Assembly: GCF_000797445.1 (NCBI RefSeq)
Contig: NZ_JSWF01000022.1
Span: 1 to 40,578, forward strand
From: Lacinutrix jangbogonensis
GTDB lineage: Bacteria; Bacteroidota; Bacteroidia; Flavobacteriales; Flavobacteriaceae
Length of the DNA: 40,578 bases
Direction: 5' to 3'
The notes beneath the pieces are model-generated. The model was not told the origin of the DNA, did not search any database, and saw nothing but the letters and a program-made list of their open reading frames with translations. A program made the translations under genes and the position numbers. Each line of letters starts with the position of its first letter. Positions within the stretch are counted from its first letter, which is position 1. This document shows, piece after piece, positions 1 through 40,578 of the stretch.

Positions 1-31
1 TTTTTTTTATATAATTTAAAATCTAGAGTCT

Positions 32-847
32 CTACTGATTCCCTAAAATTATAGGCATCCCACTATCTCCAGAACCAATAACAATTATTTTACTATTAGG
101 TGACTCTGCCAATTTAACGGTAGCTTCTATACCTTTGTCTTGCAAAATTTTATCAGTTAATGAAGCACTCAAAATTCTATTAGATTCAGCCTTTCCTTTT
201 GCTTCAATAATTACTTTTTCAGCTTCTTTTGCAGCAGTTACTAATCTAAACTCATATTCTAAAGATTCTTGCTCTTGATTTAATTTTCGTTCAATAGCAT
301 CTTTAATTGTTTTTGGTAAGGTAATATCTCTTATTAAAATTTCATTTAATTGAACGTATTGTTTATCAAGAATTTTTTTTGTTTCCACATAAATTTCATC
401 TTGAATAGCATCACGTTTGTCACCATATAAATCATCTGGAGTATAACGCCCAATAACACTACGAGCAGCAGAACGAATAGCTGGCTGTATAACACGTTGT
501 AAGTAACCTTGTCCTAAAGATTGGTGAAGATTACCTAATTGATTATAAACTGGCTCATACCAAGCAGAAGCATCAATTTGAATTTCTAATCCATTAGATG
601 ATAACACTTTCATTTTTTCAAATAACTCTTGTTGACGTACTTCATAAACATATACCTTATTCCAAGGTGCTACTATATGAAAACCCTCTCCCATAGGTGG
701 CTCATCGATAACTACTCCATCTCCAAAAGTCTCAAAAAGGACTCCTGCCTCTCCAGAATCTATAGTAACAGCAGATTTTGCGAATAGAAATACTAATAGT
801 ATTACTCCTATAATTATTGGCAATCCAATTTTTGGTAATTTTTCCAT
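32..847 (-). CDS. Prohibitin-like SPFH-domain membrane protein
   Basis: A 271-residue SPFH/prohibitin family protein. Seen: one N-terminal membrane segment at about residues 9-25, followed by an SPFH domain (about 28-200) and a charged helical stretch rich in Glu, Lys and Ala (about 185-235) that is typical of the coiled-coil part. A short Gly-rich tail (GSGDSGMPIILG) ends the protein. Family members form large ring or cage assemblies on membranes and often partner with or modulate proteases; the client here is unknown. The gene starts 16 nt after the stop of the upstream VWA membrane protein, so the two are probably co-transcribed. The ATG at 847 gives a short cytoplasmic N-terminus before the membrane segment, as expected for HflC- or prohibitin-like proteins. 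It is not the HflK/HflC pair, because only one SPFH gene is present. The family is clear; the role is not. Confidence 0.88.
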   Translation of the reverse strand: MEKLPKIGLPIIIGVILLVFLFAKSAVTIDSGEAGVLFETFGDGVVIDEPPMGEGFHIVAPWNKVYVYEVRQQELFEKMKVLSSNGLEIQIDASAWYEPVYNQLGNLHQSLGQGYLQRVIQPAIRSAARSVIGRYTPDDLYGDKRDAIQDEIYVETKKILDKQYVQLNEILIRDITLPKTIKDAIERKLNQEQESLEYEFRLVTAAKEAEKVIIEAKGKAESNRILSASLTDKILQDKGIEATVKLAESPNSKIIVIGSGDSGMPIILGNQ

Positions 848-863
848 TTTATTTATTTATTAT

Positions 864-2897
864 TTATATTAATCCGTTATATTTTCTCATAAACCACTCT
901 ATTGCAAGTGTTAATGCTATTAGCGCAAGAAGGTATTTCCAATCGATTAAAGGTACGATATTTTTATTGCTTTTTTGTATTGGTTTATAACGATTATCCT
1001 CTGCTAATTCATTTATTAGTGTATTATAATTACTCACAAAATAATTGGCTCCATTACTCTGGTCTGCAATTGCTTTTAATTTTGAAACATTCGCATTTAA
1101 AAATTGCTGCTCAATATTATACTCTAATATTTTAAAATTACCAGATTTTGAAATGTTTTCATTGGCTGCCTTTACTGTAAAGGCATATTCTGAAGCTGGT
1201 AAAGTACTTAAGTCTACTTGGTAGTTATTATTCTTTAAGATAAAAGGAATTGTTTTGGACGTTTTACTTATTTTATCTGTTACTATAATTTTAAGACTTT
1301 CGTTAACGTCAAACTCATAGTTTTTATTAAAGAATTGAGCAGATATTACTATATTACTGCTGCCTTGGTAAAACGATTCGTAGTCTAAGTTTAATCGGTT
1401 TTTTCGTTTATTAGAGGCAAGGTATTGAATTAATTTTCCTGTAAAATTATCGAAAGCATTAAAACTCTTAGTGTTAATAAAACTTTGCGCTCTCCATTTC
1501 CAAAGATTCTCTCCAAATAAAACAGCTTCCCGTCTTCCATTAATTTCAAAAGTGGCCAATAATGGTTCTTCTGTATTTATCGCTCCTACTTTTTTATATA
1601 AAATACTTTCGAAAGGCACAGAAAAAGTAGGCGCTCCAAAATTAGCTAATAGCGGTGGGAATGAGTCAAAATCCAAATCGTCGATAATAAACGAACTGTA
1701 GTTTACATTAAGTATTGGTTGATAATCTTCGGTTTGCGAAGTGATATCATGCTGATAATTTTCACTAACTGTATTCAAGAAATTGAAGTCCGTTTTAGGC
1801 CCAGCAATTACTAATTTGTTTTTATTCTGAAGTTTTAAAGCCTCAAACAAGCGTCTAAATGTATTGTTTGGATTATAGACTATAACTAATTGTAAATCAT
1901 TTAATTGCTCAATGGCATCTTGTGGGTTTAAGAATATCACTTTACGCTGTTCGTTAGTTTCAATACTCTTTTTAAGCATGCCCAAATCTGGATGTAACAC
2001 AGCACTAACAATCGCTACTTTTGTTTTTTCGTCTACAACTTCTACTGCAAAATTCTTACTGTTATTGGCTTTGTTTTTCTCTGTCGCAATAGGTATTATA
2101 CTTGCACTGTAACTTTTTACGCCAACACTATTTGCTGGTAATGTGAAATTTAAAAATTTAGAATTATCAGTTTCTGAGAAACTTAAATTCTTAGAATACA
2201 CAGTGTTTTTTCCAGAAGTAACTACAAATTTAGTGTTTACGTTTTCCGCTCCATTGTAAACCAAAATGACTTCAACAGGGAATTTGTTTTTCAAAAACGC
2301 ATACTTATTTACGTTAAGCTGTTTCAGTTGTAAATCTAAATAGCGTGCGGTATCACCCACAACTATTGAATATATTGGCTGATTGTATTTTTTAGCGGTA
2401 TACTCATAATCGTTTCCGTAGGTTTGATTACCATCGGAAATAATAATGGTTGGAGAAACGGTTCTTTTATATACTTGATTTAACTCTTTAAAAGCCTTAT
2501 CTATATTGGTTTGATTCTCTGTAAACGATAATGAATCTGAGGTGTTAAGTGTATTTCCAAAGGAAAACACATCGATATTAAACTTATTTCTTAATGTTTC
2601 ATTACTACTAATACGTTGTACTATTTTTGTAACATTCTCTTCTTGGTTTAAATATTTAATCGAATTAGAGTTATCGATAGCTATTACGAGGTTTGGTTTT
2701 TCGTTATAAACGTTTATTTGCTCAAACTTAGGGTTGATAAGTAATAACAGCATACCAAAAATGCTTAAAAAGCGTAAAAGAGCAAAAACTGAATTTTTTT
2801 TCGATGCTCCTTTTGACTTGTATTTATATTGGAATAGCGCTAATAAAAGCGCTACAATTCCAGCAAGTATAATTAATAATAGTGTTTGTGTAGACAA
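864..2897 (-). CDS. VWA-domain integral membrane protein
   Basis: A 677-residue protein with two N-terminal membrane helices (about 5-22 and 38-54), then a von Willebrand factor A fold with a metal-binding MIDAS motif D75-x-S77-x-S79 and a second conserved loop (SDGNQTYG, near 155). A long periplasmic region follows, and a final helix near the C-terminus (about 651-668) ends in the EWFMRKYNG-type motif that I associate with Bacteroidetes VWA membrane proteins related to the Bat (aerotolerance) families. The central part (about 290-470) looks like a glutamine-amidotransferase-like or ThuA-like fold, as in related large VWA proteins, but I could not confirm that. It sits upstream of the SPFH gene with a 16-nt gap. 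The biological role is unknown; envelope scaffolding or stress tolerance is an inference. Confidence 0.8.
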   Translation of the reverse strand: MSTQTLLLIILAGIVALLLALFQYKYKSKGASKKNSVFALLRFLSIFGMLLLLINPKFEQINVYNEKPNLVIAIDNSNSIKYLNQEENVTKIVQRISSNETLRNKFNIDVFSFGNTLNTSDSLSFTENQTNIDKAFKELNQVYKRTVSPTIIISDGNQTYGNDYEYTAKKYNQPIYSIVVGDTARYLDLQLKQLNVNKYAFLKNKFPVEVILVYNGAENVNTKFVVTSGKNTVYSKNLSFSETDNSKFLNFTLPANSVGVKSYSASIIPIATEKNKANNSKNFAVEVVDEKTKVAIVSAVLHPDLGMLKKSIETNEQRKVIFLNPQDAIEQLNDLQLVIVYNPNNTFRRLFEALKLQNKNKLVIAGPKTDFNFLNTVSENYQHDITSQTEDYQPILNVNYSSFIIDDLDFDSFPPLLANFGAPTFSVPFESILYKKVGAINTEEPLLATFEINGRREAVLFGENLWKWRAQSFINTKSFNAFDNFTGKLIQYLASNKRKNRLNLDYESFYQGSSNIVISAQFFNKNYEFDVNESLKIIVTDKISKTSKTIPFILKNNNYQVDLSTLPASEYAFTVKAANENISKSGNFKILEYNIEQQFLNANVSKLKAIADQSNGANYFVSNYNTLINELAEDNRYKPIQKSNKNIVPLIDWKYLLALIALTLAIEWFMRKYNGLI

Positions 2898-2969
2898 AGT
2901 TACTTATTGATTAATTCTTTAAATTTTAATCATCAAAAAAATGACTGCTAGTCTGTTTATATTACTAGA

Positions 2970-4004
2970 TTATTTTTTTAATGCCTTTTTAATTTTACTA
3001 TTAATATCCTTAATATGTCTTGATTTTAAATTGTATGAAGACAACATTCCAGCTACATAGTTACGATATACGATCTCACCGGTCTTAGAATTAATAATGT
3101 GAACGAATTTCTGAGAATTAACCCTAACGAAACGCAGATAATAAAATTCCTCTCCTGCTAGTATTCTTCTATCAATTTCGTTTTCATCTTGAAATTCAAA
3201 TTTATGCTCATAACTTTCAAAAACCTTATCGAAACCATCTTTATCCTTGGTGCTTTTCATCTTCCAAGGATTAAATTTAATTAAATGATAATTTGGTATG
3301 TACAAGGTCTTTTTTGCAAGTTTCTTTAATTCTGGCAGAAAATCATTTTCATACATCCAATATTCCTCGCCGTCCTTTAATTGATTATTAACTTTCTGAA
3401 AGTAATTCTTAAGAAATCCAGATTTATAATTATAGAAAACATCTTTACTATAAATAGTATCCATAATAACAGATGATTTTGAACTTAATGCTGTAGGCAG
3501 GAAATTATCTTTTGGAAACAAATCTACTCTCGCTAAATTCTCTTTATTAGAACTTATCGCTTTTCTTAGTCTCTTTTTATACTTCTTACTACTTTTCTTC
3601 AACTTACTTAAATCCTTTGTTAAACTTTCTGTATCAAGCATAAAAAACTTAATATATATGTATAAATAGTCTACAATAGCACCCGATTTCATTCGTTTTT
3701 CTACATGATGTCCTTCTAAATTTGCAAAAGAATATTTACCGTTGTTGTAATCAAGTATCTTAAAATCTTTACGATTCATTAATTTATAAGGCGTAACATT
3801 CCAAGAATCACTTAGTATTTTCTCGTAAGTAGCACTATCAATAATATCTGATAACACAAATATAGTTTCCGTTCCTTTAAATTTATCTAAGCGCCCTTTT
3901 GGGAAATTTTTAGAAGTTCCAATATGTCTTGGACCAATACTTACTTGGGCACTCATAGTTGATAGCATAAATAAGCATGCTAAAAATAATAATTGTTTTT
4001 TCAT
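2970..4004 (-). CDS. Exported protein of unknown function (344 aa)
   Basis: I do not recognise a family. The first 19 residues form a clear signal peptide (Lys-Lys, then a hydrophobic core, ending Met-Ser-Ala-Gln), so the protein is exported to the periplasm or outer surface. The mature part is basic, with many Lys and a Lys-rich stretch around 135-150 and at the extreme C-terminus (SKIKKALKK). It is a soluble alpha/beta-looking sequence without further membrane helices or a T9SS sorting domain. It starts 25 nt after the stop of fabG on the same strand and is followed 72 nt later by the VWA gene, so it may be part of a fabG-to-prohibitin transcript. Codon use is like its neighbours. Confidence 0.7.
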   Translation of the reverse strand: MKKQLLFLACLFMLSTMSAQVSIGPRHIGTSKNFPKGRLDKFKGTETIFVLSDIIDSATYEKILSDSWNVTPYKLMNRKDFKILDYNNGKYSFANLEGHHVEKRMKSGAIVDYLYIYIKFFMLDTESLTKDLSKLKKSSKKYKKRLRKAISSNKENLARVDLFPKDNFLPTALSSKSSVIMDTIYSKDVFYNYKSGFLKNYFQKVNNQLKDGEEYWMYENDFLPELKKLAKKTLYIPNYHLIKFNPWKMKSTKDKDGFDKVFESYEHKFEFQDENEIDRRILAGEEFYYLRFVRVNSQKFVHIINSKTGEIVYRNYVAGMLSSYNLKSRHIKDINSKIKKALKK

Positions 4005-4029
4005 ATAATATATTGAATTAACGCCTTGA

Positions 4030-4776
4030 TTAAGTTAACATTCCACCATCAACATTCAGCGTTTGCCCGGTAATATATGCAGACATGTCGCTAGCTAAAA
4101 ACACACAAACATTTGCAATATCTTCTGGTGTTCCGCCACGTTTTAAAGGGATTGCATTACGCCATGATTTAACCGTTTCTTCATCTAACTTTGCAGTCAT
4201 TTCTGTTTCTATAAAACCTGGTGCAATGACGTTACTTCTAATATTTCTTGATCCCAATTCTAAAGCTACAGATTTAGAAAAACCAATAATTCCAGCCTTA
4301 GATGCTGCGTAATTAGTTTGCCCAGCATTTCCTTTAACACCAACCACAGAACTCATATTAATAATAGAACCTTTACGTTGCTTAAGCATTGGACGCATTA
4401 CAGCTTTTGTCATGTTAAAAACAGATTTTAAGTTCACTTCAATTACTTTATCGAAGTCTTCTTCTGCCATTCTCATTAACAAATTATCCTTTGTAATTCC
4501 TGCATTATTAATTAAGATATCGATACTACCAAATTCCGCTAAGACATCTTCAGCTAATTTTTGAGCTTCGTCAAAACTTGCTGCATTACTCTTATATCCT
4601 TTTGCTTTAACACCTAAAGCGTTTAATTCTATTTCTAATGCGTTTGCTGCTTCTACAGATGAACTGTAAGTAAATGCGACGTTCGCTCCTTGTTGTGCAA
4701 ATACTTCTGCTATACCTTTTCCAATACCTCTACTTGCTCCTGTAATTATAGCTGTTTTACCTTCTAAAAGTTTCAT
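4030..4776 (-). CDS. fabG: 3-oxoacyl-[acyl-carrier-protein] reductase FabG
   Basis: A classical short-chain dehydrogenase/reductase of 248 residues, the usual FabG length. It reduces 3-oxoacyl-ACP with NADPH in type II fatty acid synthesis in the cytoplasm. Seen: the cofactor loop TGASRGIG (12-19), NNAG (90-93), and the catalytic Ser143, Tyr156 and Lys160 in the order and spacing of FabG (E. coli Ser138, Tyr151, Lys155). The C-terminal GQTLNVDGGM is also typical. It is not next to other fab genes here; downstream lie an exported protein and the VWA/SPFH pair. A TAnnTTTG promoter box is about 150 nt upstream (4924-4931, minus strand), leaving a leader that contains a small hairpin (TTCCGA...TCGGAA). 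Other SDRs could be confused with FabG, but motif content and length favour FabG. Confidence 0.9.
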   Translation of the reverse strand: MKLLEGKTAIITGASRGIGKGIAEVFAQQGANVAFTYSSSVEAANALEIELNALGVKAKGYKSNAASFDEAQKLAEDVLAEFGSIDILINNAGITKDNLLMRMAEEDFDKVIEVNLKSVFNMTKAVMRPMLKQRKGSIINMSSVVGVKGNAGQTNYAASKAGIIGFSKSVALELGSRNIRSNVIAPGFIETEMTAKLDEETVKSWRNAIPLKRGGTPEDIANVCVFLASDMSAYITGQTLNVDGGMLT

Positions 4777-4923
4777 ATGTATCTATTTATTGTTTTTATA
4801 AGTCACATGCTGTTCGCTATTAGTCATTCCGTTAGGCGATAAACTTTTTAGCTTGCGCGTTTCATATAAAAATTGGTTTTGTTACGTTTCCGATAGTTTT
4901 CGGAAGATTTATTTTTAGTAAAT

Positions 4924-4931
4924 CAAATATA
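4924..4931 (-). promoter_or_regulatory. Candidate -7 box (TATATTTG) upstream of fabG
   Basis: Read on the minus strand this is TATATTTG, matching the Bacteroidetes -7 consensus TAnnTTTG. No convincing TTG -33 box lies at the right distance. It would give a leader of about 140 nt before fabG. Confidence 0.35.
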
Positions 4932-4951
4932 GTAATTACTAGGTTCTTCGG

Positions 4952-4991
4952 AATAAAAAAACCTCATAAATTATAGTATTTATGAGGTTTT
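4952..4991 (-). terminator. Rho-independent terminator of the M16 peptidase gene
   Basis: A perfect 13-bp stem (AAAACCTCATAAA paired with its complement) with an 8-nt loop. Read on the minus strand the stem is followed by a run of seven T. It lies 65 nt after the stop of the M16 gene and separates it from fabG. Confidence 0.8.
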
Positions 4992-5055
4992 AATAAAATG
5001 GATTCCTGCCTTACTGAAACAAGTTCAACTCAAGACTTAATAATAAAAAAGTTTG

Positions 5056-8025
5056 TTACAGCTTAACCTCTTCGGCTTTTTCGTAGTTAAATAGATAATC
5101 GATATCCATCTCTTGCACTTCACCTAATTTTTTAAGTGCAGAAAAATCAATATCATTTTTATTACCAACAACCATTACATTATAGTTTTCACCTTTAATG
5201 TTTTTATTGAAAAAAGCACGCAAATCGGCCATTGTCATGTTTTGAATAGCATTGTACATTTCTTCGCGATTGTCCTTATCTATTCCCAACTTCTGAAGTC
5301 TTTCATAATTCCAGAATATATTTGATTTCGTGATACGTTGTGCTGCTAACTTCTTTAACGTCGCTTCTTTTGCAGCATTAAATTGCTCTTCGGCTTCAGG
5401 CATATCATTCATTAAATCCATCATAGCTTCAACCGCTTGTGGCATTTTATTAGCTTGAGTTCCAATGTAAGCCATAACATAATTAGCATCGTCTTTTTTC
5501 CTTGCCATTGAATAATTAGACCAAGCAGAATATGCTAAAGACTTAGATTCACGGATTTCTTGAAATACAATTGAAGATAAACCTCCTCCAAAATACGTAT
5601 TAAACAATGTAGAAGCTGCCATGTTTTCTGGCTTAAAAGGCTCTCCTTTTGCTAAAAACATCATCTCACTTTGCACCATATCGTAATCTACAAAATAAAC
5701 GTTACCTCCAGTTTCTTTCTCTGTATAAACCATAGTCTCCGGATAATCAGCTAATTTCTCTGGCACATTATGGAATGTATTTAAAGCGTCTACTGCTCCA
5801 TCTACATCCTTTCCGTAGTAAAAAATACGTTGATTATAGCTCTTTAAGTTTTTTGTTAAATCTACAAGTTCTTGAGGGTCTATTTCTCCTAATTCGCTAA
5901 CAGATATAATGTTTCTTAATCTTGAATTCTCACCATACTTCGCGTAATTCATTAAACCAGAGCGTAAAATACTACCTTTATTTGTTTTGTTATTTTGTCT
6001 TCCTTTGGCAATAGATTCTACATACTTATCGTAAGCTTCTTTATTTGGTACAGCATTTTCCCAAAGCTGTTCTAATAACTCTAACCCTTTTGGTAAGTTT
6101 TCTTTTAATCCGCTTAAACCAACAAAAGTTTGCTCTCCTCCTGCATTTACAGAATAATCGATTCCTAATTTATAGAATTCTTTCTTTAAAGCTTCTGGTG
6201 CATACTTTTCAGTTCCTAAATACTCTAAAAAACCAACTGCTAATCCTAATTTTTTATTGCTATCACTTCCCATATCAAAAATGATATTCATAGTAAATAA
6301 ATCGTTAGTTTCATTCTCTATATAAGAGACACTTAAACCGTTGTTAGTCTCTGTCTTTTTTATGGCTGAAGCATAATCAACATATAAAGGCGCTAGAGGC
6401 TTTGATTTCTTAGCATTAAAGGCTTTTATATAGTCTGAAGATTGATCTCTATTAAGTTTTACAGGTGTTATTCCTGGATTAGAAACTTTTACAATACTGT
6501 TATCTTCACCTTTACGCTTATAAGTTACAACGTAATTATCTTTGTAAAATGTGTTTGCAAAATCTACTAATTCCTGTTTTGAGATTTTCTTTATATCGTT
6601 TAAGAAACTAACTTTATCATTCCAATCTACTCTATGAATAAAAGCATCGAAATAAGCTGAAGCTAGTGCTGTACTGCTTTCGTATTGCTGTAACTGAGAT
6701 TTTTTTAAATCGTTTACTACAGCTTCAATCATCCAATCTTCAAATTCTCCTTTTTTAAGTTTTTCAATCTGTTCTAAAATTAAATCTTTTACTTCGTCTA
6801 AAGACTGACCTTCTTTTGGAGCGCCAGAAAAACTATGGTAACCATAATCGTTTAAGAAGGTTGGGCTGCAACTTGCATATTGCACTAATTGCTTCTGATT
6901 TAAATTTAAATCGATTAATCCAGCGTTTCCATTTGCTAAAATCATGTCGCAAAGCGTCACTAATTTTTCTTCTTTAGAATTTACTGCCGCTGCACGATAT
7001 GCTATAGAAACACTCTCTGATGTTGGCCCGAAAACCTCTGTAGTTAACACACTAGTTATAGGTTGCTCTTTTGGCAACGTAGGATGTGTTACTTCTTTAC
7101 GTTTAAGTTTTCCAAAAGTCGCTTCAACTTCCGTAATGGTAGCATCGAAATCTAAATCTCCAACTAGTACCATTGCCATATTGTTAGGCACATAATATTT
7201 GTCGAAATAGTTATTAATATCTACTAAAGACGGGTTTTTTAAGTGTTCTGCTGTACCTATTGTTTTTTGTTGCCCATAAGGGTGATTAGGAAACAAACCA
7301 TCAAGCATTGCCGCATAACGTTTTCTTCCATCGCTATCTTGCCCACGATTAAACTCTTCGAAAACCGCTTCTAATTCTGTATGAAATAAACGCAGTACTA
7401 ATTGACTAAAGCGCTCTTCTTCTAACGCTAACCATTTACTTAGCTCATTCGCGGGGATTTTATTTTTATAAACAGTTTCCTCAAACCAAGTGTGCGCATT
7501 AGTACCTGTTGCCCCCAATGAACTCGTCATCTTGTCGTACTCATTAGCAACAGAGTAGTTAGAAGCTTCTAAAGACACCTTATCAATTTCTCTGTAAAGC
7601 TCTAATTTTTTGTCAAGATCTGTTTCAGCTCTGTGCTGCTCATATAAATCTGAAATTTTATCTAAATAAACCTTTTCTTTTTCATAGTCTATCGTTCCAA
7701 TTTCATCGGTACCTTTAAAAACCATGTGCTCAAGATAGTGAGCTAGTCCTGTAGATTCTTTTGGATCATAGTTAGAACCTGCCCTTACAGCAATGTAGGT
7801 TTGTATTTTAGGTTCATCTGTGTTTTTACTCATATACACTTTTAGACCATTGTCTAAAGTATATAAACGTAGACCTGTTGGATCGTTCTCTACGGTTTCG
7901 TATGCAAATCCGCTAGCATCTGTAAGGCTTTCTACATTGTAAGCCATTGTTTTGTTGCTTTCTTCTTTACAACTATATACTAAAGCTATAAGTAAAAGAA
8001 TAACAACCAATCTTAAGTTTTTCAT
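5056..8025 (-). CDS. M16-family zinc metallopeptidase, lipoprotein
   Basis: A 989-residue pitrilysin/insulinase-type peptidase. Seen: an N-terminal lipoprotein signal with the candidate lipidated Cys at residue 19 (LVYSC), then the inverted zinc motif HxxEH as H96-Y-L-E-H100, with the expected downstream Glu in the segment ELEAVFEEFNRG about 120 residues later. A second, catalytically inactive M16-like half follows (about 560-980), where no HxxEH is present. Such two-domain proteins degrade oligopeptides in a closed chamber; a lipidated member would act in the periplasm. The gene has hairpin terminators on both sides (sucD's upstream, its own downstream), so it is probably a single-gene transcript. 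The start at 8025 places the signal peptide at the very N-terminus. Its substrate is unknown. Confidence 0.92.
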   Translation of the reverse strand: MKNLRLVVILLLIALVYSCKEESNKTMAYNVESLTDASGFAYETVENDPTGLRLYTLDNGLKVYMSKNTDEPKIQTYIAVRAGSNYDPKESTGLAHYLEHMVFKGTDEIGTIDYEKEKVYLDKISDLYEQHRAETDLDKKLELYREIDKVSLEASNYSVANEYDKMTSSLGATGTNAHTWFEETVYKNKIPANELSKWLALEEERFSQLVLRLFHTELEAVFEEFNRGQDSDGRKRYAAMLDGLFPNHPYGQQKTIGTAEHLKNPSLVDINNYFDKYYVPNNMAMVLVGDLDFDATITEVEATFGKLKRKEVTHPTLPKEQPITSVLTTEVFGPTSESVSIAYRAAAVNSKEEKLVTLCDMILANGNAGLIDLNLNQKQLVQYASCSPTFLNDYGYHSFSGAPKEGQSLDEVKDLILEQIEKLKKGEFEDWMIEAVVNDLKKSQLQQYESSTALASAYFDAFIHRVDWNDKVSFLNDIKKISKQELVDFANTFYKDNYVVTYKRKGEDNSIVKVSNPGITPVKLNRDQSSDYIKAFNAKKSKPLAPLYVDYASAIKKTETNNGLSVSYIENETNDLFTMNIIFDMGSDSNKKLGLAVGFLEYLGTEKYAPEALKKEFYKLGIDYSVNAGGEQTFVGLSGLKENLPKGLELLEQLWENAVPNKEAYDKYVESIAKGRQNNKTNKGSILRSGLMNYAKYGENSRLRNIISVSELGEIDPQELVDLTKNLKSYNQRIFYYGKDVDGAVDALNTFHNVPEKLADYPETMVYTEKETGGNVYFVDYDMVQSEMMFLAKGEPFKPENMAASTLFNTYFGGGLSSIVFQEIRESKSLAYSAWSNYSMARKKDDANYVMAYIGTQANKMPQAVEAMMDLMNDMPEAEEQFNAAKEATLKKLAAQRITKSNIFWNYERLQKLGIDKDNREEMYNAIQNMTMADLRAFFNKNIKGENYNVMVVGNKNDIDFSALKKLGEVQEMDIDYLFNYEKAEEVKL

Positions 8026-8108
8026 TTTTGGTTTTTTTGATTAGTTAAAAATTTATATAGAACTGAACCGAGTTCAATATTCATTTTAAAGACTAGTTAT
8101 CTTTAAAA

Positions 8109-8146
8109 CAAAAAAGTTCGTTAGCTAATGTACAGCCAACGAACTT
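8109..8146 (-). terminator. Rho-independent terminator after sucD
   Basis: A 9-bp stem (AAGTTCGTT with AACGAACTT) extended by two G-C pairs past one mismatch, with a loop of about 9 nt. On the minus strand a run of six T follows. It is placed about 70 nt after the sucD stop and ends the lipid A/efp/sucD cluster. Confidence 0.75.
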
Positions 8147-8214
8147 ATAACGTTATTATATTACAAATACTTTAACAGAATTAAACTATTAAAATATAGA
8201 ATCACTTAAAGTTT

Positions 8215-9087
8215 CTATCCTAAAACTTCAGCAACTTTTTTACCAATTTCAGCAGGAGAATCTACTACATGGATTCCACAACTTCTCATAATTTCTTTTT
8301 TAGCTTGTGCAGTATCATCACTTCCTCCAACAATTGCTCCAGCATGTCCCATTGTACGTCCTGCAGGTGCAGTTTCTCCAGCAATAAAACCAATAATTGG
8401 TTTTTTACTTCCACTAGCTTTGTACCAGTTTGCAGCATCTGCTTCCAATTGCCCACCAATTTCACCTATCATTACTACACATTCTGTAGCTGGATCGTTA
8501 ATTAATAACTCAACTGCTTCTTTTGTTGTCGTTCCAATAATTGGATCACCACCAATACCAATTGCAGTGGTAATACCTAAACCTTGTTTTACAACTTGAT
8601 CGGCAGCTTCATAAGTTAATGTTCCTGATTTTGAAACGATACCAACTTTACCTTGCTTGAAAACAAAGCCTGGCATAATACCAACTTTAGCTTCACCTGG
8701 AGTAATAACTCCTGGACAGTTAGGGCCTATTAATCTACAATCTTTTCCTTTTATGTAATCTGATGCGACAATCATATCTGCAACAGGAATTCCTTCTGTA
8801 ATACAAATAATGACTTTAATTCCTGCATCTGCAGCTTCCATAATAGCATCTGCAGCAAAAGCTGGTGGCACAAAAATAATTGTTGTGTCTGCTCCTGCTT
8901 TTGTAACAGCTTCTTCAACTGTATTAAAAACGGGTCTATCTAAGTGCGTTTGACCTCCTTTTCCTGGAGTTACTCCACCAACAACATTTGTTCCGTATTC
9001 CATCATTTGTCCAGCATGAAATGTTCCTTCACTACCAGTAAATCCTTGAACTATAATTTTCGAATCTTTATTTACTAAAACGCTCAT
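8215..9087 (-). CDS. sucD: Succinate-CoA ligase, alpha subunit
   Basis: A 290-residue protein when started at the ATG at 9087; this is the standard SucD length. A reading frame 14 codons longer exists (to 9129), but those residues are not part of the family. It catalyses, with SucC, the reversible conversion of succinyl-CoA, phosphate and NDP to succinate, CoA and NTP in the TCA cycle. Seen: the CoA-binding N-terminus ([12 protein letters not shown], 13-24), PNCPG (122-126), the Rossmann-like ligase part and the active-site phosphohistidine at H248 in [10 protein letters not shown]. The partner sucC is not in this window, which is normal where the two subunits are split. It is the last gene before a strong terminator. 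A TAnnTTTG box 80 nt upstream may give it its own promoter. Confidence 0.95.
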
Positions 9088-9167
9088 TTGTATGTTTTTT
9101 GTCCCATTGTCTTTACAGACATTTCCCAAAGGGAAACAAAAATGGATTTGTTTTTATTTATTTACCA

Positions 9168-9175
9168 CAAAAGTA
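9168..9175 (-). promoter_or_regulatory. Candidate -7 box (TACTTTTG) upstream of sucD
   Basis: On the minus strand this reads TACTTTTG, matching TAnnTTTG. It would start a leader of roughly 75 nt that contains a small inverted repeat (TTTCCC...GGGAAA, 9122-9136). No good -33 element was seen. Confidence 0.35.
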
Positions 9176-9204
9176 AGTTTTTGGTGGCTAATTTTTAAAT
9201 GAAT

Positions 9205-9612
9205 TTATAACTTTATTTCTGAAAATGAATTTGATTCTAAAGTTTTATCGTCGGCTTGATGACTTATTTCATGACAACGATACAATTTATCATCTTTTAA
9301 CTCCCAAATAGATATGAAATGCGCCAATGCAACTTCATGATCAGGGTTTTCTATAGTTTGAGCATATAATGTATGCCTGCTAGTTACAAACTCATTATCT
9401 TCTAAGAGATGACTACGTTGGAATCTTAAAGTATTATATGATTTTCGAGTGCCTTCAAAAAAATCAACAATATCATTATATTTTAAAACCATATAGCCAT
9501 GACTACTATTCCAATGCATTTCGCAATCCTTGTGAAAAAACTTGGGTACAATATTGGAATCGTTGGCTAAATCTGAATCATAAAAGGCTTTAACAATTTC
9601 TTTTGCTGACAT
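9205..9612 (-). CDS. NTF2-like (SnoaL-type) small protein
   Basis: A 135-residue protein that looks like the NTF2/SnoaL cone fold: an N-terminal helix (SAKEIVKAFYDSD), a charged His-rich segment (FHKDCEMHWNSSHG), and strand-rich C-terminal half with HFISIWELKDDKLYRCHEI, the usual ending of SnoaL-like polyketide cyclase or ketosteroid-isomerase relatives. The fold binds small hydrophobic molecules, but the ligand cannot be told from sequence. Its ATG directly abuts the TAG stop of the upstream LpxD-like gene (TAGATG), so the two are translationally coupled and presumably work together or at least share expression. It may be an accessory of the acyltransferase step or simply a passenger; I cannot distinguish these. 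Confidence 0.65.
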   Translation of the reverse strand: MSAKEIVKAFYDSDLANDSNIVPKFFHKDCEMHWNSSHGYMVLKYNDIVDFFEGTRKSYNTLRFQRSHLLEDNEFVTSRHTLYAQTIENPDHEVALAHFISIWELKDDKLYRCHEISHQADDKTLESNSFSEIKL

Positions 9613-10548
9613 CTATAAGTTTTTTAATTTTTCAAGAATTTCAGGGATTTTTCTAATCGCTGCAATTTCTTTGTATTTACTTCTAAAATCATCTGCAGGA
9701 ACACCAAAATAACTTTTATGACCTTCTAACGATTTACTTACTCCTGCTTTTGCAGAAATCACTGCTTTTGTTCCAATGGTTATTCCACTGGTGACTCCTA
9801 CTTGACCCCAAATAGTAACTTCATCTTCAATGATTACACAACCTGCAATGCCTACTTGCGATGCAATTAAGCATTTTTTTCCAATTACGGTATCATGTCC
9901 AACTTGGATTTGATTGTCTAATTTAGAGCCTTCTCCTATAATAGTATCTCCTGTAACACCCTTGTCAATTGTACAAAGCGCTCCTAAATCTACATTGTTT
10001 TCAATAATTACGCGTCCACCAGATTTTAATCGATCATAACCTGCTGGTCTCTTTTTATAATAAAACGCACTGGCTCCTAATATTGTGCCAGCATGAATAG
10101 TAACGTGGTCTCCAATAATGGTATCATCATAAATACTAACATTAGAATGAATAATACAGTTATCACCTATTACTACGTTATTACCTATAAAGCAATTAGG
10201 TTGAATAATTGTATTTTTTCCAATTTTAGCAGATGATGCGATTGCAACATTGGACGTTTGGAATGGTTTAAAATATTGTGTTAGTTTATTAAAATCGCGA
10301 AAAGGGTCGTCGCTTATTAAAAGTGCTTTCCCTTCTGGACAGGCCACATCTTTGTTAATCAAAACAATAGTAGCCGCAGATTGTAATGCTTTATCGTAAT
10401 ACTTAGGATGATCTACAAATACAATATCACCCGGTTCAACGACGTGAATTTCATTCATTCCTAAAACCTGAAAATCTTCTGCTCCCACAAAATCACAACC
10501 GATTATTTGAGCAACTTGTTTTAAAGCTTGTGGATTTGGAAATTTCAT
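9613..10548 (-). CDS. Second LpxD-like UDP-sugar N-acyltransferase
   Basis: A 311-residue left-handed beta-helix (hexapeptide repeat) acyltransferase of the LpxD family, paralogous to the lpxD gene at 13.6 kb. Seen: an N-terminal LpxD-type uridine-binding domain (about 1-95), followed by hexapeptide repeats (about 100-285) and the catalytic His in LDNQIQVGHD (H218), equivalent to H241 of the neighbour. The segment after GA(S/D) is different: GASAFYYKKRPAGYDRLK replaces the GADGFGFAPNQDGEFYKV loop of the canonical enzyme, suggesting another acyl donor or sugar. The protein is also shorter at both ends. It may acylate a UDP-sugar other than the lipid A precursor, or provide alternative acyl length. 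It is co-directional with efp and coupled to the NTF2-like gene. Confidence 0.82.
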   Translation of the reverse strand: MKFPNPQALKQVAQIIGCDFVGAEDFQVLGMNEIHVVEPGDIVFVDHPKYYDKALQSAATIVLINKDVACPEGKALLISDDPFRDFNKLTQYFKPFQTSNVAIASSAKIGKNTIIQPNCFIGNNVVIGDNCIIHSNVSIYDDTIIGDHVTIHAGTILGASAFYYKKRPAGYDRLKSGGRVIIENNVDLGALCTIDKGVTGDTIIGEGSKLDNQIQVGHDTVIGKKCLIASQVGIAGCVIIEDEVTIWGQVGVTSGITIGTKAVISAKAGVSKSLEGHKSYFGVPADDFRSKYKEIAAIRKIPEILEKLKNL

Positions 10549-10553
10549 TTTTT

Positions 10554-10609
10554 TTCAGTGTTCAGTGTTCAGTGTTCAATGTTCAGTATTCAGTATTCAG
10601 CGCTCAGTG
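10554..10609. repeat. Heptanucleotide tandem repeat, 8 copies of TTCAGTG
   Basis: Eight adjacent 7-nt units: TTCAGTG three times, then TTCAATG, TTCAGTA twice, TTCAGCG and CTCAGTG. They fill the spacer between efp and the LpxD-like gene, ending only 5 nt before the latter's start codon. The first three are perfect and later copies have one or two changes, as in a minisatellite that expands at one end. Confidence 0.9.
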
Positions 10610-10652
10610 TTCTCATTTTGGGTGAACTGCAAACTGAAGACTATCTACTATT

Positions 10653-11219
10653 TTATTCTTTTACACGCTCTTTATACGTTCCTTTTTCTGTTTCAACTTT
10701 AATTTTATCACCTTCATTAATAAATAAAGGTACATTTACTGTTGCTCCAGTTTCTACCGTAGCTGGCTTTGTAGCATTTGTTGCTGTATTTCCTTTTACT
10801 CCAGGTTCGGTTCCAGTAACTTCTAAAACAACACTAGCGGGTAACTCTACAGATAAAGGCGCATCGTCTTCAGCATTAATTGTCACTGTAACAACCTGAC
10901 CCTCTTTCATTAACTCAGGCTTATCTAAAGCCGCTTCTATTAACTGGATTTGAGTGTAATCTTCATTATTCATGAAATGATAGAAATCACCATCGTTATA
11001 TAAAAATTGAAATTTATGAGTCTCTACACGCACATCTTCTAATTTGTGACCTGCAGAAAATGTATTATCTAAAACTTTTCCGTTGGTAACACTTTTCATT
11101 TTTGTTCGCACAAAGGCAGGGCCTTTTCCTGGCTTTACATGCAAAAATTCAATAATTTTATAAATATCATTATTGTATTTAATACATAATCCGTTTCTTA
11201 TATCTGAAGTACTAGCCAT
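10653..11219 (-). CDS. efp: Elongation factor P
   Basis: EF-P of 188 residues, the usual length. It binds ribosomes stalled at consecutive prolines and speeds peptide-bond formation in the cytoplasm. Seen: the N-terminal KOW-like domain with the tip motif KPGKGPAF, where K32 corresponds to the residue modified in some bacteria, and two OB domains with the conserved HKFQF, PLSVELP and GTYKERV segments. No modification genes (epmA-type lysylation or earP-type rhamnosylation) are nearby, and Lys at the tip argues against Arg rhamnosylation. It lies inside the lipid A cluster, 19 nt after lpxA, an arrangement I recall as common in Flavobacteria. The start at 11219 matches the family's N-terminus (MAST..IRNGLCI). 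Confidence 0.96.
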   Translation of the reverse strand: MASTSDIRNGLCIKYNNDIYKIIEFLHVKPGKGPAFVRTKMKSVTNGKVLDNTFSAGHKLEDVRVETHKFQFLYNDGDFYHFMNNEDYTQIQLIEAALDKPELMKEGQVVTVTINAEDDAPLSVELPASVVLEVTGTEPGVKGNTATNATKPATVETGATVNVPLFINEGDKIKVETEKGTYKERVKE

Positions 11220-11238
11220 AATTTCTAATTTTGCTTTA

Positions 11239-12024
11239 TTAATTTGATTTGAAGTAACCTTTCATTATACCACGATGAGAATTCTTAATAAATTGAAGAA
11301 TTTCGTCGCGTTCTGTAGTTGCTTGCATTTCTGCTTCTATAATACTAGCAGCTTGTGTATTGTTATAATTTTTTTGATATAATATTCTAAAGATATCTTG
11401 AATCTCTCTAATTTTCTCTGTTTTGTAACCTCTTCGTCTTAACCCTACAGAGTTAATACCAACATAAGATAAAGGTTCGCGACCAGCTTTTACAAAAGGC
11501 GGTACATCTTTTCTTACTAAAGATCCTCCAGTAACAAATGCATGATTTCCTACAGAACAAAATTGGTGCACAGCAGTCATTCCTGCTAGTATTACATAAT
11601 CACCTATTGTAATATGTCCTGCTAGTGTACTATTATTTGAAAATATACAGTTATTACCAACAATACAATCGTGTGCAATATGGCAATATGCCATTATTAA
11701 ACAATTATCTCCAATAACGGTTTTCATTCTATCTGTTGTACCTCTGTTTATGGTAACACATTCTCTAATAGTAACATTATTACCAATAATAGTTAAAGTA
11801 TCCTCATCATCGTACTTTAGATCTTGTGGTACAGCAGAAATTACAGAACCTGGAAAAATACTGCAGTTTTTACCAATACGTGCACCTTCCATAATGGTTA
11901 CATTACTTCCAATCCAAGTACCTTCTCCTATGGTAACGTTATTATAAATAGTTGTAAAAGGCTCAATAACCACATTTTTTGCGATTTTTGCACCTGGATG
12001 TACGTATGCTAAAGGTTGGTTCAT
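11239..12024 (-). CDS. lpxA: Acyl-ACP--UDP-N-acetylglucosamine O-acyltransferase
   Basis: A 261-residue hexapeptide-repeat enzyme catalysing the first step of lipid A synthesis, transfer of a 3-hydroxyacyl chain from ACP to UDP-GlcNAc. Seen: left-handed beta-helix repeats over residues 10-185, the catalytic region CHIAHDC with H118 equivalent to the E. coli catalytic H125 (and H115 to H122), and the all-helical C-terminal domain with GLRRRGYKTEKI. The cluster order lpxD, lpxC-fabZ, lpxA is the standard one. The DNA at the start codon is unusual: a 42-nt segment spanning the initiation region is repeated once 84 nt upstream, so an extra ATG lies in the leader at 12108 followed by a 22-codon frame ending in TAA 15 nt before the real ATG. 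Confidence 0.95.
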   Translation of the reverse strand: MNQPLAYVHPGAKIAKNVVIEPFTTIYNNVTIGEGTWIGSNVTIMEGARIGKNCSIFPGSVISAVPQDLKYDDEDTLTIIGNNVTIRECVTINRGTTDRMKTVIGDNCLIMAYCHIAHDCIVGNNCIFSNNSTLAGHITIGDYVILAGMTAVHQFCSVGNHAFVTGGSLVRKDVPPFVKAGREPLSYVGINSVGLRRRGYKTEKIREIQDIFRILYQKNYNNTQAASIIEAEMQATTERDEILQFIKNSHRGIMKGYFKSN

Positions 12025-12143
12025 TTTTGTAATATTATTTTAAGCTATAAAAATGTGTTCGCTTTTATTGTTTCTTGTTGAAAAATGATCAAGATTTGCT
12101 CGGTTCATTTTTGTAATATTATTTTAAGCTGTAAAAATGTGTT
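12018..12143. repeat. 84-bp-period partial tandem duplication at the lpxA start
   Basis: Positions 12018-12059 and 12102-12143 are 42-nt direct repeats with one mismatch (A to G). The first copy contains the ATG of lpxA and its upstream AATAATATTACAAAA; the second copy carries the same initiation context. Nothing else in the 188-nt spacer between the fusion gene and lpxA looks coding. Confidence 0.9.
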
Positions 12144-12212
12144 AGTACGATACACTTTATACAAATCCCATATATTCATGAATTTTCAGCCTTTCGTATT
12201 AGTTTAATACTA

Positions 12213-13619
12213 TTATTTTATTTTAGATATTTGCGCCATCAGTTCGGCTTCAGCACATAGTTTCCCGTTTGCATACGCATAACCTTGCATGTGACAAATA
12301 CCTCTTCTAATGGGTGATATTAATTCACATTTAAAAATTAAGGTATCTCCTGGTACTACTTTTTGTTTGAACTTTACTTTATCCATCTTCATAAATAAGG
12401 TTAAGTAATTTTCTGGATCTGGAACAGTACTTAATACTAGAATCCCACCTGTTTGCGCCATAGCCTCAACAATTAAAACACCCGGCATTACTGGTGAACC
12501 TGGAAAGTGACCTCTAAAAAACTCTTCGTTCATGGTCACGTTTTTCATACCAATAACCTTACTATTTGTTAATTCGAAAACCTTATCTAATAGTAAAAAA
12601 GGTTGTCTATGTGGCAACATTTCCATTATTTGATTGACGTCCATTAATGGTGGCTGATTTAAATCTATCTCAGGAACGTTATTTCGTCTTTCGTTTTTAA
12701 TTAACTTAGACATTTTCTTTGCAAACTGAGTGTTTACAAAGTGTCCAGGTTTATTGGCAATTACTTTTCCACGCAAACGTGTTCCTATTAATGCTAAATC
12801 TCCAATGACATCTAACAACTTGTGTCTCGCTGCTTCATTAGGATGGTGCAAAGTTAAATTATCAAGAATGCCATTAGGCTTTACTGCTATTTTATCTTTA
12901 TTGAAAGCAACTTGCAACTTCTCCATTGTTTCTGGTGACAGTTTTTTGTCAACATAAACAATAGCATTGTTTAAATCACCTCCTTTTATTAGACCGTGTT
13001 CTAAAAGCGATTCTAATTCGTGCAAAAAACTAAAAGTACGAGAGTCGGATATATCCTTTTTAAAATCTGATAAACGATTAAGCGTAGCATTTTGAGTTCC
13101 TAAGACCTTAGTTCCAAAATCTACCATTGTAGTGACTTGGTATTGTTTTGCAGGCATTATTAATATCTCACTACCAGATTCTTCGTCTACATAAGAAATA
13201 ACATCTTTTACAACATATTCTTCACGAAAAGCTTCTTGCTCTACAATACCTGCTTTTTCAATAGCCTCAACAAAGAATTTTGAGGAACCATCCATAATTG
13301 GGGGCTCAGAGTTATCTAATTCTATAATTGCATTATCGATATCTAAACCTATAAATGCTGCTAAAACATGCTCACATGTTTGAATGGTTACACCATTTTT
13401 TTCTAAACAAGTACCACGTTGCGTATTGGTAACGTAGTTAGCATCTGCTTCAATTATTGGACTACCTTCAAGATCAATACGTTTAAAAGAGAATCCAGAA
13501 TTTGCTGGAGCAGGCTTAAAAGTTAAGGTAGCCTCTCGTCCTGTATGCAAACCAACACCAGTTAAAGACACTTCTTTATCTATGGTTTTTTGTCTAATTT
13601 CGGAATTAACTATTGCCAT
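12213..13619 (-). CDS. lpxC/fabZ: Fused LpxC deacetylase / FabZ dehydratase
   Basis: A 468-residue fusion of two enzymes. Residues about 1-305 are UDP-3-O-acyl-N-acetylglucosamine deacetylase, the committed step of lipid A synthesis: zinc ligands H84 (TCEHVLAA), H266 and D270 (ARHKLLDVIGD), and H293 of the PGH motif. Residues about 320-468 are (3R)-hydroxyacyl-ACP dehydratase FabZ: LPHRQPFLLLD, catalytic H371 in RGHFPGSPVMPG and E385 in VEAMAQTGG. The fusion, as far as I know usual in Bacteroidetes, joins consumption and production of 3-hydroxyacyl-ACP in one polypeptide and may balance lipid A with phospholipid synthesis. Its start overlaps the end of lpxD by 14 nt, indicating translational coupling. 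All key residues are present. Confidence 0.96.
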   Translation of the reverse strand: MAIVNSEIRQKTIDKEVSLTGVGLHTGREATLTFKPAPANSGFSFKRIDLEGSPIIEADANYVTNTQRGTCLEKNGVTIQTCEHVLAAFIGLDIDNAIIELDNSEPPIMDGSSKFFVEAIEKAGIVEQEAFREEYVVKDVISYVDEESGSEILIMPAKQYQVTTMVDFGTKVLGTQNATLNRLSDFKKDISDSRTFSFLHELESLLEHGLIKGGDLNNAIVYVDKKLSPETMEKLQVAFNKDKIAVKPNGILDNLTLHHPNEAARHKLLDVIGDLALIGTRLRGKVIANKPGHFVNTQFAKKMSKLIKNERRNNVPEIDLNQPPLMDVNQIMEMLPHRQPFLLLDKVFELTNSKVIGMKNVTMNEEFFRGHFPGSPVMPGVLIVEAMAQTGGILVLSTVPDPENYLTLFMKMDKVKFKQKVVPGDTLIFKCELISPIRRGICHMQGYAYANGKLCAEAELMAQISKIK

Positions 13620-14634
13620 TTTCTTTTTTTTCTAATTCGTTTATAGTTTTTGCTAGTTTAGGTAAGTTTTTAAAACAAATGTAAGATTTGTTCCAGTCAC
13701 CATAACCAAAAGCTGGTGAGCCTTGCAACACTTCATTATCTTTTACATTCTTTCCTATTCCAGACTGTGCTTGTATGCTAACATTATTACCAATTACCAA
13801 ATGTCCTGTAAAACCTACTTGACCACCAATTTTGCAATTTTCGCCAATTTTAGTAGAACCAGCAATACCAGTTTGTGCTGCAATTACTGTGTTTTTACCA
13901 ATTTCGACATTATGACCAATTTGAATTTGATTATCCAATTTAACACCTTTTCTAATGATTGTAGAACCTAAAGTGGCTCTATCTATTGTAGTTACTGCTC
14001 CAACGTCTACAAAGTCTTCTAATATTACATTTCCTATTTGCGGTACTTTATAAAACTCTCCGTCTTGATTTGGTGCAAAACCAAATCCATCTGCTCCAAT
14101 TATTGCTCCAGAATTTATAACACAGTTTTTACCGATAATGCAGTCCGAATAAATTTTTGCTCCAGCAAACAATACTGTATCATTGCCAATAACTACATTA
14201 TCTCCAATGTAACTACCAGGGAAAATTTTTACATTATCACCAATACTTACATGCTCTCCAATGTATGAAAATGCACCAACATAAATATCTTTTCCTGTTG
14301 ATGCTGATTCTGAAATAAACGATGGTTGCTCTATTCCAAACTTATTAAGTTTTACTTGATTGTAATATTCTAAAATTTTTGAAAATGACTCATAAGCATC
14401 GTCAACCTTAATTAAGGTTGTTGTAATTGGTTGCTCTGGTACAAAATTTTTATTTACAATTGCAATAGATGCTTTTGTACTATATATATATGGCGTGTAT
14501 TTAGGATTGGCTAAAAAGGTTAAAGCACCTTCTACACCTTCTTCTATTTTTGATAATTTAGAAACTTCCGCTTGTGGATTCCCAACAATGTCTCCTTCTA
14601 AAATACCAGCTATTTGTTCTGCTGTAAATTTCAT
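13606..14634 (-). CDS. lpxD: UDP-3-O-acylglucosamine N-acyltransferase
   Basis: Canonical LpxD, 342 residues from the ATG at 14634; a TTG three codons upstream is also in frame but the family begins MKFTAEQIA. It N-acylates UDP-3-O-acylglucosamine in lipid A synthesis. Seen: uridine-binding domain (about 1-95), hexapeptide repeats (about 105-310) and catalytic H241 in LDNQIQIGHN. The loop GADGFGFAPNQDGEFYKV is that of standard LpxD. It is first in the lipid A cluster and overlaps the lpxC-fabZ start by 14 nt. A TATTTTTG box (14641-14648 on the minus strand) ends 6 nt before the ATG; if used, the mRNA would have almost no leader. Confidence 0.95.
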   Translation of the reverse strand: MKFTAEQIAGILEGDIVGNPQAEVSKLSKIEEGVEGALTFLANPKYTPYIYSTKASIAIVNKNFVPEQPITTTLIKVDDAYESFSKILEYYNQVKLNKFGIEQPSFISESASTGKDIYVGAFSYIGEHVSIGDNVKIFPGSYIGDNVVIGNDTVLFAGAKIYSDCIIGKNCVINSGAIIGADGFGFAPNQDGEFYKVPQIGNVILEDFVDVGAVTTIDRATLGSTIIRKGVKLDNQIQIGHNVEIGKNTVIAAQTGIAGSTKIGENCKIGGQVGFTGHLVIGNNVSIQAQSGIGKNVKDNEVLQGSPAFGYGDWNKSYICFKNLPKLAKTINELEKKENGNS

Positions 14635-14640
14635 CTCTCG

Positions 14641-14648
14641 CAAAAATA
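14641..14648 (-). promoter_or_regulatory. Candidate -7 box (TATTTTTG) at lpxD
   Basis: Matches TAnnTTTG on the minus strand, only 6 nt from the lpxD ATG, implying a near-leaderless message. No TTG was found at the expected -33 distance, so this is tentative. Confidence 0.3.
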
Positions 14649-14799
14649 GAAAAAATGTACCATATATTGTAAGTTGTTTAAGAGTTGTTTGTTTCTATTA
14701 AAGAGAAAAGCCTCTCAGTCATAGGTTGCACCGTTATTATTTATGTTTTTTTATTTATAAATATGTTAAAACACCGTGGCTTTAAACTAATACGCCAAA

Positions 14800-16023
14800 C
14801 TATTCTTTAGGATAACAAATGTAATATTTAGTCACAGGTTTAGCCAGAGCCTTTAGATTTAATTGGTCGCTAGCTTTTACTATGTCTTCAATTTTCCCGT
14901 TTTTGTGTAAAATACTAATACCTTGTTTTTTTCTAGTGTACGCTTGATTTGAAATTTTTCCAGTGAATACAAAATATTCAGCTTCTGCCTCAGAAATAGA
15001 ATACTTTTCCATTAATTCTTTTTTATGTCGAATCAATAAAGAAGGTTTAATCTCATTTTTCTTGATTTTAACTTTCAGTAAATCTCTATTAATAATCATC
15101 CCACAGAGGTTTTTCAATACAAAATCACTATGATATTGCCATTCTTTCATTGCTGAAACAATATCATAATCATCTAATTTTGAAAAGGTTTCAAGACTTT
15201 CAGTATTAAAATTATCAAGGGATATCTCTTCATTTAAAAAATACTGAAGCGGTTTACTAGCCGGTAGCTCCTCACCTCTTTTCGTTAATTCTTTAGCGCG
15301 TTTTAGCACTCTAATTAACAATTGTTCTGCTGTTAAACTTGTTTTATGCAAATACACTTGCCAATACATTAATCGCCTGGCAACTAAGAATTTTTCTATG
15401 CTATAAATACCTTTATCTTCGACAACTAATTTATCATCCTTTACATTAAGCATAGTAATTAAACGCTCGCTGTTAATATTTCCTTCGGCAACTCCTGTGT
15501 AAAAACTATCACGCTTTAAATAATCTGCTCTATCCATATCTATTTGGCTAGAAATAAGCTCGCACATAAACTGTCGCGGATATTCGCCTTTAAATATTTG
15601 TATCGCCAACGTTAAATCGTTGTTAAATTCCGTATTCAATTTCTCCATAAAAAGCATAGAAATATGCTCATGAGAAACACCATTAACAATACTATGCTCC
15701 ATAGCATGAGAGAATGGTCCGTGACCAATATCGTGTAACAATATAGCTATATAGAGTGCGTTTTTCTCTTCTTCAGAAATTTCAACACCTTTAAAACGAA
15801 GTACTTGAACAGCTTTTTGCATTAAATGCATACACCCAATAGCATGATGAAAACGTGTGTGGTGAGCACCTGGATAAACAAGGTAGCTCATTCCCATTTG
15901 AGTGATACGACGAAGCCTCTGGAAATAACGATGTTCGATTAAATCGAAAATTAAAGAATTAGGGATTGTAATAAATCCGTAAATTGGGTCGTTTAATATT
16001 TTAAGTTTGTTACTTTTCTGCAA
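14800..16023 (-). CDS. HD-domain phosphohydrolase (dGTPase/SAMHD1-like)
   Basis: A 407-residue HD-superfamily protein. Seen: the start signature IYGFITIPN, the metal site as H60 in TRFHHAIG, H97-D98 in LLHDIGHGPFSH, and a later Asp in QIDMDRADYLKRDS, which together make the H...HD...D set of dNTP triphosphohydrolase-like enzymes. It probably hydrolyses a nucleotide in the cytoplasm, but dNTP specificity is not established for this branch. It is divergent from porX with a 38-nt spacer that must hold control elements for both; a TATATTTG box for this gene lies at 16053-16060. It lies 165 nt upstream of lpxD. Sure of the fold, unsure of substrate. Confidence 0.85.
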   Translation of the reverse strand: MQKSNKLKILNDPIYGFITIPNSLIFDLIEHRYFQRLRRITQMGMSYLVYPGAHHTRFHHAIGCMHLMQKAVQVLRFKGVEISEEEKNALYIAILLHDIGHGPFSHAMEHSIVNGVSHEHISMLFMEKLNTEFNNDLTLAIQIFKGEYPRQFMCELISSQIDMDRADYLKRDSFYTGVAEGNINSERLITMLNVKDDKLVVEDKGIYSIEKFLVARRLMYWQVYLHKTSLTAEQLLIRVLKRAKELTKRGEELPASKPLQYFLNEEISLDNFNTESLETFSKLDDYDIVSAMKEWQYHSDFVLKNLCGMIINRDLLKVKIKKNEIKPSLLIRHKKELMEKYSISEAEAEYFVFTGKISNQAYTRKKQGISILHKNGKIEDIVKASDQLNLKALAKPVTKYYICYPKE

Positions 16024-16052
16024 ACTGATAATTTTTCAATGATTTAGATAAA

Positions 16053-16060
16053 CAAATATA
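16053..16060 (-). promoter_or_regulatory. Candidate -7 box (TATATTTG) of the HD-domain gene
   Basis: Matches TAnnTTTG on the minus strand, 29 nt from the start codon of the HD gene, and abuts the porX start codon on the other strand. Transcription of the two genes may therefore interfere. No clear -33 box. Confidence 0.4.
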
Positions 16061-16061
16061 C

Positions 16062-17615
16062 ATGGATAAAATAAAAATACTTTGGGTTGACGACGAAATC
16101 GATTTACTAAAACCACATATTATCTTTTTAGAGCTAAAAAACTACAAAGTTACCAAATGTAATAGCGGCACTGAAGCCTTAGAAATTTTAGAAGAAGAAA
16201 AATTCGACATTGTGTTTTTAGACGAAAACATGCCTGGACTTACAGGTTTGGAGACGCTTAATGAAATAAAAGAAAAGCAAGACACGCTTCCTGTGGTTAT
16301 GATTACCAAAAGTGAGGAAGAATATATAATGGAGGAAGCTATTGGTAATAAAATTGCCGATTACCTTATTAAACCTGTAAATCCGAATCAGATTTTACTC
16401 AGTTTAAAGAAGAATTTAGACCATTCACGACTAGTTTCAGAGAAAACAACCTCTAATTACCAGCAAGAGTTTAGAAAAATTGCTATGGATCTGGCCATGG
16501 TAAATAGCTACGAAGAATGGGTTGCTCTCTACCAAAAACTTATTTACTGGGAAATGCAACTGGAAGATATTGAAGATTCTGGGATGTTTGAGATTTTGGA
16601 ATCACAAAAAAACGAAGCCAATGTTCTTTTTGGAAAGTTTATTGACAAAGAATACCCTTCTTGGTTTCAACCTAATGTAGATGCACCAACATTATCTTAC
16701 AATTTATTTAAAGACAAAATAGCACCAGAACTAAGTAAAGAGCAACCAACACTTTTAGTAGTGGTCGATAATTTACGTTACGACCAATGGAAAGCTTTTG
16801 AGCCTTTTATAACCAACCATTACAAAAAAGAAAAAGAAAGTGCCTTTTTTAGTATTCTACCTACCGCTACGCAATATGCTAGAAACGCCATTTTCTCAGG
16901 ACTAATGCCTAGTGATATGGAAAAACTTCATCCTGAATATTGGAAAAATGATTTAGATGAAGGTGGTAAAAACATGCATGAAAACGATTTTCTAAAAGCG
17001 CAAATGAAGCGTTTAGGACTTTCAAACTATAAGCACGAGTATTACAAAATTACCAACTTAAGAAATGGCAAGAAATTAGCAGATAATTTTAAAGGCACTA
17101 AAGACAATGATTTAACGGTTGTCGTTTACAACTTTGTAGATATGTTATCGCACTCTAAAACAGAAATGGATGTTGTAAAAGAATTAGCTTCTAATGATAA
17201 GGCGTATCGTTCTCTTACGCAGAGTTGGTTTAAAAACTCTCCGCTTTTAGAAATGATTCAGCAAGCGCAACACATGGGCTTCAAATTAATTATAACTACA
17301 GATCATGGTACTATTAATGTAAAGAACCCATCTAAAGTTATTGGAGATCGCGATACGAGTTTAAACTTACGTTACAAAACAGGACGTAGTTTAAGCTACG
17401 AAAAGAAAGATGTTTTGGCCGCTAAAGACCCAAAAACCATCCTCTTGCCCTCTATGTCTATGAACAGCTCTTTTATTTTTGCTAAAAGTGATTTGTTTTT
17501 TGCGTATCCAAATAACTACAATCATTATGTAAGTTATTACAGGAACACTTATCAACATGGAGGTGTTTCGTTAGAAGAAATGATTATTCCTTTCGTGGTA
17601 TTGAATCCGAAATAA
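16062..17615 (+). CDS. porX: PorX: response regulator with PglZ phosphatase domain
   Basis: A 517-residue two-domain regulator. Residues 1-120 are a receiver domain with acidic pocket D10-D11, phosphorylatable D54 in FLDENMPG, and K104 in YLIKP. Residues about 220-517 are a PglZ (alkaline phosphatase superfamily) domain: D236 in VVVDNLRYD, Thr268/Thr270 in LPTATQYAR, D360 and H364 in FVDMLSHSK, D414-H415 in TTDHGTINV and H499 in QHGG. This layout is that of PorX, which in Porphyromonas and Flavobacterium controls the type IX secretion system with the histidine kinase PorY and whose PglZ domain is reported to hydrolyse oligoadenylate-type nucleotides. All metal and nucleophile positions look intact. 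No kinase is adjacent, as usual for this orphan regulator. A TAAGTTTG box at 16002-16009 inside the HD gene might be its promoter. Confidence 0.93.
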   Translation: MDKIKILWVDDEIDLLKPHIIFLELKNYKVTKCNSGTEALEILEEEKFDIVFLDENMPGLTGLETLNEIKEKQDTLPVVMITKSEEEYIMEEAIGNKIADYLIKPVNPNQILLSLKKNLDHSRLVSEKTTSNYQQEFRKIAMDLAMVNSYEEWVALYQKLIYWEMQLEDIEDSGMFEILESQKNEANVLFGKFIDKEYPSWFQPNVDAPTLSYNLFKDKIAPELSKEQPTLLVVVDNLRYDQWKAFEPFITNHYKKEKESAFFSILPTATQYARNAIFSGLMPSDMEKLHPEYWKNDLDEGGKNMHENDFLKAQMKRLGLSNYKHEYYKITNLRNGKKLADNFKGTKDNDLTVVVYNFVDMLSHSKTEMDVVKELASNDKAYRSLTQSWFKNSPLLEMIQQAQHMGFKLIITTDHGTINVKNPSKVIGDRDTSLNLRYKTGRSLSYEKKDVLAAKDPKTILLPSMSMNSSFIFAKSDLFFAYPNNYNHYVSYYRNTYQHGGVSLEEMIIPFVVLNPK

Positions 17616-17835
17616 TAGTCCAGGTCATTGCTAAGGTGTTTCGATTATAATTGAATAACTGTGGTTTATGCTCTGCATTTACTAAACCCAATAAAAAACA
17701 ATAGCAAAAATGGGTAATCTCATGAATTGCACTGAGTTTCGTAGCGTTCGACAGAGATACAGAGAGAGAGACCATAGTTAATTAATAAAGTCCGATTACG
17801 GACATTGAAATTTATTAAAATAAGTCCATTAATCA

Positions 17836-17866
17836 GATTGCCACGTCCAGCGTCCTCGCAATGACA
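17836..17866. repeat. REP-like repeat fragment (GATTGCCACG...CTCGCAATGACA)
   Basis: An imperfect inverted repeat, ATTGC...GCAAT around a CACG/CGTC core. It resembles the short palindromic intergenic elements of type GTCATTGCGAGG...CAATC that I recall from many bacterial genomes. Only this copy is in the window, so the family assignment is from memory. Confidence 0.45.
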
Positions 17867-17925
17867 AATCCTTTTGGCTTTTTGGATTTTTTTAGTTTTA
17901 TGGATTTAAGATTTCTGTAATTATG

Positions 17926-17957
17926 TTTTTGTTATTTAGAATTTACATTTAATTTTG
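17926..17957 (+). promoter_or_regulatory. Promoter of tsaE (TTTTTG-N18-TAATTTTG)
   Basis: The best promoter in the window: -33 box TTTTTG (17926-17931), an 18-nt spacer, and -7 box TAATTTTG (17950-17957), matching the Bacteroidetes consensus TTTG/TAnnTTTG. The ATG of tsaE begins 4 nt after the box, so transcription should start at or within a few bases of the start codon. Confidence 0.65.
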
Positions 17958-17961
17958 TGTT

Positions 17962-18372
17962 ATGCTGGAAATAGAATACACATTAAAAGATATAGATCAT
18001 GTTGCAAAGCAAATTTTAGAACATGCAACTGCTAAAGCATTTCTCTTTAAAGCCGAAATGGGAGCTGGTAAAACAACTCTAATAAAAGCTTTAGTTAAAG
18101 CTTTAGGCTGTAATGATACTGTTAACAGTCCAACTTTTTCTTTAGTCAATGAGTACCAATCTGAGACTGAAACTATTTATCATTTTGATTTATACCGTTT
18201 AGAAGACGAAAGCGAGCTTTACGATTTTGGTTTTGAAGACTATTTAAACACCAATGCCCATCTATTTATAGAATGGCCAGAATTAGCAAAAAGCATGTTT
18301 GATAATTATCACAGTATTGAAATTGAATTAATAAATGGCACTTCTAGAACTCTAAAAATGACAAAAAAGTGA
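17962..18372 (+). CDS. tsaE: tRNA threonylcarbamoyladenosine synthesis ATPase TsaE
   Basis: A 136-residue P-loop protein of the usual TsaE length. With TsaB and TsaD it makes the t6A37 modification of ANN-decoding tRNAs in the cytoplasm. Seen: Walker A MGAGKTT (33-39), the conserved SPTFSLVNEY, HFDLYRL (Walker B-like region) and the family's IEWPE motif. TsaB and TsaD are not in this window. Its promoter lies immediately upstream and a hairpin with a T run overlaps its stop codon, so it is transcribed alone. The start at 17962 follows the promoter by 4 nt, implying a leaderless message. Confidence 0.94.
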   Translation: MLEIEYTLKDIDHVAKQILEHATAKAFLFKAEMGAGKTTLIKALVKALGCNDTVNSPTFSLVNEYQSETETIYHFDLYRLEDESELYDFGFEDYLNTNAHLFIEWPELAKSMFDNYHSIEIELINGTSRTLKMTKK

Positions 18373-18391
18373 AATTTTAACACTTTTTTTT
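18363..18391 (+). terminator. Rho-independent terminator overlapping the tsaE stop
   Basis: Stem AAAAAAGTG paired with CACTTTTTT around a 9-nt loop, followed by more T. The left arm includes the stop codon of tsaE. The stem is A/T-rich, so strength is uncertain. A second small hairpin (TTACGGT-GTTT-ACCGTAA) follows at 18420-18437. Confidence 0.55.
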
Positions 18392-18508
18392 CGCTTCAAA
18401 AGGTCCTTTTTCGAGGGTTTTACGGTGTTTACCGTAATGAAAAAGAGCAAAAAAGCTTTTTTTAACATAATTTTAACATTTAGCGTAAAATGCGAATAGA
18501 GTTTTATT

Positions 18509-18516
18509 TAGATTTG
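18509..18516 (+). promoter_or_regulatory. Candidate -7 box (TAGATTTG) of the small exported peptide gene
   Basis: Matches TAnnTTTG, 25 nt before the ATG at 18542. It sits in the left arm of a perfect 9-bp inverted repeat, ATTTAGATT...AATCTAAAT (18506-18532), so a regulator or structure could act here. No -33 TTG was seen. Confidence 0.45.
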
Positions 18517-18541
18517 AGTAATTAATCTAAATCCCTACCAA

Positions 18542-18685
18542 ATGAAAACAAAAAAATATTTACTCGCATTAGCACTTTTCGGAGGCGTTTTATTTACAGC
18601 AAACGCAACGAATATTATTGATTTAAATGACCAAATAGAAACACAAATTGATAAATCAAAAGTCAAAGTTCCAACACATGGATAA
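18542..18685 (+). CDS. 47-residue exported peptide of unknown function
   Basis: A short reading frame with an excellent signal peptide: Lys-rich start (MKTKKY), a hydrophobic core to residue 19, and a small-residue cleavage site (TANA) at about 22. The predicted mature peptide is only about 25 residues, polar (Asp, Gln, Lys) and ends KVPTHG. It has its own promoter candidate and inverted repeat upstream. Its last codons overlap the ATG of the following membrane-protein gene (cat ATG in GTHG), so the two are translationally coupled. I do not know the family. The signal peptide, the promoter and the overlap together make it a real gene; its function is open: a secreted small peptide, or a leader that times translation of the downstream gene. 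Confidence 0.65.
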   Translation: MKTKKYLLALALFGGVLFTANATNIIDLNDQIETQIDKSKVKVPTHG

Positions 18686-19168
18686 AAAAAAATAATTATA
18701 GGTTCTATTTTAGCTACCATTATAGCTTTAACACCTTTTTATTTCCAATTTTATAAAAGTGTTCCAGAAACTAAAATCTGGGACACTTTTCTATTTACAT
18801 ATAACAGCAGTGGTTTTGAAAATGCAAACACTGCAATTTGGTTATTATCTGGTAAAATAATACCTCTACTACTACTTATCATTTGGTTTTTCACCAATAG
18901 ACATTGGTGGTATCATTCACTATTAGTTCCAATAGGACTTTACATCTACCAAATTATGGGTATTTTGAATGATGATGTTACCTATGTAGACGAGCTTAAT
19001 GTTTTGTACCTACTTCCAATAATGATCATGGTAATACCTTCAATTTATTTATTAAGAGCTCGTATTTTTAACAAAATAAATACCGTTAATAAATCTGCTC
19101 AAGATTTTGAAGATGAACTAAAGTTTAAACCTAAAAATATTTTAGGGAAAATGAAACAGTTTTTCTAA
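18678..19168 (+). pseudogene. Four-helix membrane protein with a frame break at an A9 run
   Basis: The ATG at 18678, overlapping the end of the peptide gene, reads MDKKK and then meets TAA. Directly at the A9 run (18684-18692) a -1 shift would continue into a long open frame (IIIGSILATII...) reaching the stop at 19166-19168, giving 163 residues in all. That frame has no ATG until 18956, so the annotated-looking 70-residue start is artificial. The joined protein has four membrane helices (roughly residues 6-25, 65-77, 83-101 and 114-132) and a charged C-terminal tail (FEDELKFKPKNILGKMKQFF). Possible explanations are a one-base sequencing error, slippage of polymerase or ribosome at A9, or a recent inactivating mutation. 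The family is not known to me. It is followed by ald after 81 nt. Confidence 0.65.
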
Positions 19169-19249
19169 TCGTATTCATTAATACCTTTTAATGATTGTTA
19201 ATTTATTATTTATTCGTAATTTGAATGTTTGAAAAACGAATAGCAACAC

Positions 19250-20449
19250 ATGGCAAAATCCATTACTCCATTTTCTAAGGCACAACTCTTGCCACAAGAA
19301 GAAACTTTAGAAATTTTAAAGCAGAAAAGCTCACTATTTATTGGAATCCCAAAGGAAACAGCTTTTCAAGAAAAGCGCGTTTGCTTAACTCCAGATGCTG
19401 TTTCGGCTATTGTAAATAATGGCCATCGTGTACTTGTAGAATCTGGCGCAGGAAAAGGTTCGAAATTTAGCGATAAAGATTACAGCGAAAATGGTGCAGA
19501 AATAACCAACGATGCTGCTAAGGTTTATGGTTGCCCAATGATTTTAAAAGTAGAACCACCTACTCTCGAGGAATTGAAATTAATAAATCCGCAAACCGTA
19601 CTCATTTCAGCTTTACAATTAAAAACACAATCTAAAAAATATTTTGAAACACTAGCAAGCAAGCGCATTACAGCGCTAGCTTTCGAATTTATTCGCGACG
19701 ATGATGGCGCTTATCCTGCCGTTCGTGCATTAAGCGAAATTGCTGGAACTGCTGCAGTATTAATTGCTTCAGAATTATTAAGTAATACAACAAATGGTAA
19801 CGGTTTAATGTTTGGTAATATTAGTGGTGTTCCACCAATAGAAGTTGTTATTCTTGGCGCAGGAACCGTTGGTGAATTTGCTGCTAGAAGCGCTATTGGC
19901 CTAGGTGCAAATGTGAAAATATTTGATAATTCTATTACCAAGCTGCGCTGTGTACAAACAAACTTAGGTAGAACACTTTATACGTCTACTATTCAACCAA
20001 AGCATCTAAAAAAAGCTCTAAAACGCTGTGATGTAGTTATTGGAGCCGTTCGCGGCAAAGACCGTTCTCCAGTAATTGTTACAGAAGATATGGTAGAGCA
20101 AATGAAAAAAGGAGCCGTAATTATAGATGTGAGTATAGATATGGGTGGCTGTTTTGAAACTAGCGATGTTACCACACATAAACATCCAGTGTTCGAGAAA
20201 CATGGTGTTATACATTATTGTGTGCCTAATATTCCTGCACGTTACTCACGAACAGCATCTTCTACTATAAGTAACATTTTTACTCCATATTTGCTTAAAA
20301 TTGGCGAAGATGGTGGTTTAGAACACTCACTACGTATGGATCATGGACTTAAAAACGGGCTCTACTATTACCATGGTATTTTAACCAATCGCGCTGTTGG
20401 CGAATGGTTTGACATGAATTATAACGATATAAATCTTCTAATTTTCTAA
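19250..20449 (+). CDS. ald: Alanine dehydrogenase
   Basis: A 399-residue member of the alanine dehydrogenase / transhydrogenase PntA-like family. It interconverts L-alanine and pyruvate plus ammonia with NAD in the cytoplasm. Seen: the N-terminal substrate domain opening with FIGIPKETAFQEKRVCLTPDAV-type sequence (about 30-52), a Rossmann NAD site with VVILGAGTVGEFAARSA (about 198-214) and the later PARYSRTASSTISN motif. The N-terminal extension (SITPFSKAQLLPQEE) is, from memory, that of the Bacteroidetes branch. The preceding gene is the small membrane protein; whether they share a transcript is unclear. A related possibility is an NAD(P) transhydrogenase alpha-like subunit, but no beta subunit is present. 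Confidence 0.88.
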   Translation: MAKSITPFSKAQLLPQEETLEILKQKSSLFIGIPKETAFQEKRVCLTPDAVSAIVNNGHRVLVESGAGKGSKFSDKDYSENGAEITNDAAKVYGCPMILKVEPPTLEELKLINPQTVLISALQLKTQSKKYFETLASKRITALAFEFIRDDDGAYPAVRALSEIAGTAAVLIASELLSNTTNGNGLMFGNISGVPPIEVVILGAGTVGEFAARSAIGLGANVKIFDNSITKLRCVQTNLGRTLYTSTIQPKHLKKALKRCDVVIGAVRGKDRSPVIVTEDMVEQMKKGAVIIDVSIDMGGCFETSDVTTHKHPVFEKHGVIHYCVPNIPARYSRTASSTISNIFTPYLLKIGEDGGLEHSLRMDHGLKNGLYYYHGILTNRAVGEWFDMNYNDINLLIF

Positions 20450-20575
20450 ATTCTACTTTAAATAGTTTTTTACTATAATAAATGAGATTTATTTACCAAT
20501 TTTGTACGATAATTGGTTTTCAAATGCATTTTGATAATTTTAATGTACCAAATTGAAAGCAAGAATATATATTCA

Positions 20576-20950
20576 ATGAGTTTACTTAAAAGGTTTGGTT
20601 ATTATTTTGGAGGTTTTGCAATAGGCTTGGTACTTTTAGCCTTTTTTTTAAATGGAAAAAACGCCTCTTGCGATTATGGTCCAGATGCTAGAGTACTAAA
20701 GAATATAAGAAACAAATCTTTAGTATATTCTGCTGATGCAGAATTATTTATGACTTCAAAAGGTATCGATACTACTAAAATAAATTATATTTTATTTAAG
20801 GGCGATATTAACTTTTCTAAAAGCGATACTAGAAAAAAACCTTGTGGGCTTTATTTTGTTGAAGGTAATATAGATGGTTTAGATACTGGCCTTACCATAG
20901 AAAACTGCGAAACTACTGCTACGTTAAAGTCCGTAGAGTTTTTAGATTAA
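20576..20950 (+). CDS. DUF4258-like small membrane-anchored protein
   Basis: A 124-residue protein from the ATG at 20576. An upstream in-frame start at 20513 would add 21 residues, but the family starts with MSLLKRFGYYFGG. Seen: one N-terminal membrane helix (about 8-24) and a small periplasmic domain with Cys at about residues 32, 86 and 111 (NASCDYGP, KPCGLYF, ENCET), of which two could form a disulfide. The RNKSLVYSADAELFM and VEGNIDG segments resemble the DUF4258 domain. No function is known for this family. It lies 126 nt after ald and converges on the proline dehydrogenase gene. I am moderately sure of the family name. Confidence 0.6.
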   Translation: MSLLKRFGYYFGGFAIGLVLLAFFLNGKNASCDYGPDARVLKNIRNKSLVYSADAELFMTSKGIDTTKINYILFKGDINFSKSDTRKKPCGLYFVEGNIDGLDTGLTIENCETTATLKSVEFLD

Positions 20951-20997
20951 TCGCAAAAAACTCTTCTAGACTCTACCTTGAGGTTTCCGTTGAAATT

Positions 20998-21022
20998 GTC
21001 ATTCCCATGAAAATGGGAATCT
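20998..21022. repeat. Short palindromic repeat (GTCATTCCCATgaaaATGGGAATCT)
   Basis: A perfect 8-bp stem ATTCCCAT/ATGGGAAT with a GAAA loop, in the convergent spacer between two genes. It has the form of the GTCATTCC-x-GGAATCT repeats I recall from many bacterial genomes. It may also end transcription from either side. Confidence 0.5.
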
Positions 21023-21110
21023 AAACTACAGGATTTTATTTTTTTATATATAAGAAAACAAGGTATTCACTCCAGCAAGGCTTTCTCTAGGATAGAATCA
21101 AAAAAAAAAA

Positions 21111-22283
21111 TTATTTTTTTCTACGTTTACGTTCTTTCTTAATCAAAGACAATTCGCGACTTGTTTGTCCTGCAACAGACGTGTTTTCTTCAGCACGACG
21201 AATTAAGTAAGGCATCACATCTTTTACAGGTCCAAAAGGCAAATATTTTGCTACATTATAGCCTCTTTTAGCAAGATTAAAACTAATATGGTCGCTCATA
21301 CCGTACAACTGCCCAAACCAGACACGGTTATCTTCTTTACTAATATTTAAGGTTTCCATTAATTCTAAAGCCATATACGTGCTTTCTTCATTATGTGTTC
21401 CAATAAATAAAGAAATTGCATCAAGGTTATCTAAAATATAACGTTGGCACTTATTAAAATTATCATCGGTAGTTTTCTTGTCTTTACAAATTGGAGAATC
21501 ATAACCTTTTTCTTGCGCTCTTTCACGCTCTTTTTCCATATAAGCACCACGAACAATTTTAAATCCTAGTGTATAACCTTTTTCTTTTGCACGCTCATGG
21601 CAAGCCTTTAAATAATCGAATCTATCCCAACGATAGGCTTGTAAGGTATTGTAAACAATAGGCTTATCTATATTATATACAGCCATCATTTCTTCGATTA
21701 AGTCATCTGCTGCATCTTGCATCCAACTTTCTTCTCCATCAATTAACACTTCTACATCTTTAGATTTTGCCAAACTACAAAGTGTATTAAAACGTACTAC
21801 TACCCTATTCCATTCGTCATTTTCTTTAGTGGTAAAAGTCTTTCCTTCTCCTTTCTTCTGAAATAAAGAAAAGCGCCCTAAACCAGTAGGTTTAAAAACA
21901 ACGATTGGCATGGCTTCTTTTTCATCTGAAAATTCAATAATCTTTGCTAAACGTGCTGTCGCTTCATCAAACTGTTGTTCTGAAGCTTTACCTTCAACCG
22001 AATAATCTAATACAGAACATACTCCTGCGGAAAACATCTTATCTATAGCTGGCAAACAATCTTCCTCGTTTATACCACCACAAAAATGATCGAAAACAGT
22101 AGCTCTTATTAAACCTTCCACCGGCAATTTAGCGTTTAAAGCAAAACGTGTCGCCACTGTACCAATACGAACCAAAGGTTCATTAGCTATCATTTTAAAT
22201 AAAAAATAAGCACGCTCTAGTTGAGAATCACTTTTTAAAGAGAAAGCGACTTCTGTATTATCGAATATGTTTTTTGATGTCAT
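21111..22283 (-). CDS. Proline dehydrogenase
   Basis: A 390-residue protein from the ATG at 22283; a TTG three codons upstream is less likely. It is a stand-alone FAD-dependent proline dehydrogenase (the PutA first-half reaction) of the TIM-barrel type, converting proline to pyrroline-5-carboxylate and feeding electrons to the quinone pool at the membrane. Seen: YNTLQAYRWDRFDYL, FKIVRGAYMEKERERA, GTHNEES, WFGQLYGMSDH and the signature LIRRAEENTSV that contacts proline. The P5C dehydrogenase gene is not adjacent. It is divergent from aroB with a promoter (TTTTTG and TATATTTG) between the two. The C-terminus ends in Lys/Arg-rich KKERKRRKK. Confidence 0.93.
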   Translation of the reverse strand: MTSKNIFDNTEVAFSLKSDSQLERAYFLFKMIANEPLVRIGTVATRFALNAKLPVEGLIRATVFDHFCGGINEEDCLPAIDKMFSAGVCSVLDYSVEGKASEQQFDEATARLAKIIEFSDEKEAMPIVVFKPTGLGRFSLFQKKGEGKTFTTKENDEWNRVVVRFNTLCSLAKSKDVEVLIDGEESWMQDAADDLIEEMMAVYNIDKPIVYNTLQAYRWDRFDYLKACHERAKEKGYTLGFKIVRGAYMEKERERAQEKGYDSPICKDKKTTDDNFNKCQRYILDNLDAISLFIGTHNEESTYMALELMETLNISKEDNRVWFGQLYGMSDHISFNLAKRGYNVAKYLPFGPVKDVMPYLIRRAEENTSVAGQTSRELSLIKKERKRRKK

Positions 22284-22305
22284 TATAAACAAATAATTAT
22301 TTATA

Positions 22306-22341
22306 CAAATATAAATTAACTAAGTTATATTTCTTCAAAAA
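22306..22341 (-). promoter_or_regulatory. Promoter of proline dehydrogenase (TTTTTG-N22-TATATTTG)
   Basis: On the minus strand: -33 box TTTTTG at 22341-22336, 22-nt spacer, -7 box TATATTTG at 22313-22306, then 22 nt to the ATG. The spacer is at the long end of the known range. Confidence 0.45.
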
Positions 22342-22376
22342 GGTCTTACTTTTACGCGATATTAATTTACTTTTTA

Positions 22377-23444
22377 ATGACTTCAATTACAACCCAAGGT
22401 TATACTATTCATTTTAATAATAACGGTTATACAGCACTAAATCAACACTTAAAGGATTCTAATTATTCTAAAGTTTTTATTTTATGTGATACCAATACAA
22501 ATATAGATTGCGTTCCTATTTTTCTAGCAAATATAGATACTGATATTGACTACGACATTTTAGAAATTGATCCAGGAGAAGAATCTAAAAACCTAGACAT
22601 TAGTTTAGGTCTTTGGGAAACTTTGTCTGAATACGGAGCAGACAGAAAAAGTGTTATTATTAATATTGGCGGTGGAGTTGTTACAGATTTAGGCGGCTTT
22701 GTTGCTTCAACATTTAAACGTGGAATAGATTTTATAAACATCCCAACATCACTATTAGCAATGGTTGACGCTTCCGTTGGTGGAAAAACAGGAATAGACT
22801 TAGGGCATTTAAAAAATCAAATTGGTGTTATTAATACTCCAAAAATAATTGTAGTTGATACTTCATTTTTAGAAACCTTACCGCAATTAGAAATGCGCTC
22901 TGGTTTGGCCGAAATGCTAAAACATGGTTTAATCTACGATGAAAACTATTGGAATAGACTTCAAGATTTATCACAATCTACTTTAGAAGATTTAGATGCT
23001 TTAATATATGAGTCTATTATAATAAAAAAGACCATTGTTGAACAAGACCCAACAGAACAAGGTTTGCGCAAGACTCTAAATTATGGTCATACTTTAGGTC
23101 ATGCTATAGAATCTTACTATATGGAGAACGCTAATAAAGAACGCCTACTGCATGGAGAAGCTATTGCTATTGGTATTATACTAGCCAATTATCTTTCGGT
23201 TAAATATTGTGGTTTTTCCGAAGAGAAAAACAACTCTATTAAACGTGTTATTAAGGCTATTTATGGTCATGTAGACATTAATAAAGCAGACCACTCGCCT
23301 ATTATCGAACTTTTAAAATACGATAAAAAAAACGAGCATGGCAATATTAATTTTGTGCTTCTAGAAACTATAGGCAAACCAAAAACAGACTGTAAAGTAG
23401 ACAATGAGGTTATCCTAGAAGCTTTTAAATTTTACAACGCATAA
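22377..23444 (+). CDS. aroB: 3-dehydroquinate synthase
   Basis: A 355-residue NAD- and zinc-dependent enzyme of the shikimate pathway, converting DAHP to 3-dehydroquinate in the cytoplasm. Seen: the NAD motif IINIGGGVVTDLGGFVA (94-110), IPTSLLAMVDASVGGKTGI (122-140), LRKTLNYGHTLGHAIE (zinc ligand His region) and LHGEAIAIG. The length and motif order are standard. The other aro genes are not nearby. It is divergent from proline dehydrogenase (93 nt between starts) and followed 87 nt later by an acidic protein. No clear TAnnTTTG box is in front of it; a near match TACTTTTA lies at about 22348. Confidence 0.95.
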   Translation: MTSITTQGYTIHFNNNGYTALNQHLKDSNYSKVFILCDTNTNIDCVPIFLANIDTDIDYDILEIDPGEESKNLDISLGLWETLSEYGADRKSVIINIGGGVVTDLGGFVASTFKRGIDFINIPTSLLAMVDASVGGKTGIDLGHLKNQIGVINTPKIIVVDTSFLETLPQLEMRSGLAEMLKHGLIYDENYWNRLQDLSQSTLEDLDALIYESIIIKKTIVEQDPTEQGLRKTLNYGHTLGHAIESYYMENANKERLLHGEAIAIGIILANYLSVKYCGFSEEKNNSIKRVIKAIYGHVDINKADHSPIIELLKYDKKNEHGNINFVLLETIGKPKTDCKVDNEVILEAFKFYNA

Positions 23445-23531
23445 CACGATTTGTAATTAAAAATTTGTAATTTTATAATTAACATACAAGTTCTAAACTA
23501 CATTAAGCCTCTAACTTAAACCCTTATTGTT

Positions 23532-23846
23532 ATGCACAGAGTTATTGTAGATTATAAAAAACTAACACCAAAAGTATTGACCTTGTTAACTCAGAAGTAT
23601 CCTGATGGCTATGGCGATGACGATATTCTTGTATTCGATAACCATAAAAACGAAACCATAGAAGCCGTCGAAGTTAAAACTGAAGACATCATTTATCTAG
23701 TAAAAATAAGCAGCAAGCTTCATTACACAATGGCAAGTTTAGGTGATTCAGATAATTTAATTTTAAATGAAGACGGACACATTTTAATTGAAGAATCCTT
23801 TAATAACGAAGAAGAAGAAGAAGAAGAAGAAGAAGAAGAAGAGTAA
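23532..23846 (+). CDS. Acidic small protein with poly-Glu tail
   Basis: I do not recognise the family with certainty. A 104-residue soluble protein: a compact alpha/beta-looking domain (residues 1-88, with KYPDGYGDDDI and VDYKKLTP) followed by twelve consecutive Glu at the end. The tail is encoded by eleven GAA codons and one GAG (23808-23843), a triplet repeat that can change in length without breaking the frame. The protein is strongly acidic overall. It lies downstream of aroB on the same strand and converges on the DinB-like gene with a 9-nt spacing, so no terminator is visible there. I see no motif for enzyme activity. Confidence 0.7.
   Translation: MHRVIVDYKKLTPKVLTLLTQKYPDGYGDDDILVFDNHKNETIEAVEVKTEDIIYLVKISSKLHYTMASLGDSDNLILNEDGHILIEESFNNEEEEEEEEEEEE
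23808..23843 (+). repeat. (GAA)11 triplet microsatellite in coding DNA
   Basis: Eleven perfect GAA units followed by GAG, then the stop codon. The repeat forms the Glu tail of the small acidic protein. Confidence 0.95.
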
Positions 23847-23855
23847 CAACTAAAA

Positions 23856-24377
23856 TTACAAATACCGCTCTCTAATTATTTCGCAATGGTGTTTTTCGTG
23901 ACCCGCAATTAAAAAGCCAATAGCACGAACAGATACATCTCCTCCTCCTGCAACACCAGTTCTCTTCAAGATGTCGCTATCACTACCAAACGTTTTATAA
24001 AGCGCGATTGTAGCTTGCCTTACTAGCGCGTACTCCTCTAACAAATCTTCTATTGTTCTATTATTAGCGCTACTCTCTAAGGCATAATGATTTTCTTCGA
24101 AGCCAGCAACAGGTGTTTTATCTTTTCTAGCAAAACGCAAGGCTCTATAGGCAAAAACGCGCTCTGAATCCATGAGGTGGTTTATTATTTCTTTAATAGT
24201 CCATTTATTAGCTTCGTAACTATATTCTAGTTTGTCGACAGGAATAGACTGAAAAAAACGCATTGTTTGCTCCAAACCTTCTACTAATCCATCAAGAAGT
24301 ATTAAATCTCCGATTTTGTTAATATATGGCTGAAAATAAGGTAAATACTCACCTTTATTTAAATCCGTTACTCTCAT
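23856..24377 (-). CDS. DinB-family four-helix protein
   Basis: A 173-residue DinB/YfiT-like protein. Seen: the typical metal-site pattern in a four-helix bundle, with His in IKEIINHLMDSERVFAYRALRFAR (about 61-84) and the late HEKHHCEIIRERY near the C-terminus. Members include metal-dependent thiol transferases (bacillithiol or mycothiol) and DNA-damage-induced proteins, but the substrate of this branch is not known. It is on the minus strand, 143 nt downstream of the Lrp gene's terminator region, so it probably has its own promoter, though no TAnnTTTG box was recognised. The family call is firm and the activity is not. Confidence 0.85.
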   Translation of the reverse strand: MRVTDLNKGEYLPYFQPYINKIGDLILLDGLVEGLEQTMRFFQSIPVDKLEYSYEANKWTIKEIINHLMDSERVFAYRALRFARKDKTPVAGFEENHYALESSANNRTIEDLLEEYALVRQATIALYKTFGSDSDILKRTGVAGGGDVSVRAIGFLIAGHEKHHCEIIRERYL

Positions 24378-24487
24378 GTGTTTCTATTTATTGATTTCTA
24401 TAGCCAAAAGCAGTTTAGCTGTTAATAAGCCAATTAATTGATGCTTTTTTCAACCTGCTCATTTCATAAAACTAAATTTTATTAATA

Positions 24488-24523
24488 AAAAAAAGCCCTT
24501 TAGCAAGATAACTAAAGGACTTT
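24488..24523 (-). terminator. Rho-independent terminator of the Lrp/AsnC gene
   Basis: Stem of about 11 bp with one mismatch (AAAG-C-CCTTTAG paired with CTAAAGG-A-CTTT) and an 8-nt loop; on the minus strand it is followed by a run of eight T. It lies 21 nt after the stop of the regulator gene. Confidence 0.75.
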
Positions 24524-24543
24524 AATTTATAATAATTTTCTTT

Positions 24544-25023
24544 CTATAAAGAATTAAAAATATCGTGCATTAAACGTTTTTTATCGTTTATACTTTCTTC
24601 TAAAGAAATCATTGTCTCTGTTCTATAAACACCTTCAATAGCATCAAGCATAAAAATAATATCTTTTGCATGCTCAGTATTTTTTGCTCTAATTTTACAA
24701 AAAACATTAAATTTACCAGTAGTAACGTGTGCTACAGTAACAAAAGGAATCTCGTTAATACGCTCTAATACAAATTTTGTTTGCGACGTGTTTTTAAGGA
24801 ACACACCAACATAAGCAATAAATGAATATCCTAATTTTCTATAATCTAAAGTAAGAGAAGAACCCTTAATAATTCCTGCATCTTCCATTTTCTTTACTCT
24901 AACATGAACCGTTCCAGCAGATATTAATAATTTTTTTGCAATATCTGTAAAAGGAACTCTTGTGTTATCGATCAACATATCAAGAATTTGATGATCTATT
25001 TCGTCTAATTTAAATTTCGCCAT
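24544..25023 (-). CDS. Lrp/AsnC-family transcriptional regulator
   Basis: A 159-residue regulator starting at the ATG at 25023; a 13-codon extension upstream is not family-like. Seen: N-terminal winged helix-turn-helix (about 5-55, IDHQILDMLIDNTRVPFTDIA) and a C-terminal RAM/AsnC ligand domain (about 65-150) with VTTGKFNVFC, a variant of the usual TG-x-YD motif. Such proteins form octamers and respond to amino acids; the effector here is unknown. It is monocistronic, with a terminator after it and a candidate TATTTTTG box 25 nt before its start. No amino acid genes are immediately adjacent; the M14 carboxypeptidase gene lies upstream with a separate promoter. Confidence 0.9.
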   Translation of the reverse strand: MAKFKLDEIDHQILDMLIDNTRVPFTDIAKKLLISAGTVHVRVKKMEDAGIIKGSSLTLDYRKLGYSFIAYVGVFLKNTSQTKFVLERINEIPFVTVAHVTTGKFNVFCKIRAKNTEHAKDIIFMLDAIEGVYRTETMISLEESINDKKRLMHDIFNSL

Positions 25024-25048
25024 TTTGTCTATTTTCTTAAATAAAAAG

Positions 25049-25056
25049 CAAAAATA
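25049..25056 (-). promoter_or_regulatory. Candidate -7 box (TATTTTTG) of the Lrp/AsnC gene
   Basis: Matches TAnnTTTG on the minus strand, 25 nt before the ATG. It supports the start at 25023 over the upstream in-frame codon at 25062, which would lie upstream of the transcript. Confidence 0.4.
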
Positions 25057-25094
25057 ATACAATTTTACTGAATTATCCTCACCAAAAGCGCAGA

Positions 25095-26237
25095 TTAATC
25101 AAATTTTAATGACAATTTAACATTATTCACAATCACGAAATCGTTTTCGTGACCTATTGAAACAGGCGTATTTCGTTCGTCTAAAACCACGTTACCATTA
25201 GCATTCAAACAGTTATGAGAAAAAAAAGCATCAAGATTATCGATTTCTTCTAGTTTTGGAATAAAACGCACCTTTTTATCAATTAATTTTTCTTGATACT
25301 GAACAGCAATGTTTAATTTCTCGTTATCATGAAGCACATCTTTAATAATTACATCAAAAAACAGCTTTTCATTCTTTGGAATAGCTAAATAATTTTGATA
25401 GTCATCTAAATCTATTGCATCATCGACAATAGTATTTAAAGCAACTAAATAAGACTTAAACACCAAACGCCTTACTTCCTCCCTATCGTAATCGTTAGCT
25501 AAGTGACCAGCTTCAAACAAAATAGTTGGCACATTAAAACTTTGAAACGTATCACCTACACAGTTAATATTAAAAGCATCATCATAAATACCAACTTGAT
25601 TTGGGATCTCCTTTTGCAACATAGCATTCATCTTTACAATAATAGACATAGCAATCTTCCTATTATCTGTAATTGTACAGTCTTTGTCCTGAGCGGGAGA
25701 TAAAAAGGACAAACTCGCTGAATTATTAGTTTTTCCTGCGCTAAATATAGTGCGCTGTCCATGTAAATTGAAACAATAATCTGGCTTAAAGTTCATAAAC
25801 ACATCTCTAAGCACTTTACTTTCTGGCTGTGTTAGATTTTGAGCATCTCGGTTTAAATCAACATTATTAGCATTTAATCGCGTGTAAACTTTAGCGCCAT
25901 CTGGATTTAAAATAGGAATAATAACAATTGTACAGGCTTTTAAAATAGATTCTGAAAGATTATTATCCGCAAAAAAGTTAAGTAAATCGAAAATAGACTT
26001 GGTTGTGGTAGATTCGTTTCCATGCATTTGAGACCACATTAATATCTTTTTTTCGCCAGAACCAACTCTAATCGAATAAATGTTTTCTTCCAAAACAGAT
26101 TCTCCAACAACCTCAATATTGAAATTACTAGCATGTTTTTTTAAAAGTGGCTCAATATGTTCTGAGTGGATATAACGTCCATATATCGTAGTTTCTTTAT
26201 GTGTTTTAAATATAGTATTAAACGCTTTCTCCTGCAT
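25095..26237 (-). CDS. M14-family zinc carboxypeptidase
   Basis: A 380-residue metallocarboxypeptidase without a signal peptide, so probably cytoplasmic. Seen: zinc ligands H72 and E75 (MHGNEST), the Asn-Arg substrate-binding pair N129-R130 (NVDLNRD), zinc ligand H159 (FNLHGQR), and the catalytic Glu at E242 (TILFEAGH). Residues about 260-380 form an extra C-terminal domain. Family members cleave C-terminal residues from peptides or peptidoglycan stems; the substrate is not clear here. It is divergent from an XRE regulator across a 314-nt spacer with six copies of the operator-like repeat TTACA-N2-TGTAA, four of them beside this gene, suggesting that it is the main target of that regulator. 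The -7 box TACATTTG lies inside the nearest copy. Confidence 0.88.
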   Translation of the reverse strand: MQEKAFNTIFKTHKETTIYGRYIHSEHIEPLLKKHASNFNIEVVGESVLEENIYSIRVGSGEKKILMWSQMHGNESTTTKSIFDLLNFFADNNLSESILKACTIVIIPILNPDGAKVYTRLNANNVDLNRDAQNLTQPESKVLRDVFMNFKPDYCFNLHGQRTIFSAGKTNNSASLSFLSPAQDKDCTITDNRKIAMSIIVKMNAMLQKEIPNQVGIYDDAFNINCVGDTFQSFNVPTILFEAGHLANDYDREEVRRLVFKSYLVALNTIVDDAIDLDDYQNYLAIPKNEKLFFDVIIKDVLHDNEKLNIAVQYQEKLIDKKVRFIPKLEEIDNLDAFFSHNCLNANGNVVLDERNTPVSIGHENDFVIVNNVKLSLKFD

Positions 26238-26253
26238 ACATGTTTTGTTTGTG

Positions 26254-26324
26254 TTACAAATGTAAACAATATCTATTTTACATTTGTAAACACGAATTGT
26301 TACAATTGTAATTTACAACTGTAA
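26254..26324. promoter_or_regulatory. Four inverted-repeat operators at the M14 peptidase promoter
   Basis: Four copies of TTACA-N2-TGTAA: 26254-26265 (centre AA), 26278-26289 (TT), 26300-26311 (AT) and 26313-26324 (AC). All arms are perfect 5-bp inverted repeats. Centres are spaced 24, 22 and 13 nt. The first contains the box TACATTTG (26264-26257 on the minus strand), so bound protein would cover the peptidase promoter. Confidence 0.75.
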
Positions 26325-26500
26325 CCACAAAACATAAATATTGCATTAAATCTATCACTAGATAAGCATACATAAGTAATAATTAAATAATAACCATTTA
26401 TTTTATTTGTTTTCAGGTAATTAACATACTCATATTGAATCTTAGGTTTAATAATAAATAGCTTTTATTTAAGAATTATATGTAAATACTAATGATAAAC

Positions 26501-26547
26501 ACACAAATGTAAACACTCCAAGTCCGTTTGATTGTTTACATTTGTAT
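26501..26547 (+). promoter_or_regulatory. Two operator-like repeats at the XRE regulator promoter
   Basis: Two more copies of the same motif: an imperfect one (ACACA-AA-TGTAA, 26501-26512) and 26536-26547 (TTACA-TT-TGTAT). Together they form a perfect 13-bp inverted repeat, ACAAATGTAAACA (26503-26515) and TGTTTACATTTGT (26533-26545), 17 nt apart. The box TACATTTG at 26537-26544 matches TAnnTTTG and lies 7 nt before the ATG at 26552. Confidence 0.7.
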
Positions 26548-26551
26548 AACA

Positions 26552-26968
26552 ATGATAAACAACGAAGAATTTACCAAAAGACTTAAAAAAGTTATCGATT
26601 ATTATGGCGAAAGCGCTTCTTCTTTTGCAGAAAAAATTGATGTCCAACGTTCTAGTATTTCACATATCCTTTCAGGTAGAAATAAGCCAAGTTTAGAATT
26701 TGTACTAAAAGTCCTCTCCTCTTTTCCTGAAGTAGAATTGTATTGGTTAATGAATGGAAAAGGAAATTTTCCTTCTGAGAAAATTCAAGATCAAAACACA
26801 GAAGAAAAACCAAAACCGGGAAATCAGAATTTATTTCCGGAAACTAAAACTAAAAAAATTATAACAGAAATTTCTGAAACAAAAAGCAATACTTCAAATT
26901 CTAAAAAAGAAATTGATCGCATCATCATATTCTATAAAGACGGTAGTTTTTCAAATTTCGAGAATTAA
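26552..26968 (+). CDS. XRE-family helix-turn-helix regulator
   Basis: A 138-residue protein from the ATG at 26552; an earlier in-frame start at 26528 lies inside or upstream of the likely promoter box. Seen: an N-terminal lambda-repressor-like HTH (about 6-62: SSFAEKIDVQRSSISHILSG), then ELYWLMNGKGNFP, a low-complexity charged linker (about 75-118) and a short conserved end (EIDRIIIFYKDGSFSNFEN). The tail has no known fold and may hold the effector or oligomer function. It is divergent from the M14 peptidase and its own promoter is overlapped by the same repeat, so autoregulation is likely. It is followed after 109 nt by a lipoprotein gene with its own -7 box. Confidence 0.85.
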   Translation: MINNEEFTKRLKKVIDYYGESASSFAEKIDVQRSSISHILSGRNKPSLEFVLKVLSSFPEVELYWLMNGKGNFPSEKIQDQNTEEKPKPGNQNLFPETKTKKIITEISETKSNTSNSKKEIDRIIIFYKDGSFSNFEN

Positions 26969-27054
26969 GCGTTACAATTTATAAAAAAATAAATATGCTA
27001 TTCTTAGGGCGTTAATTTTATTACCAAAAATTCAACTTTAAATGCATCATTTAG

Positions 27055-27062
27055 TAAATTTG
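27055..27062 (+). promoter_or_regulatory. Candidate -7 box (TAAATTTG) of the lipoprotein gene
   Basis: Matches TAnnTTTG, 15 nt before the ATG at 27078. It lies inside the reading frame extension that starts at 27042, arguing for the later start. Confidence 0.4.
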
Positions 27063-27077
27063 TATAAAATCATTTAT

Positions 27078-27482
27078 ATGAGATTTATTACTACTATTCT
27101 GTTATTATTTCTTTTTTCAAGTTGCCAAGATATCGAGCGAAATTGCACAGATTACAAGACAGGCTATTTTGAATTTACCTTTAAAGACAATGGTATAGAA
27201 AAAACTGCACAGTTTGCAAGAACAAAAAACCTTAATATAGATTTATTTGAAGGCAAAATAGACTCTGCTTCTATTCGATGGATTAATGATTGTGAATTTA
27301 TTCAGAAAAAAATAAACCCTAAAAATATGGCAGAACAGCGCGCTGTTCATTTTAAAATAATTGCAACAACCAAAGACTCCTATACTTTTCAATACCAAGA
27401 CGCTTCACCAGACAAGAATAAGGAAAAGCGTGTAGAAAAAGGTATTGCCTACCGTGTTCCAGAATTTAAAATAACACAGTAA
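27078..27482 (+). CDS. Small lipoprotein of unknown function
   Basis: A 134-residue protein from the ATG at 27078; the alternative start at 27042 would put 12 residues before the signal peptide and upstream of the probable transcript start. Seen: signal peptide with hydrophobic core (ITTILLLFLF) and a lipobox-like FSSC with Cys at residue 17. The mature part has two more Cys (NCTDYK and NDCEF) that could pair, and a small beta-rich domain (FKIIATTKDSYTFQYQDAS). I do not recognise a function. It is followed after 16 nt by the TerC gene, so they are probably one transcript, with the lipoprotein made in the periplasm. Confidence 0.75.
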   Translation: MRFITTILLLFLFSSCQDIERNCTDYKTGYFEFTFKDNGIEKTAQFARTKNLNIDLFEGKIDSASIRWINDCEFIQKKINPKNMAEQRAVHFKIIATTKDSYTFQYQDASPDKNKEKRVEKGIAYRVPEFKITQ

Positions 27483-27498
27483 TAAATACTAAAAAAAC

Positions 27499-28290
27499 AT
27501 GCTCGATTTCCTTTTAACTTCGGATGCTATTTTTGCTTTGATAACTTTAACTTTTCTTGAAATTATTCTTAGGATTGACAATATTGTATTTATTTCTATT
27601 GCGGCAAATAAACTTCCAGAAGAACAACGTGGAAAAATAACCAACGTTGGTTTAATACTCGCCATGGTACAACGCATCATTCTACTATTCTTTGTGTCTT
27701 TTTTAGTTGGCTTATCTGAGCCTTTTAAAATAATTGACACGAGCTGGCTTCATCTTGAAATTAGTTGGCAAGCCATAATATTATTTTGTGGTGGCTTATT
27801 TTTAATTTATAAATCGACTTCAGAGATTAGAGAAAAGGTTGAATCTCCAAATCATGACGAGAACGAAATAAAAGGAAAAGTGATAAAATCTTTCCAACAA
27901 GCTATTGTACAAATACTAATTATTGATTTTATTTTCTCTATTGACTCTATCCTTACCGCAGTTGGCATGACTAATGGGTTATCTGACAATCAAAACCATA
28001 ACCTGATTTTAATGATAATTGCTGTAGTTATTTCTATTGCAGTAATGATTGTTTTTGCTAATAAAATTCGACAGTTTATAGACAAAAACCCAAGTATTCA
28101 AATATTAGGATTATCGTTTTTAATATTAATTGGTTTTATGCTATTAACAGAAGCTGGACACTTATCTCATACAGAATTCTTCGGAAATACTGTTGGAGCA
28201 ACCCCTAAAGGCTATCTATACTTCGCTATAGCATTCTCTTTATTTGTTGAATTTTTAAACCAAAAAACAAGTAAGACTAAAAAGAAATAG
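27499..28290 (+). CDS. TerC-family integral membrane protein
   Basis: A 263-residue TerC-family protein with about seven membrane helices. Seen: the conserved acidic residue in FLEIILRIDNIVFI (about 14-27, with Asp in a membrane segment), a second Asp in FIFSIDSILTAVG (about 141-153), both thought to bind metal, and the basic loop after helix 2 (LPEEQRGKI). TerC proteins are linked to manganese efflux or metallation of exported enzymes and to tellurite resistance; here no ter cluster is present, so a manganese-related role is more likely. It follows the lipoprotein by 16 nt and is followed by a methyltransferase after 14 nt, so the three genes may form an operon. Confidence 0.92.
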   Translation: MLDFLLTSDAIFALITLTFLEIILRIDNIVFISIAANKLPEEQRGKITNVGLILAMVQRIILLFFVSFLVGLSEPFKIIDTSWLHLEISWQAIILFCGGLFLIYKSTSEIREKVESPNHDENEIKGKVIKSFQQAIVQILIIDFIFSIDSILTAVGMTNGLSDNQNHNLILMIIAVVISIAVMIVFANKIRQFIDKNPSIQILGLSFLILIGFMLLTEAGHLSHTEFFGNTVGATPKGYLYFAIAFSLFVEFLNQKTSKTKKK

Positions 28291-28304
28291 TCTATTTTTA
28301 ATTT

Positions 28305-29189
28305 ATGAAGTTTCACAAAAAAAAATCATTAGTTTTTAAAACACTTAACGTTTTACCAAGTAGTTTAGGGTATTATTTGTACCACATAATTCAAAAACGT
28401 TCTTTTAAAAATATATCAAAAAATATTATTGCTAATAAAAACAGTCGCTCTGTTATTAAACACATATTAAATTCTGTAAATTTTAATTTAACCAACAAAA
28501 GTATAATAGAAATTGGTTCTGGCTGGCTCCCTTTAATGCCATATCTTTTGAAAGCTGAAGAACTTTGCAAAACTATTTACACCTACGATTTAAACTCGCA
28601 TTATAATTTAGAGAATATAACACGTTTAAATCATTATTTTAAAACTGAAGAAAATATTAGCTTTAAGAAAAGGCAATCTGATAAATATAATTTGCCGGAA
28701 TTTATCGAGTACTACCCTAATACTAATATAATAGATACTGACCTCCCAAAAGACATAAGTTTAGTGTATTCAAGATTTGTTTTAGAACACGTAAAACCTA
28801 GCGATATACTAAAGATGCATCAAAAGTTTTATTCTGAAATATCTAATGACACTTATGTTTTACATCTTATTTCACCTAGCGATCATAGAGCATACTCAGA
28901 TAGCTCTCTTTCTTATTACGATTTTTTAAAGTATTCTAAAAAAGAATGGAACAGCATCCAAACAAAGTTTGATTATCATAATCGCTTAAGATTACCGCAA
29001 TATCTGAGTGTTTTTGAAAATGCTGGTTTTGACGTCGTGTATTTAAATTATGATAAAACAGATGCTAGCAGCGATAAGTACAAAAAATTTAAAGCTATAG
29101 ATTTGCATGAGGATTATACTGGGTTTTCTGAAGAAGAAATTCTAGCAGGCTCAATTAATATTCTACTTAAAAAGAAAAAAAATAATTAA
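28305..29189 (+). CDS. SAM-dependent methyltransferase-like protein
   Basis: A 294-residue protein with a class I methyltransferase core. Seen: motif I IIEIGSGWLPLM (67-78), an acidic motif II (IYTYDLN) and the VYSRFVLEHVKPSDIL segment where family members have the Rossmann-domain strand 4. The N-terminus (about 10-40; LPSSLGYYLYHIIQKR) resembles that of methyltransferases in polysaccharide or O-antigen loci. The target is unknown, and no glycosyltransferase is adjacent. It begins 14 nt after terC and is convergent with the ABC ATPase gene 41 nt downstream. No signal peptide or membrane helix is evident. Confidence 0.7.
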   Translation: MKFHKKKSLVFKTLNVLPSSLGYYLYHIIQKRSFKNISKNIIANKNSRSVIKHILNSVNFNLTNKSIIEIGSGWLPLMPYLLKAEELCKTIYTYDLNSHYNLENITRLNHYFKTEENISFKKRQSDKYNLPEFIEYYPNTNIIDTDLPKDISLVYSRFVLEHVKPSDILKMHQKFYSEISNDTYVLHLISPSDHRAYSDSSLSYYDFLKYSKKEWNSIQTKFDYHNRLRLPQYLSVFENAGFDVVYLNYDKTDASSDKYKKFKAIDLHEDYTGFSEEEILAGSINILLKKKKNN

Positions 29190-29230
29190 TTTAGAATATC
29201 TTTTTACACCTGAATAATATGCAAAACTAA

Positions 29231-29893
29231 TTAGTCCATTCTTACAAAATAACCGAGTTCTAATAACTGACTTCTATCCTTAATTTCTCTTAAATAACCT
29301 TCTTTTAAGAATGTAATATTATCCGATAATTTTAGCACATTCTCATAATCATGATCCGTAATAATAACTCCTTTGTGTTCCTTTACTTCTAAAATACATT
29401 CTGCGATATAGTCCTTTAAGATTGGGCCTACCCCATTAAAAGGTTCGTCTAACAATATGAATTTTGCTTTGGAATGAATTAATAATAAAATTTCAATAAT
29501 TCTCCTTTGCCCTCCTGAAAGTTCTTGACTCGTTTTATCAAGAAGAGGTAATACAAATTCGTTTGTGAGTAATTTTTTTCTATATTTTTTTTCGAGAAAT
29601 AGATTAATAATTTTTATAATTTTAATTCCATTAGGTAAGAAATGATTTTGTGGTAAGTAGCTTATTAAGCCTTTACAATCTGTAGTACTTCTAATTAAGT
29701 TCCGTTCTACTTTTACGAATTTGCTTTCGGCTTTTTCAACACCGAATATTATTTTAAGTAATGTAGATTTCCCACTACCATTTCTACCAATAAGCCCTTT
29801 AACCTCTCCTATTTCACAGGATAAAAACACATCAGACAAAATAACTCTATTATTATAAGACTTGGTAACACTATCTACAAAAAGACGACTCAT
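29231..29893 (-). CDS. ABC transporter ATP-binding protein
   Basis: A 220-residue ABC ATPase. Seen: Walker A GRNGSGKS (36-43), Q-loop LPQNH (about 80-84), signature LSGGQ (125-129), Walker B FILLDE (145-150) and the switch His in ITDHDYE. It lacks a fused membrane domain. Its ATG overlaps the TGA stop of an upstream open frame (ATGA, 29890-29893) coding a small hydrophobic protein that is probably its membrane partner. It is closest in flavour to single-domain exporters of the CcmA/DrrA or Lol/lipid type. The substrate is unknown. Convergent with the methyltransferase gene; no terminator hairpin was seen. Confidence 0.88.
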   Translation of the reverse strand: MSRLFVDSVTKSYNNRVILSDVFLSCEIGEVKGLIGRNGSGKSTLLKIIFGVEKAESKFVKVERNLIRSTTDCKGLISYLPQNHFLPNGIKIIKIINLFLEKKYRKKLLTNEFVLPLLDKTSQELSGGQRRIIEILLLIHSKAKFILLDEPFNGVGPILKDYIAECILEVKEHKGVIITDHDYENVLKLSDNITFLKEGYLREIKDRSQLLELGYFVRMD

Positions 29894-30159
29894 ATTAAGG
29901 CGAGAATTATAACATTAATAAGTCCTATAAGAAAAGTTGACAACCATAATTGCAATTTTGAAAAACCTAAATTATAATAGTAAAAACATTCGTGTTGATT
30001 TTTAACTTCATATATAAAATAGTGCAATAGTAACATTATCAACATTACTGAAACGCCATAGAGCGCAACATTCCCGAATACAGCAATTGGAATTGAAATT
30101 ATATAAGAAGTGAAAAAGATTTTCTTCTGAAATATAAGTATATTTTTAAGCAGTCTCAG
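29890..30159 (-). CDS. Small membrane protein coupled to the ABC ATPase, start codon unclear
   Basis: An open frame of 89 codons from a CTG at 30159, ending in TGA that overlaps the ATG of the ABC ATPase gene. The translation has three hydrophobic segments (about 16-38, 39-51 and 73-89) and a charged linker (EVKNQHECFYYYNLGFSK), resembling an ABC permease fragment. There is no ATG or GTG in the 5' part: the frame is open back to 30174 and only CTG (30159 or 30153) or a non-standard start is possible. It may be initiated at CTG, or its start was mutated so the gene is decaying. The ATGA overlap shows it was translated with the ATPase. I do not know the family by name. Confidence 0.6.
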   Translation of the reverse strand: MRLLKNILIFQKKIFFTSYIISIPIAVFGNVALYGVSVMLIMLLLHYFIYEVKNQHECFYYYNLGFSKLQLWLSTFLIGLINVIILALI

Positions 30160-30232
30160 GTTTAATTTTTTAGATTATTTTTAAAATTAATTATCTATAA
30201 ACTAAACTATCAAAAAATTAAGTTAATTCTAT

Positions 30233-32956
30233 TTAAAACAATGAAGTTTGATCTTTCCCTTCTTGATCATCTTTTTTCTTTTGTATCGCTCTTTCTAAAG
30301 CTTTTTCAGCTTTATCTTCTTTACTTTTAAATTCTTTTATCGGCTTTTCAACCTCAACAACAGGAACATCATCAATAGGGAAAATATTTTCTACCTCAAT
30401 AGCATCGCTAACTTCAATTTCTTCAGCCGGAATGTCTTCAGGAACTTCATGAGCTAAAGGCTCTAACAAATTAACTTGGTTTACTTTATGCTTCGTTAAT
30501 TGGTTTCCTAAAGCAGAAAGACCTTTAACTGAAATAAAATCTTCGATATTAATAGTTTCGTCTTCTCTTCTGTCTTTACCTCTTTCTTTAGCGAATACAA
30601 TTTCTGCCATAGGTTTCCAATCTATAGACACAATTTCCAATTGCGACTTTTCGTGTTCAGTAATAAAAGATTCCTCTTTGTCTTCATTTTCTATTAAGAA
30701 GCGCTTAACGTAATATTTCTCTTTGTCTCCATCAAAATATATTGCTGAAATAGGCTTTTTAGGAATCCATTTTTCTAAGACAATCATATCGTCATCAAAA
30801 TGAAGCGTAACTTCTGGAGTTACCGTTTTTACTACTCCTTTTTGGTTGATAATCAACAACTTATCCTCACCTCTAAACTCACCAACCAATTCGCCACGAC
30901 CATCAACATTTATACGCTGAACAGTATCGTCGAACCATATTTTACGTGGCTTAAGCGTAGAAACACCTTTCTCTTTTAATTCAATTTTCTTAATTGGATA
31001 TTTAGTAACAAGGTTACCTTTACTTGTACGTGCTTTTATTAAAATATCTGTAAAATCAATATCCCATTTTAATTTTTTCACACTCCCAACCTGACGCAAG
31101 GACAATGAAATCACCTCGGCTTCACCATTAGGATTTGCAGAGAAATACCACAATTTAGAACTCTTGGCTCCATTAGTTAAATCGTACTCTTTATCACGAG
31201 TCATTGAGGTAACAGCAAATCGCTTTATATAAGAAGCACCTTTGCTTCCATCGCGATAAATCATGTTATAAATGGTACGCTTATCCTTTTTCTTAAAGAT
31301 CGCTACGTGAATTATATCTTTACCAATAAAAGTCTTGGAATCCACTTTAGTCACCATCATTTTACCATCATTTGTAAATGCGATAATATCATCAATATCA
31401 CTACAATCTCCAACGTACTCGTCTTTACGTAAAGAAGTACCTATAAAACCTTCCTCCCTATTAACATAGAGTTTCGTGTTTCTAATTATTACCTTTGTAG
31501 CATCTACATCTCCAAACGTACGAATTTCCGTTTTACGCTCTCTACCTTCTCCATATTCCTTTTTTAATCTCGTAAAATATGCAATAGCATAATCAATTAA
31601 GTGTGCTAAATGATTTTTCACCTCAGCAATCTGATCTTCTAAAGCATCAATTTTTTGTTGCGCTTTATCAATATCGAATTTTGAAATACGCTTGATTCGT
31701 ATTTCTGTTAAACGTGTAATATCCTCAACAGTAATCGCACGTTTTAAATGTTTTATATGTGGCTGGAGCCCTTTGTCAATAGCACTAATAACACCATCCC
31801 AGGTTTCCTCTTCTTCAATATCGCGATAGATTCTATTTTCAATAAAAATACGTTCTAAACTTGCAAAATGCCATTGTTCTTCAAACTCTCCAAGTTTAAT
31901 TTCCAGTTCTTGTTTTAAAAGCTGAACAGTCTTATCTGTACTTCTTCGAAGCATTTCTGTAACCCCAACAAATAATGGCTTGTTATCTTCAATAACACAA
32001 CCCAAAGGTGAAATTGAGCTTTCACAACTAGTAAAAGCAAACAATGCATCAATGGTTTTATCTGGCGATAAGCCAGAAGGTAATTGAATTAATATTTCTA
32101 CGTTTGCGGCAGTATTATCTTCAATTTTTTTAATCTTAATCTTCCCTTTATCATTCGCTTTTAATATCGAATCGATAAGCGACGATGTGGTTGTACCAAA
32201 AGGAATTTCGGTTATTACTAATGTATTCTTATCGGTTTGCGAGATCTTGGCACGAACACGTACTTTTCCACCTCGTAAACCATCGTTATAATTAGAAAAA
32301 TCTGCAACGCCTGCAGTTGGGAAATCTGGAAGAATAGTAAAACGCTTGCCTTGTAAATGTTTTATTGAAGCCTCTATTAATTCAATAAAATTATGTGGTA
32401 ATATTTTAGTTGATAAACCTACTGCTATTCCTTCACCGCCTTGCGCTAACAATAACGGAAACATTACAGGAAGATTGGTAGGCTCTTTTCTTCTACCATC
32501 ATAACTCTGTTGCCATTCTGTAATTTTCGGATTAAAAACAACATCCAATCCAAATTTAGAAATTCGTGCTTCTATATAACGTGAAGCCGCTGCACGATCT
32601 CCTGTTAATATATTTCCCCAGTTTCCTTGTGTATCTATTAATAAATCTTTCTGGCCAATTTGAACCATCGCATCAGCAATACTTGCATCTCCGTGTGGAT
32701 GATACTGCATAGTGTGACCAACAATGTTTGCTACTTTATTGTAGCGACCATCATCTAGATCCTTCATAGAATGCATAATACGACGTTGTACAGGCTTAAA
32801 ACCATCTTCTATGGCTGGCACTGCACGTTCTAAAATCACATACGAAGCGTAATCTAAAAACCACTCTTTATACATTCCAGTAATTCTGGTAATGGTTTCT
32901 TTTGGTTCTTGATTTTCTAAGTTTTCGTTTATTAGGTCGTCGTTTTCTTCTGTCAT
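30233..32956 (-). CDS. parC: DNA topoisomerase IV subunit A
   Basis: A 907-residue type IIA topoisomerase A subunit, the length and pairing of ParC of Bacteroidetes. It breaks and rejoins DNA to decatenate chromosomes. Seen: the breakage-reunion domain with HPHGDASIADAM (86-97), and active-site Tyr127 in RAAASRYIEA; the coiled-coil gate (about 390-470); and a C-terminal domain of beta blades (about 520-800) without the GyrA-box. A long acidic/Lys-rich tail (about 825-907) is unusual. The position equivalent to E. coli ParC Ser80 is Ala91 and Glu84 is Asp95. Its ATG directly abuts the parE stop (TAGATG). Confidence 0.93.
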   Translation of the reverse strand: MTEENDDLINENLENQEPKETITRITGMYKEWFLDYASYVILERAVPAIEDGFKPVQRRIMHSMKDLDDGRYNKVANIVGHTMQYHPHGDASIADAMVQIGQKDLLIDTQGNWGNILTGDRAAASRYIEARISKFGLDVVFNPKITEWQQSYDGRRKEPTNLPVMFPLLLAQGGEGIAVGLSTKILPHNFIELIEASIKHLQGKRFTILPDFPTAGVADFSNYNDGLRGGKVRVRAKISQTDKNTLVITEIPFGTTTSSLIDSILKANDKGKIKIKKIEDNTAANVEILIQLPSGLSPDKTIDALFAFTSCESSISPLGCVIEDNKPLFVGVTEMLRRSTDKTVQLLKQELEIKLGEFEEQWHFASLERIFIENRIYRDIEEEETWDGVISAIDKGLQPHIKHLKRAITVEDITRLTEIRIKRISKFDIDKAQQKIDALEDQIAEVKNHLAHLIDYAIAYFTRLKKEYGEGRERKTEIRTFGDVDATKVIIRNTKLYVNREEGFIGTSLRKDEYVGDCSDIDDIIAFTNDGKMMVTKVDSKTFIGKDIIHVAIFKKKDKRTIYNMIYRDGSKGASYIKRFAVTSMTRDKEYDLTNGAKSSKLWYFSANPNGEAEVISLSLRQVGSVKKLKWDIDFTDILIKARTSKGNLVTKYPIKKIELKEKGVSTLKPRKIWFDDTVQRINVDGRGELVGEFRGEDKLLIINQKGVVKTVTPEVTLHFDDDMIVLEKWIPKKPISAIYFDGDKEKYYVKRFLIENEDKEESFITEHEKSQLEIVSIDWKPMAEIVFAKERGKDRREDETINIEDFISVKGLSALGNQLTKHKVNQVNLLEPLAHEVPEDIPAEEIEVSDAIEVENIFPIDDVPVVEVEKPIKEFKSKEDKAEKALERAIQKKKDDQEGKDQTSLF

Positions 32957-34816
32957 CTACTTTTCTTCTTCAATTAAATCAACCTCAACCTTCAAATTAT
33001 TAATAATAAACTCTTGTCGCGTTGGTGTGTTTTTTCCCATATAGAATGACAACAAGTCTTCAATAGACATATTATCATCTAACATTACTGGATCTAAACG
33101 AATATCGTCACCAATAAAATGGACAAACTCATCTGGTGAAATCTCACCAAGTCCTTTAAATCGGGTTATTTCTGGTTTTGGTTTTAACTCTTCCAAGGCA
33201 TTTCTTTTTTCTTCATCAGAATAACAATAAATTGTTTTCTTCTTATTACGAACTCTAAACAAAGGCGTTTGTAAAATATATAAATGCCCTCCTTTTATAA
33301 CTTCCGGAAAAAACTGAAGAAAGAAAGTAATTAATAACAAACGAATGTGCATACCATCGACATCTGCATCTGTTGCAATGACCACATTGTTGTAACGTAA
33401 ATCGGCTAGTGATTCTTCTATATTTAATGCTGCTTGTAATAGGTTAAACTCCTCATTTTCGTAAACAATTTTCTTTGTTAAACCATAGCAATTTAGCGGC
33501 TTTCCTTTTAAACTAAAAACGGCTTGCGTGTTAACATCACGAGATTTAGTAATACTTCCAGAAGCAGAATCTCCCTCAGTAATAAAGAGTGTTGATTCTA
33601 AATTTCTTGGGTTTTTAGCATCACCAAAATGCACACGACAATCGCGTAGTTTTTTGTTATGTAAATTTGATTTTTTAGCACGGTCTTTAGCTAATTTTCT
33701 AATACCTGATAACTCTTTACGTTCGCGTTCTGCTTGTAAAATTTTACGCTGAATTTTTTCGGAAGTCTCTGGGTTCTTGTGAAAATAATTATCTAATTGT
33801 GTTTTTAAAAAATCGTTAATGTATGTTCTAACGGTTGGCAGCTCGCCTCCCATATCTGTTGACCCTAATTTTGTTTTAGTCTGACTCTCGAAAATTGGTT
33901 CCATTACTTTTATAGCAATGGCTGAAACTATAGATTTTCTAATATCTGAAGCATCATACTGCTTACCAAAGAAATCACGAACCGTTTTTACAATCGCCTC
34001 TCTAAAAGCTATTAAGTGTGTCCCTCCTTGCGTTGTATTTTGTCCGTTTACAAAACTATTATACTCTTCACTATATTGTGTTTTACTGTGCGTAATTGCA
34101 ACCTCAATATCTTCTCCACGAAGATGAATGATTGGGTAAAGCAAATCGCTTTCAGCTATTTTTTCAGATAATAAATCTTTTAGACCGTTTTCACTGAAAT
34201 ATTTTTCGCCATTAAAAACTATCGTTAACCCTGGATTTAGGTACACATAGTTTTTTAGCATTTTAACGATGTACTCTGGTCTGTATTTATATTTTTTGAA
34301 GATGATTTCATCAGGAATAAAAGATACTTTTGTTCCTTTTCTGCGGCTTGACTCTTCTAAAAGCTCTTGCTCTATAAGATTCCCTTGTTCAAAATCTGCA
34401 GAAGCACTTCTACCATCTCTTGAAGATTCTACTCTAAAATAAGACGATAATGCGTTTACTGCTTTCGTACCAACTCCATTTAATCCAACCGATTTTTTAA
34501 AAGCTTTAGAATCGTACTTTCCACCAGTATTCATTTTAGACACAACATCTACAACTTTCCCTAAAGGAATACCACGTCCATAATCGCGAACAATCACTTT
34601 TGTGCCTTGAACAGAAATCTCTATGGTTTTACCTGCTCCCATAACGAACTCATCTATAGAGTTGTCGAGCACTTCTTTAAGTAGAATATAAATACCATCG
34701 TCTGGAGAAGAACCATCACCTAATTTACCAATATACATTCCTGGACGCATACGAATATGTTCTTTCCAGTCGAGGGAGCGTATATTATCTTCGGTATATT
34801 TAGTTTCTTCAGACAT
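32957..34816 (-). CDS. parE: DNA topoisomerase IV subunit B
   Basis: A 619-residue GHKL ATPase subunit of topoisomerase IV. Seen: MRPGMYIG (23-30), catalytic E48 and N52 in [24 protein letters not shown], the Lys of the QTKTKLGS loop that contacts ATP, and the TOPRIM metal site with EGDSASGS and DADVDGMH. It is coupled to parC, whose start touches its stop. The length of about 620 residues and absence of the long gyrase insertion agree with ParE rather than GyrB, and the adjacent A subunit lacks the GyrA box. The upstream region (34817-35138) shows no clear TAnnTTTG box. Confidence 0.93.
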
Positions 34817-35138
34817 AAATTTGAGTACAAAATTTCAGATAGTTAGCTAATATAATATAACGTTTTAAAAAATGAAACACTGCGTCGATAAAGTAATTAA
34901 CAAGTTATTAGAAATTAAAATTGAAGCCGAATTGGAAATCGGAAACAAAGCTAAAACGGACGTTGTTTTTTAGCTCAAAACTATGTGTTTATAACTTAAA
35001 ACCTCACTTCTAATTACTTATCTTTAAGTGAGTATTATCGTGTTTTTTGTGCGTATTTTACTGATTTTCAATGATTAACTGCTTTCATGAAAATCACATA
35101 GAATTACGAAGAGTTCTTACAGAGTTTTATCTCAATAA
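34817..35138. other. Intergenic region upstream of parE
   Basis: 322 nt. It includes a 33-codon plus-strand frame (34872-34973) that I do not accept as a gene, and a hairpin, CTCACTT...AAGTGAG (35003-35032). Confidence 0.5.
35003..35032 (-). terminator. Weak terminator candidate after the SRPBCC gene
   Basis: A 7-bp stem (CTCACTT/AAGTGAG) with a 16-nt loop, about 110 nt after the SRPBCC gene's stop and with only a short T run (GTTTTA) beyond it on the minus strand. Weak. Confidence 0.3.
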
Positions 35139-35588
35139 TTACTTTTCAGCTTTTTGCTTTAAAAGCAGATTTCTAATGGTAAGTAAATTTGTCATATACC
35201 GTTTTAAAAATAGTGTATTTGCTAGCTTTCCTAAAATTCCAAAAGGCGATTGAAAATAGAATTTATCTATCATTATTGTTTGTTCTCCATCGGAAGCAAA
35301 AATATGCTCATGCTTGAAGCTTTTAAAAGTTCCAGAAACCATTTCATCAACAAAGTAATTAGGAGATTCAAATACTGTAATTTTTGAAGTTAATTGTTGT
35401 TTTACACCAAAATGAACAGCTTCCCAAGTTACCCATTCATTTAACTCAATTAATCCAGAAGTCTTTCCTGCTACAGCTTTTTCATTAGCATGTTCTTGAG
35501 ATTCTTTATGAAAATCAATATTACGCGATAAGTCAAAAACGGTTTGAATATCTGCATTTATCTTTGTTTCTAATTCTATTAGAGGCAT
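35139..35588 (-). CDS. SRPBCC (START-like) family protein
   Basis: A 149-residue protein from the ATG at 35588. A longer frame starting at 35630 exists but its extra 14 codons overlap the promoter box and hairpin. Seen: the helix-grip fold features: N-terminal strand with IELETKINADIQTVFDLSRNID, a conserved TWEAVHFG, and the FKSFKHEHIF strand and C-terminal amphipathic helix. Such proteins bind lipids or other hydrophobic ligands; some close relatives carry the automatic name cell division inhibitor. The ligand is unknown. It is divided from ychF by a perfect palindrome acting as a terminator. Probably leaderless, see the promoter entry. Confidence 0.8.
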   Translation of the reverse strand: MPLIELETKINADIQTVFDLSRNIDFHKESQEHANEKAVAGKTSGLIELNEWVTWEAVHFGVKQQLTSKITVFESPNYFVDEMVSGTFKSFKHEHIFASDGEQTIMIDKFYFQSPFGILGKLANTLFLKRYMTNLLTIRNLLLKQKAEK

Positions 35589-35592
35589 AAAC

Positions 35593-35600
35593 CAAATATA
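35593..35600 (-). promoter_or_regulatory. -7 box (TATATTTG) of the SRPBCC gene
   Basis: Matches TAnnTTTG on the minus strand, only 4 nt before the ATG at 35588. It makes the upstream alternative start impossible as part of this transcript, and predicts an mRNA with no leader. Confidence 0.5.
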
Positions 35601-35609
35601 GTTAAATAT

Positions 35610-35639
35610 AAAAGCGAGATGAAATTTCATCTCGCTTTT
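35610..35639. terminator. 30-nt perfect palindrome after ychF
   Basis: AAAAGCGAGATGAAA followed directly by its reverse complement; both ends are A/T runs, so it can terminate in either direction. It lies 46 nt after the ychF stop and about 10 nt upstream of the SRPBCC -7 box. Confidence 0.7.
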
Positions 35640-35685
35640 AAACTTTGTTCTTGTATCTATAATCGGTAACGGCTAGTGGCTCTTA

Positions 35686-36780
35686 TTAAACATTAAATAA
35701 GAAATGCATAACATCTCCATCCTTAACAATATAACCTTTACCTTCTACTCTCATTTTCCCTGCTTCTTTTACTTTGGCTTCGCTACCAAATTCAACATAA
35801 TCGTCGTAACCAATAACTTCTGCACGAATAAAACCTTTCTCAAAGTCTGTATGTATTACTCCTGCTGCTTGAGGTCCCGTTGCACCTATGTTAACAGTCC
35901 AAGCACGCACTTCTTTTACTCCTGCTGTAAAATAAGTCTGCTGATTTAACAATTTATAAGCCGAACGAATAAGTTTTGCAGAACCTGGTTCATCTAAACC
36001 AATATCTGCTAAAAACATTTGGCGCTCTTCGTAATCATCTAATTCGGTAATATCTGCTTCTGTTCCTACTGCAAGTACTAAAACTTCAGCATCTTCATCT
36101 TTAACAGCTTCTTTAACTCTATCTACATATTCGTTTCCATTAACAGCAGAAGCTTCATCTACATTACAAACATACATTACAGGCTTGTCTGTAATTAACT
36201 GAGATGGTTTTACAAACTCTCTATCTTCATCTTCTGTAAACTCTAAAGCACGAACAGATATTCCTGCTTCTAGACCTGCTTTTAGTTTTAAAAGTACAGC
36301 TTCTTCTTTCTGCGCTTCTTTATTTCCAGTTTTTGCCGCACGTTTAACTTTATCAAGTTTCTTCTCTACAGTATCTAAATCTTTTAATTGCAATTCTATA
36401 TCAATAGTTTCTTTATCACTAATTGGATCTACTTTTCCATCTACATGAATAATATTATCATTATCAAAACAACGTAATACATGTAAAATAGCATCTGTTT
36501 CACGAATGTTAGCTAAGAATTGGTTTCCCAAACCTTCACCTTTACTGGCACCCTTTACTAAACCCGCAATATCAACAATCTCTACTGTCGCCGGTAATAC
36601 ACGCTCTGGATTTACTAGCGATTCTAACTTTTGAAGTCTTGGGTCTGGCACATTTACTACACCAATATTAGGTTCTATAGTACAAAACGGAAAGTTTGCA
36701 CTTTGCGCTTTTGCATTAGATAAACAATTAAATAATGTTGATTTCCCTACGTTTGGTAAGCCTACAATTCCTGCTTTCAT
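35686..36780 (-). CDS. ychF: Redox-regulated ATPase YchF
   Basis: A 364-residue YchF/OLA1 protein from the ATG at 36780; the 12-codon extension to 36816 is not family-like. It is a P-loop ATPase of the Obg superfamily that binds ribosomes. Seen: Walker A GLPNVGKS (7-14), the switch region with [17 protein letters not shown] (70-86), the altered base-specificity motif NVDE (206-209) in place of NKxD, a coiled-coil insertion (about 130-190), and a C-terminal TGS domain (about 280-364). The altered motif explains ATP rather than GTP preference. A TATATTTG box is 20 nt upstream, and a palindrome terminator follows, so it is transcribed alone. Confidence 0.96.
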
Positions 36781-36800
36781 TTTATCAATTTTTAAAGCTG

Positions 36801-36808
36801 CAAATATA
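36801..36808 (-). promoter_or_regulatory. -7 box (TATATTTG) of ychF
   Basis: Matches TAnnTTTG on the minus strand, 20 nt before the ATG at 36780. The alternative start at 36816 would lie upstream of it. No TTG at a fitting -33 distance. Confidence 0.45.
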
Positions 36809-36996
36809 ACATACAATATACTAAAGTATTCATTTAAAATAGTATTAAATTAAATTTACATTTTTAACATTTTATTTAATATTTACGCAATACAAATACT
36901 ATTTAAATGATAACTATTTAATAATTATTACAGACACATAGTAATTTTATGAATTCTTTAACATAGCTTAGCCTTAATCAACTAAATCCATATCAT

Positions 36997-39975
36997 ATGA
37001 AAAAATCAAACTTTTTATTAGCCTTACTATTCTGTTCGGCATTTACATTTGCCCAACAATCTCTTACTGGAACGGTAACAGATGTCGATGGCTCTGGACT
37101 TCCAGGTATTAACATTGTTGAAAAAGGCACACAAAACGGAACTGCTACAGATTTTGACGGAAACTACAGCATTAATATTGGAGACAATGCAATTTTAGTT
37201 TATAGCTCTGTGGGCTATGCTAAACAAGAAATAGAAGTCAACGGAAAATCTAGTATTAATGTAACCATGACTGACGGTGAAGCTTTAGACGAGATTGTTT
37301 TAGTTGGCTCTAGAAACCCAAATAGAACCGCTGTAGATACAGCTGTACCTATAGATGTCATTGATATAAAAGAATTAGCTACGGCAGGACCTCAAACTTC
37401 TGTTACTCAAATTTTAAATTATGTAGCACCTTCTTTTTCATCTAATACACAAACGGTATCTGATGGGACAGACCATATTGACCCAGCTCAATTAAGAGGG
37501 CTAGGTCCAGATCAAGTATTGGTATTAATTAATGGAAAAAGAAGACATACATCTTCTTTAGTAAATGTTAACGGAACTCCAGGAAGAGGCAGTGTCGGCA
37601 CAGACCTTAATACTATTCCAACGGCAGCTATTAAAAGAATTGAAGTACTACGCGATGGTGCCGCAGCGCAATACGGGTCTGATGCTATTGCTGGTGTTAT
37701 AAACATTGTACTTGACAATAGTATAAACGAGTTAACAGCTTCTGTTACTTCAGGTGCTAATATTTCTAAAAACTCTAACGATCATGATGGCGGAACCGAT
37801 GGAGAAAAATTTCAAGTAGATTTAAACTACGGTCTTCCAATTGGGAAAGATGGTGGTTTTGTAAACCTTACGGGATCTTTTACTACACGTAATCGTACCT
37901 CTAGGGCTAGAGCGAACAGTAGTGAGATTTTTACAGCCTATAACGCTATCGAATGGCAAGCTAATCAAGATGGTTTTAATTTGTCTGATTTAAGAACAAA
38001 TTTAGGAGCTATACAAAGCTATGCGTCACAAGTATCATATTTTGATGCTGCGCTACAATCTCAAATTGCTAGTGCTTCAACTATCGAAGAGCTATCTGGT
38101 TACAATACTACAACAGGAACAAGCAGTGGATCAGGTATTTTACAAGGAGTATCAGGTATTACAGATTCTGAATTAGCTGCAAGAGGTCAAACTAGGAACG
38201 ATTATAACATGAGTGTTGGCCAATCTGGCTTAGAACAAGGACAATTTATGGGCAATTTAGAAATCCCAATTGGTGATGAAGTAAACGAAGCAAAACTATA
38301 TGCTTTTGGAGGCTTGTCTTACAGACATGGAGACGCCTCAGGGTTTTACAGAACACCAGGTCATGGTTCTGGTAGAGGTAATACTTTATCTTATATAAAT
38401 GGGTTTTTACCTAATATAGAATCTGATATTATTGACAAATCTTTAGGGTTTGGTATTTCTGGAAAAATTAATGATTGGAATATAGATTTATCTCATACTT
38501 GGGGTAAAAATGAATTCGCTTATAATATTACTAATACCACTAATTTTTATTTGCAAGCATCGTCTCCTACGGAATTTGACGCAGGATTAAACGGTTTTCA
38601 ACAAAACACCGTAAACTTTGATATCTCTAAATTCTATGACGATATATTCTCGGGGTTAAACCTAGCTTTTGGTGTAGAATATCGCGTTGATAATTATTTT
38701 ATTGAAGCTGGTGAGGAATCTTCATATGCTAGGTATGATATTAATGGTGAAGTAGAAACTGTCGCAGCGAGTACAGATCCAACATTACAGGTCACAGATT
38801 TTTATGGTGGACAAGCATCGGCTGGTGCACAAGTTTTTTCTGGTTTTACTCCAGAAAATGAAGTAGATGCTAAAAGAAATAGTTTTGGTTTTTATGCAGA
38901 TGTTGAAGCAGATTTATCTGAAAAATTCTTAGTAAGCGTAGCTCTGCGCTATGAAGATTTTAGTGATTTTGGAAATACTTTAAACGGTAAAATTGCTATG
39001 AGATATAAAGTTGGAGCACACTCTAACATTAGAGGAGCAGTAAGTACAGGTTTTAGAGCTCCTTCTTTACACCAACAGTATTACAGCAAATCTAATACCT
39101 TATTTAACGATCAAGGTGTAGCACAAGAAGTTGGTACATTTACCAACAACTCTAATGCTGCAAAATTATTTGGTATTCCAGAATTAAAAGAAGAAACTTC
39201 TTTTAATTTAAGCTTAGGTTTTACTACAAAAATACCAGACGCTAATTTAACACTTACAGTGGATGGCTATTTTATTGCTATAGACGATAGAATCACCTAT
39301 ACAGGTAACTTCTCAAACCCAAATGATGGTAGTCAATTAGCAAATATTTTCACCAATTTAGGTATTGGTAGAGCAGCTTTTTTCTCTAATGCTATTGACA
39401 CAGAAACACAAGGTATAGATTTAGTGGTTTCACACAAAACAAATTTAGGAAAAGGCCAATTAACTAATAACCTTGCAGGTTCTATAACTAAAACACACAA
39501 AATTGGAGCTACAAAAGGAAGTGATATTTTAGCAAATGCAGGTCTTTTAGATACTTATTTTGATGAGGCTTCAAGAGTATATTTAGAATTAGCTGTACCA
39601 AGTGTTAAAGCAAACCTTACACATAATTATAAAGTAGGAAACTGGAATATATTTTTACGTAATGCATATTTTGGAGAAGTTCAAGACACAGGCACGTTAA
39701 GAGATGCTAGTGGTAATGCATTGACAGATGAATTTGGAAGAAATAGAATCCATCCCAAAATTGGAGCAGAAATTGTAACTGACTTGACAGTCTCTTATAG
39801 TTTTACTGATGCTTTTAGAGCTACAGTTGGCGCTAATAATTTATTAGATGTTTATCCAGACGAATTACCTAGTTATTTAAACTCAAGTAACCAATTTGTA
39901 TATTCACGTCGTATTTCTCAATTTGGTAATAATGGTAGATTTTTATTTGCAAGACTTAACTTTACCTTAAAATAA
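36997..39975 (+). CDS. TonB-dependent outer membrane receptor
   Basis: A 992-residue TonB-dependent transporter. Seen: signal peptide (1-19, ending FTFAQ), a carboxypeptidase-regulatory-like domain (about 21-93, GTVTDVDGSGLPGINIVEKG... with VGY), a plug (about 115-235, with LRGLGPDQVLVLINGKRR and VEVLRDGAAAQYGSDAIAGVINIVL-like motif), and a long beta-barrel (about 245-992) that ends in Phe-rich FARLNFTLK, as usual for outer membrane insertion. No SusD partner follows, so it is not a typical polysaccharide uptake pair; iron-siderophore or small-molecule import is more likely. No TonB-box or CTD was recognised. No clear TAnnTTTG box precedes it (216-nt A/T-rich spacer). A strong terminator follows. 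Confidence 0.93.
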   Translation: MKKSNFLLALLFCSAFTFAQQSLTGTVTDVDGSGLPGINIVEKGTQNGTATDFDGNYSINIGDNAILVYSSVGYAKQEIEVNGKSSINVTMTDGEALDEIVLVGSRNPNRTAVDTAVPIDVIDIKELATAGPQTSVTQILNYVAPSFSSNTQTVSDGTDHIDPAQLRGLGPDQVLVLINGKRRHTSSLVNVNGTPGRGSVGTDLNTIPTAAIKRIEVLRDGAAAQYGSDAIAGVINIVLDNSINELTASVTSGANISKNSNDHDGGTDGEKFQVDLNYGLPIGKDGGFVNLTGSFTTRNRTSRARANSSEIFTAYNAIEWQANQDGFNLSDLRTNLGAIQSYASQVSYFDAALQSQIASASTIEELSGYNTTTGTSSGSGILQGVSGITDSELAARGQTRNDYNMSVGQSGLEQGQFMGNLEIPIGDEVNEAKLYAFGGLSYRHGDASGFYRTPGHGSGRGNTLSYINGFLPNIESDIIDKSLGFGISGKINDWNIDLSHTWGKNEFAYNITNTTNFYLQASSPTEFDAGLNGFQQNTVNFDISKFYDDIFSGLNLAFGVEYRVDNYFIEAGEESSYARYDINGEVETVAASTDPTLQVTDFYGGQASAGAQVFSGFTPENEVDAKRNSFGFYADVEADLSEKFLVSVALRYEDFSDFGNTLNGKIAMRYKVGAHSNIRGAVSTGFRAPSLHQQYYSKSNTLFNDQGVAQEVGTFTNNSNAAKLFGIPELKEETSFNLSLGFTTKIPDANLTLTVDGYFIAIDDRITYTGNFSNPNDGSQLANIFTNLGIGRAAFFSNAIDTETQGIDLVVSHKTNLGKGQLTNNLAGSITKTHKIGATKGSDILANAGLLDTYFDEASRVYLELAVPSVKANLTHNYKVGNWNIFLRNAYFGEVQDTGTLRDASGNALTDEFGRNRIHPKIGAEIVTDLTVSYSFTDAFRATVGANNLLDVYPDELPSYLNSSNQFVYSRRISQFGNNGRFLFARLNFTLK

Positions 39976-39995
39976 ACATATAAATTAATTGGTTT

Positions 39996-40030
39996 AAAAA
40001 ATCCCGAGCAACTAGCTTGGGATTTTTTTT
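39996..40030 (+). terminator. Rho-independent terminator of the TonB receptor gene
   Basis: Stem AAAAATCCCGAGC paired with GCTTGGGATTTTT around a 5-nt loop (one G-T pair), followed by T. It lies 21 nt after the stop codon. Confidence 0.85.
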
Positions 40031-40133
40031 ATGATCATAGTGCCAAGGTTAATAGAACTTGTCACTAAAATGCATTCGATTTTATGGATAAACGTACAAG
40101 TATGTCCTAAAACTTGTTATTGTTCATAAAACA

Positions 40134-40151
40134 AATAATAATAATAATAAT
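40134..40151. repeat. (AAT)6 triplet repeat
   Basis: Six AAT units in the A/T-rich spacer before the decayed frame at the right edge. Confidence 0.6.
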
Positions 40152-40168
40152 ATAATGATACAGATTAG

Positions 40169-40551
40169 TCGTCTTTCTATACTCCTAGACGAAGCGGACA
40201 ATCCTTAACAACAACTGCAACAATTTTAGATAGAAATTTAAGCGCTTGGGTATTATTAAATTTTGAGACCTCTAGTAATAACACCCTAGAGATTGATGAA
40301 TTCCCATCTGCTTGGCAAGTTGTAGGTTCTTACAATCCTACCACAACTATTTCTTGGTTAAGTAGATTTGTTGAATATAGATACAATACTTCTACAATTA
40401 TTACAGAAAACAAAGACTTGGCTTTTACATTCTTATTAAAACAAGCTGCTATATTTTATTCTTCTTTTCATTCCAAATTGATGAATTCGATTTTACTACA
40501 ATGGATAGAGTAATGGAGTATGTAGTCTTTGAAATGACAGATATTGCGTAA
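40169..40551 (+). pseudogene. Decayed protein-coding fragment at the right edge
   Basis: Between 40169 and 40513 one frame is open for about 114 codons and reads like protein (ILDRNLSAWVLLNFETSS, WLSRFVEYRYNTS, ENKDLAFTFLLKQAAIFYSSF), but it has no start codon before a late ATG and is preceded by an in-frame TAG. Near 40466-40472 the coding signal moves to another frame, which reads FQIDEFDFTTMDRVMEYVVF and ends with TAA at 40549-40551. So at least one frameshift and a lost start are present. I do not recognise the family. The window ends 27 nt later, so neighbours are unknown. It could be an intact gene spoiled by sequencing errors. Confidence 0.5.
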
Positions 40552-40578
40552 CAAACATATAAGCATCAAAAAAGCCGA

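Follow-up and report, generated by a model that had tools for sequence, protein, structure and literature searches.

Between two divergent genes of Lacinutrix jangbogonensis, one for an M14-type zinc carboxypeptidase and one for a small XRE-type regulator, lie six copies of a single palindrome, four close to the peptidase gene and two close to the regulator gene. Comparison with related genomes indicates that these palindromes are very probably the landing sites of the regulator encoded alongside them. From the same comparison we infer binding, repression and looping: it seems likely that the XRE protein represses both itself and the peptidase through a DNA loop between the two operator clusters. 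The window, that is, the whole stretch of DNA analysed, comprises 40,578 nucleotides (contig NZ_JSWF01000022.1); the features discussed here are collected in table 1.

The putative operator array and its surroundings

The two genes are separated by a spacer of 314 nt (26238–26551). All six inverted repeats reported in the spacer by the first-pass annotation were found where it had placed them, and the starts of the four M14-side sites reproduce its spacings of 24, 22 and 13 nt. Four exact TTACANNTGTAA sites in the spacer compare with a mean of 0.01 and a maximum of 2 in dinucleotide shuffles of the same 314 nt, none of 5,000 of which reached four. In the whole window, on the other hand, sites with two mismatches or fewer are not enriched (55 versus 56.6 expected), so that the weaker R1 and R2 gain credibility only through their conservation in relatives. 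R1, poor in the window, is near-perfect in many of these.

Table 1. Positions in the window of the genes, palindromic sites and bend site discussed in the text.
Feature	Positions	Strand	Remarks
M14-type zinc carboxypeptidase gene, 380 aa	25095–26237	minus	PF00246 at 47.2 bits, cut-off 21.6; ATG at 26237
XRE-type regulator gene, 138 aa	26552–26968	plus	assigned by Pfam HTH_3, conservation and predicted structure; ATG at 26552
Lrp/AsnC-type regulator gene, downstream of M14	24544–25023	minus, as M14	
Site L1, outermost putative operator on M14 side	26254–26265		exact; overlaps M14 -7 box 26257–26264, TACATTTG on minus strand
Site L2, M14 side	26278–26289		exact; centre dinucleotide variable among relatives
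Third M14-side site	26300–26311		exact
Fourth M14-side site, innermost on that side	26313–26324		exact
Site R1	26501–26512		two mismatches (ACACAAATGTAA); 223 bp from L2
Site R2	26536–26547		one mismatch (TTACATTTGTAT); includes XRE -7 box TACATTTG at 26537–26544
IHF-like bend site TTTCAGGTAATTA	26411–26423	plus	one mismatch to WATCARNNNNTTR; starts 90 bp upstream of R1

Does the palindrome occur elsewhere in the genome? The exact form is present at 32 places in 4.02 Mb, versus 7 for the reversed pattern. The array accounts for four of these. Among the remaining 28, 22 overlap an open reading frame of at least 60 aa and six (L002, L004, L029, L271, L277 and L281) overlap none; no further site with a score above 11 lies closer than 150 nt to any of the 28. 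The array is unique in the genome; the single motif is not. The first-pass annotation had named an equal density of the motif elsewhere as grounds for abandoning its reading. This does not apply to the array, the other 28 places being single, although the single motif is indeed commoner than its reversed control. Given the six places clear of any such frame, there may be a small wider regulon beyond the array locus. At two places, L271 and L277 (G000 C25:15929 and C30:33661), lone exact palindromes stand 28 and 34 nt upstream of open reading frames, and these are possible further targets of the regulator.

The Lrp/AsnC-type gene downstream of the peptidase gene is probably either a passenger or part of the same transcript. 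Farther along, at 23532–23846, a 104-aa open reading frame without a Pfam or NCBIfam match has consecutive glutamates at its C-terminal end (NNEEEEEEEEEEEE), which probably represent a simple repeat.

The sites follow the XRE gene across genomes

How widely is this arrangement kept? In the genus, both the XRE gene and the divergent M14 gene are present in 13 of 13 genomes. The first-pass annotation had looked to orthologous spacers for conservation, and this was found: in 11 of the 13 the six sites recur, at two mismatches or fewer, at -298, -274, -252, -239, -51 and -16 from the XRE start. Of the other two genomes, one shows a one-base displacement of its M14-side sites, and the second (L016) is arranged as in other genera. 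Between the clusters most of the sequence has diverged in the genus while the site offsets stay.

Within the family, 141 of 149 genomes have the XRE gene, and some of the eight without it are incomplete. It is mostly single-copy and its neighbourhood is conserved, which argues against a mobile element. We analysed 121 loci (13 from the genus and 108 from the rest of the family; set A), drawn from 152 distinct genomes with an XRE match after the 31 weakest family matches had been left out; two loci with short upstream sequence were dropped, leaving 119 usable. The M14 gene is divergent at 200–400 nt in 115 of the 121. The six exceptions comprise three contig ends (L064, L089, L117), a longer spacer (L080), a lost M14 gene (L120) and an inserted gene (L143). 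Two or more sites with at most one mismatch are present at 116 of the 119 usable loci, versus 26 for the reversed pattern and none for either of two scrambled palindromes. A held-out set was taken as the best 80 of at least 585 confirmed stretches; after removal of four duplicates it numbers 76 named loci, in 74 of which M14 is divergent. Outside the family, we sampled 20 of the 73 genomes of the order with an XRE match. A strong site (score above 15) lies less than 400 nt upstream of 18 of these 20 homologs, which are 30–58% identical to the XRE protein; the corresponding shuffles gave a mean of 0.03 and a maximum of 1.

If the two genes part company, which of them do the sites follow? In G034 no M14 gene is detectable (the genome is 88% complete), and the XRE gene and the sites are kept. 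The sites are also kept at four order-level loci (L177, L178, L180 and L182) whose upstream stretch contains no M14 match. In G037 (L143 and L154) another gene separates the XRE and M14 genes; the sites remain with XRE, and the M14 copy, which carries two in-frame stops, is site-free over 700 nt upstream. The inserted gene of G037 is lipoprotein-like and does not match the lipoprotein usually encoded downstream of XRE.

Five genomes have an M14 relative without an XRE match. In three of them (G062, G119 and G076) M14 has as its immediate, divergent neighbour a homolog of the lipoprotein gene usually found after XRE (41–47% identical, E 1e-27 to 1e-36). With XRE missing, the best leftover sites in these three score -4.9, 1.2 and -0.4; XRE and its sites have therefore gone together. 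The fourth, G045, is weaker evidence, since its M14 match has one in-frame stop and there is neither an XRE gene, nor a site (best score 3.6), nor a lipoprotein gene nearby. The fifth, G106, shows one site scoring 14.4 upstream of M14 with XRE undetected; we rejected it as a clean XRE-less case because the genome is 83% complete and the contig ends at the locus. An apparent separation of XRE and M14 in G120 was also set aside, as it looks like a contig break in the spacer.

Might a different repressor of the same genome bind the array? Repressors of the BlaI/MecI/CopY family have the operator core TACAnnTGTA, which resembles the array palindrome, and in the genome PF03965 has four near-full-length matches whose frames are open, besides three weaker ones. 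Yet two of the four near-full-length loci carry boxes flanked by C/G (TACTACAAATGTAGTA, CTCTACATTTGTAGAG) and no TACAnnTGTA lies within 1.5 kb of the other two. None of the four is accompanied by the array, the nearest approach being one single site scoring 12.2 in L034, whereas the array tracks XRE across the order. The XRE protein itself has no PF03965 match at E ≤ 0.001. The examined BlaI-type loci thus have other boxes or none, and we rejected a binder of this family, which we regard as very improbable. The resemblance extends to the core; the protein family and the flanking base (CTACAnnTGTAG at two loci) differ. At these two BlaI/MecI-type loci, L036 (position 1872) and L037 (position 1461), the boxes are one base per arm off the XRE operator and form a natural contrast in specificity.

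Promoter overlap and helical phasing

What might a regulator bound at these sites do? A flavobacterial -7 consensus, TAnnTTTG at -12 to -5, is given in PMC9723704. Where two sites stand 24 bp apart, the dinucleotide at the centre of the outer M14-side site is AA in all 74 set-A pairs and in 67 of the 68 held-out ones. At the XRE-side site near -40 the centre is TT at 80 of 81 set-A and 69 of 71 held-out loci, and at L2 it is mixed. With these centres both end sites, each read in the direction of its gene, spell TACATTTG and match the -7 box. In the genus of the window the XRE -7 box is instead the site at -16, where the centre is TT at all 12 loci that have one (11 of the genus and L041). This position implies a very short leader, with the transcript starting within a few bases of the ATG; leaderless mRNAs make up 5.5% in F. 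psychrophilum, by the figure given in PMC9723704.

Since the end sites cover the -7 boxes, a bound repressor should exclude the sigma factor and block both promoters, and we infer repression rather than activation by the XRE protein. Could it rather be an activator or dual regulator that aids RNA polymerase at one promoter? Several sites do lie upstream of each -7 box, and the predicted fold resembles that of restriction-system C proteins, some of which activate. We consider this improbable, as the sites with the best conservation lie right on the -7 boxes, an arrangement that speaks for occlusion. That the XRE protein controls both genes through the sites, as the first-pass annotation proposed, is on the other hand strongly supported, the support being comparative: the sites track XRE and sit on both -7 boxes.

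The first-pass annotation also suggested cooperative binding of the first three sites on one face of the DNA. This part of its reading fared poorly, for 24, 22 and 13 bp correspond to 2.3, 2.1 and 1.2 turns, and the intervals within a cluster (13, 24 and 35) do not amount to whole turns. What the comparison does support is helical phasing at longer range, of the M14-side cluster relative to the XRE-side cluster about 200 bp away. We measured the distance from L2, which is next to the outermost M14-side site and 24 bp inward of it, to R1, the XRE-side site that faces it. It could be obtained for 100 of the 121 loci. R1 is missing, under the rule used, from 19 of the 119 usable loci, and about half of these share a layout with sites near -185 (or -173) and -5. 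This layout is seen in L113, L119, L122, L124, L126, L127, L138 and L139, with facing sites about 168–180 bp apart and the usual R1 absent. In many relatives (e.g. L046, L094 and L095) the sequence at -5 is TTACAATGGTAA, an operator-like palindrome over the XRE start codon, about 35 bp from R1.

The 100 distances peak near 203, 213, 224 and 234 bp, that of the window being 223 bp. The best period is 10.45 with a resultant of 0.82, compared with a maximum of 0.32 in 10,000 uniform simulations. Three loci of the 100 fall between classes (at 208, 217 and 219, one each). In the held-out set, where one locus was too short and four lacked R1, the 71 distances comprise 2 at 202–203, 28 at 210–215, 36 at 222–225 and 5 at 232–235; none lies between classes and the best period is 10.3. 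A measurement from the M14 start codon sidesteps the selection of a left site; the periodicity then persists in weaker form, with a resultant of 0.55 for 86 of 98 loci. The innermost facing sites give a less regular pattern (0.45).

How have these distances changed in evolution? On a first, smaller tree, 16 of 20 inferred changes larger than 2 bp amount to 9–12 or 21–22 bp. The combined tree has 154 rows, 17 of the 171 distances having been left off for lack of a protein, or of one long enough. On it, 23 of 25 large changes come within 1.5 bp of 10.5, 21 or 31.5. One third would be expected for uniform sizes (p about 1.5e-9). This value is a guide only, since the null is crude and near relatives may be shared between the two sets. 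Two of the 25, of 5 and 15 bp, break the phasing. This suggests that evolution keeps the distance between the site groups at an integral number of turns, as expected for a DNA loop.

Is a loop needed? The XRE protein might bind and repress both promoters locally, the spacing reflecting promoter layout or slow divergence. Operators over both -7 boxes could suffice for this, and few sites are kept in some relatives. Local repression predicts no phase over 200 bp, yet nearly all the large changes are whole turns, free as the intervening sequence is to change, and the held-out set agrees; and an IHF-like motif stands at a fixed offset between the clusters at most loci. We judge this explanation unlikely, though it is the rival to which we give most weight. 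Nor are the palindromes likely to act as RNA elements such as hairpins or terminators. Intergenic inverted repeats can be transcribed, but here the arms are conserved in their letters and do not covary, the spacing tracks helical turns, promoter boxes fall on the end sites, and no site is left in the three genomes without XRE at the locus. An RNA role seems to us scarcely credible.

The preferred reading, repression through a loop, gives a place to the IHF-like motif. The IHF consensus, as given in PMC9519438, is WATCARNNNNTTR. A conserved block about 90 bp upstream of R1 matches it with at most one mismatch at 73 of 100 loci (shuffles: mean 2.3, maximum 8), although the motif was recognised only after the block had been seen. 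It recurs at the same offset, within a tolerance of a few bp, at 52 of 71 held-out loci. It is absent from 27 of the 100 set-A and 19 of the 71 held-out loci, and most matches carry one mismatch. The motif is off-centre in the proposed loop. Relative to R1, its position mostly varies by no more than two bases; relative to L2, it takes values grouped at intervals of about ten bases. The turn-sized changes thus occurred mainly between the motif and the M14-side cluster. The genome has two genes of the HU/IHF family, and either IHF or HU may occupy the bend site.

The regulator, the proposed loop and known systems

The XRE protein matches PF01381 (HTH_3) at 28.9 bits (cut-off 23), which places it among XRE/Cro-C1-type helix-turn-helix (HTH) proteins. 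HTH_3, HTH_19 and HTH_31 are its only Pfam matches at E ≤ 0.001. GalR, a regulator to which we return below, is a LacI-type protein; no LacI-type HTH or ligand-binding profile was found in the XRE protein by Pfam at that threshold. The HTH spans residues 4–68; beyond it come a linker that varies and, at the C-terminal end (123–137), a conserved beta hairpin. An 87-row alignment shows R33, S34, S37, H38, G42, R43, N44, P46 and L48 of the HTH to be invariant, and the conserved tail reads IERIVIFYxDGSF. Block means of the AlphaFold2 model are 86–94 for the HTH, 50–55 (low confidence) for the linker and 86 for the hairpin. On this model the hairpin is a natural candidate for dimer or tetramer contacts. 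The top Foldseek folds are C.BclI, C.AhdI, SinR and 434 Cro (probability 1.00, E 1.5e-3 to 1e-2, about 60–75 columns), none reaching E ≤ 0.001, and a profile search of solved structures gave weak matches only. The peptidase is an M14 zinc carboxypeptidase by profile, well above the PF00246 cut-off.

Several other identities were considered for the XRE protein and rejected. A HigA-type antitoxin is weakly resembled in the HTH (TIGR02607 at 19.1 bits, below the cut-off of 47.7), but the divergent partner is a peptidase and not a HigB toxin. For anti-phage defence, the protein gave weak HTH matches only. For phage origin, the protein does match profiles of phage repressors, but the matches (best phrog_2328, E 6.5e-12) indicate shared HTH ancestry only.

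How might the loop work? The six palindromes, of consensus GTTTACAwwTGTAAAC, would be operators of the neighbouring XRE protein. Dimers on the outer M14-side site and on the promoter-overlapping XRE-side site would cover both -7 boxes and turn both genes off. With the clusters whole helical turns apart, the bound proteins would face each other, and a bend of IHF/HU type between the clusters would help to close a loop of roughly 20 turns and so strengthen repression. Contact across the loop would probably be made by the conserved C-terminal beta hairpin of the regulator. As to the inducing signal, our guess is a product, perhaps a peptide, that is linked to the M14 peptidase.

Phage 434 Cro, SinR and the restriction-modification C proteins are small and regulate through groups of operators close to the genes that encode them. 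The XRE protein is like them in its HTH_3 domain and fold, and unlike them in its linker and C-terminal beta hairpin, in its palindrome TTACAnnTGTAA, in being encoded by a chromosomal gene paired with M14 and in having a family-wide spacing. A parallel in mechanism would be the gal repressosome of E. coli, in which (PMC4693257) GalR binds two operators with HU at the apex of the loop, two promoters are repressed and the helical arrangement is important; the promoter starts are 5 bp apart and the loop is 113 bp. Read from sequence alone, our locus is similar in its two operator positions, the helical arrangement and the two promoters that would be repressed, and at most loci a candidate site for an HU-type bending protein lies between the operators, its natural spacing classes holding the operator groups in helical phase as in gal. 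It differs in having an XRE-type regulator, divergent promoters, a predicted loop of about 200–240 bp and arrays in place of two operators. The mechanism may therefore be called gal-repressosome-like, with regulator family, promoter geometry and operator arrays that depart from the known case.

A full-text search of the main text of openly accessible papers returned no paper with TTACANNTGTAA, and within the same scope the matches listed for XRE regulators, looping, IHF in these bacteria and M14 pairing contained nothing on the locus. The strings 'XRE', 'palindrom' and 'TGTAA' do not occur in the main text of PMC9723704.

What would such a loop mean for the family? Although the regulator is present in 141 of 149 family genomes, the profile libraries searched assign only its HTH domain. 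We would put at about even the chance that it is a core regulator throughout the Flavobacteriaceae that forms a repression loop over divergent promoters, in which the palindromes serve both as operators and as -7 boxes, an IHF/HU bend lies inside, the loop length evolves almost only by whole turns and the hairpin is a new bridging tail for XRE repressors. If the proposal is true, the locus would offer an operator, a regulator and target open to testing, and a repression loop whose rule of spacing is apparent from sequence alone, and the comparative record would amount to a natural helical-phasing experiment. In our judgement, a spacing that steps by helical turns over many genera is an unusual comparative sign of DNA looping, and it could help to find other loops in genomes without experiments.
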